A DNA stretch of 50,743 nucleotides. Source: Planctomycetaceae bacterium. Its GTDB lineage: Bacteria > Planctomycetota > Planctomycetia > Pirellulales > Pirellulaceae. The DNA lies in NCBI GenBank assembly GCA_024638965.1, contig JAHEJI010000014.1:1-50743 (forward strand). The letters run 5' to 3'. Positions 1 through 50,743 of the stretch are shown in pieces. The notes beneath the pieces are model-generated. The model was not told where the DNA came from, searched no databases, and saw only the letters and a list, made by a program, of their open reading frames with translations. Each line of letters opens with the position of its first letter. Positions within the stretch are counted from its first letter, which is position 1. The position numbers and the translations under genes were made by a program.

Positions 1-867
1 TCGATCGCCGCGATTGGATTTGCCTACATGGTGGGCAGTGACACTCCAATTGATGCTGCTCGTGAAGCCGCGGCGATAAAAAAACTGGTGTATTCTTATG
101 CCGGATATTGTTTGTTGGCGGCAACCTGCGTCTGGTTTTTTGTGCCCGAATCGAAGCCCAGCGGTGACTCCAGTACAGACGCAACTCAACTGGCTGAGCT
201 TAGCGTGTCAAAACGTCTCAAATTTGTGTTGCGATTACCGGCTATCTGGCTGCTGGCGGTCGTCATCATCGCCGCCTACAGCGCATTCAAAATGATTGAC
301 AACTATGGCTTGTACGCGGAGGATGCCTACGGTTTAACTCCGACCCAATCGGCAAGATTGTTATCCCGCATTAGTTACGTGCGAGTTCTGGCAGCGTTGG
401 GTGCTGGTTGGATCGCCGACAAGTACTTGGGAGTGGCTAACTCGATTCAGCTTTGCTTTGCACTTTTGATTGCCAGCTATGGAGTGTTTCTGTTCGTGAC
501 ACCGGGTCCAGGGCTGGTTTGGCTGATGATTATGAACATGATCGTCAGTTGCCTCGGGTTTTTTGCTTTGCGCGGAATCTATTTCGCATTGCTCGAAGAA
601 TCTGGAACACCGCGAGAGCTGACGGGTATGGCCGTTGGCGTGATCTCATTCATTGGGTTTACGCCCGAGATCTTTATGGGCCCGATGACAGGCTGGCTAA
701 TCCGTGAGGCGCGTAACAATGGCGACGTGCTGGTCGGATACCAGCAGATTTTCTGGATACTCACCGTTTTATCCGCCTGCGGGATGTTGGCCGCTTACGC
801 GTTGCGATGGTTCAAATCGCAAGATGTTGAAACGGAACCGGTCGCTGGATCAGTTGACCCGGAATAA
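1..867 (+). CDS. MFS transporter, 5'-truncated by the window edge
   Basis: This is the C-terminal part of a major facilitator superfamily permease. The frame is open from base 1, giving about 288 residues, so the true start lies outside the window. The visible part has about seven hydrophobic helices. The loop reading GAGWIADKYLG (about residues 133-143) resembles the MFS motif A repeat between helices 8 and 9, which is a family marker. A charged tail after WFKSQ ends the protein. The substrate cannot be told from this half; the look is closest to general anion or sugar-phosphate MFS carriers. It should sit in the inner membrane. A 337-bp spacer separates it from the next gene, which is on the other strand, so it ends a transcription unit. 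Confidence is high for the family and low for the substrate. Confidence 0.85.
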   Translation, partial: SIAAIGFAYMVGSDTPIDAAREAAAIKKLVYSYAGYCLLAATCVWFFVPESKPSGDSSTDATQLAELSVSKRLKFVLRLPAIWLLAVVIIAAYSAFKMIDNYGLYAEDAYGLTPTQSARLLSRISYVRVLAALGAGWIADKYLGVANSIQLCFALLIASYGVFLFVTPGPGLVWLMIMNMIVSCLGFFALRGIYFALLEESGTPRELTGMAVGVISFIGFTPEIFMGPMTGWLIREARNNGDVLVGYQQIFWILTVLSACGMLAAYALRWFKSQDVETEPVAGSVDPE

Positions 868-1204
868 GTTACAAGAATATGTTACGAACGAGTGGTCCGT
901 CACAACTCAAAATTCGGGTAGTGGACGAGGTCACAAGTCCGTCTTTGGTAAAGAAAAGCTGGGGGACTCGTTGCCACGTCCACTTCTAAACTCAACCCGA
1001 AAGTTAAACCGTCGCGCTGTGAGAAAAGTTAACTAAAATAGCCTCTTCGGATCATCCGGCGGCTGCTGGAGGAATCCTGCCTGATAGACAACAAAAGGAC
1101 CCTGCAGCGATTTTAAAATGGTAAAATACGGCAATGGCCTCCTCAGCAGCACGCGACCGTCTTCTCAGGCAAGAAATAGAGCAAAGATCGACTCATTCAA
1201 TCAA
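868..1204. other. Spacer between convergent genes, nothing recognised
   Basis: This 337-bp gap lies between the MFS gene and the MEMO gene, which point at each other. I see no convincing coding frame, no strong hairpin with a T tract and no RNA gene. Confidence 0.5.
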
Positions 1205-1990
1205 TCAAAAAAACGCAAACGCGCCGTACCCGACAACTCGATTTTTGGGACCACCGGTATCGCCAGAGTTTCTCAAATCCAGATTCACGCATTGCAGGGA
1301 TTTTTCCCGGGCTACTTGAAGTGCCCCAGCGATCGCTCGGAATCCACAAGCCCGCGACTTATCAAGCATCGTTCCATCTAGCTCAACAATCAGTTCCGCA
1401 GTTTGCTGATCAATTGCAAGTGCTCGATCGTATGACTCGTAGTGACTGAGATCCGAACTGATCACGATAATTGTCTCCGGACCTCCCCACAATAGTCGGA
1501 TCAAACGAGCAACTTGCTCAACAGGCGCGACACGCACTAGAAACGGGGCGATCTCAAAACTGTCGAGCGTCAATTGCAGGAATGGCAACTGAACTTCAAT
1601 TGCATGGTCGAATTCGTGGACCTGATCGTCCAGCACAGCCAGCCCCTGACTAACCGCCGACTGGATTGAGCTCGTGTCCGTTTTGACGGAACCAAGTGGC
1701 GTTTCGAAACTGTCCGCATTGGTTGTGAAAATAATGGGATCAGGGCTGCTGTGGCAGGTCCCCAGAATGATGACCCGCTGAATCATGGCCTTCCGCGATT
1801 CCAAAGTCTTAAATGCCGAAGCAGCAATGGGTCCAGAAAACTCGTACCCGGCATGCGGTGCGATCAAAATCTTGGGTTGGCATTCGACGATGTTGGCGGC
1901 ATCCAACATGTGCCGTACGTCATTTTCCAATTGGCGCGGATTCTGCGGGTAGAACTTTCCCGCCACTGCTGGGGGCCGGATAATATTCAA
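1205..1990 (-). CDS. amrB: MEMO1 family protein (AmmeMemoRadiSam system protein B)
   Basis: This is a 261-residue MEMO-like protein of the extradiol-dioxygenase fold. Family hallmarks are visible: the N-terminal IRPPAVAGKFYP motif, H46 in IAPHAGYEFSGP, H80 in LGTCHSSP, the HEFDHAIEVQLPFLQ block and C215 in KSRACGFRAIAG. H46, H80 and C215 match the His/His/Cys metal site known from human MEMO1. The start is TTG at 1990: the family motif begins at once after it, and AGAGG lies about 8 bases upstream. The gene is divergent from the radical-SAM partner AmrS, with 74 bp between them, so the two probably share a promoter region. The reaction of bacterial MEMO is not established. The third classical partner, AMMECR1, is not seen here. 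Confidence 0.93.
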   Translation of the reverse strand: MNIIRPPAVAGKFYPQNPRQLENDVRHMLDAANIVECQPKILIAPHAGYEFSGPIAASAFKTLESRKAMIQRVIILGTCHSSPDPIIFTTNADSFETPLGSVKTDTSSIQSAVSQGLAVLDDQVHEFDHAIEVQLPFLQLTLDSFEIAPFLVRVAPVEQVARLIRLLWGGPETIIVISSDLSHYESYDRALAIDQQTAELIVELDGTMLDKSRACGFRAIAGALQVAREKSLQCVNLDLRNSGDTGGPKNRVVGYGAFAFF

Positions 1991-2064
1991 AACAAGCCTC
2001 TTCGCCCTGAGGATTGGATGATGACTTCCTTTATTCTAAAGCGCAACCCGCTAATTGACGATCC

Positions 2065-3177
2065 ATGCCAATTACCAAGCACGATGATTCACAGTGGACT
2101 GTTCCTACGAAGTATTGGCACCGACTGGACGATGGTCGAGCGCAGTGCGATCTATGTCCACGTTTTTGCAAACTCCACGAAGGCCAACGGGGATTCTGCT
2201 TCGTACGAGCTCGTCAAAATGACCAGATTGTGTTGACCACGTACGGGCGTTCCAGCGGTTATTGCATCGATCCGATCGAGAAAAAACCGCTCTATCACTT
2301 CCTTCCTGGGACACCAGTGCTTTCGTTCGGTACCGCTGGCTGCAATCTCGGCTGTAAGTTTTGTCAGAATTGGGATATCAGCAAATCGCGCGAAATCGAC
2401 ACGCTGGCCGATCAGGCTCAGCCAGAAACGATCGCCAAAGCGGCTGAAGCGCTGGGCTGCCGCAGTGTCGCATTCACCTATAACGACCCGGTTATCTTTC
2501 ACGAGTACGCCATCGACGTTGCCGACGCGTGTCGGGAACGGTCAATCAAGGCCGTGGCCGTGACGGCAGGCGAGGTTTGCCCTGAGCCTCGAGCCGAGTT
2601 TTATCGCCACATGGATGCTGCCAACATCGACTTAAAGGCGTTCAGTGACGAGTTCTACAAAAATGTCTGCGCCTCCCGACTGGATCCCGTGTTGGATACA
2701 TTGCTCTATTTGAAACATCAGACCAATGTCTGGATTGAAATCACAACTTTATTGATACCAGGCCTGAACGATTCGTCCGCCGAATTGGAAAAGCTGACGT
2801 CGTGGGTGGTCGAGAAATTGGGTGAAAACGTCCCGTTGCATTTCTCTGCGTTCCATCCTGACTTTCGCATGCTTGATCTTCCGCCGACTCCACCTGAAAC
2901 TCTGCGTAAAGCTCGTGATATCGCGATCAAAAACGGCGTGCGCTATGCCTACGTCGGAAACGTTCACGACCCGGCGTGCGACAGTACCTATTGTCATGAT
3001 TGTGGACAACTGCTGATCGGACGCGACTGGTACCAGCTGACGAATTGGAACTTGGTGGATCAAAAATGTTCAAAGTGCCAAACCAGATTGGCGGGCCAAT
3101 TTGAGGCAACACCGGGTGATTGGGGGCCGCAGCGACAGCCTGTAAAGTTGAGCGATTACGCCGCAGAATCCCATTGA
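2065..3177 (+). CDS. amrS: AmmeMemoRadiSam system radical SAM enzyme
   Basis: This 370-residue radical SAM protein resembles the pyruvate-formate-lyase-activating-enzyme-like AmrS family. The 4Fe-4S motif is C93-x3-C97-x2-C100 in GCNLGCKFCQNW. The N-terminus has an extra cysteine group (CDLCPRFCKL, then GFC) typical of AmrS. The C-terminus has a zinc-ribbon-like group, with CxxC in CHDCGQ and again in CSKCQ. A central SAM-binding GG-like segment and TIM-barrel strands are plausible. The ATG at 2065 is the first ATG of the frame; no strong ribosome site is visible. It stands divergently next to the MEMO gene, the usual partner. The substrate of this pair is unknown; a modification of a protein or a small aromatic compound has been proposed for such systems. 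Confidence 0.92.
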   Translation: MPITKHDDSQWTVPTKYWHRLDDGRAQCDLCPRFCKLHEGQRGFCFVRARQNDQIVLTTYGRSSGYCIDPIEKKPLYHFLPGTPVLSFGTAGCNLGCKFCQNWDISKSREIDTLADQAQPETIAKAAEALGCRSVAFTYNDPVIFHEYAIDVADACRERSIKAVAVTAGEVCPEPRAEFYRHMDAANIDLKAFSDEFYKNVCASRLDPVLDTLLYLKHQTNVWIEITTLLIPGLNDSSAELEKLTSWVVEKLGENVPLHFSAFHPDFRMLDLPPTPPETLRKARDIAIKNGVRYAYVGNVHDPACDSTYCHDCGQLLIGRDWYQLTNWNLVDQKCSKCQTRLAGQFEATPGDWGPQRQPVKLSDYAAESH

Positions 3178-3260
3178 AGCGGGGAAAATTGGAGACTGTT
3201 TTTTCATACGGCCCAGCCGCGCTCAAAACGAAGATTGGTGCGGAGAGACCGGCCTACCGA

Positions 3261-4550
3261 TTACGGGAAAATGCCGCGTTCTTTGTAGACGCGTTCGAGA
3301 TGACGAAGGGCGACGACGTAGGCCGCGGTACGCCAGTCACAGTCGAATTCACCCGCTGCCGCGCGGACGTTGTCGTAGGCATGGGAAAGCTTCGCCAGCA
3401 GTTTCCCGTCGACTTTTTCGAGTTCCCAGAACTCGCTTCGTTTGTTTTGGAGCCATTCAAAGTAACTGACAATGACGCCGCCGGAGTTGCAAAGGATGTC
3501 GGGCAGCACATCGATACCACGCTCGCGGAGGATTCGACCGCCATCTGGATCGGTGGGACCGTTGGCGGCTTCAAAGACAACTTTTACATTCAGGTCCGGC
3601 GCGGTTTCCGCCGTGATTTGACCTTCCAACGCCGCGGGAATAAAAAAGTCGGCTTGGGTACTCATGAACGTCGCATGGTCGACCTCCGAATAATTCCCCG
3701 CAAATCCTTTAATTGCTCCTGTTGCTTCGACATGTTTGGTCAGCGCCTGTGCGTCAAGGCCATTTGGATTAGTAATCGCACACGATGCGTCTTCAACCGC
3801 AACCAATACTGCGCCCTTGGGTTCAAGTAAGCGGGCAACCCATGAACCGACGTTTCCATACCCTTGAACAAAGTAAGTCGATGTATTCACTGCGAAGTCG
3901 TGATCCCTGGCCCAGAGCTCGATCAAGTTTACAACACCCTGCCCCGTCGCCTTTTCACGCCCTTCACTTCCACCAGAAAGGATTGGTTTGCCAGTCACGA
4001 CGTGGGTGCACCTCTGCCGCTCGTGTGGAGGCATCGTTGAAAGGTAAGTATCCAGAATCCAGGCCATGATTTGAGCGTTCGTATTTACGTCGGGAGCCGG
4101 AATGTCGTATTCCGGACCAATGTTATCGCCAAGAGCGAAAGTAAATCTGCGTGTAATTCTTTCAAGTTCTGAATCGGAATAGTTGAACGGGTCAAACTGG
4201 ATTCCGCCCTTCGCTCCGCCGTATGGAATTCCCGCGATTGCCGTCTTCCAAGTCATCCAGGCAGCCAGCGCGCGAACTTCGTCTGTATTGACCGCAGGGT
4301 GAAAACGCAGGCCACCCTTGTACGGGCCGAGCGCGTTGTTGTGTTGAATTCGATAACCCTTGAAGACTTCGACTTTTCCGCTATCCAGTTTGACCGGAAA
4401 GTTCACTTTCAATTCGTTGTTGGAATTGGCCAGGATCACTCGGATATTCGGATCGAGCTTAATCAAGTCGGCTGCTCTATCGAATCGTTCGAGGACGTTT
4501 TCGTAAAGGTTTTTTTTTGGTGCAGTTGCTGCAAGTGCTGTAGCTGCCAT
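3261..4550 (-). CDS. gdhA: Glutamate dehydrogenase (Glu/Leu/Phe/Val dehydrogenase family)
   Basis: This 429-residue enzyme reversibly deaminates glutamate to 2-oxoglutarate and ammonia. The substrate-binding block GPYKGGLRFHP and the catalytic lysine block PYGGAKGGI are intact. The Rossmann motif reads GYGNVGSWVA, and the C-terminal domain keeps FEAANGPT and ILCNSGGVIVSYFEW. Its length matches the roughly 420-residue hexameric class, which often uses NAD. The N-terminus is a short Ala/Thr-rich leader containing a 9-base A run (T9 at 4510-4518 on the plus strand), next to a weak ribosome site. The gene is monocistronic and ends 83 bp from the convergent AmrS gene. Cofactor preference cannot be decided by eye. 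Confidence 0.95.
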   Translation of the reverse strand: MAATALAATAPKKNLYENVLERFDRAADLIKLDPNIRVILANSNNELKVNFPVKLDSGKVEVFKGYRIQHNNALGPYKGGLRFHPAVNTDEVRALAAWMTWKTAIAGIPYGGAKGGIQFDPFNYSDSELERITRRFTFALGDNIGPEYDIPAPDVNTNAQIMAWILDTYLSTMPPHERQRCTHVVTGKPILSGGSEGREKATGQGVVNLIELWARDHDFAVNTSTYFVQGYGNVGSWVARLLEPKGAVLVAVEDASCAITNPNGLDAQALTKHVEATGAIKGFAGNYSEVDHATFMSTQADFFIPAALEGQITAETAPDLNVKVVFEAANGPTDPDGGRILRERGIDVLPDILCNSGGVIVSYFEWLQNKRSEFWELEKVDGKLLAKLSHAYDNVRAAAGEFDCDWRTAAYVVALRHLERVYKERGIFP

Positions 4551-4715
4551 TTTTTTGCGTAATTCAATGGAAGGCTGAGAAACAGTAGTTGCAAAAATGA
4601 TATCCCGCCGCTAACCGGATCGCCAGATCCAAAAACAGAACAGCTCCAGAAAACTATCGAGTATTCAATCGACCGGCACAACGCGCGAGGACGAATTCCT
4701 AACACCATTCACCCC

Positions 4716-4729
4716 CCGGAGCGCTCCGG
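4716..4729. repeat. 14-bp perfect palindrome upstream of gdhA
   Basis: CCGGAGCGCTCCGG is self-complementary and lies in the spacer between the small membrane-protein gene and gdhA. It has no T tract, so it is more likely an operator or a chance G+C island than a terminator. Confidence 0.3.
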
Positions 4730-4757
4730 CGGAGGAGATCGTGGTGCCGTCGCGGTG

Positions 4758-5210
4758 CTAGTTCGCGTCGCGCCGCTGCAAACACCACGCCCGCACGATC
4801 TGGGCCACGAAACCGGAGGCCACGACGAAGGAAATCACAATGGTGCAGAGTATCGTTAATCCTAAATCGTCACTCTGAAAGTTCAAGTTCAACAAAGGAC
4901 CGCCGCGAGCTAACAGTCCTGTCAATGTGATGAAGATAATACACGTCGGGGCCGATGCGCCTACCGCGAATGCGCGCGTCCGTCCCGTCCCGTAAACCAA
5001 GGCTGCCAGCGTCGCGGGTAGCGATAGCAAAATGGTGATAAACAACAACAATCCGCCCACCCAAGCCGGCAGAGTGAAGAAGATGAAGCATAGCATGGCA
5101 ACAATTGCGGTAGCGATCAGGAGTGCGCGAACGCTGAACTGACTTGACGACCGGTTAGGCCGTTGCTCTGCCTGTGGATCAGGAATCTCGTCGTGACGGT
5201 TAGGAATCAT
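4758..5210 (-). CDS. Small membrane protein of unknown function
   Basis: This 150-residue protein has a polar N-terminus (residues 1-25, rich in Pro, Asp, Arg and Gln) followed by four hydrophobic segments. They lie near residues 27-45, 48-70, 78-100 and 118-140. The end is basic and Cys-containing (WCLQRRD). It resembles no family I recognise, but such short N-tailed four-helix proteins are common in planctomycetes. ATG at 5210 is chosen over a TTG two codons upstream; neither has a clear ribosome site. It points the same way as gdhA but is 207 bp away. It is probably inner-membrane. Confidence 0.65.
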   Translation of the reverse strand: MIPNRHDEIPDPQAEQRPNRSSSQFSVRALLIATAIVAMLCFIFFTLPAWVGGLLLFITILLSLPATLAALVYGTGRTRAFAVGASAPTCIIFITLTGLLARGGPLLNLNFQSDDLGLTILCTIVISFVVASGFVAQIVRAWCLQRRDAN

Positions 5211-5289
5211 CGGCAAGCCGTCGAATTTGACTTCGCAATCCTTCCGTTCTTACACTGCATTGCAGCAAAACTGAGCAAGGTCGCAAAAA

Positions 5290-6177
5290 TCAGAAGTCAG
5301 GATTCACAATCACTCCGTCCGCTCGGCCTGCGAGAAAGCGCAGGATCTCGATGTCACCCCCTTCTTCAAAAAATCGCGTCGAGCCGTCACAAAATGCGAA
5401 AATCGCACCGCCTGGGTGGCGGCTGCTGAACGCTTGGGGTGCATCACCATTAACCTGTGCACTTTCTGCATCAATCCACCACATTACGTCACTGATCCAT
5501 ATCGCGCCCGAGCGCAGACCGGTCATGCCAGCCCAGAGTGCCGCACGCTTGCCGGTCGTTTCGTCAAACATGCATTCGCCCAGCACAACCGTGTTGGATG
5601 TGCCGTCAAGGATTTGCGCAAAAGTGGTCGAGCTATTTTGATACATGATTCCACCAAAATCCCAGTCGACAAAAAATCTAGGTGTGGTAGTCGGTCCGGC
5701 GACGGCTCGATAGTTGGACATCGCGTGATTCAGGCGGAGAGGATTCAAGGGTGGGCCGTTGTCGGACGGGCAGCGAAAAAACGCAAGTTCTGTTTGGCTG
5801 TATTCCGTTGGCACATCTACGGGATTGGCCCCCTCACCAAACAGCAGATGTCGCGAATCACCAAAGTTGTACAGGTTCGTTTGTTCCACATAGGGAAGGA
5901 TTTGCGTCGCCCAACTCCATCCCGGTTCGTAATCCTGTCCATTGTAGCTCGAAGGAAAATAGCCAAAACTGGATTCAAAACTTTGGAGAGCCAATCCCAT
6001 TTGTTTCATCTTGTTTGCACAATCAGTCCGCCGCGCCGATTCGCGAACCATTTGAACGGCAGGCAGCAGCATCCCAATCAAGATGCCAATAATGGCGATC
6101 ACGACCAATAGTTCAACCAACGTAAATGCACGACGTTCGAAATCACGATGGAAGCAAGTTCCTTTAAATCGGTTCAT
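5290..6177 (-). CDS. DUF1559 protein with prepilin-type N-terminal signal
   Basis: This 295-residue protein belongs to the DUF1559 family, which is greatly expanded in planctomycetes. The N-terminus has the type IV pilin-like motif RAFTLVELLVVIAI followed by a hydrophobic helix; processing is expected after the residue before FTLVE. The DUF1559 domain follows. Its usual C-terminal signature is visible as HPGGAIFAFCDGSTRF, close to residue 255. The start at 6177 is preceded by GGGGGAA four bases upstream, whereas the TTG start six codons earlier lacks a site. These proteins are thought to form pseudopilin-like or surface structures; the exact role is unknown. No pilus assembly genes are nearby. 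Confidence 0.93.
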   Translation of the reverse strand: MNRFKGTCFHRDFERRAFTLVELLVVIAIIGILIGMLLPAVQMVRESARRTDCANKMKQMGLALQSFESSFGYFPSSYNGQDYEPGWSWATQILPYVEQTNLYNFGDSRHLLFGEGANPVDVPTEYSQTELAFFRCPSDNGPPLNPLRLNHAMSNYRAVAGPTTTPRFFVDWDFGGIMYQNSSTTFAQILDGTSNTVVLGECMFDETTGKRAALWAGMTGLRSGAIWISDVMWWIDAESAQVNGDAPQAFSSRHPGGAIFAFCDGSTRFFEEGGDIEILRFLAGRADGVIVNPDF

Positions 6178-6578
6178 CTTTTCCCCCAAATGCAAATATC
6201 AAATAAAATAATGCGATGAAAAAAATTGTAACGACTTGTTCAAGCAATTTCATGCAAATTTGGGGGGGGGGCAGAATTTGTTCAATCCTCTTGGAGCCAG
6301 ATAAAAAGCGCAAAGGGGCCTCTTGCGCAGTTAGATGGCCTGAATACGGACTTTAGGCGAAATGATCGCGTTAGAAGGCGAAGGCTCAGCCAAATCGAGA
6401 TGGGGCGTGTGTGAATCCGACATCCAACAGATTTTGCTACACCGTTCGCGATACTATTATCAAAGCTCTTCGATGGGTTCCGTTGATGACCCCGGCAGGG
6501 TCACGTTCGTTTAGGAAAACATCCATCCGGAATTCGACGGTGCGACATGATTCGATGTCAAAGTTCAGGTTCTGGGTG
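6178..6578. other. Spacer with a ten-base G run
   Basis: This 401-bp spacer lies upstream of the DUF1559 gene and downstream of the next minus-strand gene. It contains a G10 tract at 6262-6271, about 85 bp before the DUF1559 start. No gene is recognised in it. Confidence 0.5.
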
Positions 6579-7151
6579 CTAGAGACGCATTCGAAGCTCA
6601 AGAACCTGATGTTGAAGCTCATCAATTTGCCACTGCAAATGCGTCAAGACGGATTCTGAATCTTCCAAATATTTTGTTCTCTCGAGATTGAGCCTGGCTA
6701 TTTCTGCCACCACCTCGGCACGCTTGAGTCGAATTGCGCTATCGCTCGAGGGTTTGCGCTGATGGATGGCCTGCATTGATTCTAAATTTGCCTCGGCGAA
6801 TTTCACCGTGGCTTCCGCAACTCGAATCCAAGTCTGGTGGGCGTCAGCGTCTTGCCCCTTGAGACGTTGCTCCAATTCCGCCTCATCGATCACGACATGT
6901 AATCGAAAGTTGTCGACAAATGGGGCGGTAAAAACATTCGGTATTTTCTTATTTGCTTCCTGGATACGGCGTAAGTCCAATTTGGAAAGTTTCACGTGCG
7001 CTCGCGCTAACCGAATCTCAACACTTTCACCCTCATTTTGCTTCACCACTGTTGTATCGGGTTCTTGTTGATCGGCTCTTGCGTTCCACAAGGAAAATGA
7101 CGCCGTCACCGCAACAAAAACCACCGCGAGAATTACTGGCAAGTTGCGCAT
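6579..7151 (-). CDS. Secreted helical protein of unknown function
   Basis: This 190-residue protein has a clear Sec signal peptide (MRNLPVILAVVFVAVTASFS, with a likely cut after ARA near residue 25). The mature part is rich in Glu, Lys, Ala, Leu and Gln and should be mostly helical, with coiled-coil potential. Two similar segments appear: one around ARAHVKLSKLDLRRIQEAN and one around AEATVKFAEANLESMQAIHQ. A third (RAEVVAEIARLNLERTKYL) suggests a repeated helical hairpin. ATG at 7151 is chosen because AAGGGA lies just upstream and the signal peptide begins there. No family is recognised. It should act in the periplasm or outside the cell. Confidence 0.75.
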   Translation of the reverse strand: MRNLPVILAVVFVAVTASFSLWNARADQQEPDTTVVKQNEGESVEIRLARAHVKLSKLDLRRIQEANKKIPNVFTAPFVDNFRLHVVIDEAELEQRLKGQDADAHQTWIRVAEATVKFAEANLESMQAIHQRKPSSDSAIRLKRAEVVAEIARLNLERTKYLEDSESVLTHLQWQIDELQHQVLELRMRL

Positions 7152-7523
7152 GATATTCCCTTTCGTTTGAGTAGCATTAATGGACCGATTTGTGACTGTT
7201 ATCGTTTGTCGTCTAACGTTTGTTGGACAAAGGGCGCTCCAATTACACCGCAATTTCGATGCCACTAGCGACAATTCGATTTTTTTGGACAGTATTAACT
7301 AAGTCTGGGCAACTTCGCACATGTTGGGCGATTTGGCACAAACAGCGAGATTCAGCAGATTACGATACGCCCATCTCAAAAACGGGAAGGGTTGTAACTC
7401 GCCAATCGGGGAGAAGATCCCGCGTTTACGCGGATGGGAGTCTCACCAACGAGTTGTCTTCCGCGCAATTTGCTCGCATGGACTAGTATTTCGTCTCAAC
7501 TCACTTTTCGGGTAGAAGTGGAC

Positions 7524-7573
7524 GAGGCGACGAGCCCTCAATACAACAGTTTTGGCAAAGGACTCGTCGCCTC
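7524..7573. repeat. 11-bp perfect inverted repeat in a 593-bp spacer
   Basis: The arms GAGGCGACGAG (7524-7534) and CTCGTCGCCTC (7563-7573) flank 28 bp. They lie in the otherwise empty stretch 7152-7744, downstream of the subtilisin gene and upstream of the secreted helical protein. There is no T tract. The rest of the spacer shows no convincing gene. Confidence 0.45.
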
Positions 7574-7744
7574 ACTACGTTCAATCCGAAAACCAAGCTG
7601 CGGCCGACTACTAGACACTAGGGTCAATCAGCTTTCTTGGCGCAGGAATGTGTTATCCGGCTCAACTGCACGAACGATTGCAGCGTTGGTAGCGCCGTTC
7701 AACTTGCAGCTCGAGTTGAACGAGGTTAATGTCCCTGAATTTGA

Positions 7745-9562
7745 TCAGGGTGATATGGTCCAGAAGACATGGTCAGCTCTGACCCTATACGGTAGGTAAA
7801 GGTTTTGCGTGCTAAAGACCCAAAAAGGGAATGCATTCTCGTAGCGGATTCGAGCCTGCATGGCTGCAGTGCCCGCCTCGACAAATCGAGTTGGATCACC
7901 GCTCGGCGTCACGCTGACCACCGTATCCGTAGCAGCCGAAAGTCCTGAATCGACGGTTTCAAATTGAGCCGTATCGTAGTTATATAACTCGAGGTTTTGG
8001 ACCACTGCGCCGACAAAGCTGAAGGTTCGGGACTCGTAACTGAATTCAAGTGCTCCAGGTGTTTCTGATGGCGAGGTGGCGTCAACCGTGAATTCCAACT
8101 GGTATCGAAAATTGAGAAATTCCGGATCGAGAACCAGGTATTGGTTATCACTCTCCGTAAGTTCTGCAATTCCACCGGAATTGCCAGTGCCGAGCACTAT
8201 GCTAACTGCATCTGGCACGACACTCGGGGGTGTGAGTGCTGCGATCGTCGCGGCGCAGTTGATTCGTCCGTGCCCGAAAAAGTTGTCGAAACCCGCCGCG
8301 CCGAGGTCATCGGCGTTGTCGTTAATGACCTGACGGACTTCATCTGGCGTAAGCGACGGGTCGACCGACAGCACCAGCGCTGCAAGTCCCGCCACGTGCG
8401 GGCTTGCCGCCGAAGTACCACCAAAATTGGAGTCGTACGAGGTTGTTCCCTGGTGGCTAGTGGTCAAGATGCCGGGGCTGGGAGCTCCCACGTCGAGGTG
8501 CGGTCCGTAATTGCTGAAGCCGGCTCGCTGGTCGTTGATATTGATCGCACCGACCGCCATTACGTTCGGATAACCGGCGGGATATCCGGGCGACGAGCTG
8601 CCCGCGTTGCCCGAAGCGGCCACCACGACAACTCCAGCATCGTAAGCGTAGTTCACTGCGTCTTCGGTCAGGGGCAGCTGACATTGGCAACTAAGGCTGA
8701 GGTTTAGGACGTGGGCGCCGTTGTCAGTAGCGTAGTAACAACTCTCGGCGATCGAGCTATCGCTGCCACTAGTGTGCCACCACTTGGAAGTCATGATGGT
8801 TGTATTCCCGATGCCAGCGACGCCTACGCCATTGTCGATACCGGCCGATGTGATGCCCGACACTTGCGTACCGTGACCATAAACGTCACTTATGTTATTG
8901 TTATTCCTCACGAAGTCCCAACCGTTCGTGTCGTCGATAAAACCATTGTTGTCATCGTCGATGCCGTTAACGGGATCATCGTTGACCCAGATATGGTCCG
9001 CCAGATCCTCATGGTTGATCAGGCATCCGGTGTCGATAATACCAATGATGATATCGGTGCTGCCGGTCGAAATGTCCCATGCCCCCTCGGTGTTGATTTT
9101 CTGATGCGCCCACTGACTTCCGAACAACGGATCGTTCGGAATAAGTGTCGGCTCAGGGATGGTGTTTATGCTGGCGAAGACGATTCCAGGAAGCGCTGCC
9201 ACCTGTTTGCTCAACGCGACGACATCTGCCTGCGGATCCACCGTCGCGATACGGTAGTAGCTCAGCGGATGCGGAGTGTTCGGCATCCCCTTGGCGTGCG
9301 GAGCGTGACGAAGAGTTCGCCACTGCACTCTAATGCCGATTACCGTCTCGACGCTGACCATCGTCTTCGGCCCTGGCTGCTCGACGAACTTGACAATGAC
9401 CTCGCCGGGAACATGAGGTGGCACTTCAACGACAGTCCGGTCGCTTTCATTCGGCTCGAAGCAACCCCCGACGGCCCAGGTCCCACCGGCGAACAGACCG
9501 GTAATGAAAAGGCAATTGGTCACACAAACAAACATCAACGACTTAACAACTCGGTTAACCAT
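7745..9562 (-). CDS. Secreted S8 subtilisin-like serine protease
   Basis: This 605-residue exported protease has a complete subtilase triad. Asp177 is in IIGIIDTGCL, His230 in GHGTQVSGI and Ser384 in GGTSAASPHVAG; the oxyanion Asn319 is in AASGN. A signal peptide covers about residues 1-30. A short propeptide-like region (PGEVIVKFVE) precedes the catalytic domain, which runs from about 140 to 440. The Asp/Asn-rich insert near residues 195-215 resembles calcium-binding subtilases. Residues 460-605 form a separate beta-rich domain resembling the end of the metalloprotease at 12188-13921. ATG at 9562 has GGAGA upstream; the longer frame to 9619 adds an unlikely extension. It probably degrades extracellular protein. 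Confidence 0.94.
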   Translation of the reverse strand: MVNRVVKSLMFVCVTNCLFITGLFAGGTWAVGGCFEPNESDRTVVEVPPHVPGEVIVKFVEQPGPKTMVSVETVIGIRVQWRTLRHAPHAKGMPNTPHPLSYYRIATVDPQADVVALSKQVAALPGIVFASINTIPEPTLIPNDPLFGSQWAHQKINTEGAWDISTGSTDIIIGIIDTGCLINHEDLADHIWVNDDPVNGIDDDNNGFIDDTNGWDFVRNNNNISDVYGHGTQVSGITSAGIDNGVGVAGIGNTTIMTSKWWHTSGSDSSIAESCYYATDNGAHVLNLSLSCQCQLPLTEDAVNYAYDAGVVVVAASGNAGSSSPGYPAGYPNVMAVGAININDQRAGFSNYGPHLDVGAPSPGILTTSHQGTTSYDSNFGGTSAASPHVAGLAALVLSVDPSLTPDEVRQVINDNADDLGAAGFDNFFGHGRINCAATIAALTPPSVVPDAVSIVLGTGNSGGIAELTESDNQYLVLDPEFLNFRYQLEFTVDATSPSETPGALEFSYESRTFSFVGAVVQNLELYNYDTAQFETVDSGLSAATDTVVSVTPSGDPTRFVEAGTAAMQARIRYENAFPFWVFSTQNLYLPYRVRADHVFWTISP

Positions 9563-9840
9563 GAACGTCTCTCCATATTGAAGCCGCGGAACGCTCGAAG
9601 AGAATTTGTGAATTCTCAAATCTCCATGCTACGTTCCGACGGTTGTTTCGATTTATCATAACACACCTGGCTGAGGCCGTGTGTGACTGATCCGAGAAGA
9701 TTTTAGTCGAAGTGAGGTCAGGATTACAAACTGCGCTGCAATGATTCGCGAAATCAAGCGATAGAATGCCGTAAAACGTATAGCTTTTTCGCCAAACGGC
9801 TGATAAAAGGGGTCATCTTTGGGTCATCTTTGGCTTTGTT

Positions 9841-10584
9841 TCAGTTGCTCAGTTTCGTGATCGGCGTGAGTGAAAGTTTGCGAAATTCGACCTCGGAGCC
9901 TTCTGCTTGTAAAGCGATTTGGCCCTTTGTCGCAGTGCATTGGGTGCCGTGGTTGACCAAGTCTCCGTTGACCCAGACCTTGATGGCGTCCTTGACGCAC
10001 TCGATGACCATCGTGTTCCACTCGCCTGGCGGTTTTTCCGAGTCGTCCGTCAGGTTGAGAATCCGCCGAGCTTTACCCTCGGTGATACCCCAGTTCTCCT
10101 TCGGGCCACGACGCTTCACCATGTCGGGCACAGTAATATCTTCGACGATGCACCAGAAATCGCCCGCGTGACGATGGTTCATCTGCACTTCGATCGACTT
10201 GGGGAACATCTTGTAAAGCGCTCTTGGCGTGGACGCATGGACCAATACTCCACAGTTTCCAGGCTTGGCGGCAAAGCGGTATTCGACGTGGAGACGGTAG
10301 TTCTCGTACTTCGCATCGGTTATCAGATGTCCATTTGGTTGGCCGAGGCTCACGAGTTTGCTGTCGCGGACGATGAATGTTGCTGTCGTGTCGGGAGCCT
10401 TATCCGCCTGTGGCACATCGACGTGCCAACCAGTCAAATCCTTGCCGTTGAAAAGTTCAATCTTAGTTGGTTCTGCAGTCGCCGCGGCAGGTTCCTGCTT
10501 GCACGGAGGCTGCGTCATGGATACCGTTTCCAGCATGGAGAAGTTGGCGAACAAGGCAATGGCAGTTAGGACAAAACAGGTCAC
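9841..10584 (-). CDS. DUF1080 (3-keto-disaccharide hydrolase-type) secreted protein
   Basis: This 247-residue protein belongs to the DUF1080 family of concanavalin-like beta sandwiches, very abundant in planctomycetes. The family opening IELFNGKDLTGWHVD is at about residues 41-55. The conserved YENYRLHVEYRF and GNCGVLVHAS blocks follow, and the end has VWVNGDLVNHGTQCT. A signal peptide covers about residues 1-25. The start is taken as GTG at 10584, with AGGAGAG six bases before it; an upstream TTG gives a longer version lacking this site. Members hydrolyse or bind sugars in polysaccharide breakdown; the substrate is unknown here. The spacer upstream (10585-11006) shows no feature. Confidence 0.9.
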   Translation of the reverse strand: MTCFVLTAIALFANFSMLETVSMTQPPCKQEPAAATAEPTKIELFNGKDLTGWHVDVPQADKAPDTTATFIVRDSKLVSLGQPNGHLITDAKYENYRLHVEYRFAAKPGNCGVLVHASTPRALYKMFPKSIEVQMNHRHAGDFWCIVEDITVPDMVKRRGPKENWGITEGKARRILNLTDDSEKPPGEWNTMVIECVKDAIKVWVNGDLVNHGTQCTATKGQIALQAEGSEVEFRKLSLTPITKLSN

Positions 10585-11006
10585 GGCAGCTCTCCTGGAA
10601 TTTCGATAGGGCAATGTCGAGTTGGATCAAAGAAGCCCGTATTATGACAGTTTACCGCGGGCAATGGGGATCGGTCCACGGGATGATCTTCGGATTTTAA
10701 GAACCTTGTGGCTGCGCTATGTCTGAATTTGTTGAATCACGGATTGCGCTGATTGAGTGCTGCCAATTAAACAGTTATGGCCACCGAAAAGCACTTTCGT
10801 GAACGAACAACTTTGATTAGAAAAATCCATGTTCATCAGTTATCCGTGGTTTCAACTTGGCGCTTTTGTACAAAGTAAGCTTCAACATCGATGAGTACCT
10901 GTTAAACTAATTTGCTCCAGAGTCAATATCGCATGCTCGATCCGTTGCTGGCAACTTCGAGCCAAAATAAAGTGCTCGTCATTGAATTGAGCCGGAAGCC
11001 AATGCG
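10585..11006. other. Divergent spacer, nothing recognised
   Basis: This 422-bp gap separates the divergent DUF1080 and TfoX-domain genes and must carry both promoters. I see no conserved hairpin, repeat or coding frame that I can support. Confidence 0.45.
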
Positions 11007-11468
11007 ATGTCCAAAGCCAACCATGCCAAACTTTACGTGAACTTAAGTGCGTCCCAAACACGGAAACGGCTCAAAGGCTACGGATTCGGTGTGCGAAAAG
11101 TTGAGGCAACCGATCGAAATCAATCGGTCATCGTCCACACAGCCACGGGCCAGCACCTGCGGGAACTGAAAGCCCTGTTCTCGACTGTGTTGACGTCATC
11201 ATCACAGGATGCTTTAGACACCCCGGTCGAGAACCTGAGAAACCTTGGCCCTACCAGTGCGGCGTGGTTGCACGAGATTGGCGTAGACACGAGGGCTGAT
11301 CTCGAGCGGCTGAGCCCAGTCATCGCCTACCGGCTCGTCCGGCAGCGCCATTCGGGCACGAGACTCAACCTCCTGTGGTCGATGGCGGCGGCGCTTCGCG
11401 ATAAGGACTGGCGAGATCTGTCTGCGGATGAGAAAGAACGCTTGAGGATGAAACTTGAGGAAGACTGA
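11007..11468 (+). CDS. TfoX C-terminal-domain protein
   Basis: This 153-residue protein is built of two parts. Residues 70-150 match the helix-hairpin-helix-like C-terminal domain of TfoX/Sxy: LRNLGPTSAAWLHEIGVDT, then an Arg-rich YRLVRQRHSG helix and an NLLWSMAAAL segment. The first 65 residues (KLYVNLSASQTRKRLKGYGF and following) are not the usual TfoX N-domain. They look like a small alpha/beta unit with a KGYGFGVRKVEA stretch. In gammaproteobacteria TfoX promotes competence, but stand-alone TfoX-C proteins elsewhere are uncharacterised and may bind DNA or protein. ATG at 11007 follows GGAAG. It appears cytoplasmic and monocistronic. Confidence 0.8.
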   Translation: MSKANHAKLYVNLSASQTRKRLKGYGFGVRKVEATDRNQSVIVHTATGQHLRELKALFSTVLTSSSQDALDTPVENLRNLGPTSAAWLHEIGVDTRADLERLSPVIAYRLVRQRHSGTRLNLLWSMAAALRDKDWRDLSADEKERLRMKLEED

Positions 11469-12187
11469 GGAGTAAAGAGCTCAACTGAGTGAAACAAATA
11501 CGGCCTGGATTGTTGAATTAAGGGGGCAAACCACTTCGAACGAACTTTCAGTTTAAGCGAGACACCTGAGATATCATCCTGAACCGAGAGGAGCGAGGTG
11601 AAGGATCTCTACGCTTCAATCGAACCTGATGCCGTTTCGTCGGATCAGGTTGGTGAAACTGATCAAAGCCTCCGCAAAGCCTCCCAACAACTGCTGTCTT
11701 GTGCGCCTCGGTCTTTGATTGCCTCTTGTTAGATAAACAATCCATGTCCCAAGTTGACAGTCGTCAGCAACTCAATTTTTTTGGTGTCCCTGTTTTCAGG
11801 TCCTTGAGAATCGATTACGATGGACGTTAAGGCCGAAAGTGTTCCCACATTTAACGACATTTTTTTTGCCTCTCTCGAACCGGTCCGCGGTAAGATTCCT
11901 GTCAATTTCCGGATTGCCCCAGAATTGCATGAAAACATACTAATTGGAGGAAATGTTGGGGCCATCGGAATTATTTCCAGTCAGTTGAATTACAATTTTG
12001 TTTACAATGTCCGATAAAACCGCACCGGGCAGCTGCGACGTTCGAGGCAATCATCGAATTGGTCGGCCGTTGATGAGGCTGCAGCGAGCTACTTGGCGGT
12101 CGTGGGTCATTCCGTCCGTTTGAAAAGCAGGCGGCTATTCACCAATACTTACTCAAGAACTAGAACGGAGAAGAGAAGGGTTACATC
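11469..12187. other. Long spacer without a supported gene
   Basis: This 719-bp stretch lies between the TfoX-domain gene and the metalloprotease gene. The short frames inside it on both strands have no family features and no ribosome sites. It includes the repeat-like segment at 11575-11611. The last 40 bp contain the purine-rich ribosome site of the metalloprotease. Confidence 0.5.
11575..11611. repeat. Possible dispersed repeat of the ILRFAQDD type
   Basis: The segment ATCATCCTGAACCGAGAGGA followed by GCGAGGTGAAGGATCTCT resembles a short dispersed sequence found in many bacterial genomes (CATCCTGAG...CGAAGGATCT), which yields small spurious frames. Only one copy is in this window, so this rests on recall and is uncertain. 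Confidence 0.3.
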
Positions 12188-13921
12188 ATGAAACTGAAAA
12201 CAATTCTGTCACTTGGATTCCTTGGTGTGCTTGGCATCACCATGGTTGTCATTGGATTGATCGGCGGAAGCAAAAAGTCGGACGATACCTCGTCCGTGCT
12301 TCTGGAGTCAATCGATCCTCAGGCTCCAGCTGCCCTTTGCTTCATGCCTGGTACCAATCCTGACCTTGTTAAACAAGTGCAATCCAAACTTTGGGAGATT
12401 TGGGGGCAGGGTCCCCTTGGCTTCAATACGACTAATCGGTGGTCGGGCGGGCAAGGCAATCCAAGAAACCTTACTTGGAGCATTCCCAGCGACGGTTTGT
12501 TCATCCCCAGTGGCGTGGGTGAGCCCAGTGGCAGCAATGTGATTAACGCCATGCTCGCGGAGGCGTTCGGGACGGTCGAAAATGGGAAGAATCTCATTCG
12601 TCAGTCGCTCGCTGACTGGGCGGACCAGACCGGAATCACGTATACAGAAGTCTCGGACGACAACGCGTCGTGGGGCGCGTCCGGCAGCGGGAGCCGAGGT
12701 GACATTAGAATTGTCGCCAAGAACTTCGGCGGAGCCTGGGCTGGCGTGCTCGCGTACAATTTTTTTCCGTCAAGTGGCGACATGGTTATTAATGAATGGC
12801 ATGAACCGGATTACGACAACCCTACTAACAATTTCCGCTTCTTCCGTAATACGGTTGCCCACGAAAACGGACACGGCATCGGCATTCTGCACGTCTGTTC
12901 TAACTTCGCATTCCTTATGGAACCATTCATTCAGACCAATATCGACATGGTGCAGCACGACGATCTCCAAGCCGGTCAACGGCACTACGGCGACGCGTTC
13001 GAAAACAACAATTCGTCCAGCGAAGCTACCTTCCTCGGCGACATCAATGGCTCAGGATCGCTCGGGCTTGATGATATCTCAATCGATGACAACGCTGACA
13101 ATGACTGGTTCAGTTTCACGGTCGATGGCAACACACAAGTAACGATTACGGCGACTCCAGTGGGGTTCAGCTATGGAGACCGGGATCAGAATTCGAACGG
13201 AAGCTGCCCTAGCTCGGGACCGGTTCGCGATTCGCTTCGTATCCACGATCTCACAGTAATGCTGGTGGACACCAACGGCTCAAACATTCTCGAATCGTCG
13301 AATACTTCTGGAGAGGGATTGCCCGAGGTACTTGGCCCGTTCGCGCTCCCGGGATCCGGAACCTATTTCGCTCGTGTCCTCGGCGATTCGAGCAACGACA
13401 TTCAATTATATGACTTGGATATCGACGTTGTAGTCGTTGGCCCTGATCCGATTTGTGCAGATGGGGGCACACTTAATGAGGGCACTGGCCAAGTAAACGA
13501 CTATAGTGCGACGTGCGGTTCAGATAATTCTTATTGGGCAGCTCATGGGGCCACCTTTGTCTTCGCACTTACCGATCCCGTTGTTCAATTTGAGCTGACC
13601 GCCACGGCACCCAGCGGATTTGCCGGCTCTAATATTTCGGTCGATGTTGAAGCCAGCAAAGACAGCGACAATGCGTTTTTGTTAGTGCGGGCGAAGCTTT
13701 TCAATTACACGACTGGCAGCTACGTTTCATTGTCGAACAATATGTTATTGACTACGACTGACACGGTTGCTACTTTTCCATTACCTGGTGGCTCTGATCC
13801 AGCTGACTTTGTTGAGAATGGCACGGATAAAGTTTCGCTGTTGTTGGAGGTGCTCCAGACGGAAGGGCTCGCCAATGTTCGAACCCAGCTCGATGAAGTT
13901 CTTTTCAATTTCATTGAATGA
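12188..13921 (+). CDS. Secreted matrixin-type (M10-like) zinc metalloprotease
   Basis: This 577-residue exported protease carries an intact metzincin zinc site, H225-E-x2-H229-x5-H235, in HENGHGIGILH. An upstream matrixin-like domain includes WADQTGITYTEV and GDIRIVAKNFGG. The Met-turn could be FLMEPFI, 16 residues after the third His. A signal peptide or anchor covers residues 1-25. After the catalytic domain, residues 270-410 resemble a pre-peptidase C-terminal beta sandwich (DNDWFSFTVDGNTQVTI, then GTYFARVLGDSSNDIQLYDL). The last 110 residues resemble the end of the S8 protease at 7745-9562. ATG at 12188 follows GAGAAGGG. It likely acts outside the cell. A prodomain Cys switch is not evident. 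Confidence 0.9.
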   Translation: MKLKTILSLGFLGVLGITMVVIGLIGGSKKSDDTSSVLLESIDPQAPAALCFMPGTNPDLVKQVQSKLWEIWGQGPLGFNTTNRWSGGQGNPRNLTWSIPSDGLFIPSGVGEPSGSNVINAMLAEAFGTVENGKNLIRQSLADWADQTGITYTEVSDDNASWGASGSGSRGDIRIVAKNFGGAWAGVLAYNFFPSSGDMVINEWHEPDYDNPTNNFRFFRNTVAHENGHGIGILHVCSNFAFLMEPFIQTNIDMVQHDDLQAGQRHYGDAFENNNSSSEATFLGDINGSGSLGLDDISIDDNADNDWFSFTVDGNTQVTITATPVGFSYGDRDQNSNGSCPSSGPVRDSLRIHDLTVMLVDTNGSNILESSNTSGEGLPEVLGPFALPGSGTYFARVLGDSSNDIQLYDLDIDVVVVGPDPICADGGTLNEGTGQVNDYSATCGSDNSYWAAHGATFVFALTDPVVQFELTATAPSGFAGSNISVDVEASKDSDNAFLLVRAKLFNYTTGSYVSLSNNMLLTTTDTVATFPLPGGSDPADFVENGTDKVSLLLEVLQTEGLANVRTQLDEVLFNFIE

Positions 13922-14005
13922 CGATAGCTTTCTTTGGCTTTTTCCTTTTCTGCAAAGAGAAGGACCTGCCGAAAGTCAAATAAACTTTTACTGAAATGAC
14001 AAAAA

Positions 14006-14034
14006 AAGGCCGACGCTTTATCAGCGCCGGCCTT
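14006..14034. terminator. Strong hairpin downstream of the metalloprotease gene
   Basis: AAGGCCGACGCT and AGCGCCGGCCTT pair over 12 bp with one mismatch around a 5-base loop. A seven-base A run precedes it, so the T tract lies on the minus-strand transcript. It may stop transcription from both sides: the metalloprotease on plus and read-through from the zinc-ribbon gene on minus. Confidence 0.65.
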
Positions 14035-14139
14035 AAGTTTCTCACGAGTGGCGGGCGAAAGAACTCGTCAATAATTGCAAGTTGACATTGAGTCAATTGC
14101 GGGGACCGCGGACGCAAACAGTCGTAGGTTTATCAAATC

Positions 14140-14169
14140 AACCCTCTACGATAATCGCAGAGGGTTTTT
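14140..14169 (+). terminator. Rho-independent terminator
   Basis: AACCCTCT and AGAGGGTT form the base stem, with an inner CGAT/ATCG pair, followed by five Ts in the plus direction. It lies 218 bp after the metalloprotease stop and probably backs up the hairpin at 14006-14034. Confidence 0.75.
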
Positions 14170-14301
14170 CCATTGACTGGAAAAAGGGGGGGAAAGGGGA
14201 TCGAGCCCCAAGCCTGTCCCCGAATTATCCGAACGCGCCTGTCCGCGAATAATGTTGCCCGAATAATGTTTTATCTGTGGTTTTAACCTTGGGCTGTGGT
14301 G

Positions 14302-14517
14302 CTAGTTTGTCGGTAGGAACCAGTGGATGTACCCGCAATTCTCACAAACCAGGCATGTTGCGGTTGGATTGGCCCAGTCGAAGTTGAAGAATGTTGCAAC
14401 CGCAGTATTCAACTGAGCACTGCGTTCCCAGAACTTGGTGTGATGACAGATCTCACAACGTAACGGTTTACCGGCAACCTCATGTCCTTCTGCTTCCTCT
14501 CGGCCAAACAATCCCAT
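14302..14517 (-). CDS. Small zinc-ribbon protein
   Basis: This 71-residue protein has two CxxC pairs, CEICHH near residue 21 and CLVCENCGY near residue 58, forming a likely zinc ribbon. Between them is a conserved-looking LNTAVATFFNFDWANPTA segment, and the end reads YIHWFLP. Similar tiny zinc-ribbon proteins with an FDWxN...CGYIHWF pattern occur in several bacterial phyla; their role is unknown. ATG at 14517 has AGGAG eight bases upstream. The frame extends 52 codons further to 14673, but that part lacks a ribosome site and looks non-coding. It appears cytoplasmic and monocistronic. Confidence 0.75.
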   Translation of the reverse strand: MGLFGREEAEGHEVAGKPLRCEICHHTKFWERSAQLNTAVATFFNFDWANPTATCLVCENCGYIHWFLPTN

Positions 14518-15028
14518 TATCGTATCTCCTTCGTCGCCGAATGGTTCTCTAACGTGCAATGTCATCGATAAATTATTAGCAATTCGATGGTGCATCACAA
14601 CCTGATCGACAGTGATTCTCGGTGGAACGTGATGACTTAACCCTAGCTCCAGGCGATTCCTGGTCTCGACCACCTGTGGTATGAGAAAGTAGTCTTATCA
14701 AGCTTCAAGTTGATGAGAGGAAACGCCTAAGTAACCTCGATTCGTCGGACCGACGGGCGATGAAAAATGCGCCCGAATAATGCTGGCACCGGGACTGGCG
14801 TCAATGGAATATATTTGTTTTCGCCCCGAACGGGGCAGCAACATATCAGTCGAGCGAAGAGTGAAGTTCGCCGGAGGCGGACGGAACGACGCCCTGGGTA
14901 ACGAAGCTTCCACGCATTGTTTTCGCTCTCCAAGAATCATGCGCTCAAAAAGAGTGTTGAAGCAGTGCGATGAGCGAGTCGACAAACAGCAAAGTTCTTT
15001 GCGAATTACCCGATTTCTGTTATTCTAG
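14518..15028. other. Spacer with a short palindrome, no supported gene
   Basis: This 511-bp stretch has weak overlapping frames on both strands but nothing with family features. It contains the palindrome GCCCCGAACGGGGC at 14823-14836. The flanking text looks like a decayed dispersed repeat, but no second copy is in the window. Confidence 0.4.
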
Positions 15029-15136
15029 GCTCGCTCTGATGGACTGTCTGACTTCCGTATCGCGTTCGAAGCGAACATGAACTCCAAGAACGACCGCTTC
15101 TATGTCGATGACATTGATATCATTGGCGTGCGGTGA
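15029..15136 (+). pseudogene. Relic of the C-terminus of a secreted protein
   Basis: An open stretch of about 35 codons ends at TGA 15134-15136 and reads DGLSDFRIAFEAN, then KNDRFYVDDIDIIGVR. This pattern of an F-R-x-x-F strand and FYVDDIDI strand is typical of the last beta strands of secreted proteases and adhesins. There is a stop directly upstream (TAG 15026-15028) and no start codon with a ribosome site. A good terminator follows at 15167. It therefore looks like the surviving 3' end of a deleted gene with its own terminator. Confidence 0.55.
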
Positions 15137-15166
15137 CGGGATAGAATGTAAACGATGCTGAAAACC

Positions 15167-15207
15167 GCAGGGGTCGTGCCATAGCGCGACCCCTGCTCTA
15201 TTTGTTT
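15167..15207 (+). terminator. Rho-independent terminator after a gene relic
   Basis: GCAGGGGTCG (15167-15176) pairs perfectly with CGACCCCTGC (15187-15196) around a 10-base loop, followed by the T-rich TCTATTTGTTT. It sits 30 bp after the relic at 15029-15136. Confidence 0.75.
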
Positions 15208-15327
15208 AACTGAGCTGCCAGGCTCTCAGAAAACGCGTACACTGATGAGCGATCGACCGTCAGAGCCAACGGCCAGTTCTGAGCGCGATTCGACCTGATG
15301 TTTAGTTCCAGGTTTTATTGGAATAGT

Positions 15328-15352
15328 GTAGCCACAATTGTCCTCAATTGTG
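15328..15352. repeat. Dispersed CAATTG-type repeat, single arm
   Basis: GTAGCCACAATTGTCCTCAA followed by TTGT contains two CAATTG units. It matches, with few changes, both arms of the inverted repeat at 22466-22539. It lies 143 bp upstream of the malic enzyme start. Confidence 0.5.
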
Positions 15353-15419
15353 TTTAAGGGATAGGCCCGACGAAACGGTGGTCGTTTGAGGACAGATGAA
15401 CCTACAGATTAGTTTCTAA

Positions 15420-17150
<1,731 letters not shown>

Positions 17151-17274
17151 AATGTCGGCAACGGGTTCAACTGATGATTGAGTGATTTTGCCGTCTATGA
17201 TTCTGATCCGTAACGTAATCGATTAACCTAGGTGCATTCAGACAACAGCTGATTCTTTTTCTGAGGTTGAATCG

Positions 17275-18276
17275 ATGAACAAGCCACTATTGGTTCTGGC
17301 ATCTTTTTTCGCGTTCGGGTGTTCGCAGGCGGCACCTGAGTTGGCAAACGCTGCCATCGAGCCGCATGCCGTACAGCCAAAAAACCCGTTACAGCAAGAT
17401 GCGGCAAAAAGAGATCGGCCGAAGCCTGACGTGTTGGTGAACCCTGATTGGCTGGAAAAGAACGTGAACAGCCCTAATGTTCGGCTGATTGGTCTCGGGC
17501 AAAAACAAGAGCAGTACACGGCGGCGCATATTCCGGGTGAGATTTTTGTCGACTGGCGAACGGAAATCACCGATCCTCAACATCCGGATCGTTTCAATCT
17601 GCCGCCAAAAGCGCAAATTGAAAAACTACTCGGCCGTTTGGGCGTCGCCAAGGACACGACGATTGTTCTATCTGACAATCTGAGCAGTCGCCTTAGCGCA
17701 CGCATGTTTTGGACATTGCGATACTATGGTCACAAAAATATCAAGCTGTTGGACGGCGGGCGCAAGGGCTGGGTGCAATCGGGACGCGAATTTACTCGCG
17801 AAGTTCCCAAGATCAAACCGACGCGGTATGTGACGAGCGACCACGATAGGAGTCAATATGCAAACTTGGCGGCCGTCAAAGCTAATCTGGAAGACGAGGA
17901 TTGTGTTTTGATTGATGGCCGACCAACGAAACAATTCACCGGTGAGCTGCCCGGCAAAGCGTATCACAATGAAAAGGAATATAAACGTAAAGGGCACATC
18001 GTCAACGCAAAAAACATTGTCTGGAAGGATAACTTCAATGAGGATGGCACATTCAAATCAGTTGAGGAACTCAAAAAGCTCTACGACTCGTCGGGTGCCA
18101 CAAGCGACAAGAGCATAATTACCTATTGCAACGAAGGGTTGCACGCCGCTCCGCCGTGGTTTGTGTTGACCGAACTATTAGGTCACTCCAACGTGAAATT
18201 ATACGATGACTCGATGTCGGAATGGGCGAATCGAGACGACACGCCGATGGAGATATCGGGGAAGAAAGAGAACTAG
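17275..18276 (+). CDS. Exported rhodanese / thiosulfate sulfurtransferase
   Basis: This 333-residue protein has two rhodanese domains. The inactive N-terminal one carries ENVNSPNVRLIGLG-like and AAHIPGEIFVDWRTEI blocks. The C-terminal one has the CNEGLHA active-site loop with Cys285. It starts with a hydrophobic signal ending in FFAFGC, an imperfect lipobox at Cys16, so it is probably exported and perhaps lipid-anchored. The family transfers sulfane sulfur to cyanide or thiols. The intervening RPTKQFTGELPGKA is typical of 3-mercaptopyruvate or thiosulfate sulfurtransferases. ATG at 17275 follows GAGG. It is separated from the malic enzyme and antiporter genes by 124 and 192 bp. Confidence 0.92.
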   Translation: MNKPLLVLASFFAFGCSQAAPELANAAIEPHAVQPKNPLQQDAAKRDRPKPDVLVNPDWLEKNVNSPNVRLIGLGQKQEQYTAAHIPGEIFVDWRTEITDPQHPDRFNLPPKAQIEKLLGRLGVAKDTTIVLSDNLSSRLSARMFWTLRYYGHKNIKLLDGGRKGWVQSGREFTREVPKIKPTRYVTSDHDRSQYANLAAVKANLEDEDCVLIDGRPTKQFTGELPGKAYHNEKEYKRKGHIVNAKNIVWKDNFNEDGTFKSVEELKKLYDSSGATSDKSIITYCNEGLHAAPPWFVLTELLGHSNVKLYDDSMSEWANRDDTPMEISGKKEN

Positions 18277-18468
18277 GTATTGGACTCTGAATTCACTCGG
18301 CGACAGCTACAGTGCGTATAGTTGATTCTAATGTTTCTCGAACTCTGCTACGTCTGATCACACATGAATTCAGCTACCGTGAAGCAAGTCTGTTGCATAC
18401 GAAACGGATTTGCCAGATGATAACTAGAGATCCCGGCGCAAAAACGATTCTCAGGCTCAACCACAATC

Positions 18469-19866
18469 ATGGATGATCCCTTTACGATTGCTTCAATTGT
18501 CATCGCGCTCTCGGCGATGTTCGGTTACATTAACGTCCGATTTCTTAAGTTGCCCAATACGATAGGCCTGATGGTCATCGCAATTGTGTTTACGTTGGTG
18601 TTGTTTAGTAGCACGTTTTTTACTAATCGACTACTGAATGCGGCAGAAGATTTAATCCGTCATATCGACTTTGAATCCGTTTTGCTCGACGCGATGCTTG
18701 GTTTCCTGCTCTTTGCTGGCGCGCTACATACGAATTTCGATCAGTTGAGGGTCCAACGTTGGCCCATCCTTGTCTTTTCGACAGTAGGCGTGCTGGTTTC
18801 AACATTCTTGTGTGCGACTTTGACCTACTTCGGCTTTCGGTTGATTGGAATTGAACCGAAGTACATGCATTGCCTGTTGTTTGGCGCCCTGATTTCGCCT
18901 ACCGATCCGATCGCCGTGCTGGGAATTCTCAAGAAAGCGGGCGTCCCAAAAATACTTGAGACGAAAATTGTTGGCGAGTCGTTATTTAACGATGGCGTAG
19001 GCGTGGTCGTTTTTTTGACGCTGTTGGCGGTCGCAACCGCGACCCAGAAAGACGGCGGCGGCAAGATTGAAAAAGCGGCGGACAACGTTGCCGCAGTTGC
19101 CGAGGCGGATCATGAAGCTGCGGCGGATGAAGTTGCTCACGGAGAACCTGACGAAAATGGGCACGGAGCAGCAACGATTACCGGCGTACTTCGGCTATTC
19201 GGGCAGGAAGTGATCGGCGGTATTCTGCTTGGATTGATTCTTGGTTACTGCACTTTTTTGTTGTTGCGTTCAATTGACGACTACGAAATCGAAGTCATGA
19301 TCACGCTGGCGTGCGTGATGGGCGGTTACTCCCTCGCAATTTGGTTGGAGCTATCGGCGCCGCTGGCGATCGTTGTGGCCGGGCTGATTGTCGGAAACGA
19401 CACAGTCCGGGGAACAGCGATGTCTCGCCAAACTGAAGAATACGTCAACAAGTTTTGGGAACTCATGGACATGTTAATGAACAGCATTCTGTTCGTGCTG
19501 ATTGGACTTGAACTGCTGGTCATCACCTTTAACCTGGATTTTTGTTACGCTGCTTTGATGGCCATCCTCATCGTCCTTTTTTCGCGTTTCTTTTCGCTGT
19601 TGGTACCCGTCCGATTCTTTGCGAAGAAACTGGACTTTGTGCCTCACACAACCACGATTATGACCTGGGGTGGTTTACGAGGCGGTATTTCGATTGCATT
19701 AGCGTTGAGTCTCCGCCCCGAAATGAACCGTGATTTGTTTTTGACGGTGACTTATGGCGTCGTTGTGTTCTCGATTATCGTGCAGGGTTTAACGGTCGGT
19801 ACAATGGCCAGGAGACTTATCGGCAGCGAACATATGGAAGAGGCTGCACAAAAAACCGGACACTGA
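18469..19866 (+). CDS. Na+/H+ antiporter of the CPA1 (NhaP/NHE) family
   Basis: This 465-residue polytopic membrane protein has about 12 helices. The cation-binding region reads GESLFNDGVGVVVF with the Asn-Asp pair near residue 174, the CPA1 hallmark. The preceding SPTDPIAVLGILKKAGVPK and later TTTIMTWGGLRGGISIALAL blocks are also standard. An insert of about 45 residues near 185-235 is rich in Ala, Asp, Glu and His. It should lie outside the membrane and may sense pH or cations. The protein should exchange sodium or potassium for protons across the inner membrane. No ribosome site stands out before ATG 18469. It ends 55 bp from the convergent pseudouridine synthase gene. Confidence 0.94.
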   Translation: MDDPFTIASIVIALSAMFGYINVRFLKLPNTIGLMVIAIVFTLVLFSSTFFTNRLLNAAEDLIRHIDFESVLLDAMLGFLLFAGALHTNFDQLRVQRWPILVFSTVGVLVSTFLCATLTYFGFRLIGIEPKYMHCLLFGALISPTDPIAVLGILKKAGVPKILETKIVGESLFNDGVGVVVFLTLLAVATATQKDGGGKIEKAADNVAAVAEADHEAAADEVAHGEPDENGHGAATITGVLRLFGQEVIGGILLGLILGYCTFLLLRSIDDYEIEVMITLACVMGGYSLAIWLELSAPLAIVVAGLIVGNDTVRGTAMSRQTEEYVNKFWELMDMLMNSILFVLIGLELLVITFNLDFCYAALMAILIVLFSRFFSLLVPVRFFAKKLDFVPHTTTIMTWGGLRGGISIALALSLRPEMNRDLFLTVTYGVVVFSIIVQGLTVGTMARRLIGSEHMEEAAQKTGH

Positions 19867-19921
19867 ATTCTCTTGAAGCCAGAAGTAAGCTGAAATCTCA
19901 TGAATTCAGCTGCGAGTTGTT

Positions 19922-20839
19922 TTAACCGCCTCGAAGGAACTTCTTCATCGGAGTTGGCAATTCACTCGTATACGTAACTTCCTGGCCGCTGTCGGGGTGA
20001 ACGAACGTCAAAGAAATTGCGTGCATGGCCAGCCGCTTTCGTTGCCATCGCTCGTGTGGGTGTTGCGAATCTCCATAGCGAGGATCGCCAAGAACCTTGT
20101 GGCCGGCTTCAAACAGGTGAACTCGCCCTTGATGCCGTCGCGCCGTCACCAATTCCACTTCGATGCAGGTCGCATCTTTCATCCGCTTCAAGACTTTGAA
20201 TTTGGTAATGGCGTGAACACCGTTCTGTTCGTCTTGGATGGAATACCGATTCAAGTTTTTGTGGGTTGCCAGGTAGGACTCGATCGTGCCCGAATCTTGT
20301 TTTACAACGCCATGCACAATCGCGACAAAGACCAGTTTGGGCTGATCACTGCTAAATTGCACTCTTAGTTCTTTCGCGGCATCCGGTGTTTTGCCAAATA
20401 CCATCACGCCACTGACTCCTCGATCGAGACGGTGAATCAATAAAGCTTCATGGTTTTTTTTCTTGCGACTTAGATAAAATGTAACGCGTTCGACCAAAGT
20501 GTTTGGTTCTTTTTTTTTCGTTGGAACCGATAATACTCCCGCAGCCTTGTTGATGACAAGCATGTGTTCGTCTTCGTGAACGATTTCAAATGTTCGATCG
20601 CTCCAGGGCCGTTTCCTGGCCGAATAGCCTTGGTGCGGATCGTATGTGACAAGGACTGAGTCACCGACGCTAACGCGAGTTGCGGGGTCAGCACACGGAA
20701 GTTCGTTAAGACTTACGCAGCCATGTGCGAATAGTCCTTTCAACTTGCTCCGAGAAAGTTCGACAAGGGTTCGAACGAAAAGATCGATTCGACCAACCTG
20801 TTCTTCTGACACCTCGCCTTGAACCGTCGTTATCGCCAT
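19922..20839 (-). CDS. RluA-family pseudouridine synthase
   Basis: This 305-residue enzyme converts uridine to pseudouridine in rRNA or tRNA. The catalytic Asp139 is in LIHRLDRGVSGVMVFG. An S4-like N-terminal domain (residues 15-65, VRTLVELSRSKLKGLFAHG) is present, as is usual in RluC/RluD. The C-terminus has GRVHLFEAGHKVLGDPRYGD and MHAISLTFVHPDSGQEV. The Arg-Gly in HQGRVH replaces the more common TGRTHQIRVH, so this is a divergent subfamily. It is followed at 27 bp by a PQQ-like protein gene on the same strand upstream, which may be co-transcribed. Target sites cannot be inferred. Confidence 0.92.
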   Translation of the reverse strand: MAITTVQGEVSEEQVGRIDLFVRTLVELSRSKLKGLFAHGCVSLNELPCADPATRVSVGDSVLVTYDPHQGYSARKRPWSDRTFEIVHEDEHMLVINKAAGVLSVPTKKKEPNTLVERVTFYLSRKKKNHEALLIHRLDRGVSGVMVFGKTPDAAKELRVQFSSDQPKLVFVAIVHGVVKQDSGTIESYLATHKNLNRYSIQDEQNGVHAITKFKVLKRMKDATCIEVELVTARRHQGRVHLFEAGHKVLGDPRYGDSQHPHERWQRKRLAMHAISLTFVHPDSGQEVTYTSELPTPMKKFLRGG

Positions 20840-20865
20840 TTACCTGTGGCCTTCAAAATCGGTCG

Positions 20866-22200
20866 TTACTTCGCCAGCGAGATGCACACGATTTCTTTGT
20901 CGTTTCGGGCAAAAACGCATTTGTTGGCGAACGCCGGATGACTCCAAACGACTTTTCGTCCGCTCGTGGAACTGGTTGGGTCAAGCATTTTGGTTCGACC
21001 GAGCTCTTCAAATCCCGCAGGTGACATTTTGGCCAGGATCAATTCGCCGACCTCGTTGACGAGAAAGTATTTGTCACCGTTTTTGACGATGAAGCCGGTC
21101 GTCGACGAAAGTGGACGACCGTTGGCAGTCGTGGCAAGCGATTCCCAAACGCGTTCACCTGATAAAAGTTCGATGCAGCGCAGTTGACCCTTTACGTCGA
21201 CACCATAGATGTGCCCGTCGACGATAATTGGCGGATTGTGATCGGGGTGTATTCCTCTATTTCGCCAAACTTCTTTCGCGGTGGGCTTGTCTGCATCAAG
21301 TTTCAACAATAACGATTCGCCCTGTAGTGCTGTCGTTAACAAATAATCCCCATGTTTGACGGGAGCGATGATTGACATTTCGTACGCCGGGTTGAGGTCG
21401 AAAGACCAATAAACCTCGCCAGTGGCCGGGTTGAGACTGTTAAGAGACTTTGCGTGCCAAATCAAAAGTTGGTCCACACCACCGGCATTAATCATCGTCG
21501 GAGGACAATAGCCCTGATCTTTTGCCGACAGGGCTCGCCATTTTTCTGTTCCACTTGTTTTGTCGAAGGCAACGGCAACGCTCCCTTTGCCACCAACAAG
21601 ACAATAAAGCATATCGCCATGAATTAGTGGATGGGCCGCAAAGCCCCACATGGGTGCTTCTTCGAGGTCGTATTCTTCTTTCAAATCCTTGGCCCAAACG
21701 ACTTCACCTTTGTCGACCGTCAAGCAATTCAGATGTCCTTCAGCACCGAGAGTATATACGTGGTTTCCGTCTACCGTTGGCGTAGCTCGCGGGCCAAACG
21801 CATAGGAAATGCTGTAGTCACAGGGGTATTCATGTTTCCAGATTACTTTTCCAGTTGTCGCATCCAAACAAAGAACTCTTTCGGTACCCTTCAGTTTACT
21901 TCTTCTGCCCGGATTCGGGCGGTTGTCGCCTTTCGATTTCACGTAGTCCGTAACGAAGACGCGATTGCCGACCACCGCGGGACCGGCGTAGCCACCGGCG
22001 ATAGGCGTTTTCCAGAGCACTTTGGCTTCCTTGGGGAATTCGTCGACGATCCCGGTTTCGGACCAGACACTGTCGCGATTATTGCCAAGCCATTGGCTCC
22101 AATCGTCTGCCCAAACAGGAGTCGACGAGGATAAAACGAATCCAAAACACAAACTTGCTACGGCGATGTATGCCAACGGATTCAGTTGATGAGTTCTCAT
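20866..22200 (-). CDS. PQQ-like beta-propeller secreted protein
   Basis: This 444-residue protein is a beta propeller of the PQQ-binding-like repeat type, common in planctomycetes. A signal peptide ends with VWA near residue 31. The first blade reads DWSQWLGNNRDSVWSETGIV. Blades with TGKVIWKHEYP, KGEVVWAKDL and TGEVYWSFDL follow the A-x-D-x-x-T-G-x-x-x-W pattern. No c-type haem motif or dehydrogenase active-site pair is obvious, so it probably binds or scaffolds rather than oxidises. ATG at 22200 is preferred because the signal peptide starts there; the longer frame to 22230 adds ten residues. Convergent and same-strand spacing suggests co-transcription with the pseudouridine synthase. Confidence 0.9.
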   Translation of the reverse strand: MRTHQLNPLAYIAVASLCFGFVLSSSTPVWADDWSQWLGNNRDSVWSETGIVDEFPKEAKVLWKTPIAGGYAGPAVVGNRVFVTDYVKSKGDNRPNPGRRSKLKGTERVLCLDATTGKVIWKHEYPCDYSISYAFGPRATPTVDGNHVYTLGAEGHLNCLTVDKGEVVWAKDLKEEYDLEEAPMWGFAAHPLIHGDMLYCLVGGKGSVAVAFDKTSGTEKWRALSAKDQGYCPPTMINAGGVDQLLIWHAKSLNSLNPATGEVYWSFDLNPAYEMSIIAPVKHGDYLLTTALQGESLLLKLDADKPTAKEVWRNRGIHPDHNPPIIVDGHIYGVDVKGQLRCIELLSGERVWESLATTANGRPLSSTTGFIVKNGDKYFLVNEVGELILAKMSPAGFEELGRTKMLDPTSSTSGRKVVWSHPAFANKCVFARNDKEIVCISLAK

Positions 22201-22589
22201 TATTAATTCTCTGTAAGTCAAGTATTGCATTCGTTGCGGCCACGATTCGCCAAGAGGCCCATCCTGTTAATGGAGCAGGAAATTATTGTCCTGCAATGGG
22301 TGAGATCGGGACGTTGGCGAAAGTTCGGCGAAGAATGGGCGCAACTTAATGTGATTTGTTTCACGGACCTTCCGGATGTAGAAGCACAATGCTCAACGCG
22401 TTTGCTTTGACTGATGACTTAGTTCGTCTTTCGCATCAGACGCTGGAATCGCTTGCGATTCGATAGTAGCAACAATTGTCTCAATTGTTCCGCCAGCGAC
22501 GCTGGCACCTGCTCAAACAATTGGGACAATTGTCGCTACATTGGGCGGCTTTCGCCGCCAAAAAGTGCGAAAGTCGAACTTAGACGCCT
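22201..22589. other. Spacer with an inverted repeat
   Basis: This 389-bp gap holds the inverted repeat at 22466-22539. I see no coding frame with support. Confidence 0.5.
22466..22539. repeat. 24-bp inverted repeat built from CAATTG units
   Basis: The left arm GTAGCAACAATTGTCTCAAT-TGTT (22466-22489) pairs with the right arm 22516-22539 at 22 of 24 positions. The loop itself contains CCAGCGACGCTGG, which can fold separately. Each arm matches the motif at 15328-15352, so this is a dispersed palindromic element. It sits between two minus-strand genes, downstream of the small membrane-protein gene at 22590. Confidence 0.7.
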
Positions 22590-22922
22590 TTAATCCTTCA
22601 GTAGATTGTCAACGGTTGAATCGTCGACCGGCGGCTGGGTACCGATGATTCCTTCTTCTCGCAATTGGTCAACGATTTCGTCGGGCAAGTTTCGGGCGCC
22701 GATCGCTTTGTGGATCGTACCTAGCTTTCTTTCGATCTTATCCAGGCGTTTGGACTGGTCGTCGCTGGCATTGCAAAGCGACCCGCAAATAATTGAAATG
22801 ATCCCAAGCAGTGCGGGGCCGATCGCGACCAATCCTGCTTCTACGAAGACGATCACGCCGACTACAATCATGCCAAGTCCACCGTAAATGCCGATCATGC
22901 CTAGCAGTTTCATCGTTTGCAC
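22590..22922 (-). CDS. Small membrane protein of unknown function
   Basis: This 110-residue protein has two hydrophobic helices (about residues 6-27 and 29-48, Gly- and Ile-rich), then a soluble tail. The tail holds a charged helix (SKRLDKIERKLGTIHKAIGA) and ends acidic. GTG at 22922 is used; AAGGA lies ten bases upstream. ATG at 22913 is an alternative. The LDKIERKL segment looks coiled-coil forming. No family is recognised. It lies 149 bp from the divergent ABC-F gene. Confidence 0.6.
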   Translation of the reverse strand: MQTMKLLGMIGIYGGLGMIVVGVIVFVEAGLVAIGPALLGIISIICGSLCNASDDQSKRLDKIERKLGTIHKAIGARNLPDEIVDQLREEGIIGTQPPVDDSTVDNLLKD

Positions 22923-23071
22923 CGCATCGATATCCTTGAATGTGTAAACAAAGTGTAACGAGAATCAGTATTCTACGGTCTTATTATGTGACTTGCAAAA
23001 AATCACCATTGACGGCCCGATATCACACTTTTTAGACTTTTTGTTTTCACTCACTCGCATCTCGCTCAACC

Positions 23072-24862
23072 GTGGCTGTATTAATTCAGATCCGTGACGC
23101 TCACAAGAGCTACGGGGATCAAATCCTTCTCGACGGCGCCGAAGCATCTATTGTCGAGGATGTAAAACTTGGTTTCGTCGGTCGAAATGGTGCCGGCAAA
23201 TCGACATTGCTGAGAATAATTCTTGGTGAGGAAGACCTTGATTCGGGTGAAATCATCAAACACCCGAGCCTTCGCGTCGGATATTTGCGTCAACATGATC
23301 CTTTCGAAAAAAACGAATCCGCGCTCGATTTTTTGATCCGGGACAGCGGGCAGCCTGACTGGAAATGCGGTGAAGTTGCGGGCAAATTTGAACTGAAGGG
23401 TCCTTATCTCAATGGTCCTGTTTCGGAACTTTCCGGAGGTTGGCAAACCAGAGTGAAACTGGCGGCGTTGCTGCTTCACGAGCCAAACCTGCTGTTGCTT
23501 GACGAGCCAACCAACTTTTTGGATTTGCGAACCCAGATTTTGCTCGAACATTTTTTGCGCACTTTACGCGCTGCGTGCCTGGTCGTTTCTCACGATCGCG
23601 CCTTCTTGACACAGACTTGTGAACAGACCATGGATTTGTCCCGGGGGAAATTGACCGTTTATCCAGGAAAGATCGCTGGGTTTCTTGAGTATCAGAAAGA
23701 TCGCCGTGAACATGATCGGCGGGTCAACGCGACCGTGCTCGCCAAGCAGAAACAATTGCAAAAATTTATCGACAAAAACCGCGCCGGGGCTAACACGGCC
23801 AGCCAGGCCCGCTCAAAACAGAAACAGCTTGAACGACTCGAGCTTACCGAAATTGCAGCGGACGAAGCGACGGCTCGTATCCGAGCTCCGGTTGTGAATC
23901 CTCGACAGGGGCCAGCTCTTCGCTGTTACGACTTGAAAATCGGTTATCCGGATCACGAAGTGGCAGACCAAGTCAATCTTGAAATTGAACATGGTCAACG
24001 GGCTGCGATTGTCGGTGACAACGGAGAGGGCAAAACGACATTGCTGCGAACGCTTGTGGGTTCACTGGATACATTGGGCGGCGAAATCAAGTGGGGATAC
24101 GGATGTGAGATTGGGACATATGCACAACACGTGTATTCGACTCTCCCTGAAAATCGAACGCTCCTGGACTATCTTGAGTATCAAGCGAATTCAGGCACGA
24201 CGCATCAGGATATTCTTGGCGTCGCGGGGGCGTTGTTGTTTCGCGATGATCATGTGAAGAAAAAAATCGCTGTGCTTTCAGGCGGCGAACGTGCGAGGCT
24301 TTGCATGGCGGGTCTGTTGTTGGGGACCTACAACGTCCTGGTTCTCGATGAACCTGGTAATCATCTCGACGTGGAAACCGTTGAAGCGCTCGCCAACGCA
24401 CTGCTTAACTATAAGGGGACGGTACTGTTTACCAGCCACGACCGACACTTCATGAGTCGAATTGCGACCAACATCGTGGAGGTGCGGGACGGCTGTGCGA
24501 AGAATTACCTGGGAGATTACGAAACTTATCTGTATGCGATCAACCAAGAAATTGACGATGGAGAACGTGCCAGGGCAGGAAGTTTGCGCAAACATTCGAC
24601 CTCTTCAGTTAATGTGCCGCAAGCCAAAACCACCGGAAACAGGGATCTTCAGAAAGAACATCGCAGACGGCGAAAAGAAATAAAAAACATCGAGAAAAAA
24701 ATCGCTCGCCTGGATGATGAAAAAAAGGAGCTTAACAAGCGATTGATGGAAACCACGGATGCGGACGAAGCATTGAAACTCCATACCGAATTCACGACCG
24801 TTTCAGCTCAACTGAACGAAACCGAAGATCGTTGGTTGGAACTGACCGAAGAGATTGAGTGA
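23072..24862 (+). CDS. ABC-F family ATPase, Uup/YheS-like
   Basis: This 596-residue protein has two ABC domains and no membrane part. The first domain has GRNGAGKSTLLR (residues 37-48), signature LSGGWQTRVKLAAL and Walker B LLLLDEPTNFLDL. The second has GDNGEGKTTLLR, LSGGERARLCMAGL and VLVLDEPGNHLDV. The C-terminus (about 515-596) is a Lys/Glu-rich coiled coil like that of Uup. An Arg/Lys-rich linker follows the first ATPase domain, as in ribosome-binding ABC-F proteins. Members rescue stalled or misassembled ribosomes or give antibiotic resistance; here housekeeping is more likely. GTG at 23072 is the start; no ribosome site is visible. It converges with the next gene, leaving 3 bp between stops. 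Confidence 0.94.
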   Translation: MAVLIQIRDAHKSYGDQILLDGAEASIVEDVKLGFVGRNGAGKSTLLRIILGEEDLDSGEIIKHPSLRVGYLRQHDPFEKNESALDFLIRDSGQPDWKCGEVAGKFELKGPYLNGPVSELSGGWQTRVKLAALLLHEPNLLLLDEPTNFLDLRTQILLEHFLRTLRAACLVVSHDRAFLTQTCEQTMDLSRGKLTVYPGKIAGFLEYQKDRREHDRRVNATVLAKQKQLQKFIDKNRAGANTASQARSKQKQLERLELTEIAADEATARIRAPVVNPRQGPALRCYDLKIGYPDHEVADQVNLEIEHGQRAAIVGDNGEGKTTLLRTLVGSLDTLGGEIKWGYGCEIGTYAQHVYSTLPENRTLLDYLEYQANSGTTHQDILGVAGALLFRDDHVKKKIAVLSGGERARLCMAGLLLGTYNVLVLDEPGNHLDVETVEALANALLNYKGTVLFTSHDRHFMSRIATNIVEVRDGCAKNYLGDYETYLYAINQEIDDGERARAGSLRKHSTSSVNVPQAKTTGNRDLQKEHRRRRKEIKNIEKKIARLDDEKKELNKRLMETTDADEALKLHTEFTTVSAQLNETEDRWLELTEEIE

Positions 24863-24865
24863 GTC

Positions 24866-25489
24866 CTACATTCGCTCAAGTACAAAATAGGCGACCGGGA
24901 TTTGTAGAGGCCCAAAGTTTGCAGTTGCCCGACCCAAAAGATGGTTGTCATCAATTTTGACCACTTTGTCAACGATTAATCGCACAGGATCAAATTTACG
25001 ATTTCGCCCTCGGCGATACGAAAACACAACTCCGTGTTTGAAGGTTCCCGTACCCTTCGGTGGTTCAATTGCGAACTTACCGCGTCGTTGCAGTTGACCA
25101 TTAAATCCATCGGCTTTTGGCTCCCAACCCAGACTTCGGAGGTGGCAATTATCGAGTTGATGAACCATGATGTTATCACCCGAAATTGCGCACCCATCCG
25201 GTGTTATTTCTTTGATAAACTGTTTATAGCCAACCAGTTCGACAATTCCCTTGTTGACCCCGCGCCAGTTTCCAACGAGTTCTGCTTCCGTTGGAGTCGA
25301 ACCGTTGACGAACATCCGACGATAATCGACCAATCGAAAATGGCTGGTGTTCATGATGTCCACACTGGGTGACGTGGATTCGGCAGTTTCCGACCGGAAC
25401 GTAACAGCCTGGCCGCTCAATTTCGCGGGCAGCCCAAGCACCAGCAACAAAGAAAATGTGACGGCAAAACGAATCATCATCTGAAGCAT
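24866..25489 (-). CDS. Secreted protein of unknown function
   Basis: This 207-residue protein has a signal peptide (IRFAVTFSLLLVLGLPAKL, cut near residue 26). The rest includes FRLVDYRRMFVNGSTP, TEAELVGNWRGVNKG and a C-terminal half with FKHGVVFSYRRGRNRKFD, ending in VAYFVLERM. The ELVGNWRGVNKG segment and barrel-like strand pattern resemble small lipocalin-like beta proteins, but this is a guess. Three ATGs (25489, 25480, 25477) are possible starts. It converges with the ABC-F gene; only 3 bp separate the stop codons. Probably periplasmic. Confidence 0.7.
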   Translation of the reverse strand: MLQMMIRFAVTFSLLLVLGLPAKLSGQAVTFRSETAESTSPSVDIMNTSHFRLVDYRRMFVNGSTPTEAELVGNWRGVNKGIVELVGYKQFIKEITPDGCAISGDNIMVHQLDNCHLRSLGWEPKADGFNGQLQRRGKFAIEPPKGTGTFKHGVVFSYRRGRNRKFDPVRLIVDKVVKIDDNHLLGRATANFGPLQIPVAYFVLERM

Positions 25490-25676
25490 CCAAAACTTGC
25501 AAAAGTGGCGACTAACTGTCTTCTTAATCGTATTTCGGCGATTTCAACATCAATTCACATCCAACCATCGGAGAACGAATTGGCATTCTGAAAGACGGCC
25601 TTGTTAATTTGCAGCGATTCTTCGGAATGCGAAGTTGCTATCACGCGGATCTGACTGCAGTTCCTATTTCGTAAAC

Positions 25677-25710
25677 AAAAAAAGCCCTCCATGTTCGATC
25701 ATGGAAGGCT
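25677..25710 (-). terminator. Rho-independent terminator of the TadG-TadE cluster
   Basis: On the minus strand AGCCTTCCATG and CATGGAGGGCT pair with one mismatch around a 6-base loop, followed by seven Ts. It lies 30 bp after the stop of the vWA gene at 25740. Confidence 0.85.
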
Positions 25711-25739
25711 TGTTGAGTACGGTGTTTCAATTCAGCGAC

Positions 25740-27059
25740 TTACTTGATCAAAGTGACGCCTGCGCCGTTTGCCAGATCCTTGAAAATGATCACGAGGCTG
25801 TTAACGTCCGTCGCGTGATGATGTTCGCCGTCTCCGATTGCGGCGATCGTCGCCATTGGCGCTTGATCGGCGCCGTCGCCGAATGTGACGGTGTAGATCA
25901 AGAGTTCCGGATGAGCCGTCTTCACATCAGTTGCGGTAACAATTGGATCTCCGTCTTGATTGTGCCTTCCATCGGTCATCAAAATGAGAACAGGTGTTGC
26001 AAACGTCCGGCGTCCAGGTCCAAACAGAATCTCGACTCCTTTTTCAATTCCCGCGACGATGTTTGTGCTTCCCAGGCGGCGCATCCCCATGTAGTTCAGG
26101 TCGAAATTTACGTAATTGGTCGTGTGGTCTTCCAATGCCGAAGCGTAACTTTCGGTACCCAAGGTTTCGCCGGATCCGACCAGTAAATTCCGCTCCGTGG
26201 TCGGAATCGTCGTCGTCGAAACTGACGTCGCACCCGATGTCAGTTTCACTCCGTCGACCGGATCGTCAGCGACTACCGAATACGTCGTCAACCCCAGCTG
26301 TTCAAACCCACGAGAATTGTCAATCTCTTCTCGAAACTTCAAGACAGCAAGTTTCAACGCCTGCATTCTGGATAGCTCCAACGTTGAGCCGGAGACTCTG
26401 AATTCCGTGTCCGGATAGTGTGCATCGTTCGAGTTATAAAGATCATCTTCGAGCTGATAGAGTCCAGTATCGTAATCTGCAATGTCGATTGTTCCAGCGT
26501 CGAAAGTAAGCATTGAAGTCGAGCGATCAAGTACCATGACCATGTCTCTTTCCGAGACCATCGCCGAGGCTGTTTCGGCGAGGCCAACTGTTTCGTTCGA
26601 CATAAATGCGCCGAAAACGACCGGAAAATTTTCAATGTTGGGAATGACGGTAACTGCATCAGTCGTTGCGTCTACCGATCCGCCCGGTCCGGCAACGAAG
26701 TCGACAGTGTTTGTGATTTCATTCTTTTCGCCTTTGCCAAATTGAATTTCAGTCGCCGTATTGAGTACAAGCGGTTGACCTGCGACCGTGTTCAACTGAG
26801 CGACCATATCAATCTCGGCACGAAGCAGGGTGTCTGTCAAACTGTGATTGGTTGCACTTCCAACGCTGCGCGACATTGCCTCCGCCCCTGCCCTTGCAGC
26901 CAGATCAGCGCTCGACTGAAGTTCGACTTGAGCCAATTGAATTCGTGCGATATCAATCGAAAATACGACGGCCATAAAAAGAATCGTCGTTAGGAGTAAG
27001 ATCAAGACAGCCGCAGCGCCGCGACGGTTAAGGTTTCTAGAGCAAGTTGGCGTTTTCAT
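25740..27059 (-). CDS. TadG-like pilus-assembly protein with vWA domain
   Basis: This 439-residue protein starts with a TadE/TadG-like N-terminus (RRGAAAVLILLLTTILFMAV, then QVELQSSADLAARAGAEAM), a hydrophobic helix that anchors it outside the inner membrane. A von Willebrand A domain follows with the metal site DRSTSM near residue 172 and LMTDGRH near residue 358. In this superfamily TadG is an accessory of Flp/Tad pili. ATG at 27059 has AGGA upstream; the longer frame to 27095 is less likely. It is the third gene of a tight minus-strand cluster with two TadE proteins; the terminator at 25677 ends the unit. Confidence 0.9.
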   Translation of the reverse strand: MKTPTCSRNLNRRGAAAVLILLLTTILFMAVVFSIDIARIQLAQVELQSSADLAARAGAEAMSRSVGSATNHSLTDTLLRAEIDMVAQLNTVAGQPLVLNTATEIQFGKGEKNEITNTVDFVAGPGGSVDATTDAVTVIPNIENFPVVFGAFMSNETVGLAETASAMVSERDMVMVLDRSTSMLTFDAGTIDIADYDTGLYQLEDDLYNSNDAHYPDTEFRVSGSTLELSRMQALKLAVLKFREEIDNSRGFEQLGLTTYSVVADDPVDGVKLTSGATSVSTTTIPTTERNLLVGSGETLGTESYASALEDHTTNYVNFDLNYMGMRRLGSTNIVAGIEKGVEILFGPGRRTFATPVLILMTDGRHNQDGDPIVTATDVKTAHPELLIYTVTFGDGADQAPMATIAAIGDGEHHHATDVNSLVIIFKDLANGAGVTLIK

Positions 27060-27098
27060 GATTTCGTTCCTGGAAGAGAGGGCGGGAGGAAGCAACGG

Positions 27099-27479
27099 CT
27101 ATTTTTTAATTTGCATTTCGGAAACAGCGCTTTTACCGGCAAAAATCCGGCTGCTAATCCAGGTGTTTTGATCAAATGGGACTTCGATCAAAACCCGGGA
27201 ATCGACGTCGTCTACGGTTGCCGTAATTTCGGGTGCGGAAATCAGGTACATGCCCAAGATATTTGTTGCATGAGTCTCCATATCAGTAGCGGTTGCACCA
27301 GGAAGCGTGCCGAGCCTGGCCGATTCAAACGCGGCGGTTTCGCTGACCTGCCGAATCATTTCGACTCGAGACCATTCCCATAAACCGAAAAAGAAAACGA
27401 GAATGACCGGCAGAACCATTGCCATTTCAACGGTTAAAGCACCCGTCCGACGTTTTAATGATTTTTTATTTGTTCTCAT
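27099..27479 (-). CDS. TadE-family protein
   Basis: This 126-residue minor pilin-like protein has the TadE pattern: RTGALTVEMAMVLPVILVFF, with the conserved Glu in the helix start, then the WEWSRVEMIRQ segment and an extracellular tail. ATG at 27479 follows GCGGAAAATCAAA. A TTG start at 27512 would overlap the upstream gene stop by four bases, a translational-coupling arrangement; both are possible. The gene is 39 bp from the TadG-like gene. TadE proteins anchor Flp pili or form pseudopilins. The secretion ATPase (CpaF/TadA) and platform genes are not in this window. Confidence 0.88.
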   Translation of the reverse strand: MRTNKKSLKRRTGALTVEMAMVLPVILVFFFGLWEWSRVEMIRQVSETAAFESARLGTLPGATATDMETHATNILGMYLISAPEITATVDDVDSRVLIEVPFDQNTWISSRIFAGKSAVSEMQIKK

Positions 27480-27508
27480 TTTGATTTTCCGCTGTTGACG
27501 AAGGCCCG

Positions 27509-28000
27509 TCAAAGTTCTTTAACAAAAACACATGACGCGCTGACTGAATCTTCTAGCAAGTTTCGCGCCATTCCGAATCCTGAGATATCGGGGCGTGTTG
27601 CTGTTATCGTTAGTTGTAGAACCGTACCTCGGGGCACCTCATCCAATCCAGCCGTCACAGCGCCAGTTGCTGGAATGTCAAAGTGTATGATCGGTGCCAT
27701 CTCGACCCCCGCCGTGTTTACGGTTCGAGGAACCACGTCGATGTCAATGTCAAAGTCCACCATGTCTCGTTGAGTTAGAATCGCCGATGCTGCTTGACGG
27801 ACCATCTCAGCGTCTCCAGGACCTTTGGATGCAGCAATCGCAGCTTGGTGAGCTGCCACTCGGATCGAGTGTTGATGATGAAGTCCGCCTGATAATTCGA
27901 CGGATCCGACAACAATCAGCAATATGAACGGAGCGCAAAAGGCCATTTCGACCGCCGCAGACCCCTGCCGTCTTACTGGGTTGGTGGATTTTCTTAACAT
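27509..28000 (-). CDS. TadE-family protein, first gene of the cluster
   Basis: This 163-residue protein shows the TadE N-terminus RRQGSAAVEMAFCAPFILLI, followed by SVELSGGLHHQHSIRVAAHQ and a soluble tail. The conserved Glu is in VEMAF. It has two Cys residues (C22 and one near the end). It starts at ATG 28000 with no clear ribosome site. Its stop overlaps the possible TTG start of the second TadE gene. The two TadE proteins plus TadG probably form one surface structure. The promoter must lie in 28001-28440. Confidence 0.88.
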   Translation of the reverse strand: MLRKSTNPVRRQGSAAVEMAFCAPFILLIVVGSVELSGGLHHQHSIRVAAHQAAIAASKGPGDAEMVRQAASAILTQRDMVDFDIDIDVVPRTVNTAGVEMAPIIHFDIPATGAVTAGLDEVPRGTVLQLTITATRPDISGFGMARNLLEDSVSASCVFVKEL

Positions 28001-28440
28001 GGGATTAATAACAACAAAAAATTCTTGGTGATGTCACGTGAAAAGGGTAGGTTCGAAATCCTAGCTCATGATCACACCCTGCAATTAATTCAGCTCTCAA
28101 AACCGATAATTGAAAGCACCGTTCATAACGATTATGAGGCCTGGTTGCATTGCGCTCATTACTCGTTGAGTCCAGCTCGCCATAGTCCTACAAAATCCAA
28201 GACGATCCCCGTTGGCTGTCGCCCCAAACTTCCAGTTTTTTCTAACGCAGCCAAAATCATCGAAAACATCTCGAATCAACAATTCGTTGGTTACTTGTAA
28301 GATATTGCGAATCGGTTTTAATTAACGAAAATCATTTGTCTTCTTGATTATGGCCAAGAAATAACCGTTGGCGGCGAATAGACGACCAGGATTAATAGCC
28401 GAAATAGTTCGAGTCAACATTGCTTTGAATTGGGAGATTC
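28001..28440. other. Divergent spacer, nothing recognised
   Basis: This 440-bp gap between divergent genes probably holds the promoters of the TadE cluster and of the membrane-protein gene at 28441. I see no convincing gene; the longest frame has no family features. Confidence 0.45.
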
Positions 28441-29319
28441 ATGTCTGACAAACCAGCAGCCGTTCCAATGTTAAAACCGATCATGCTTTATGATCATTTG
28501 CCCGGAATCCTCGCCGGGTATCCCGCCGTTCTTTTTTTCCTGCTGGGCTCGATCTCATACTTTGTCGGCATGGGACCGGACGGAGCCAATTATCGGCACA
28601 TGATGTTTTGGATCGGATTGTCGGTCATGCTGGTCTGGTACGTAGCGTTTCGATTCAATTTGCCAAAGAGTAAGTTCCTTTTGATGTTCGGGTTGCTCGG
28701 AACGTTTGTCGGGATTCCGGTTGTTTTGGAATTGACGGGTCGCATCCGACCGTTTTCCTGGACCGGAGAGCTGCTGGGTAGGCTCGCACCGGAGGCGAAT
28801 TCGGGAGCATGGTTTGCGTTATCGCTGGTCTTCTTCCTCATCTGGCTGGGAAACTACATTTATAGTCGCACACACCTACGCGTTCGGATCGACGAATCAG
28901 GGCTCACGGTGAATCGATTGGGCGGGAAGGGTGAGCGTTTTGAGTTGATCGGTCTCAAAACAGAAAACGAACCGCTGGACTATCTTGAGCTATTCCTGGC
29001 TGGAGTTGGTTCGCTTAAGCTTAAAACTCGAATGAACAAACCGATCTTCGAGATGAAACGGGTGATCGGGCTTTACCGAACTCCCTGGTTCCCGTTCTTC
29101 AAAAGCAAATTGGCCCGGATCGAAGAAATGCTCAGCTACCAGGGCAAAGTCGTATCTGTTGACGTGGCTCAGGAAAAAGTCGACATGGCCGAGCAAGCGG
29201 ATATGGCCGAAAGTGACGCACTTGACGATGATATCACAGGCGAAGATGGTGGCTCGCATGGTGAGTTTGATGAAGGTACGATGGCGGACGAAACCGGGCA
29301 AGGCGAGAGTTTCTCTTAG
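28441..29319 (+). CDS. Membrane protein with soluble C-terminal domain
   Basis: This 292-residue protein has four hydrophobic helices (about residues 18-42, 55-74, 79-99 and 118-138). A small beta-rich domain (VRIDESGLTVNRLGGKGERF) follows. The tail is strongly acidic (DALDDDITGEDGGSHGEFDE and similar). The soluble part resembles PH-like bacterial domains, but I cannot name a family. ATG at 28441 has GGGAGA upstream. The next gene begins 22 bp after its stop, so both form an operon. Acidic tails suggest partner binding. Function unknown. Confidence 0.8.
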   Translation: MSDKPAAVPMLKPIMLYDHLPGILAGYPAVLFFLLGSISYFVGMGPDGANYRHMMFWIGLSVMLVWYVAFRFNLPKSKFLLMFGLLGTFVGIPVVLELTGRIRPFSWTGELLGRLAPEANSGAWFALSLVFFLIWLGNYIYSRTHLRVRIDESGLTVNRLGGKGERFELIGLKTENEPLDYLELFLAGVGSLKLKTRMNKPIFEMKRVIGLYRTPWFPFFKSKLARIEEMLSYQGKVVSVDVAQEKVDMAEQADMAESDALDDDITGEDGGSHGEFDEGTMADETGQGESFS

Positions 29320-29341
29320 CAGAGTCTGACCAAGACGAACC

Positions 29342-29824
29342 ATGTTCAAAACCATCTACCGAACGCTGTTGCTGGCGTGTTTTTCCATGTGGTTCGGTGG
29401 TTTTGGTTTCTATGTTTCGATTGTGGTTCCAATTGGAACCGATATTCTTGGCTCGGCACGAAATCAAGGAATGATTACTCAGCAGGTCACCGACTGGTTG
29501 AACCTGTTTGCCGGGATCGCCGTTGTCGCAATGCTCCTGGAGTCATACGTCAGCTGGAAGTCATGTGCCGGTTTTAGTAAATGGTGGTTGTTGAGTTTTT
29601 CTGTATTGGTCGGTGTTCTTCTGGGTGGACTCGTTTGGCTGCATCCGGTTTTGGATGCCATGATCGATCCCAACGATATGGAGATAAGCGACGAAGCGAA
29701 GTTCTATCAACTCCATCGCTTGTATCTTTGGCTGAGTACAATTCAATGGATTGCCGCGTGGGCTTGGTTGATCGTGTTGTCGTTCCGCTGGTCACGGACA
29801 AGGACCGTTGAAGGGGTTAAATGA
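29342..29824 (+). CDS. Small integral membrane protein, DUF4149-like
   Basis: This 160-residue protein has four hydrophobic helices, near residues 7-33, 50-70, 80-100 and 130-150. The N-terminal pattern MWFGGFGFYVSIVVP and the YQLHRLYLWLST segment resemble DUF4149-type copper or quinone-related membrane proteins; the match is from memory and weak. It is the second gene of an operon with 28441-29319. The role is unknown. Confidence 0.7.
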   Translation: MFKTIYRTLLLACFSMWFGGFGFYVSIVVPIGTDILGSARNQGMITQQVTDWLNLFAGIAVVAMLLESYVSWKSCAGFSKWWLLSFSVLVGVLLGGLVWLHPVLDAMIDPNDMEISDEAKFYQLHRLYLWLSTIQWIAAWAWLIVLSFRWSRTRTVEGVK

Positions 29825-29890
29825 CAAGCTTAGTTGGACAGCGCCGTAATCTTTCACGCGGAAAAACACGATGGTTCACGCAGCTGTGAT

Positions 29891-29946
29891 CGGCACGGCG
29901 CTAGCCGCCGGTTCGATGCGTAAAAAAATGGGCTACCGCGGTGCCG
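29891..29946. repeat. Imperfect inverted repeat between convergent genes
   Basis: CGGCACGGCGCTAGCC (29891-29906) pairs with GGCTACCGCGGTGCCG (29931-29946) at all but two positions around a 24-base loop that contains an A7 run. The element lies between the stops of the membrane-protein gene and the J-like gene, and may act as a two-way terminator or REP-like element. Confidence 0.6.
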
Positions 29947-29997
29947 CTCAAAGAACGTAGCGCTCTCCAATTTGGAAGGGAAACGTCACCCCGAGCC

Positions 29998-32094
29998 TTA
30001 AGATCCTTCCAATCGTTTCCCCAAGCTTGTTAGACCAAATTCATCGGCGATTTTTTTTCCGCTGTTGATGATCTTGTTCTTGAGACGCTGGTCCGAGATT
30101 GTTTTTGCAGAGGCAATCATTTGCCGTAACAAGAATCTGGCTCGACGTTCGTCCAGTTTTTCTTTTCCGACGCTAATCAGGCCACTATTCAATCGCATGT
30201 CGTAGTCGATTTCGACCCACAACCGGAATTCGTCCAGAACATCGATGACACGTCGAATGTCACCCGTTTTCACCGCCAATCGGTACGCGATTTCAAAGCT
30301 AACGACTCGATTGGTGGCGTTTTTTTCAGTAACCGCCGCGTCCAAAACCGAACCAAGAGCTCCTTCGGCCTGGTCAGGTCGCAGTCGTCTAAGATCATCC
30401 ACGCCAAGTCGAACTCTCGCTTTGGGTGTAAGTTCTCTCAGAATCGAGCTGTCAAGTTCTTCTGTTTTCGAATCTGGTACGCCTACCGTTTCAGGATCGA
30501 AATTTATGTAATTGATGATCGGAGTTGGGTCATGATTGTCTTTCTCCGCCTCTTTTGCGAATTCAATTGCCCGATCTTTGTACTTCGCATCAATATGCGA
30601 GTGAGCCGCATAAAAGGCAGCTTTCTGCATTCGCCACGTCGGCACGTCTTCTTTCGCGCCCTGGTCGGCCAAGGCCATCGCAATCCCAGGCGGCAGGAAT
30701 TCATAATTGTATGTGATGTTGGCCCCATCGATTCGCAGGACAACATATTGTTCAGAACCTTCCACAAAACCGATGGCGCGATTCGCGACTCGAATCTCCT
30801 GGCCGCTGGAAATGTTTGCGGCACTACTGACAACTTGTTGCCAAAATCCCTCTAACAAAGACTTGATATTTCCGGCCGAATAGGCAGCCTTCTGAATTTC
30901 TTTTTGTTTAGGGTCAAGTTGAATTTTTTTGTTGGATTCAAACTTCTTGAACAGTGACTTGGCGTTTTCGATTTCGTTTTGTGCAGTCTGCGCGTCGCGA
31001 CGATACATGGCTCGACGCGCATTTTCCATGTGTCGGCGAAACTGAATCAACTCATCGAATTCGAGACTTACATATTTGACGTTTGATTTGGCGATTCCGG
31101 ATCCTGGTTTTGCGGGAGCAGGCTTGGAAGCCGATCCACCCAGTTCCGTTGGCGATTCTTCAGACTCACCATTGCCAGGCGGAGTAACAACCAAAGTTGA
31201 GTCGTCTTTGTCCGGGTTTTCGGAAAGTTCACCGCCGTTCGGCTCCTCAACGTTCCTAGCTGTCGATGCGGCCACGTCCGGCGATGTGACATTCGTAAAA
31301 TCTTCAAGGTTCAACACCACGTAGACCAACGCAATAATGCCCATGATGCAAAGAATAAGACCCAGGATAGGAACGAAGTACGATCGTTTCTTGCGTCGGT
31401 ATTTTGCCGACTTGACCGCCACCCCGGCCGATGCTGGGTCGTTGTTTGTGAGTGAAAAATCGGTGAAGGCTGCGTCGTTCGAAGTCGGAGCGACGGGATT
31501 AGTTTTAGCCGCGCCCTGAGCGGGAATCGGGACGGCCATCGGGATGTCGGGGTGAGCTGGCGGCGAAACAGGCTGAACACTCGCATTTGGACTCGTATCA
31601 ATAATCTGAGGCGGAGAAGGCGGACTTTGGTTATCGGCCGTCGGTGCAGGATGTTGCTCCTGCATCGGTGCCGCGGGCGAGTGAGATGCCGCGACCGGAA
31701 GCGTCGTCGGGACCGGTTTTGGGGCAAGGCCAGTCGTGGATTCGTGAGGCAAACATTCCAGGGAACTCGCCGGAGGCTCGGCCGCCATCGACGGCGCAGA
31801 CTGTTTCTGTTTTCGAACAGCCTCTAATTGGGACTTAAGTTTCTTATCGTACTCCGCTCGAGCGGCGGGATCGGTTAGAATACTGTGTGCCTTCAGGATT
31901 CGTTGTTTGATCTTTTCAAAAGCTGCGGCCTGCCCGGAAGTCGGCGCTACTTTTTTGAGCTGGGCCAAACGTGTCTTGGCTGCTTTTTCGATCGCATTCG
32001 AATCGCGTTCACTGGACTTGAGACCCAGCAATTGATAATGATTTGGATTTACAGACTTTTCAGGAAGTCCCAACCAGATGTGAAATGGATTCAT
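29998..32094 (-). CDS. Membrane protein with HPD-less J-like domain
   Basis: This 698-residue protein opens with a J-like domain: PNHYQLLGL near residue 18, then an Ala/Lys-rich helix and AHSILTDPAARAEYDKKL near residue 70. The HPD tripeptide needed to stimulate Hsp70 is missing. A Pro/Ala-rich low-complexity stretch (about 100-220) leads to a transmembrane helix near residues 235-260. The rest (about 340-698) is a soluble, mostly helical domain without a known match. Planctomycetes have many such proteins with this opening (IWLGLPE...NHYQLLGL). ATG at 32094 lacks a strong ribosome site. It is monocistronic and its job is unknown. Confidence 0.85.
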   Translation of the reverse strand: MNPFHIWLGLPEKSVNPNHYQLLGLKSSERDSNAIEKAAKTRLAQLKKVAPTSGQAAAFEKIKQRILKAHSILTDPAARAEYDKKLKSQLEAVRKQKQSAPSMAAEPPASSLECLPHESTTGLAPKPVPTTLPVAASHSPAAPMQEQHPAPTADNQSPPSPPQIIDTSPNASVQPVSPPAHPDIPMAVPIPAQGAAKTNPVAPTSNDAAFTDFSLTNNDPASAGVAVKSAKYRRKKRSYFVPILGLILCIMGIIALVYVVLNLEDFTNVTSPDVAASTARNVEEPNGGELSENPDKDDSTLVVTPPGNGESEESPTELGGSASKPAPAKPGSGIAKSNVKYVSLEFDELIQFRRHMENARRAMYRRDAQTAQNEIENAKSLFKKFESNKKIQLDPKQKEIQKAAYSAGNIKSLLEGFWQQVVSSAANISSGQEIRVANRAIGFVEGSEQYVVLRIDGANITYNYEFLPPGIAMALADQGAKEDVPTWRMQKAAFYAAHSHIDAKYKDRAIEFAKEAEKDNHDPTPIINYINFDPETVGVPDSKTEELDSSILRELTPKARVRLGVDDLRRLRPDQAEGALGSVLDAAVTEKNATNRVVSFEIAYRLAVKTGDIRRVIDVLDEFRLWVEIDYDMRLNSGLISVGKEKLDERRARFLLRQMIASAKTISDQRLKNKIINSGKKIADEFGLTSLGKRLEGS

Positions 32095-32277
32095 CTTTGC
32101 TAAGCAACGTTAATTGTGGATTGGGTTCCGATCAGAAACGTTTGTTGCGGAGCTAATGCCACGGCCAGATATCTATAGCCTATCGCGCAAGCTATTTTTT
32201 TTCCATGGTTTTCCCGCGCTGACATCATCGTTCATAATTTGTCGAAATAACCAAAAAATTACAACTAATTGCGTTAA

Positions 32278-34068
32278 ATGAGTAACGAAATCGTAAACAT
32301 CGCAGGATACAAGTTTGTGCCGCTGGGCGAACTTGCGGATCGTAAGGCCAGACTTTTGTCGCGTTGCAGAATGCTCGAGCTAAAAGGCACGATTCTGATC
32401 AGTTCGGAGGGAATCAACCTTTTTGTCGCTGGTACACGCGAAAACATAGATTCTTTCCTCGCTGAACTGACCAGCGAAAACGAATTTGCGAACATCCCGA
32501 TTAAAGAGAGTTACAGCGATTATCAACCGTTCAGCCGGATGCTGGTTCGGATTAAACAAGAGATTATTTCGATGGGTGTTCCGCAAATCCAACCGGCAAA
32601 AAAAACGAGTCCAAAAGTCTCGGCTGGAACGCTGAAAAAATGGCTCGATGACGGTCGCGACCTAACTCTACTTGATGTCAGAAATGACTACGAGGTTGAA
32701 ATCGGCACATTCGAAAATGCTTTGCCGATCGGCATCGAAAGTTTTCGCGAGTTTCCCAAAGCGATTCAGTCCTTGTCGACCGACTTAAGACAAAAGCCTG
32801 TTGTGATGTTTTGCACGGGTGGGATTCGATGCGAAAAAGCAGGTCCGATCATGGAACACGAAGGATTCGGTGAAATCTATCAACTGGACGGTGGAATCCT
32901 GAAATACTTTGAAGAATGTGGAGGTGAGCACTACGAGGGCGAATGTTTTGTGTTCGACAAACGGGTCGCACTTGACTCTACTTTGTCAGAAACCGGAACG
33001 GAACAGTGCTACGCGTGCCAGGCAATCTTGTCGATCGAAGATCAGAAAAGCGAGCGATACGTTCCGGGCAAGACTTGTTCGCATTGTTACAAGACAGGCG
33101 AGCAGATGATGCAGGAACTGACCGATTCTCGAAACGCGAGAATCGCTGAGATCACCACTCCCCTGCCCGGCAATCAGCCTTATGAAAACGTGCGTCCAAT
33201 GAACGTTCCACTGAAGTTTGATCAGCAGACCGTGATGGACTTTCTCAGTGGCCTCCACCCGCATCTGGGAGCCGAGTTTTGGATTTCTGCATGTGAACAA
33301 CAACGAATTCGATACAAGGGCAAACCGATTCATGCGGACCAGATAATCCGGTCCGGTTGGCGTATCGAACACTTGATTCCGCAAACGGTGGAACCGGCCG
33401 TCAACGCCGACATCAAGATCATCTACGAAGACGATGCGTTGATCGTCGTCGACAAACCCGCTCCGCTGCCAATGCATCCCTGCGGCCGTTTCAATCGCAA
33501 TTCATTGATTTACATTTTGGGATGCATTTACTCAGGCGAACGCCTACGCATGTCGCATCGACTCGACGCGAACACGACCGGCGTCGTGATCATCTGCCGG
33601 AAACGCATTGCGGCCGATTGGATTCGCATCCAATTTGAACATGGCAAAATTCAAAAGACGTATCTCGCGCGAATTCACGGTGCACCTTCAGCGGCTCAGT
33701 TCGAATGTGATGCTTCGATCGCCGATACACCCTCGGCGGCTGGCGTTCGGCAGATTGACGAAAACGGGCTTGAGGCGCGCACGGAATTCAGGGTCGTGAA
33801 GGAATTCAATGATGGCACCAGTCTTGTTGAGTGTTATCCAAAAACGGGTCGGACCAATCAAATTCGGGTCCATCTCTGGCATCTCGGGTTTCCGATTCTG
33901 GGTGACCCGTGTTACTTGCCAAGCGGGGAGCTGAAAGCATCCCAGACGTTGTCAGTCGATGCTTCACCGATGTGTCTGCATGCGTGGCAGCTTCAGTTTC
34001 TACATCCGTTTTCCAGAAAAGAGCTGTCAATCGAATCACCGCGACCCACCTGGGCAGCCAACCACTGA
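32278..34068 (+). CDS. TrhO-like rhodanese fused to RluA pseudouridine synthase
   Basis: This 596-residue protein joins two RNA-modification enzymes. Residues 1-275 match the TrhO/UPF0176 family, which hydroxylates U34 of tRNAs. They include the SSEGINLFVAGTRENI block, catalytic Cys179 in MFCTGGIRCEKAG and a Cys4 zinc-like group (C244, C247, C267, C270). Residues 300-596 match RluA-type pseudouridine synthases, with catalytic Asp430 in SHRLDANTTGVVI, then KTGRTNQIRVHLW and MCLHAWQLQFLHPF. All catalytic residues are present, so both parts can be active. ATG at 32278 lacks a clear ribosome site. No S4 domain is seen. Its 3' end has two degenerate copies at 45925-46320. Confidence 0.93.
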   Translation: MSNEIVNIAGYKFVPLGELADRKARLLSRCRMLELKGTILISSEGINLFVAGTRENIDSFLAELTSENEFANIPIKESYSDYQPFSRMLVRIKQEIISMGVPQIQPAKKTSPKVSAGTLKKWLDDGRDLTLLDVRNDYEVEIGTFENALPIGIESFREFPKAIQSLSTDLRQKPVVMFCTGGIRCEKAGPIMEHEGFGEIYQLDGGILKYFEECGGEHYEGECFVFDKRVALDSTLSETGTEQCYACQAILSIEDQKSERYVPGKTCSHCYKTGEQMMQELTDSRNARIAEITTPLPGNQPYENVRPMNVPLKFDQQTVMDFLSGLHPHLGAEFWISACEQQRIRYKGKPIHADQIIRSGWRIEHLIPQTVEPAVNADIKIIYEDDALIVVDKPAPLPMHPCGRFNRNSLIYILGCIYSGERLRMSHRLDANTTGVVIICRKRIAADWIRIQFEHGKIQKTYLARIHGAPSAAQFECDASIADTPSAAGVRQIDENGLEARTEFRVVKEFNDGTSLVECYPKTGRTNQIRVHLWHLGFPILGDPCYLPSGELKASQTLSVDASPMCLHAWQLQFLHPFSRKELSIESPRPTWAANH

Positions 34069-34273
34069 GACAATAAGGCTTTCTGCACCAATGCACTCGC
34101 TTTTGGAAATTGCTTGGCAAACTTTCCGGCTTGTAGCGACTACATGAATTGTTACCGCTCAAGCGGATTGGTGAACGGGATCGGACGATAACAAAGAGTA
34201 CGCTCGATTGCGTCTTTACTTCTTTGCACATAATCCGGGCGCGTATTTGCCGACAAGTTCAAGGATGAACGAA

Positions 34274-35755
34274 ATGCCGTGGCGATTGTCAATACTAACC
34301 TGTTGGGCAGTGATGGTCTCAATCGTTTCGTTTTCACTTGGTTGTCGATCAGGCGGTCATACGAATGACGAACGATATAATCGGTTGTCGAGCACCTATA
34401 TTAATGCGCAAAATCAACCTACGTACGCGTCCACACCAGTTTTCGAGCAATTCAGCGGACCTCATTCGATTGAGGAGTATTTGCAACTCGGTTTGAAGCA
34501 GAATCCTGAAATCCAGGAAGTTCGATTGATGGTCGAATCATTGGCCAATCGAGTACCGCAGGCTGCATCACTACCCGATCCAATGCTGGGAGCAACTGTG
34601 TTTCCTTCCCCCGTCCAAACCGCTGCTGGCGAGCAGGATTTTGCTCTTTCGATGAATCAAAAAATTCCCTGGCGAGGAAAACTGGCAACGCGCGCGGCCG
34701 TCGCTGAGCAAGACGTTAACGCTGCGCGTGCGCGACTAGCCGCTGTGGAATTGAAGGTAGCTGAACAAATCAAGAATGCCTATTTCCAACTCTACTTCCT
34801 ACAGCAAGCGATCTCGATTATCGAAAACGACAAAGAACAACTTGCATTTATTGAGTCGGTTGTTCGACCGATGTATGAAGTTAAACGTGATGTAACTCAG
34901 CAGGATTTATTGCAGGTTCAAGTTGCACTCTCTCGGCTCGACTCGGAATGGGTCAATTTTCAGCAGCAAAAGGATAGCGCGCAAGCGCGGCTTGCCCGCT
35001 TGCTCCATGTTTCGCCTGAAACCAGACCTGAGGCAATGGACAGTTTGCCCCCGGAACAAACCGTTCAAGATGTTCAGCTGCTGTATGAATTGGCCATTCA
35101 GGCACGACCTGAACTGCACGCCCAATTGGCGACGATTGAAAAGGACCGGCGTGCAGCATGCCTGGCAGAACTCAACAATTGCCCCGATCTGACATTTGGT
35201 TTCAACTGGATAGCAACATCCCAGGACGGAATAAGTCCAGTCGCCAATGGGGATGATGCCTTCATGCTGACCCTGGGCATGAACCTGCCGGTGTATAAGA
35301 AGCGGATCGACGCGGGAGTTCGCGAAGCACATACCCGTGCCCTTTCAAACGCACGAAAATACGACCGCCTGAAAGACGAAACAATAGAAGGTGTCGCTGA
35401 TCTTTTTGCAAAGATCAAAAGCCAGCAAGAGAATCTTCGTCTGTTTCGTAATGACATCATACCCAAACAAGAATTGACAGTCAGTCAGTCCTTAAGCGAC
35501 TATCGTGTGAATAAAGTCGACATATTACAAGTATTAGAAAACTGGCGTCAACTGCTCCGCTTTCACATCGCTGAAAAGCGCTTCGAAACCGACTTGCAAC
35601 AGTCGCTCGCTTCTTTGGCGCGACAAATTGGAAGCTTTGAACTACCAGCCGATACGGCGGCGAGAGAACCAGTCCCAGAGTCGCCTCGAGGCGAATCCAA
35701 TGCAGACAATCAAATCGATGAAGCGACCAAAAACGGATCAGAAGATGTACGGTAA
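34274..35755 (+). CDS. cusC: TolC-like outer-membrane efflux lipoprotein
   Basis: This 493-residue protein is the outer-membrane channel of an RND efflux complex. Residues 1-24 are a lipoprotein signal ending in SFSLGC, with Cys24 as the acylation site, as in CusC. The OEP family pattern follows: SIEEYLQLGLKQNPEIQEVR, then VAEQDVNAARARLAAVELKV and the second half with ELHAQLATIEKDRRAACLAE. The fold is expected to be a beta barrel with long helices. ATG at 34274 has AAGGA upstream; the frame could begin at TTG 34208 or ATG 34265. The next gene overlaps its end by 11 bases. The symbol is assigned by cluster context. Confidence 0.9.
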   Translation: MPWRLSILTCWAVMVSIVSFSLGCRSGGHTNDERYNRLSSTYINAQNQPTYASTPVFEQFSGPHSIEEYLQLGLKQNPEIQEVRLMVESLANRVPQAASLPDPMLGATVFPSPVQTAAGEQDFALSMNQKIPWRGKLATRAAVAEQDVNAARARLAAVELKVAEQIKNAYFQLYFLQQAISIIENDKEQLAFIESVVRPMYEVKRDVTQQDLLQVQVALSRLDSEWVNFQQQKDSAQARLARLLHVSPETRPEAMDSLPPEQTVQDVQLLYELAIQARPELHAQLATIEKDRRAACLAELNNCPDLTFGFNWIATSQDGISPVANGDDAFMLTLGMNLPVYKKRIDAGVREAHTRALSNARKYDRLKDETIEGVADLFAKIKSQQENLRLFRNDIIPKQELTVSQSLSDYRVNKVDILQVLENWRQLLRFHIAEKRFETDLQQSLASLARQIGSFELPADTAAREPVPESPRGESNADNQIDEATKNGSEDVR

Positions 35756-36110
35756 GATTAGAAAAAAAATAAGCAAACCAGAACGTGAGAGGCACAAAAG
35801 GATCGGACGTTTCCTTCGCGCTGTCAGCCTCCTGTCGCTGGTCGCGCTCCAGGGATGCGCGTCATCTTACAATTGCTACCCTTGCGGTAAAGTAAATTGC
35901 GACTACTGTCCGCCAAAACCGCTGCCGTATTCCGACTTTCAATCATGCAATTGTAACGATTCGATTGGCCAAGCTTATCTGACAACCCTGTCGACTCCTG
36001 AATACCAGAAATCCACTTCTGAAATGGTGCCGCGTTTGGACTATGAAATGACTGTTTCTGATGGACAGAATGAGGCTAACGACGAAAAACCAGACAGTCC
36101 TGACGAATAA
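35745..36110 (+). CDS. Small Cys-containing lipoprotein of the metal-efflux cluster
   Basis: This 121-residue protein begins with a basic segment and a lipobox signal (LLSLVALQGC, Cys near residue 38). The mature part starts with SSYNCYPCGKVNCDYCPPKP, giving four Cys plus a CNC motif near SCNCND, so a metal-binding head is likely. The C-terminal third is acidic and polar. The start at 35745 overlaps the stop of the TolC gene by 11 bases, which suggests translational coupling. It lies in the same cluster as the 13-Cys exported protein. No known family. Confidence 0.7.
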   Translation: MYGKIRKKISKPERERHKRIGRFLRAVSLLSLVALQGCASSYNCYPCGKVNCDYCPPKPLPYSDFQSCNCNDSIGQAYLTTLSTPEYQKSTSEMVPRLDYEMTVSDGQNEANDEKPDSPDE

Positions 36111-36230
36111 AAATTGGAAAATCGGCTGATTGCTGGATCTTGAAAGAAAATGGTTGACCTTGACCCATCGGTGCGATACTAGAATGATGTAAACAGCTCA
36201 TTCGACGACGTTTCGAGATCCACTTCAATC

Positions 36231-36704
36231 GTGTATTCAAGCAAACCCATTTACGACTTCGCAAAACAGCTGATGGCGTGGTCTGCCATCTCGATGCTGT
36301 TTGTGCAGCCATTGAGTTTGAGCGGATACGATTGCGGATGCAATTCGTCCAATATGCAACAGGCGGAGAAGAGTACCTGCTGCTCTGCGAATGTGCCGGC
36401 CAAGTCGTGTTATGCTTCAAAGAAAAAATCTTGTTGCTCAGCAAACACCGAAGTTCGAAACACGCCTTGCCACTGTGGCGAACAGTGCAGGTGTTCCAGC
36501 AATACGCCTGGCCAACCGTTACCAGCTGTTCCACCAAGTGAATCCCAAACCGATCACACGCAATCGTTGGCACTGACCCTAAGCATTGCTCCAATCGTGG
36601 CATCCCTGCCCGACGCCGAATATGGTGGTCAGTCTTTTTCGGTCTATCGACCTGTTCTTACGGCGCAGCAAATTTGCGTCCTTCTCTCTCGCTTTACCTG
36701 TTGA
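36231..36704 (+). CDS. Exported protein with 13 cysteines
   Basis: This 157-residue protein starts with GTG at 36231 and a hydrophobic signal-like segment (residues 10-30). A Cys cluster follows: CGC, TCC, SCY, SCC, then CHCGEQCRC. Eleven Cys lie within about 55 residues, with Ser and Lys between them; two more come later. The C-terminal part is hydrophobic (LALTLSIAPIVASLPDAEYGG) and ends with ICVLLSRFTC. It resembles short Cys-rich proteins often found next to Cus-type genes in planctomycetes; this is recall, not a search. A metal chaperone or buffer role in the periplasm is likely by context. The start codon is the only plausible one. Confidence 0.65.
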   Translation: MYSSKPIYDFAKQLMAWSAISMLFVQPLSLSGYDCGCNSSNMQQAEKSTCCSANVPAKSCYASKKKSCCSANTEVRNTPCHCGEQCRCSSNTPGQPLPAVPPSESQTDHTQSLALTLSIAPIVASLPDAEYGGQSFSVYRPVLTAQQICVLLSRFTC

Positions 36705-36881
36705 TTCGAAATTCCACAGGGAAACTGCGCGCAGATTGCGTCATAGCTATCACTGAACTTGCGATTGCGCAAAATTCGGCTGCTTGATAAGGTTTCAACG
36801 CGTGCTACATCTTTCCCTCGTTAAGGTTGAATCAATCTCCGATCAGCGCGATGTCCTTCACAAAGAAATTTAGGGTGGGCC

Positions 36882-39290
36882 ATGTCCCAAGAACAAAAAA
36901 CACAAACAACCGATGCTGAATCCAACGAAACGCAAACGGCCAACGTGTCAAGCGTTCCGACGGCCGAGTTACGCAGACGGCTGCGAGCGAGAGTTGCCTG
37001 GTGGTTCAAGCTTTTCGCGCAGCCCGTGCTGGCAATCATTGCAATTATCGCAGTCGTGTTTGCGTTTGGAGTTGCCCAACAATACGGCTGGTTTACTTCG
37101 CCCGTACAGACCGCAGCTGAAACCGAAAATGCTGTGGAAGAAGTTCAATACATTTGCCCGATGGTTTGCGTTCCGCCGACAACCGAACCTGGAAAATGTC
37201 CGGTCTGCGGAATGGAACTGAAGGCGAAGAAAGCTTCAGGTGATTCGAAAGATAAGTACGGGCTCAGGCTTGATCAAGCTTCAATTCGGGTTGCCAATAT
37301 TCGAACCGTGAAAGCCGAAGCAAAACCATTAATCAGGAAGTTACGCACGTTAGGACAGATTAGTTACGATGAAGGCTCTTTGGCTACGATTTCGGCCTAC
37401 GTCGATGGGCGAATCGAAAAACTATTCGCAGACTACACTGGCGTTAGAATCGACGATGGTGACGAACTGGCACTCTTGTACTCTCCAGATTTGTATACCA
37501 GTCAGGTGGCCCTGCTCGAATCCTTGAAACTCTTGAACAGCAGTCGATCGACCAGCCGGCGTATCGACGATTCAAACCGGCAACTTTATGAAAGCTCCAG
37601 GCAGCGATTGATCGAGTTGGGTTTGACAGAAAACCAAATCCAACAACTTGAAACAGAAGGCACGGCCGATAGTCGCATTCGAATTGTCTCGCCGATTGCC
37701 GGTACGGTAATAGAGAAGATGGCCGACAAGGGTCAGAACATCAAGACTGGACAAGCTATCTATCGAGTTGCTGATTTGTCAAGCGTTTGGTTGATGTTGG
37801 AGTTGCTGCCCCAAGACGCGGCAAAGATATGTTTTGGCCAAAAAGTCACGACCAGGATTCAATCACACCCGGGACAAGAGTTTATCGGCCGCGTTGCATT
37901 TATTGACCCTACCGTTGACCCGAAAACACAAACGGTTCGGGTCCGGGTCGTTATTCCGAACGAGAAAGGACTAATTCGAGTCGGCGATTTTGCGACGGCT
38001 TCAATCGATATCAGCGCAAGTTCGCCAAGTGATCAGAAAGCCGCTGTTTATGACCCTGACCTGGCAGGCAAATGGATCAGCCCTCGACATCCGCACGTCA
38101 TTAGCGATGGGCCTGGCCAATGCACCGAGTGCGGAATGGATCTCGTACCAACGTCAGAATTTGGTTTCGTCTCCGCACCAATCACCGAGCAAAACTATGT
38201 CGTCGTTCCACGGAATTCAGTTCTGATGGCAGGTAGAGACAGTGTAGTTTATGTCGAAACGGAGCCCGGGAGATTTGAATTTCGAGTCGTGGAGGTTGGT
38301 CAAATCGTTGGCGACAGTGTTTCGATCATCAGCGGAGTTGAGCCAGGGGAATTCGTTGCCTCATCGGCGACTTTCCTGGTTGACTCGCAGTTCAATATGT
38401 CCGGCAAACCGTCGCTGATTGACCCCGCCAGAGCTTTGCCGTCGATGGAACCGGAGATTGACACGGTCAATTCAGCAGAGCTGATGGCGGTCCTTTCCGA
38501 TTTGACCAAAGACGAACAGGCCGAAGTACTGAAACAAAAAATTTGTCCCGTGACTGAAACGGCTTTGGGCTCCATGGGCACGCCACTTCCGGTTGACATC
38601 AACGGAAGAAGAATCTGGATTTGTTGTAAAGGATGTGAAGCAGGTCTCTTGCATAATCCTGACAAGTACATCGCCACCCTTGAAAAAGCCGCGACGGACG
38701 ACGCGGAAGAAGCCATTAAAATCAACGAAGCCATGGCTGGGCTATCAAACGAAGACCGCGAATTGGCTGAAGCTCAAAAGTTTTGTCCCGTCGCCAACTA
38801 CGCGCTTGGCTCGATGGGAACGCCGCTTAAAGTCGATGTTGATGGCCAACCAGTTTTTATTTGCTGCAACGGGTGCCGCGACAGCCTGTTGAAAGATCCA
38901 CGGAAGTATTTGGATATCCTGGCCAACGGACCTCAAGCAACAGACACTGAATCCAACGAACTTCCTCAGATCCAACCGCTCGATGATGACCTTCCTGTAA
39001 TGGTGCTCCCGCAGATGACTGCGCATGAAAGTGCGATTGGAGGACAAAATGACGATAAAGAAGAAGAAATCGCCGCAGCAATTGCCTCGCTTTCAATTGT
39101 AGATCAAGAGTTGGTGCGCAGGCAAAAACTCTGTCCTGTGGCCGATTTTCCGCTGGGAGGTATGGGGACGCCGATCAAAGTCGATGTCAACGGCCAGCCA
39201 GTTTTTATCTGCTGCGAAGGTTGCCGCGGTGCTCTGCTCAAGGAGCCGGCAAAGTATTTGGCCAAGTTGCCCAAGGAACCGGTCAAATGA
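36882..39290 (+). CDS. cusB: CusB-like RND adaptor with three C-terminal Cys modules
   Basis: This 802-residue periplasmic adaptor is unusually long; CusB is about 407. A membrane anchor lies at residues 40-64. A heavy-metal-binding domain (YICPMVCVPP, then CPVCGMELK) is at about 88-117. The HlyD-type barrel-sandwich (GTVIEKMADKGQNIKTGQAI) follows, with a second, degenerate HMBD (CTECGMDLVP) near 397-428. From residue 549 on there are three copies of a C-x25-CCxxC module with LGSMGTP, starting near 553, 633 and 749. Each copy ends with an L-x-(D/P)-KY-like tail. It should bind Cu or Ag ions. ATG at 36882 follows GGGTGG; the stop overlaps the pump start. Confidence 0.93.
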   Translation: MSQEQKTQTTDAESNETQTANVSSVPTAELRRRLRARVAWWFKLFAQPVLAIIAIIAVVFAFGVAQQYGWFTSPVQTAAETENAVEEVQYICPMVCVPPTTEPGKCPVCGMELKAKKASGDSKDKYGLRLDQASIRVANIRTVKAEAKPLIRKLRTLGQISYDEGSLATISAYVDGRIEKLFADYTGVRIDDGDELALLYSPDLYTSQVALLESLKLLNSSRSTSRRIDDSNRQLYESSRQRLIELGLTENQIQQLETEGTADSRIRIVSPIAGTVIEKMADKGQNIKTGQAIYRVADLSSVWLMLELLPQDAAKICFGQKVTTRIQSHPGQEFIGRVAFIDPTVDPKTQTVRVRVVIPNEKGLIRVGDFATASIDISASSPSDQKAAVYDPDLAGKWISPRHPHVISDGPGQCTECGMDLVPTSEFGFVSAPITEQNYVVVPRNSVLMAGRDSVVYVETEPGRFEFRVVEVGQIVGDSVSIISGVEPGEFVASSATFLVDSQFNMSGKPSLIDPARALPSMEPEIDTVNSAELMAVLSDLTKDEQAEVLKQKICPVTETALGSMGTPLPVDINGRRIWICCKGCEAGLLHNPDKYIATLEKAATDDAEEAIKINEAMAGLSNEDRELAEAQKFCPVANYALGSMGTPLKVDVDGQPVFICCNGCRDSLLKDPRKYLDILANGPQATDTESNELPQIQPLDDDLPVMVLPQMTAHESAIGGQNDDKEEEIAAAIASLSIVDQELVRRQKLCPVADFPLGGMGTPIKVDVNGQPVFICCEGCRGALLKEPAKYLAKLPKEPVK

Positions 39291-42200
39291 TCCAAAAGAT
39301 TGTTGAATTCTGTGTTCGCGAGCGTTTGGTGGTGCTGCTTGGTGTTGCGGCAATCATCGGATACGGCTGGCATTCATTCAAGGAAGTTCCCCTGGATGCA
39401 ATTCCTAACGTCAGCGAAAATCAGGTCATCGTTCTGACCGAGTGGCCTGGCCGTAGCCCGAAAGATATCGAAGACCAGATTACGTATCCACTTTCCGTGG
39501 CACTGCAATCGGTAGCAGGAGCTGAAAGCGTTCGAGGCAAAAGCATGTTTGGCTTTAGTTTCGTTCAAGTCACGTTCGCCGATAGCGTGGATTTCTATTG
39601 GGCTCGTTCGCGAGTATCGGAACAGCTTTCAACGGCAACCAAGCAGCTTCCAGAAAACGTAAACCCGATGTTGGCCCCCGATGCCACTGCTTTGGGACAA
39701 ATCTTTTATTACGTTTTGGATCCACCAGAAGGGATGAATCTGGCAGATGTTCGGAGCAAGCAGGACTATGTCGTCAAATACGCTTTGCAATCAGTCGAAG
39801 GAGTAGCCGAAGTTGCCTCAATTGGCGGTTACGTTCGGCAATATCAAATCGACGTTGACCCCGATCGCTTGCGTTATCACAACTTGACCTTGGAAAAGGT
39901 CCTGATGTCGGTGCGTGACTCAAACATTGATGTCGGCGCAAAAACGGTTGAAACCGGTGGTATGGAATTCCTGGTGCGTGGCATTGGCTTCATCGGCGCT
40001 GGCAAAACGCTTGAGGAGACGCTCGAACAAATCGAGCAAACCGTGATCGTCACGCGAGATTCGATTCCCGTTCAAATCCGCGATGTGGCAACTGTGCAGG
40101 TTGGCCCTGCGTTCAGGCGCGGTGCGTTGGACTGGAACGGCAGCGAAGCTGTTGGCGGCGTCGTTGTCATGCGTTACGGCGAAAATCCTCGCGCGGTCAT
40201 TAAAAGGGTCAAAGCCAAAATTGCTTCGCTTGAAAATGAATTGAGCGGTATCAAGATTCGCGGGATTTATGACCGAACTGAACTCGTTGATGAAACGGTT
40301 GCAACTCTCTCCACCGCTTTGTGGCAGCAGATCCTGATTACCGTCGTTGTGGTCGTTCTGTTTTTGTTGCACATCCGCTCGAGTATTGCGATTGCAGTCA
40401 CGTTGCCGCTGGCTGTGCTGATGGCTTTTATTGCGATGAATGTGTTTGGTGTCGACGCAAACATCATGTCGCTGGCCGGCATTGCCATTGCCATCGGCAC
40501 GATGGTCGATATGGCAATCATCATTTCCGAAAACATCTATCGACATCTTGCCAGTTGGGAATCAAACGGACGTCCGGAAGGATCGGAGGGGCGAGTCTCT
40601 ACGATTTGTAAAGCCGCTGGTGAAGTCGCGCCGGCAGTTGTCACAGCCGTCAGTACGACCGTGATTAGTTTTCTGCCTGTCTTCTTTTTGACGGGGCGTG
40701 ATTACCGACTGTTTTCGCCTCTGGCTTGGACAAAAACCTATGCGTTGGTGGCCAGCCTGATCGTGGCAATCATGGTTGTGCCTGTCCTTTCTAGGATTTT
40801 TCTGACTTCGGGCAAGCGGCAACGTTGGACAGGACTGTTGGTTGGCGGTGTATTTGCGGTCAATCTGGGTTTCCTGGCGGCGTTTGTTTGGCGGGAGCAA
40901 ATCGAACAACTCGTTTCGATTTCCCCGTATATTGTCGCAGGCATTATCGGTTTGACTGGAGGATTGGCCGCTTACTGGATGATGCAAGAACGGGTTCGGC
41001 CTGTTGATGTTAATCCGGTTTCCAGGGTGGTCAACTTTCTCTACGAGCCGACGCTTCGACTATTCCTTCGGTACAAAAAAACGTTTCTTGCAGTACCAGC
41101 ATTTGTTGTCTTTCTGGGAGCCGGAGCGTGGCTGGGACTGCCAACGATTCTGTACCCGTTTGAGCAGTCAGCCAAATGGGTGGGCGCAGACTTCAACAAA
41201 TCAGATGACTATGTTGACTTGAAACACCAGCTCACGGGACTTTCAACCGACGATTGGATCGCACTCGACGAAGGCAGTTGGTTTTACATGCCCAGTCTCT
41301 ATCCAGCCGCCAGCTTCACGCAAGCCATGGAAGTTTTGCAAACCCAGGACACGATGATCAAGGAGATTCCCGAAGTCAGCGAAGTATTGGGAAAAATTGG
41401 CCGTGTCGAATCGGCATTGGATCCGGCACCAGCGGCCATGATCGAAACGTATGTCATGCTCAAACCAAAATCGGAATGGCGAGAGGGCATGACGGAAAAG
41501 ATGATTTGGGAAGAGATCAACGACGTCGCCACGCTGCCTGGAATTACGATGGCAGACGAGCTTCAGCCGATCGAAGGGCGTGTGGTGATGCTTCAAAGCG
41601 GCATCAAGGCTTCGATGGCCATTCGAATTTATGGTGATACTCTCGAAGGTCTTTCCGTTGCAGCAAAGGCAGTCGCAGAAAAACTGAAAGATCACCCGAT
41701 GGTCAACCCCGGAACGGTCAGCCCGGACATTGTTCTTGGCAAACCGTATTACGAATTCGAAGTTGATCGCCTGGAATCTGCCCGCTACGGAATGACGGTC
41801 AAACAAGTTAACCAAGTGATTGAAGCGGCGCTCGGCGGAATGAACGCGACAACGACAGTTGAAGGGCGCGAACGTTACCCGGTTCAGGTTCGGTACCGGC
41901 GAGACTTGCGAGAAAACATAGATTCACTTCATGCGATCCCGGTCGTGACCAACACAGGTGATATTGTAACCCTGGAAAATCTCGCCTCGATCAAAACGAC
42001 TTGGGGTCCGCCCGTGATCAACAGTGAAGACGCACGCTTGGTTGCACACGTCGCGTTTGCTCCAACCCAGGGGATGGGTGCGTTGGAAGTTGTAGACGGA
42101 GTAATGGGATCGCTTAGATCAGCGCGCCAAATCGCCGAGCACGGTGGCGAAGGCGGACTAGTGTTTCCCAAAGATGGAAGTTTCGAACTTGAAGCAGTGG

Positions 42201-42790
42201 GGTCGTTCCAAAATCAAATTGAAGCCAACAACCGATTGATGTTGATCATCCCCGTCGTTTTGCTACTCAACATTTTCATCATCTATCTGCAATTCAGGAC
42301 GTTGCCAATCACGCTCACAATTTTTGCTGGCATTCCTGTCGCTTTTGGCGGTGGCATGATCGCTCTGGCAATTGCCGGCGTGCAACTCAACACTGCTGTA
42401 TGGGTCGGTTTTATTGCCCTATTTGGCATCGCGATCGACGACGGCGTTGTGATTGCGACTTATTTGGATCAATCGCTGAAGGATCGACGACTCGGCAACA
42501 TCAAAGATATCAGGGACGCAACCGTTAAGGCTGGCTTAATGCGTATTCGGCCTTGTTTGATGACCACATTTACCACGGTGATTGCTCTTTTGCCGGTGTT
42601 ATACGCGACGGGGCGAGGAGCCGATGTGGCGCGAGCGATGGCGATTCCAGTTTTTGGTGGCATGCTCGTCGAACTTGTAACTCTATTCGTCGTACCCGTT
42701 GTTTATTGCGGATATATGGAATTCAAAATGAATGCAGGATTCCCAGACAAGCGATTCGAACGAATTCACTTGCTTGACGAGGCAGCATGA
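39287..42790 (+). CDS. cusA: CusA/CzcA-family heavy-metal RND pump
   Basis: This 1167-residue inner-membrane transporter is of the HAE/HME RND type. The N-terminus reads IVEFCVRERLVVLLGVA. The porter blocks SVAGAESVRGKSMFGFSFVQ and PDRLRYHNLTLEKVLMSV are present, as is TM4 with AIGTMVDMAIIISEN. The string VVMLQSGIKASM matches the CusA MLATGIK block with its methionine, so monovalent Cu/Ag is more likely than Zn/Co/Cd. TM10 reads GIAIDDGVVI where E. coli CusA has an Ala-Glu-Phe-Gly motif. A longer region between TM6 and TM7 makes it longer than the usual 1047. ATG at 39287 overlaps the adaptor stop as ATGA with AAGGA upstream. The earlier ATG at 39221 lies inside the adaptor gene. Confidence 0.95.
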   Translation: MIQKIVEFCVRERLVVLLGVAAIIGYGWHSFKEVPLDAIPNVSENQVIVLTEWPGRSPKDIEDQITYPLSVALQSVAGAESVRGKSMFGFSFVQVTFADSVDFYWARSRVSEQLSTATKQLPENVNPMLAPDATALGQIFYYVLDPPEGMNLADVRSKQDYVVKYALQSVEGVAEVASIGGYVRQYQIDVDPDRLRYHNLTLEKVLMSVRDSNIDVGAKTVETGGMEFLVRGIGFIGAGKTLEETLEQIEQTVIVTRDSIPVQIRDVATVQVGPAFRRGALDWNGSEAVGGVVVMRYGENPRAVIKRVKAKIASLENELSGIKIRGIYDRTELVDETVATLSTALWQQILITVVVVVLFLLHIRSSIAIAVTLPLAVLMAFIAMNVFGVDANIMSLAGIAIAIGTMVDMAIIISENIYRHLASWESNGRPEGSEGRVSTICKAAGEVAPAVVTAVSTTVISFLPVFFLTGRDYRLFSPLAWTKTYALVASLIVAIMVVPVLSRIFLTSGKRQRWTGLLVGGVFAVNLGFLAAFVWREQIEQLVSISPYIVAGIIGLTGGLAAYWMMQERVRPVDVNPVSRVVNFLYEPTLRLFLRYKKTFLAVPAFVVFLGAGAWLGLPTILYPFEQSAKWVGADFNKSDDYVDLKHQLTGLSTDDWIALDEGSWFYMPSLYPAASFTQAMEVLQTQDTMIKEIPEVSEVLGKIGRVESALDPAPAAMIETYVMLKPKSEWREGMTEKMIWEEINDVATLPGITMADELQPIEGRVVMLQSGIKASMAIRIYGDTLEGLSVAAKAVAEKLKDHPMVNPGTVSPDIVLGKPYYEFEVDRLESARYGMTVKQVNQVIEAALGGMNATTTVEGRERYPVQVRYRRDLRENIDSLHAIPVVTNTGDIVTLENLASIKTTWGPPVINSEDARLVAHVAFAPTQGMGALEVVDGVMGSLRSARQIAEHGGEGGLVFPKDGSFELEAVGSFQNQIEANNRLMLIIPVVLLLNIFIIYLQFRTLPITLTIFAGIPVAFGGGMIALAIAGVQLNTAVWVGFIALFGIAIDDGVVIATYLDQSLKDRRLGNIKDIRDATVKAGLMRIRPCLMTTFTTVIALLPVLYATGRGADVARAMAIPVFGGMLVELVTLFVVPVVYCGYMEFKMNAGFPDKRFERIHLLDEAA

Positions 42791-42914
42791 CCAGATATTT
42801 CACCTCGGGCCGTGAAAAAAACGAAAGGAAAACAAATGACAGGAACCTTCTCCTAACCTAATTCAACCAACTCTCTGAATACGTTTTAGACCAAACTCAA
42901 ACACGGGAAACCAA

Positions 42915-43787
42915 ATGAAAACGCTAATTGCTTCATTCGTCGTCGTTGCATTGATTTCAAATACTACAATTGCACAACAACATCAAGCTGGCCAGCCTCA
43001 ACATCAGGCTATGCAAATTCAAAAAAGCAACTTGACCAGTGCCGATCACTTGCAGATTGCAGTTCAAAAAATTTGTCCTGTAATGGGCTGCGAACTTGGT
43101 TCGATGGGTGAACCAATCAAAGTCCAGATGGGCGATCAATATGCTTACCTATGTTGCAAAGGATGTCTTGGCAAGCAACCCAAAGCCGAGCATTGGAAAA
43201 CGATTCAAGCGAACATTGCCAAGGCACAGGGAACTTGTCCCATCATGGGAAAACCAGTTTCAGCCGACATGAAATCAACGGTTGTAAACGGACAGCAGAT
43301 TTTCGTATGTTGCCCTCCCTGTATCGAAAAAATCCAGGCTGATCCCCAGACTGCTTTGACCAAGGTTAACGCTAGTTACGTTTCCTTTGTAGAGGCAGGA
43401 GCTCAAGCAAAAAGCGATCAATTGCACGTCGCCGCCCAAGGAATTTGTCCGGTCTCTGGGCGAAAGCTGGGCTCGATGGGCGCGCCGATCAAGGTCAAAG
43501 TTGGCGAAAAAGAACACGCTTTTCTTTGTTGCAAAGGCTGTCAAAGCAAACAACTTAGCGCCGAGCATTGGGCAACCGTGCAAGCCAACTTGGCAAAAGC
43601 CCAAGGCATTTGTCCGGTCATGGGCAAGCCCGTATCTGCCGACATGAAATCAACGGTGGTCAACGGTCGCAAGATTTTTGTTTGTTGTCCTCCCTGTATT
43701 GAAAAGATCAACGCAGATCCGTCCGGCTTCGTAGCAAAACTTGATGCTCAAATCGCAACGAATCACGCCGTTGGCCACGATGATTGA
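42915..43787 (+). CDS. Secreted four-module Cys protein of the Cu/Ag efflux cluster
   Basis: This 290-residue protein has a signal peptide (residues 1-20) and four C-x(n)-CCxxC modules: near 54-84, 108-136, 178-209 and 233-261. Modules 1 and 3 are of the LGSMGxP type, 2 and 4 of the GKPVSADMKSTVVNG type with VCCPPCIEK. Modules 1-2 and 3-4 are related by a 125-residue shift, so a 375-bp internal tandem duplication made the gene. The LGSMGxP module is the same kind as those in the adaptor. The ribosome site GGGAAACC precedes ATG 42915. It is probably a periplasmic metal store or chaperone that feeds the pump. Confidence 0.85.
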   Translation: MKTLIASFVVVALISNTTIAQQHQAGQPQHQAMQIQKSNLTSADHLQIAVQKICPVMGCELGSMGEPIKVQMGDQYAYLCCKGCLGKQPKAEHWKTIQANIAKAQGTCPIMGKPVSADMKSTVVNGQQIFVCCPPCIEKIQADPQTALTKVNASYVSFVEAGAQAKSDQLHVAAQGICPVSGRKLGSMGAPIKVKVGEKEHAFLCCKGCQSKQLSAEHWATVQANLAKAQGICPVMGKPVSADMKSTVVNGRKIFVCCPPCIEKINADPSGFVAKLDAQIATNHAVGHDD

Positions 43788-43987
43788 GTTGCGAACACGA
43801 CAGTAACGCAGCAAGCAAGCTGGTGTCGCGACGAAAAGCCGAATTGTACGAGCCATTTTCCGGCAAATATTCGGTGGCGGCGATCCTCCGTCCAAATTTA
43901 ACTTTTCCGGTACGACCGTGTGGAAAATGCAGGACCAATTTTTTGATTGCCAGCGGCGTTAACGACGGCGTCGCATCGCTTGACTGA

Positions 43988-44179
43988 AATCAGAATAGCA
44001 CCGACGATATAGGTCGCGTCGCCATTCGCCTGAATGCGGGGGCTTGGTCTGCCGACCCTTTTGTGATGCCGGCATTTCGAGAGAATGGAACAACTGTTCC
44101 GGAACCAGGCGCCCTCGCTCTGTTAGGCATTGCCACAATTGGCCTTGTGATTTCAAATCGACGCCGGCGAAGAGGTTAA
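43988..44179 (+). pseudogene. Remnant of a PEP-CTERM protein
   Basis: The frame reads NGTTVPEPGALALLGIATIG followed by LVISNRRRRRG and a stop: a complete PEP-CTERM sorting signal with VPEP, hydrophobic helix and Arg cluster. Upstream the same frame runs into a TGA at 43985-43987. Beyond it lies SGVNDGVASLD, which may be more of the same gene. No start codon or ribosome site is found. The reading frame was probably lost by a nonsense mutation and 5' decay. Confidence 0.65.
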
Positions 44180-44252
44180 CCAGTGTTGCTTAGGTTGTCA
44201 ACGATGGCAAAGCGGCGGCGATTGGTCCGGAAAATTTGGCGGCAACGAATTC

Positions 44253-44474
44253 ATGGTGGACGAGAACACAATTACCATCGACCGAATTGAGCTGGGAACC
44301 GGGTGGGTGTGCTTTCAGGGTGGCGAATCTCCACCTGCACCGGATCAACTGCCTTGGTTCCTAAACGATGCGATCACGACTTGGATCAATCGTCATCCTG
44401 AGTTCAAAATCAGAACGATGCTTCCGATCGTTGTGGGAGGGAACACGGTCGCCGTCAACATTTGGTTCGACTGA
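44253..44474 (+). CDS. Small hypothetical protein, possibly a gene remnant
   Basis: This 73-residue frame begins at ATG 44253 and reads MVDENTITIDRIELGTGWVC, ending in GGNTVAVNIWFD. No ribosome site is visible, and the frame is open upstream to about 44151 without another ATG. The final 33 bases recur at 45507-45537 with a few changes, so this 3' end is part of a duplicated block. It may be an expressed protein or a relic. No family is recognised. Confidence 0.4.
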   Translation: MVDENTITIDRIELGTGWVCFQGGESPPAPDQLPWFLNDAITTWINRHPEFKIRTMLPIVVGGNTVAVNIWFD

Positions 44475-44489
44475 CGGGTTTGACAATAG

Positions 44490-44521
44490 AAAAAGCCCCG
44501 TGTTCAATGAGGCACGAGGCT
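44490..44521 (-). terminator. Rho-independent terminator of the PEP-CTERM gene
   Basis: On the minus strand AGCCTCGTG and CACGGGGCT pair with one G-T pair around a 10-base loop, followed by five Ts. It lies 26 bp downstream of the stop of the minus-strand gene at 44547. Related sequences are at about 45577 and 45877-45908. Confidence 0.8.
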
Positions 44522-44546
44522 GTTGGAAATCGAGTTAGCTGGTCTG

Positions 44547-45128
44547 TTATCTTCGTCGCCGAATCCAAGCGCCAATCAAACAGGCGCCAAGTAATGCGGT
44601 TGTTGATGGTTCAGGAATCGTCGTCAGCTCAATGTCGTCAACGTGCGTCGGACCAGGACCCGCTGGTCCCAAATCGAATACCAAGGTATCAACCATTACG
44701 CCGGCAAGATTCGTTGGTGTGAAAAAAATGTAACTATCGGGCGGATTCGGATCGTAAGTGTCCGAGCCAACCAATGATCCATTTAGAAATCCACTGATGA
44801 TTAACGGTTCTGCTCCCCCAAAAGCACTTCCAGCATAGAAACTTTCGAGCCTAAACGGAGTCGCGGAAACGTTCGTCAGTGTGAAGCTTGCGGGACCCGC
44901 AGTATCGTGATGAATTGAGTTCGGTCCGCTAAATGGCCCCAGATAATCGCTATTAACTGCGACAGGACCGCTGATGCTTCCGATCAAGAATCCATCTTCC
45001 ACGCCGCCAGGAAAAGCGAACGTGGGTGCAAAACCGTCAAAATCAATTATGACATTATCCGCATGTACCGGACTCATCGCCGCGGAAGCTACGACAATAC
45101 AAGCTACTACTAGTGAAATAGGTTTCAT
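44547..45128 (-). CDS. PEP-CTERM sorting-domain secreted protein
   Basis: This 193-residue exported protein has a signal peptide (MKPISLVVACIVVASAAMSP) and a PEP-CTERM tail (TTIPEPSTTALLGACLIGAW, then RRRR). The core is beta-rich, with FDGFAPTFAFPGG and a VDTLVFDLGPAGPGPTHVDD strand pair. It fits the family of low-complexity beta sandwiches sorted by exosortase to the outer surface. ATG at 45128 follows AAGAGG; a longer frame to 45191 lacks support. No exosortase is in the window. A relic of a related gene lies on the other strand at 43988. Confidence 0.88.
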   Translation of the reverse strand: MKPISLVVACIVVASAAMSPVHADNVIIDFDGFAPTFAFPGGVEDGFLIGSISGPVAVNSDYLGPFSGPNSIHHDTAGPASFTLTNVSATPFRLESFYAGSAFGGAEPLIISGFLNGSLVGSDTYDPNPPDSYIFFTPTNLAGVMVDTLVFDLGPAGPGPTHVDDIELTTIPEPSTTALLGACLIGAWIRRRR

Positions 45129-45191
45129 GGTACCTCTTCGGAGTTGAAACGAGAAATTGGCAATAAAGATCTCTAGCTGCTGCAAAATCAC

Positions 45192-45506
45192 TTGTCAACA
45201 AAATTCTGGCAAATCGGACTTGATAACGGAGATACGAAAATTCATGGCGCGATTATGATTCACCTCGCAAGTTTCGACTGAACACTACTTACACAGGCGT
45301 GGCTTGCAGGACTGCAATAATCGTTTTCTTGTGCTTTGGACCCCCGGATTCTTGAACAAGCCGCGGAAGTCGATTGCCTTAGCCCCGAATGTTTGACGGA
45401 ACTTATAGCTCAAGGTATTACTGATGTAGTACCAGTCGTTTTCCAGAATTGGAATCTCATCACACTGCAAGAATGACAGCTCAACCGTGTCAACCTGCAA
45501 AAACTG
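45192..45506. other. Promoter-side spacer, no supported gene
   Basis: This 315-bp stretch upstream of the PEP-CTERM gene contains the segment 45190-45285, repeated in altered form at 45703-45855. A minus-strand frame (71 codons, TTG start at 45500) has no family feature and is not accepted as a gene. Confidence 0.45.
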
Positions 45507-45908
45507 TCGCCGTCAACATTGGGTTCGACTGACGGGTTGCAGCGCGGGTTGGTTGAAACTTGCCCCGTTTGGAAAAACCCCCGTGTACTCCGTTTACATA
45601 CTCCGTAATGGAAACCCAATGCCGAACTCAAACAATTCCTATGGTGTATCTCATTGCAGTTGGAAACGAGGCAAGCGACCGCCATTTTTGGGTTTCGTCA
45701 ACCACGTGTCAAGAAAATTCTGGCGATTCTGGATTTGGGATTAGTTGCTGTCGTTGTTACTTATGGATCGCGTGTCTGACACCAGCTCTTTGTCGACGGA
45801 AATACGAGGATGAATGCCGCGATTTTGACGCAACTAGCAGGGTTTCGCTAACCTTCCGAAGTGTTTTCCAATAGATAAAACCTCGTGCTCAATGGCGTAC
45901 GAGGCCGA
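45507..45908. repeat. Decayed duplicate of the PEP-CTERM gene flanks
   Basis: Three parts match the neighbouring locus. 45507-45537 repeats the small-gene end at 44447-44477 (31 bases, few changes). 45577-45597 resembles the left arm of the terminator 44490-44521, and 45877-45908 is a fuller copy (CCTCGT / ACGAGG hairpin). 45703-45855 resembles 45190-45285, the upstream region of the PEP-CTERM gene, with a 57-base insertion. The coding part of the duplicate is missing. Confidence 0.6.
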
Positions 45909-45924
45909 CACCAGGCCCCCAAAG

Positions 45925-46080
45925 TTTGGCCTGTCCCAGACGTTGCCAGTCCATGCTTCACCGATGTGTCTGCACGCCTGGCAGCTGCAGTTTCAATATC
46001 CATTTTCCAATCTGGAATTGGCGATTGAAGCACCGCGACCTGAGTGGGCAACAAGCGTGCAAAAACAAAGAGTGGTTTAA
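45925..46080 (+). pseudogene. Degenerate C-terminal fragment of an RluA-type gene
   Basis: The frame reads LSQTLPVHASPMCLHAWQLQ, then FQYPFSNLELAIEAPRPEW. It is about 80 per cent identical in DNA to the end of the TrhO-RluA gene at about 33940-34060. There is no catalytic domain, so it is a 3' fragment with no function as an enzyme. The match includes the perfect stretch ATGCTTCACCGATGTGTCTG. Confidence 0.75.
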
Positions 46081-46221
46081 AACGCGTGATTTTCGAATTG
46101 AGTGAACTTCAAACTGGTTCAAGTTGTCTTCAGGGTCGGAGCCATCGCAAATGTTTCAATACTGTGGAAATTTGGATCAGATATCACACCTGCAAGGCGG
46201 GAACCAACAGCAACACTGTCG

Positions 46222-46350
46222 TCGTCCATTGAAACTCCCTCGAAGTATCTACACGCGTGAAGGCTTCAGTTTCAACATTCGTTTTCCAAGCAAGAGTTAT
46301 GCGTTGAGGCACAGCAAAAAGTGAATGCACCAATCCATGCCGAAACAATA
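46222..46350 (+). pseudogene. Second, more decayed RluA C-terminal fragment
   Basis: The frame reads SKYLHA, then a TGA where the functional gene has Trp, then RLQFQHSFSKQELCVEA. It matches the CLHAWQLQFLHPFSRKELSI end of the TrhO-RluA gene and the fragment at 45925-46080. The similarity goes on downstream of the stop (AAACAATAAGTGGTTTTC against GAGACAATAAGGCTTTCTG), so the whole 3' flank was copied. Confidence 0.65.
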
Positions 46351-46573
46351 AGTGGTTTTCTACTCCAAAATTCTCCGTAAATGATGAAGTCCTCAGATTT
46401 ATGGGGGATAATCCAATATTTTGATTGCGTGGCAAAATTCCAAATTGGGCGGCGTCCCTCCACGAAATCGGAAAATAATGATCTTCCTTTGGCCTTTATT
46501 TTTGCTGACTTGCTGTTAAATTGTTGCGATCAATAGCGTGAATGCCGATTCGTCAGGACTGCAACACACGCTC

Positions 46574-46646
<73 letters not shown>

Positions 46647-46759
46647 CTTCCTTCCTTTGCCAATACATGGCACCCACCAAGACGAACATCATCACGAGCA
46701 AACGGATGCAGCCGATTCATCTACGAGTATGCCGTATTGCAAATAAAATCAGTTTGTAT

Positions 46760-47338
46760 ATGGACTACGTGGCCACCTCCAGAGATCTAACGCAAACTCC
46801 GGCCATGGTGAAAAGCTCAATTGAGTCTTCACGATTGATTTTGTCGCAAATTGATCCCGTGGAGCTTCGCCTGTGGGTTGAGCAGCTCACTCTCGTGTTT
46901 TCCCAGCGAGGGAACGAAGTGACGAGTGATGCGACCCAATGGTCAGCCTACGTCGGACGAGAATGTGATCGGCTTCATCAAGACGGGTTACACGAAAAAT
47001 CGATCAAGCTGCTTGGCAATGTGCTCAGTAGCTGGAATTTTGAACCGCAGACTTACGAGGCGTTCGCGACTTCGCTGGATTGCCTTGACCATTTGGTAAC
47101 CAACGAAGTCGACGCCCTTTCGGACAGCCTTAAATGGCTTGGCGCCGGAGCCAATGAACTCTCGAACGCGTCTGTCTTCGCGTTGATGCACAACAGCCTG
47201 GCAACCGTGTTCGGTGGAATTAACAAAGCCGCCAACGACTTAAACGACGTTGAAGCGGCGGTCACAGTTTCGTTCGGATGCACGACGTTCATTGATTGTC
47301 TGAACAACATCAACGAAAAATGCCAGAAAAGAGTATGA
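46760..47338 (+). CDS. Helical cytoplasmic protein of unknown function
   Basis: This 192-residue protein (starting at ATG 46760, DYVATSRDLTQTPAM) is rich in Leu, Ser, Asn, Asp and Glu and is predicted to be mostly helical. It includes LRLWVEQLTLVFSQRGNEV and the segment EVDALSDSLKWLGAGANE. It has no signal peptide, membrane helix or Cys motif. The frame is open back to ATG 46667, but those first 31 codons follow the tRNA closely and look non-coding. No ribosome site is clear for either. It ends 51 bp before the convergent glycosyltransferase stop. No family is recognised. Confidence 0.7.
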   Translation: MDYVATSRDLTQTPAMVKSSIESSRLILSQIDPVELRLWVEQLTLVFSQRGNEVTSDATQWSAYVGRECDRLHQDGLHEKSIKLLGNVLSSWNFEPQTYEAFATSLDCLDHLVTNEVDALSDSLKWLGAGANELSNASVFALMHNSLATVFGGINKAANDLNDVEAAVTVSFGCTTFIDCLNNINEKCQKRV

Positions 47339-47362
47339 GCCCTTAAATGAGATGGCCAGTTT

Positions 47363-47430
47363 GTTTAACGCCCAGCCGACGGCGCCGGCTTATTCTTTCT
47401 TGAGCCGGCGCCTCCGGCTGGGCGTTAAAC
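47363..47430. repeat. 28-bp inverted repeat spanning a gene end
   Basis: The left arm GTTTAACGCCCAGCCGACGG-CGCCGGCT (47363-47390) and the right arm 47403-47430 pair at 26 of 28 positions around a 12-base loop (TATTCTTTCTTG). The right arm encodes the last codons (…CLTPSRRRRL) of the glycosyltransferase, and its stop (47390-47392) lies at the loop edge. It resembles palindromic REP elements; with no T tract it is a weak terminator. Confidence 0.8.
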
Positions 47431-49216
47431 AATTGAATAGCACATCTCCGCACAGGAGCATCAAAACCGGGCCAAATTCGATCCAAGGCACAACAAAGTC
47501 AAAAAAATTCGTCCCGACCAGATCACTGCCCCAAACGCCTTCCTGACTGTGGTGGTATTCAAAATAAAAACGCAAGTAATACGCGAGCGTCACGCCTGAA
47601 ACCAGAAACCAGATTCGACTCCGTGCAAAGACCAACAGTGGAAGAGCCCAAGTCCAATACCAGGGGTTTTGAGTCGGGGCCAGAAACCAAAACCAGGCGA
47701 CTGTCAGAAACGCCATCTCTAACCAAATTTGCGAAGTCGCCTGTCGCCAAAAACGGATGCAAAAAAATAACGCGAGGCCGACAAACACACCCCCCATCAA
47801 CCAGCGAGTGAGTCCGAACGCGGCGTGAATCCGTGGCTTTTTTGATTTCGCAAGCCAGTGGTCGGTGATTTGATTACGTAAGCCGTTTGGCAACACGACA
47901 AACCATGCTTTCCGCGTGTTCGGTGCCAACACTTCATCGGGCCTCAAGTTTTCTACGACCAGCATGAACAACAAGTCATTCATTTCCCAATATTTTGCAA
48001 AGGCTTCTATGCCCGTGTCAATTTGTTCCCGGTCCGGCGCGGCCACCAAAGCGGGGGCAAGTTTGTGGCCCAGTCGCTTAGTCTCGTTCATTTGTCGGAT
48101 CATCGGCCAGAGAACGACCGCGGACAAAACGACTAATACGAGCGGGGCCACGACGGCGACCAACACGCGACCCCTTTTCAGGCACGCGAAACACCATAGC
48201 GGAAAGAGTATTACCGGAAAAATCTTCGCTCCAACAGCCAAGGCCAACAATAATGCACTCAAAAACAACCAGAAAAAACGTGGCGATACAGTTTTGGTTT
48301 CGATCGCCGGGTTATTGCCAAAATCATCAACGGCATCATTGCCCTTCGGCCAGAACGCTTTGACCGTCGCCAAAATCGCAGCTGTCACCAAGAAAACGAC
48401 AATCGAATCGAGGTGGCCACTATTGGCAAACTCTTTCATGGTTAATGGGCACCAACAATAAACGATCACCCAGGGCAGCGGCAGATTCAAATGACTCAAC
48501 AGCAAAACAACTAAGAATGCCGTCGCCAAGTCAAAAAGCACGATCGCGAGCTTCATCGTGATGAGATAACGGTTCAAACCCGCGTCGGCCGGGACTGTCT
48601 TCATCGCGACTGCAAAGACCGCTTGGCTGACCGGAGGATAGGGCGTCGTGTATTGCTGAAAGTGAACGTAATTCAGTGCGTGCTCCAAACCCGGTCGCGA
48701 ACTGACCATTCGAGCAAGCCGAATTTCTTCCTCTTTTGATGAGACGGCAATCGCGAAGTCGGTGTCGGGCAATCCGCCAGGCTCACGGGCGGCAGCGATC
48801 TTTACTGGAGTCGTTGTATACGGATCGAAACCAGCACAGACCGTTGCGCCGTCAATGATGTAGCGGTAGATGTCAACTTCTTGAATCGGATTGGAAAACA
48901 CCAACAAGAGTCTGAAAATAGCCCCAAACAGGAATATCCAGATGAGCGGCCAGCGATCACCAGGTTGATTCTTTTGGTGGTTTTCGAAACTTGAACTTGT
49001 CGATGGAAAGGCCCAATAGGTCCAAAAACAGGCAAAAAGATAAATTGCAAAGGCTGCGGATAACAGGCTGAGTACCAACAAAATTGGACGCGACTGGGTG
49101 TCCTCGTTATCAAGCTGAAACTGGAAGCTCAAATTGAGAACAGACGCATAGATTACGACGAGTGCGCCACCGAGATACGCCATCTTCGCGTTCCATCGGA
49201 TTTTTTGATTGGTCAT
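47390..49216 (-). CDS. Polytopic glycosyltransferase, GT87/mannosyltransferase-like
   Basis: This 608-residue protein has about 11-13 transmembrane helices. The first lies at residues 12-30. The loop after helix 3 has the conserved acidic motif EVDIYRYIIDGATVCAGFDP, followed by TTTP, as in GT87 and DUF2029-type enzymes that use a lipid-linked sugar. Later helices include YCWCPLTMKEFANSGHLDS and WFWFLAPTQNPWYWTWALPL, with a typical aromatic track. It probably transfers a sugar to a glycan on the outer face of the inner membrane. The ATG at 49216 is used. The extreme C-terminus (TPSRRRRLKKE) is encoded by the palindrome at 47363-47430. The gene stands alone. Confidence 0.88.
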   Translation of the reverse strand: MTNQKIRWNAKMAYLGGALVVIYASVLNLSFQFQLDNEDTQSRPILLVLSLLSAAFAIYLFACFWTYWAFPSTSSSFENHQKNQPGDRWPLIWIFLFGAIFRLLLVFSNPIQEVDIYRYIIDGATVCAGFDPYTTTPVKIAAAREPGGLPDTDFAIAVSSKEEEIRLARMVSSRPGLEHALNYVHFQQYTTPYPPVSQAVFAVAMKTVPADAGLNRYLITMKLAIVLFDLATAFLVVLLLSHLNLPLPWVIVYCWCPLTMKEFANSGHLDSIVVFLVTAAILATVKAFWPKGNDAVDDFGNNPAIETKTVSPRFFWLFLSALLLALAVGAKIFPVILFPLWCFACLKRGRVLVAVVAPLVLVVLSAVVLWPMIRQMNETKRLGHKLAPALVAAPDREQIDTGIEAFAKYWEMNDLLFMLVVENLRPDEVLAPNTRKAWFVVLPNGLRNQITDHWLAKSKKPRIHAAFGLTRWLMGGVFVGLALFFCIRFWRQATSQIWLEMAFLTVAWFWFLAPTQNPWYWTWALPLLVFARSRIWFLVSGVTLAYYLRFYFEYHHSQEGVWGSDLVGTNFFDFVVPWIEFGPVLMLLCGDVLFNCLTPSRRRRLKKE

Positions 49217-49496
49217 CGGCAGGCCTAGAGCGCGCGTGGTTTAAGTGAAGCGTCTTTTCGTCTGTTTCGCCCGGCAATCAGAGCGCCACGACCGCTATAC
49301 GTCCGTGCGACACGCACTAAAGGTCCAGTCTTCGAAGGTATCGTAACGTATGAGGCGGTTGGTTGTTGAGAGAAAAGATACAGGTTGAAGGTCACGAAAA
49401 GGTTGTTGGACGGTTTACAAAACAACAAAACTACTTATCTTGTTTCAAACGAGTTTCCGTTTATGAACTCAATCAGTTAGATCAAAGGAGAAGACC

Positions 49497-49874
49497 TTGA
49501 CCCGAATTAAATTCACAGTTTGTCTGATCGCCGTATTTTCATTTGCGATCCTTAGTATTAATGCTCAGGCCCAAGTGCCGACACCTGAGCCAGTACCTGC
49601 TGTAGATGCACCTGCACCTGCACCTGCCGCTCAGGCTCCTGTTGCCGATGTCGCACCCGTTCAAGTGGCCCCAATGGCGACAACGATTGGTGATTGCGGT
49701 TGCGGAACCGTGGTTGCTCCTATGACATCGGCACCAGTCACCAGTTCGTGCTGTGGATGTGCACCCTCGTGCTGCCCAATCAATTGCTGCACTACGGGAC
49801 GGCGAGCTCGGACTCGTACCGTCCGTACACGGACTCGTTTGTTCGCGCGTCGAAGCAGCAGCTGCTGCTACTAG
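49497..49874 (+). CDS. Small secreted Pro/Ala-rich and Cys-rich protein
   Basis: This 125-residue protein starts with TTG at 49497, seven bases after AAGGAG. It has a signal peptide (residues 1-26, ending AQAQ), then a Pro/Ala/Val linker of about 35 residues (PTPEPVPAVDAPAPAPAAQA). Next come CGCG near residue 65 and a Cys block CCGCAPSCCPINCC near 84. The end is very basic (RRARTRTVRTRTRLFARR, then SSSCCY). Short Cys-rich secreted proteins with such Arg/Thr tails are known only in planctomycetes as far as I recall. The Cys may crosslink or bind metals. It has its own terminator. Confidence 0.8.
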   Translation: MTRIKFTVCLIAVFSFAILSINAQAQVPTPEPVPAVDAPAPAPAAQAPVADVAPVQVAPMATTIGDCGCGTVVAPMTSAPVTSSCCGCAPSCCPINCCTTGRRARTRTVRTRTRLFARRSSSCCY

Positions 49875-49900
49875 GCAAATCGGTTGTCCGAAAATACGAA

Positions 49901-49931
49901 AGCCCGTTCAAGTTGAACGGGCTATTTTTTT
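49901..49931 (+). terminator. Rho-independent terminator
   Basis: AGCCCGTTCAA and TTGAACGGGCT pair perfectly over 11 bp around a single base, then A and seven Ts. It lies 26 bp after the stop of the small Cys-rich gene. Confidence 0.95.
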
Positions 49932-50050
49932 GACAGGGACCTCGCTTGCCGAGTCAACAGGGCCACTTTGGAACAAAGCCACTTTGGAAGGAAAACATTG
50001 CATGGAGCTAACGAGCTAGCGCGGGTGAATTGTCGCACAGTGTTTGGGCA

Positions 50051-50160
50051 CTGCGATTTTAACGAGACCAGACGCATAAGCGGCCGGCCCCGATCGGCCG
50101 GTGATCTTACGGCCCACGCCCACACTGGAAACGGCTGCGATTTTAGTGAAGGTCCCAACA
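50051..50160. repeat. Short direct repeat and palindrome between two genes
   Basis: CTGCGATTTTA occurs at 50051-50061 and 50135-50145, each followed by a similar GA-rich segment. Between them lies CCGGCC (50084-50089) facing GGCCGG (50096-50101). The area may be a decayed palindromic element; no gene is recognised in 49932-50208. Confidence 0.4.
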
Positions 50161-50208
50161 GCCTCATCCTCTGGCTGAATCACCGACATTGGGCTTCCGT
50201 AAAGTTCG

Positions 50209-50742
50209 TTACCCCAAGAACATCGTAAAAAACCAGAACAGACTGCTCAGAATCCAAAGTACCATCCCAATGATATTCGTCACGATTGCTGCGCCTCGAC
50301 TCGGGCCATTAGACGAAACTGCAAGGCAAAATCCGGTGATGCTCAGAGCTGGAGTGATGATAGCGCTGAAGCACGCGCATAAGAAAGCGCTTCCGATCGA
50401 GAGGCCACCCAAAACCAATGCGATTGTGTCTTTTCCATCCGCCGGTGGACGTCCTTGATAGATCGGGTTGGGGTATTCAGCGTTCGGACCCGTCGAATAG
50501 GTCGGTGAGCTGCTTGGCGGGCTAATTGGTGCGGATGTTGGCTGCTCATATACCGGTTGCGACTCAGAGTCATCACCGTGGAAATCTGAATAAGGATCGG
50601 ATTCGGGTCCGAGTTGATCTCCATCCGCGTCGGGAATCAATGTCAGATAATCGCAAGCTGGACAGCGAACCTGTTTTCCCGCATGAATGACGTCGACACG
50701 GAGAATTGACTTGCAATTCGAACAGGTGACTTCGATCTTCAT
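50209..50742 (-). CDS. Zinc-ribbon membrane protein, DUF4190-like
   Basis: This 177-residue protein starts with a zinc ribbon: two CxxC pairs at residues 8-11 (CSNC) and 27-30 (CPAC), in a fold like that of many planctomycete proteins with VxCxxC...VRCPxC. A Pro/Ser-rich acidic linker of about 65 residues follows. Two hydrophobic helices near 108-135 and 150-175 resemble DUF4190 (ALVLGGLSIGSAFLCACF and IIGMVLWILSSLFWFFTMF). The start ATG at 50742 is at the window end; the upstream region is not seen. Function unknown. Confidence 0.85.
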   Translation of the reverse strand: MKIEVTCSNCKSILRVDVIHAGKQVRCPACDYLTLIPDADGDQLGPESDPYSDFHGDDSESQPVYEQPTSAPISPPSSSPTYSTGPNAEYPNPIYQGRPPADGKDTIALVLGGLSIGSAFLCACFSAIITPALSITGFCLAVSSNGPSRGAAIVTNIIGMVLWILSSLFWFFTMFLG

Positions 50743-50743
50743 C

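Follow-up and report, generated by a model that had tools for sequence, protein, structure and literature searches.

Cys-rich TRASH-like modules at the C-terminus of a planctomycete CusB-like adaptor: a putative tethered metallochaperone for a CusA-type pump

The window analyzed here (the whole stretch of DNA, 50,743 nucleotides, from a Planctomycetaceae bacterium) contains a gene cluster encoding a TolC-like outer membrane factor, two small Cys-containing ORFs, a CusB-like adaptor, a CusA/CzcA-family RND pump and a secreted-looking protein with four TRASH-like modules (Table 1). Relatives of the putative lipoprotein ORF and of the small Cys-rich ORF were detected by blastp in 8 and 12 fetched loci, respectively. 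The pump gene likely begins at the start codon that overlaps the adaptor stop codon (39287). Its Met triad comprises residues 690, 740 and 790, numbered from the ORF listed at 39221, and these are aligned with residues 581, 631 and 680 of the E. coli CusA chain in 3k07 (counted by eye), which we take to be the native CusA triad 573/623/672. The pump is thus of the CusA type, passing the TIGR00914 cut-off and carrying three Met at the CusA site, and a CusB-like adaptor next to such a pump is what a first-pass annotation, made from the sequence alone, had described. The four-module protein, which was absent from that annotation, is composed of two alternating module types, and a phmmer search of it against the PDB returned weak matches, the first of which was ribosomal L24 (E 0.28).

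Table 1. Features of the adaptor locus (positions in the window)
Feature	Position	Strand	Basis
TolC-like outer membrane factor (OEP domains; start codon uncertain)	34208..35755	+	PF02321, 124 bits
Putative lipoprotein ORF, 7 Cys	35628..36110	+	Lipobox by eye; true start probably downstream of TTG
Small Cys-rich secreted-looking protein, 13 Cys in 157 aa	36231..36704	+	ORF list
CusB-like periplasmic adaptor, 802 aa, three-module C-terminal tail	36882..39290	+	PF16576, 204 bits; PF19335, 66 bits
HMBD-type motif, N-terminal (C92, C96, C106, C109)	37149..37220	+	PF19335; position by eye
HlyD_D23 barrel-sandwich region, residues 151-371	37332..37994	+	Pfam match
Second HMBD-like motif, residues 397-423 (C414, C417)	38070..38150	+	Best PF19335 stretch
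TRASH-like module 1 (C555, C581, C582, C585)	38496..38675	+	Repeat and profile; model pLDDT 93.4
TRASH-like module 2 (C635, C661, C662, C665)	38736..38915	+	Repeat and profile
TRASH-like module 3 (C751, C777, C778, C781)	39084..39263	+	Repeat and profile
CusA/CzcA-family RND pump with Met triad	39287..42790	+	TIGR00914, 813 bits (cut-off 701)
Secreted-looking protein, 290 aa, four TRASH-like modules	42915..43787	+	PF08394, 39 bits; PF24273, 36 bits (cut-off 27)

The adaptor has the features of the HME-RND class, namely a HlyD_D23 core, a CusB-like fold and an adjoining HME-RND pump, and scores 99.9 bits against the NCBIfam CusB model PRK09783, under its cut-off of 390. Two stretches of the protein match PF19335, and the four Cys of the N-terminal HMBD-type motif are kept in at least 90% of 33 aligned adaptors. 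A structural model of the full-length adaptor (mean pLDDT 79.5, pTM 0.48) comprises a long N-terminal helix (residues 28-67), a CusB-like body and three modules that are predicted well; confidence is low at residues 508-512, 518-530 and 685-722, between these parts, and its top PDB match is CusB 3ne5 (Foldseek E 9e-23). Judging from the N-terminal helix of this model, the tail would be located in the periplasm. The final 250 residues of the adaptor correspond to a stop-free frame (38538-39287). The closest locus (L035), titled uncultured Pirellulaceae, encodes a 95% identical adaptor, and represents a near-identical relative whose contig ends after its second module.

Past about residue 535, the tail consists of three modules of approximately 60 residues. 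In each, a helical lead-in precedes four Cys arranged as C-x25-CC-x2-C, and one Met is conserved. The first-pass annotation was correct in reporting three C-terminal copies; these start at K553/C555, K633/C635 and K749/C751 and have CC-x2-C at residues 581, 661 and 777. The motif LGSMGTP, which it had assigned to every copy, is LGGMGTP in copy 3; the module also begins earlier than had been stated, as two short helices precede the first Cys in the model. Among the three copies, 25 of 60 columns are invariant, and identity to copy 1 is 47-48%. The repeats are not a product of chance, since their best matches outside L035 have identities of 0.60, 0.72 and 0.69 for copies 1, 2 and 3, respectively; matches of the copies to their own profile (E <1e-36) arise by construction and add no proof. 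Within the same genome, all four matches to the tail lie in the adaptor itself and in the secreted four-module protein, and the three-copy profile gave six matches, those listed being the three copies and two in the secreted protein. A module tree contained too few columns to show whether module 3 copies module 2.

The putative ligand residues of the module are highly conserved. The 98 unique fused modules all retain the four Cys and one Met without exception, and no further Cys occurs in the aligned columns. The Cys are nearly invariant in 179 modules of non-fused ORFs as well (175/176, 179/179, 175/179 and 179/179 letters; modules from ORFs with no adaptor match were counted only above 15 bits), and their Met is variable (91/136 letters). 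A gapless alignment with ribosomal eL24 pairs the first module Cys with C6, the two Cys of the CC pair with C32 and S33, and the last Cys with C36. The second knuckle position (C9 of eL24) is occupied by T, A or another residue; Cys occurs there in none of the 98 unique fused modules and in 2 of the 179 others. The longer first spacing previously ascribed to the module vanishes when counting starts from ligand 1, as 25 residues also separate C6 and C32 of eL24 and D178 and C204 of the M. phlei YHS domain. The canonical TRASH/YHS ligand set, (C/D)-x2-C-x22-C-x3-C, is not found in the module: positions 1, 3 and 4 are kept, the Cys at position 2 is absent from fused modules and an additional Cys follows position 3. 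Because of this loss and this gain, we classify the module as TRASH-like and non-canonical.

The 250-residue tail matches PF12156 (33.7 bits) and PF08394 (32.7 bits) above the cut-off of 27, and the full adaptor gives 27.9 and 25.8 bits, respectively, against the same cut-off. Among 69 single modules, 9 matched YHS, 8 matched PF08394 and at most 19 matched any Pfam family at E 0.01; module 1 alone matched no Pfam family, and neither the NCBIfam scan of the tail nor the Pfam scan of single modules was useful for most modules. A profile of these 69 modules matched the PDB weakly (phenol-hydroxylase YHS region, E 0.05; eL24, E 0.29). The single-module model (pLDDT 93.4, pTM 0.80) contains helices at 2-9 and 12-21, strands at 38-42 and 45-49, and helices at 53-60 and 62-69. 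Its Foldseek matches are also weak (best E 0.099), with phenol hydroxylase first (prob 0.92, TMq 0.55) and eL24 lower. Sequence profiles and the model thus suggest a divergent, TRASH-like module that is weakly related to the TRASH/YHS/eL24 fold, so that the resemblance proposed in the first-pass annotation stands at the level of tail profiles and weak PDB matches and does not extend to the ligand set.

To examine the distribution of the module, 84,980 species genomes were scanned with patterns made from the three copies in the window; the result favors close relatives, because the patterns derive from the query and the best 80 of 83 confirmed stretches were kept. The scan kept 79 loci, 76 of which have planctomycete titles and three of which (L049, L050 and L056) have other titles. 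L049 (genome G454, titled Nealsonbacteria) and L050 (G453, titled Porticoccaceae) are planctomycete-like pump loci in metagenome-assembled genomes. G454 is 9.1 Mb in size, presumably a poor fit to Nealsonbacteria, and G453 has module matches on two contigs; it is possible that both loci are mislabelled or mis-binned. Of 392 genomes of the window's phylum, its own included, 209 had matches in a profile search, and many of the weaker matches lay in frames too short for an adaptor. In the phylum of G453, 2 of 200 genomes matched, namely G453 and one of the 199 others (G630, weakly), and a search of 72,556 plasmid records matched the tail in a single planctomycete record. A concentration in planctomycetes is supported by most loci and by the only plasmid match; the exceptions to the confinement that had been put forward as a check on the module are the three other titles and the weak match in G630. 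Among open-license PMC literature judged by title and the start of the abstract, no paper on such a fusion was found.

A pump-centered sample of the class was also assembled, which started from CusA relatives and thus avoided choosing loci by their modules. Such relatives were found in 96 of 98 genomes; the search scored at most seven best candidates per genome, so some pumps may be missed. The first group comprises all 32 listed pumps above 1550 bits, excluding that of the window, and the weaker groups comprise 28 hand-picked loci minus L162, which partially overlaps L126. Among the close CusA relatives of the first group, the adaptor is fused to the module in 12 of 32 cases, a stand-alone module ORF lies beside the adaptor in 9, and neither form is present in 11. 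Since 20 of these 32 adaptors are unfused and no adjoining module ORF was found for 11 of them, the module is dispensable for this pump class. Fusion was found in none of 7 adaptors in the second bit-score group, in 11 of 12 in the third, which is not a blind rate because at least two of the hand-picked loci (G369 C36 and G377 C133) were already known to hold modules, and in none of 8 in the fourth. By multiple alignment, the Met triad is present in all 51 sampled pumps of groups 1-3 and in none of the 8 pumps of the fourth group, which would be CzcA-like. A hint from pairwise alignment that the pumps of L164-L169 lack the full triad was discarded, as the multiple alignment shows it. The pump frames of the third group (L164-L175) are approximately 1350-1500 residues long, compared to 1055 residues in the CusA chain of 3k07.

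All 23 fused adaptors of this sample pair with Met-triad pumps, which agrees with the adjacency to CusA-type pumps suggested earlier; the module itself is often a stand-alone protein. The module is not special to this adaptor, and its number per adaptor ranges from one to three. All 12 fused close-relative adaptors have one module, 13 adaptors have two among the pattern-scan loci that match the adaptor body of the window above 350 bits, and three were seen in the adaptor of the window and in a single further lineage (L112 and L111, the latter being the same region as L020 and L175 and repeated in the copy-number rows and the module tree). Loci L001-L004, from the window's own genome, were left out of the copy-number and triad comparisons. 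Taken together, the adaptor-module architecture is real, conserved and centered on planctomycetes, and is not unique to the window.

The plasmid match is located on pPSMK1 of Phycisphaera mikurensis (NC_017081.1, L184), a planctomycete plasmid typed as conjugative that carries a copper-resistance cluster. It encodes a free module protein of 211 aa with two clear modules and one weak match, directly upstream of genes for TolC, the adaptor, a Met-triad CusA and a multicopper oxidase; approximately 7 kb upstream, the annotation lists a metal-sensitive regulator and a four-helix copper-binding protein. Compared to the window, the module protein likewise adjoins TolC, adaptor and Met-triad CusA genes, whereas it is separate, the adaptor carries no module and a multicopper oxidase gene follows. 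No CusF (PF11604, E 0.001) was detected in the genome of the window, which is 88.57% complete, or in any of 22 sampled genomes of its order, its own included. The idea that the module is a general replacement for CusF was ruled out, since the genomes of six fused loci of the f5 family (L164-L169) match CusF as well. PF11604 matches of this family (e.g., in L116-L118) lie in frames of approximately 320-500 residues, longer than free CusF, and are possibly another fusion.

Gene order links the fused adaptors to further module proteins. A two- or four-module ORF follows the pump in all 12 fused close-relative loci, as does the four-module ORF in the window. Among the 20 unfused close-relative loci, three have a module-bearing ORF in this place, with three, two and one modules (Fisher p 2e-6, kinship ignored); the fetched regions extend approximately 2.5 kb beyond most pumps, and unfused locus L154 ends just past its pump. 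This association does not reflect independent events, because the fused close-relative adaptors form one clade: in the adaptor-body tree, the 13 rows are grouped with an SH-aLRT of 97, and there are three sister rows, of which two have a stand-alone module gene and the third has none. In the pump tree, fused cases fall in two separate clades and three changes are needed. Both trees are quick ones without bootstrap and came with a program warning about long branches. This history would be accounted for by two gains and one loss, and possibly also by one early gain followed by several losses.

We consider it reasonably probable that the tail acts in the periplasm as a tethered metallochaperone for Cu(I)/Ag(I), analogous and not homologous to the C-terminal domain of SilB. 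The three TRASH-like modules, on flexible linkers, would bind soft metal ions through their Cys, most likely Cu(I)/Ag(I), and would present the bound metal to the neighboring CusA pump; the secreted four-module protein would probably exchange metal with the tail as an untethered shuttle or buffer. That the modules bind metal, which metal they bind, that they pass it to the pump and that the secreted protein is a partner are all inferred from this context, and zinc may also be the module metal. Copper or silver is favored because the partner pump has a Met triad, because no fusion was found at the eight triad-less pumps, and because of the pPSMK1 cluster. The same context, together with the SilB precedent and reports of metal in related domains, led us to choose the tethered chaperone: as stated in excerpts of PMC4626032, a crystal of ribosomal L24e shows Cd bound through four Cys and a YHS domain confers Cu-dependent activity on adenylyl cyclase, and the same excerpts state that copper binding by the YHS/TRASH domains of Cu-ATPases had not yet been shown. 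The chaperone reading is based on the invariant Cys and Met, the well-modelled module, the alternation of fused and separate forms and the gene order, and is weakened by the fold matches (no Foldseek E below 0.001) and by seven Met-triad pumps without fusion. A built-in scavenging arm, as the first-pass annotation had suggested, is plausible, and the context is a better match for metal hand-over to the pump than for scavenging alone.

Other explanations start from the same observations. The modules could be structural zinc treble clefs that mediate protein contacts, such as adaptor oligomerization or docking of the secreted protein, rather than carriers of the exported metal; their nearest folds are eL24 and the YHS-like regions of diiron hydroxylases, which are regarded as structural in their hosts, and the fused adaptor and the downstream module protein occur together in 12 of 12 sampled loci. 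The YHS domain of toluene-4-hydroxylase is also described as metal-free in its crystal, according to the excerpted text of PMC4626032. We regard this account as unlikely, given that the second Cys of CxxC is missing and an adjacent CC has been gained in all 98 fused modules, which would be odd for a structural site, and that in the sample fusion occurs only with Met-triad pumps and the free form lies in a copper-resistance cluster. Alternatively, the tail and the secreted protein might be a copper sponge that lowers free periplasmic metal, its placement on the adaptor being incidental. The variable number of modules (one to three in adaptors, two to four in the post-pump ORF of fused loci) and the further small Cys-rich ORFs in the cluster would suit a sponge, yet a stoichiometric sponge on an adaptor would give little extra capacity, and the two fused clades and three changes in the pump tree are consistent with repeated gain beside the pump; this account seems less likely still.

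A role in regulation rather than delivery is improbable. Here, the modules would be metal-sensing gates whose occupancy switches the adaptor and thereby activates the pump, for which the Cu-dependent adenylyl cyclase noted above and the activation of CusA by CusB, as described in excerpts of PMC4446572, offer precedents; however, the low-confidence stretches of the adaptor model speak against rigid allostery, and versions of the module encoded by separate genes occur. That the Cys pairs form periplasmic disulfides with a redox or purely structural, metal-free role, as the adjacent CC and the predicted periplasmic location might suggest, is very improbable in view of four Cys and a Met that are invariant in 98 of 98 modules, the relation to metal-binding folds and the copper-linked context.

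Returning to the tethered chaperone, the secreted multi-module protein and the tail suggest a shuttle-and-dock pair, on the basis of one clade. A broader proposal, which we consider possible and advance only tentatively, is that planctomycetes possess their own Cys-based relay for Cu(I)/Ag(I) in the periplasm, built on a new ligand set of C, CC-x2-C and a conserved Met in a TRASH-like fold. In this relay, free shuttles of two to four modules would load one to three related docking modules on the adaptor, in parallel and without homology to the CusF-to-CusB route, and the number of modules would tune capacity. If the tail does serve as a chaperone, it would be a second way, unrelated to that of SilB, of tying a metal chaperone to the adaptor in a heavy-metal pump system. 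Furthermore, the analysis gives a name to a module that is conserved, occurs mainly in planctomycetes and has a distinct ligand arrangement, and close relatives in which the module is either fused or separate are natural cis and trans variants for the study of periplasmic metal delivery to RND pumps.

An HME adaptor with a metal-handling domain is a known kind of protein; what sets the present one apart is its TRASH-like module with an unusual ligand arrangement. The module shares with the TRASH/YHS/eL24 group (PF08394, PF12156, PF24273 and PF04945) profile matches, the spacing of 25 between the first and third ligands, and a two-stranded hairpin followed by C-x3-C at the start of a helix, and differs from it in lacking the second knuckle Cys, in having a Cys beside the third ligand and a helical lead-in, and in the invariant Met of fused modules. 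Like E. coli CusCFBA, the window has a tripartite cluster with a CusB-like adaptor and a CusA-type permease with three Met; unlike it, no CusF was found, the adaptor combines HMBD Cys motifs with the module tail, and a secreted multi-module protein is encoded after the pump. CusF itself is called nonessential in excerpted text of PMC8277102. A precedent for the architecture is SilB of Cupriavidus metallidurans CH34, an HME adaptor whose C-terminal, CusF-like domain is implicated in metal chaperoning (excerpts of PMC4446572, citing Bersch et al. 2011). Both are metal-efflux RND adaptors with an added C-terminal metal-handling domain, homologues of which also occur as separate proteins, whereas the CusF beta-barrel domain (PF11604) was not found in the adaptor of the window: SilB has one CusF-type beta-barrel, and the adaptors described here have TRASH-like modules, rich in Cys and different in fold, in one to three copies.
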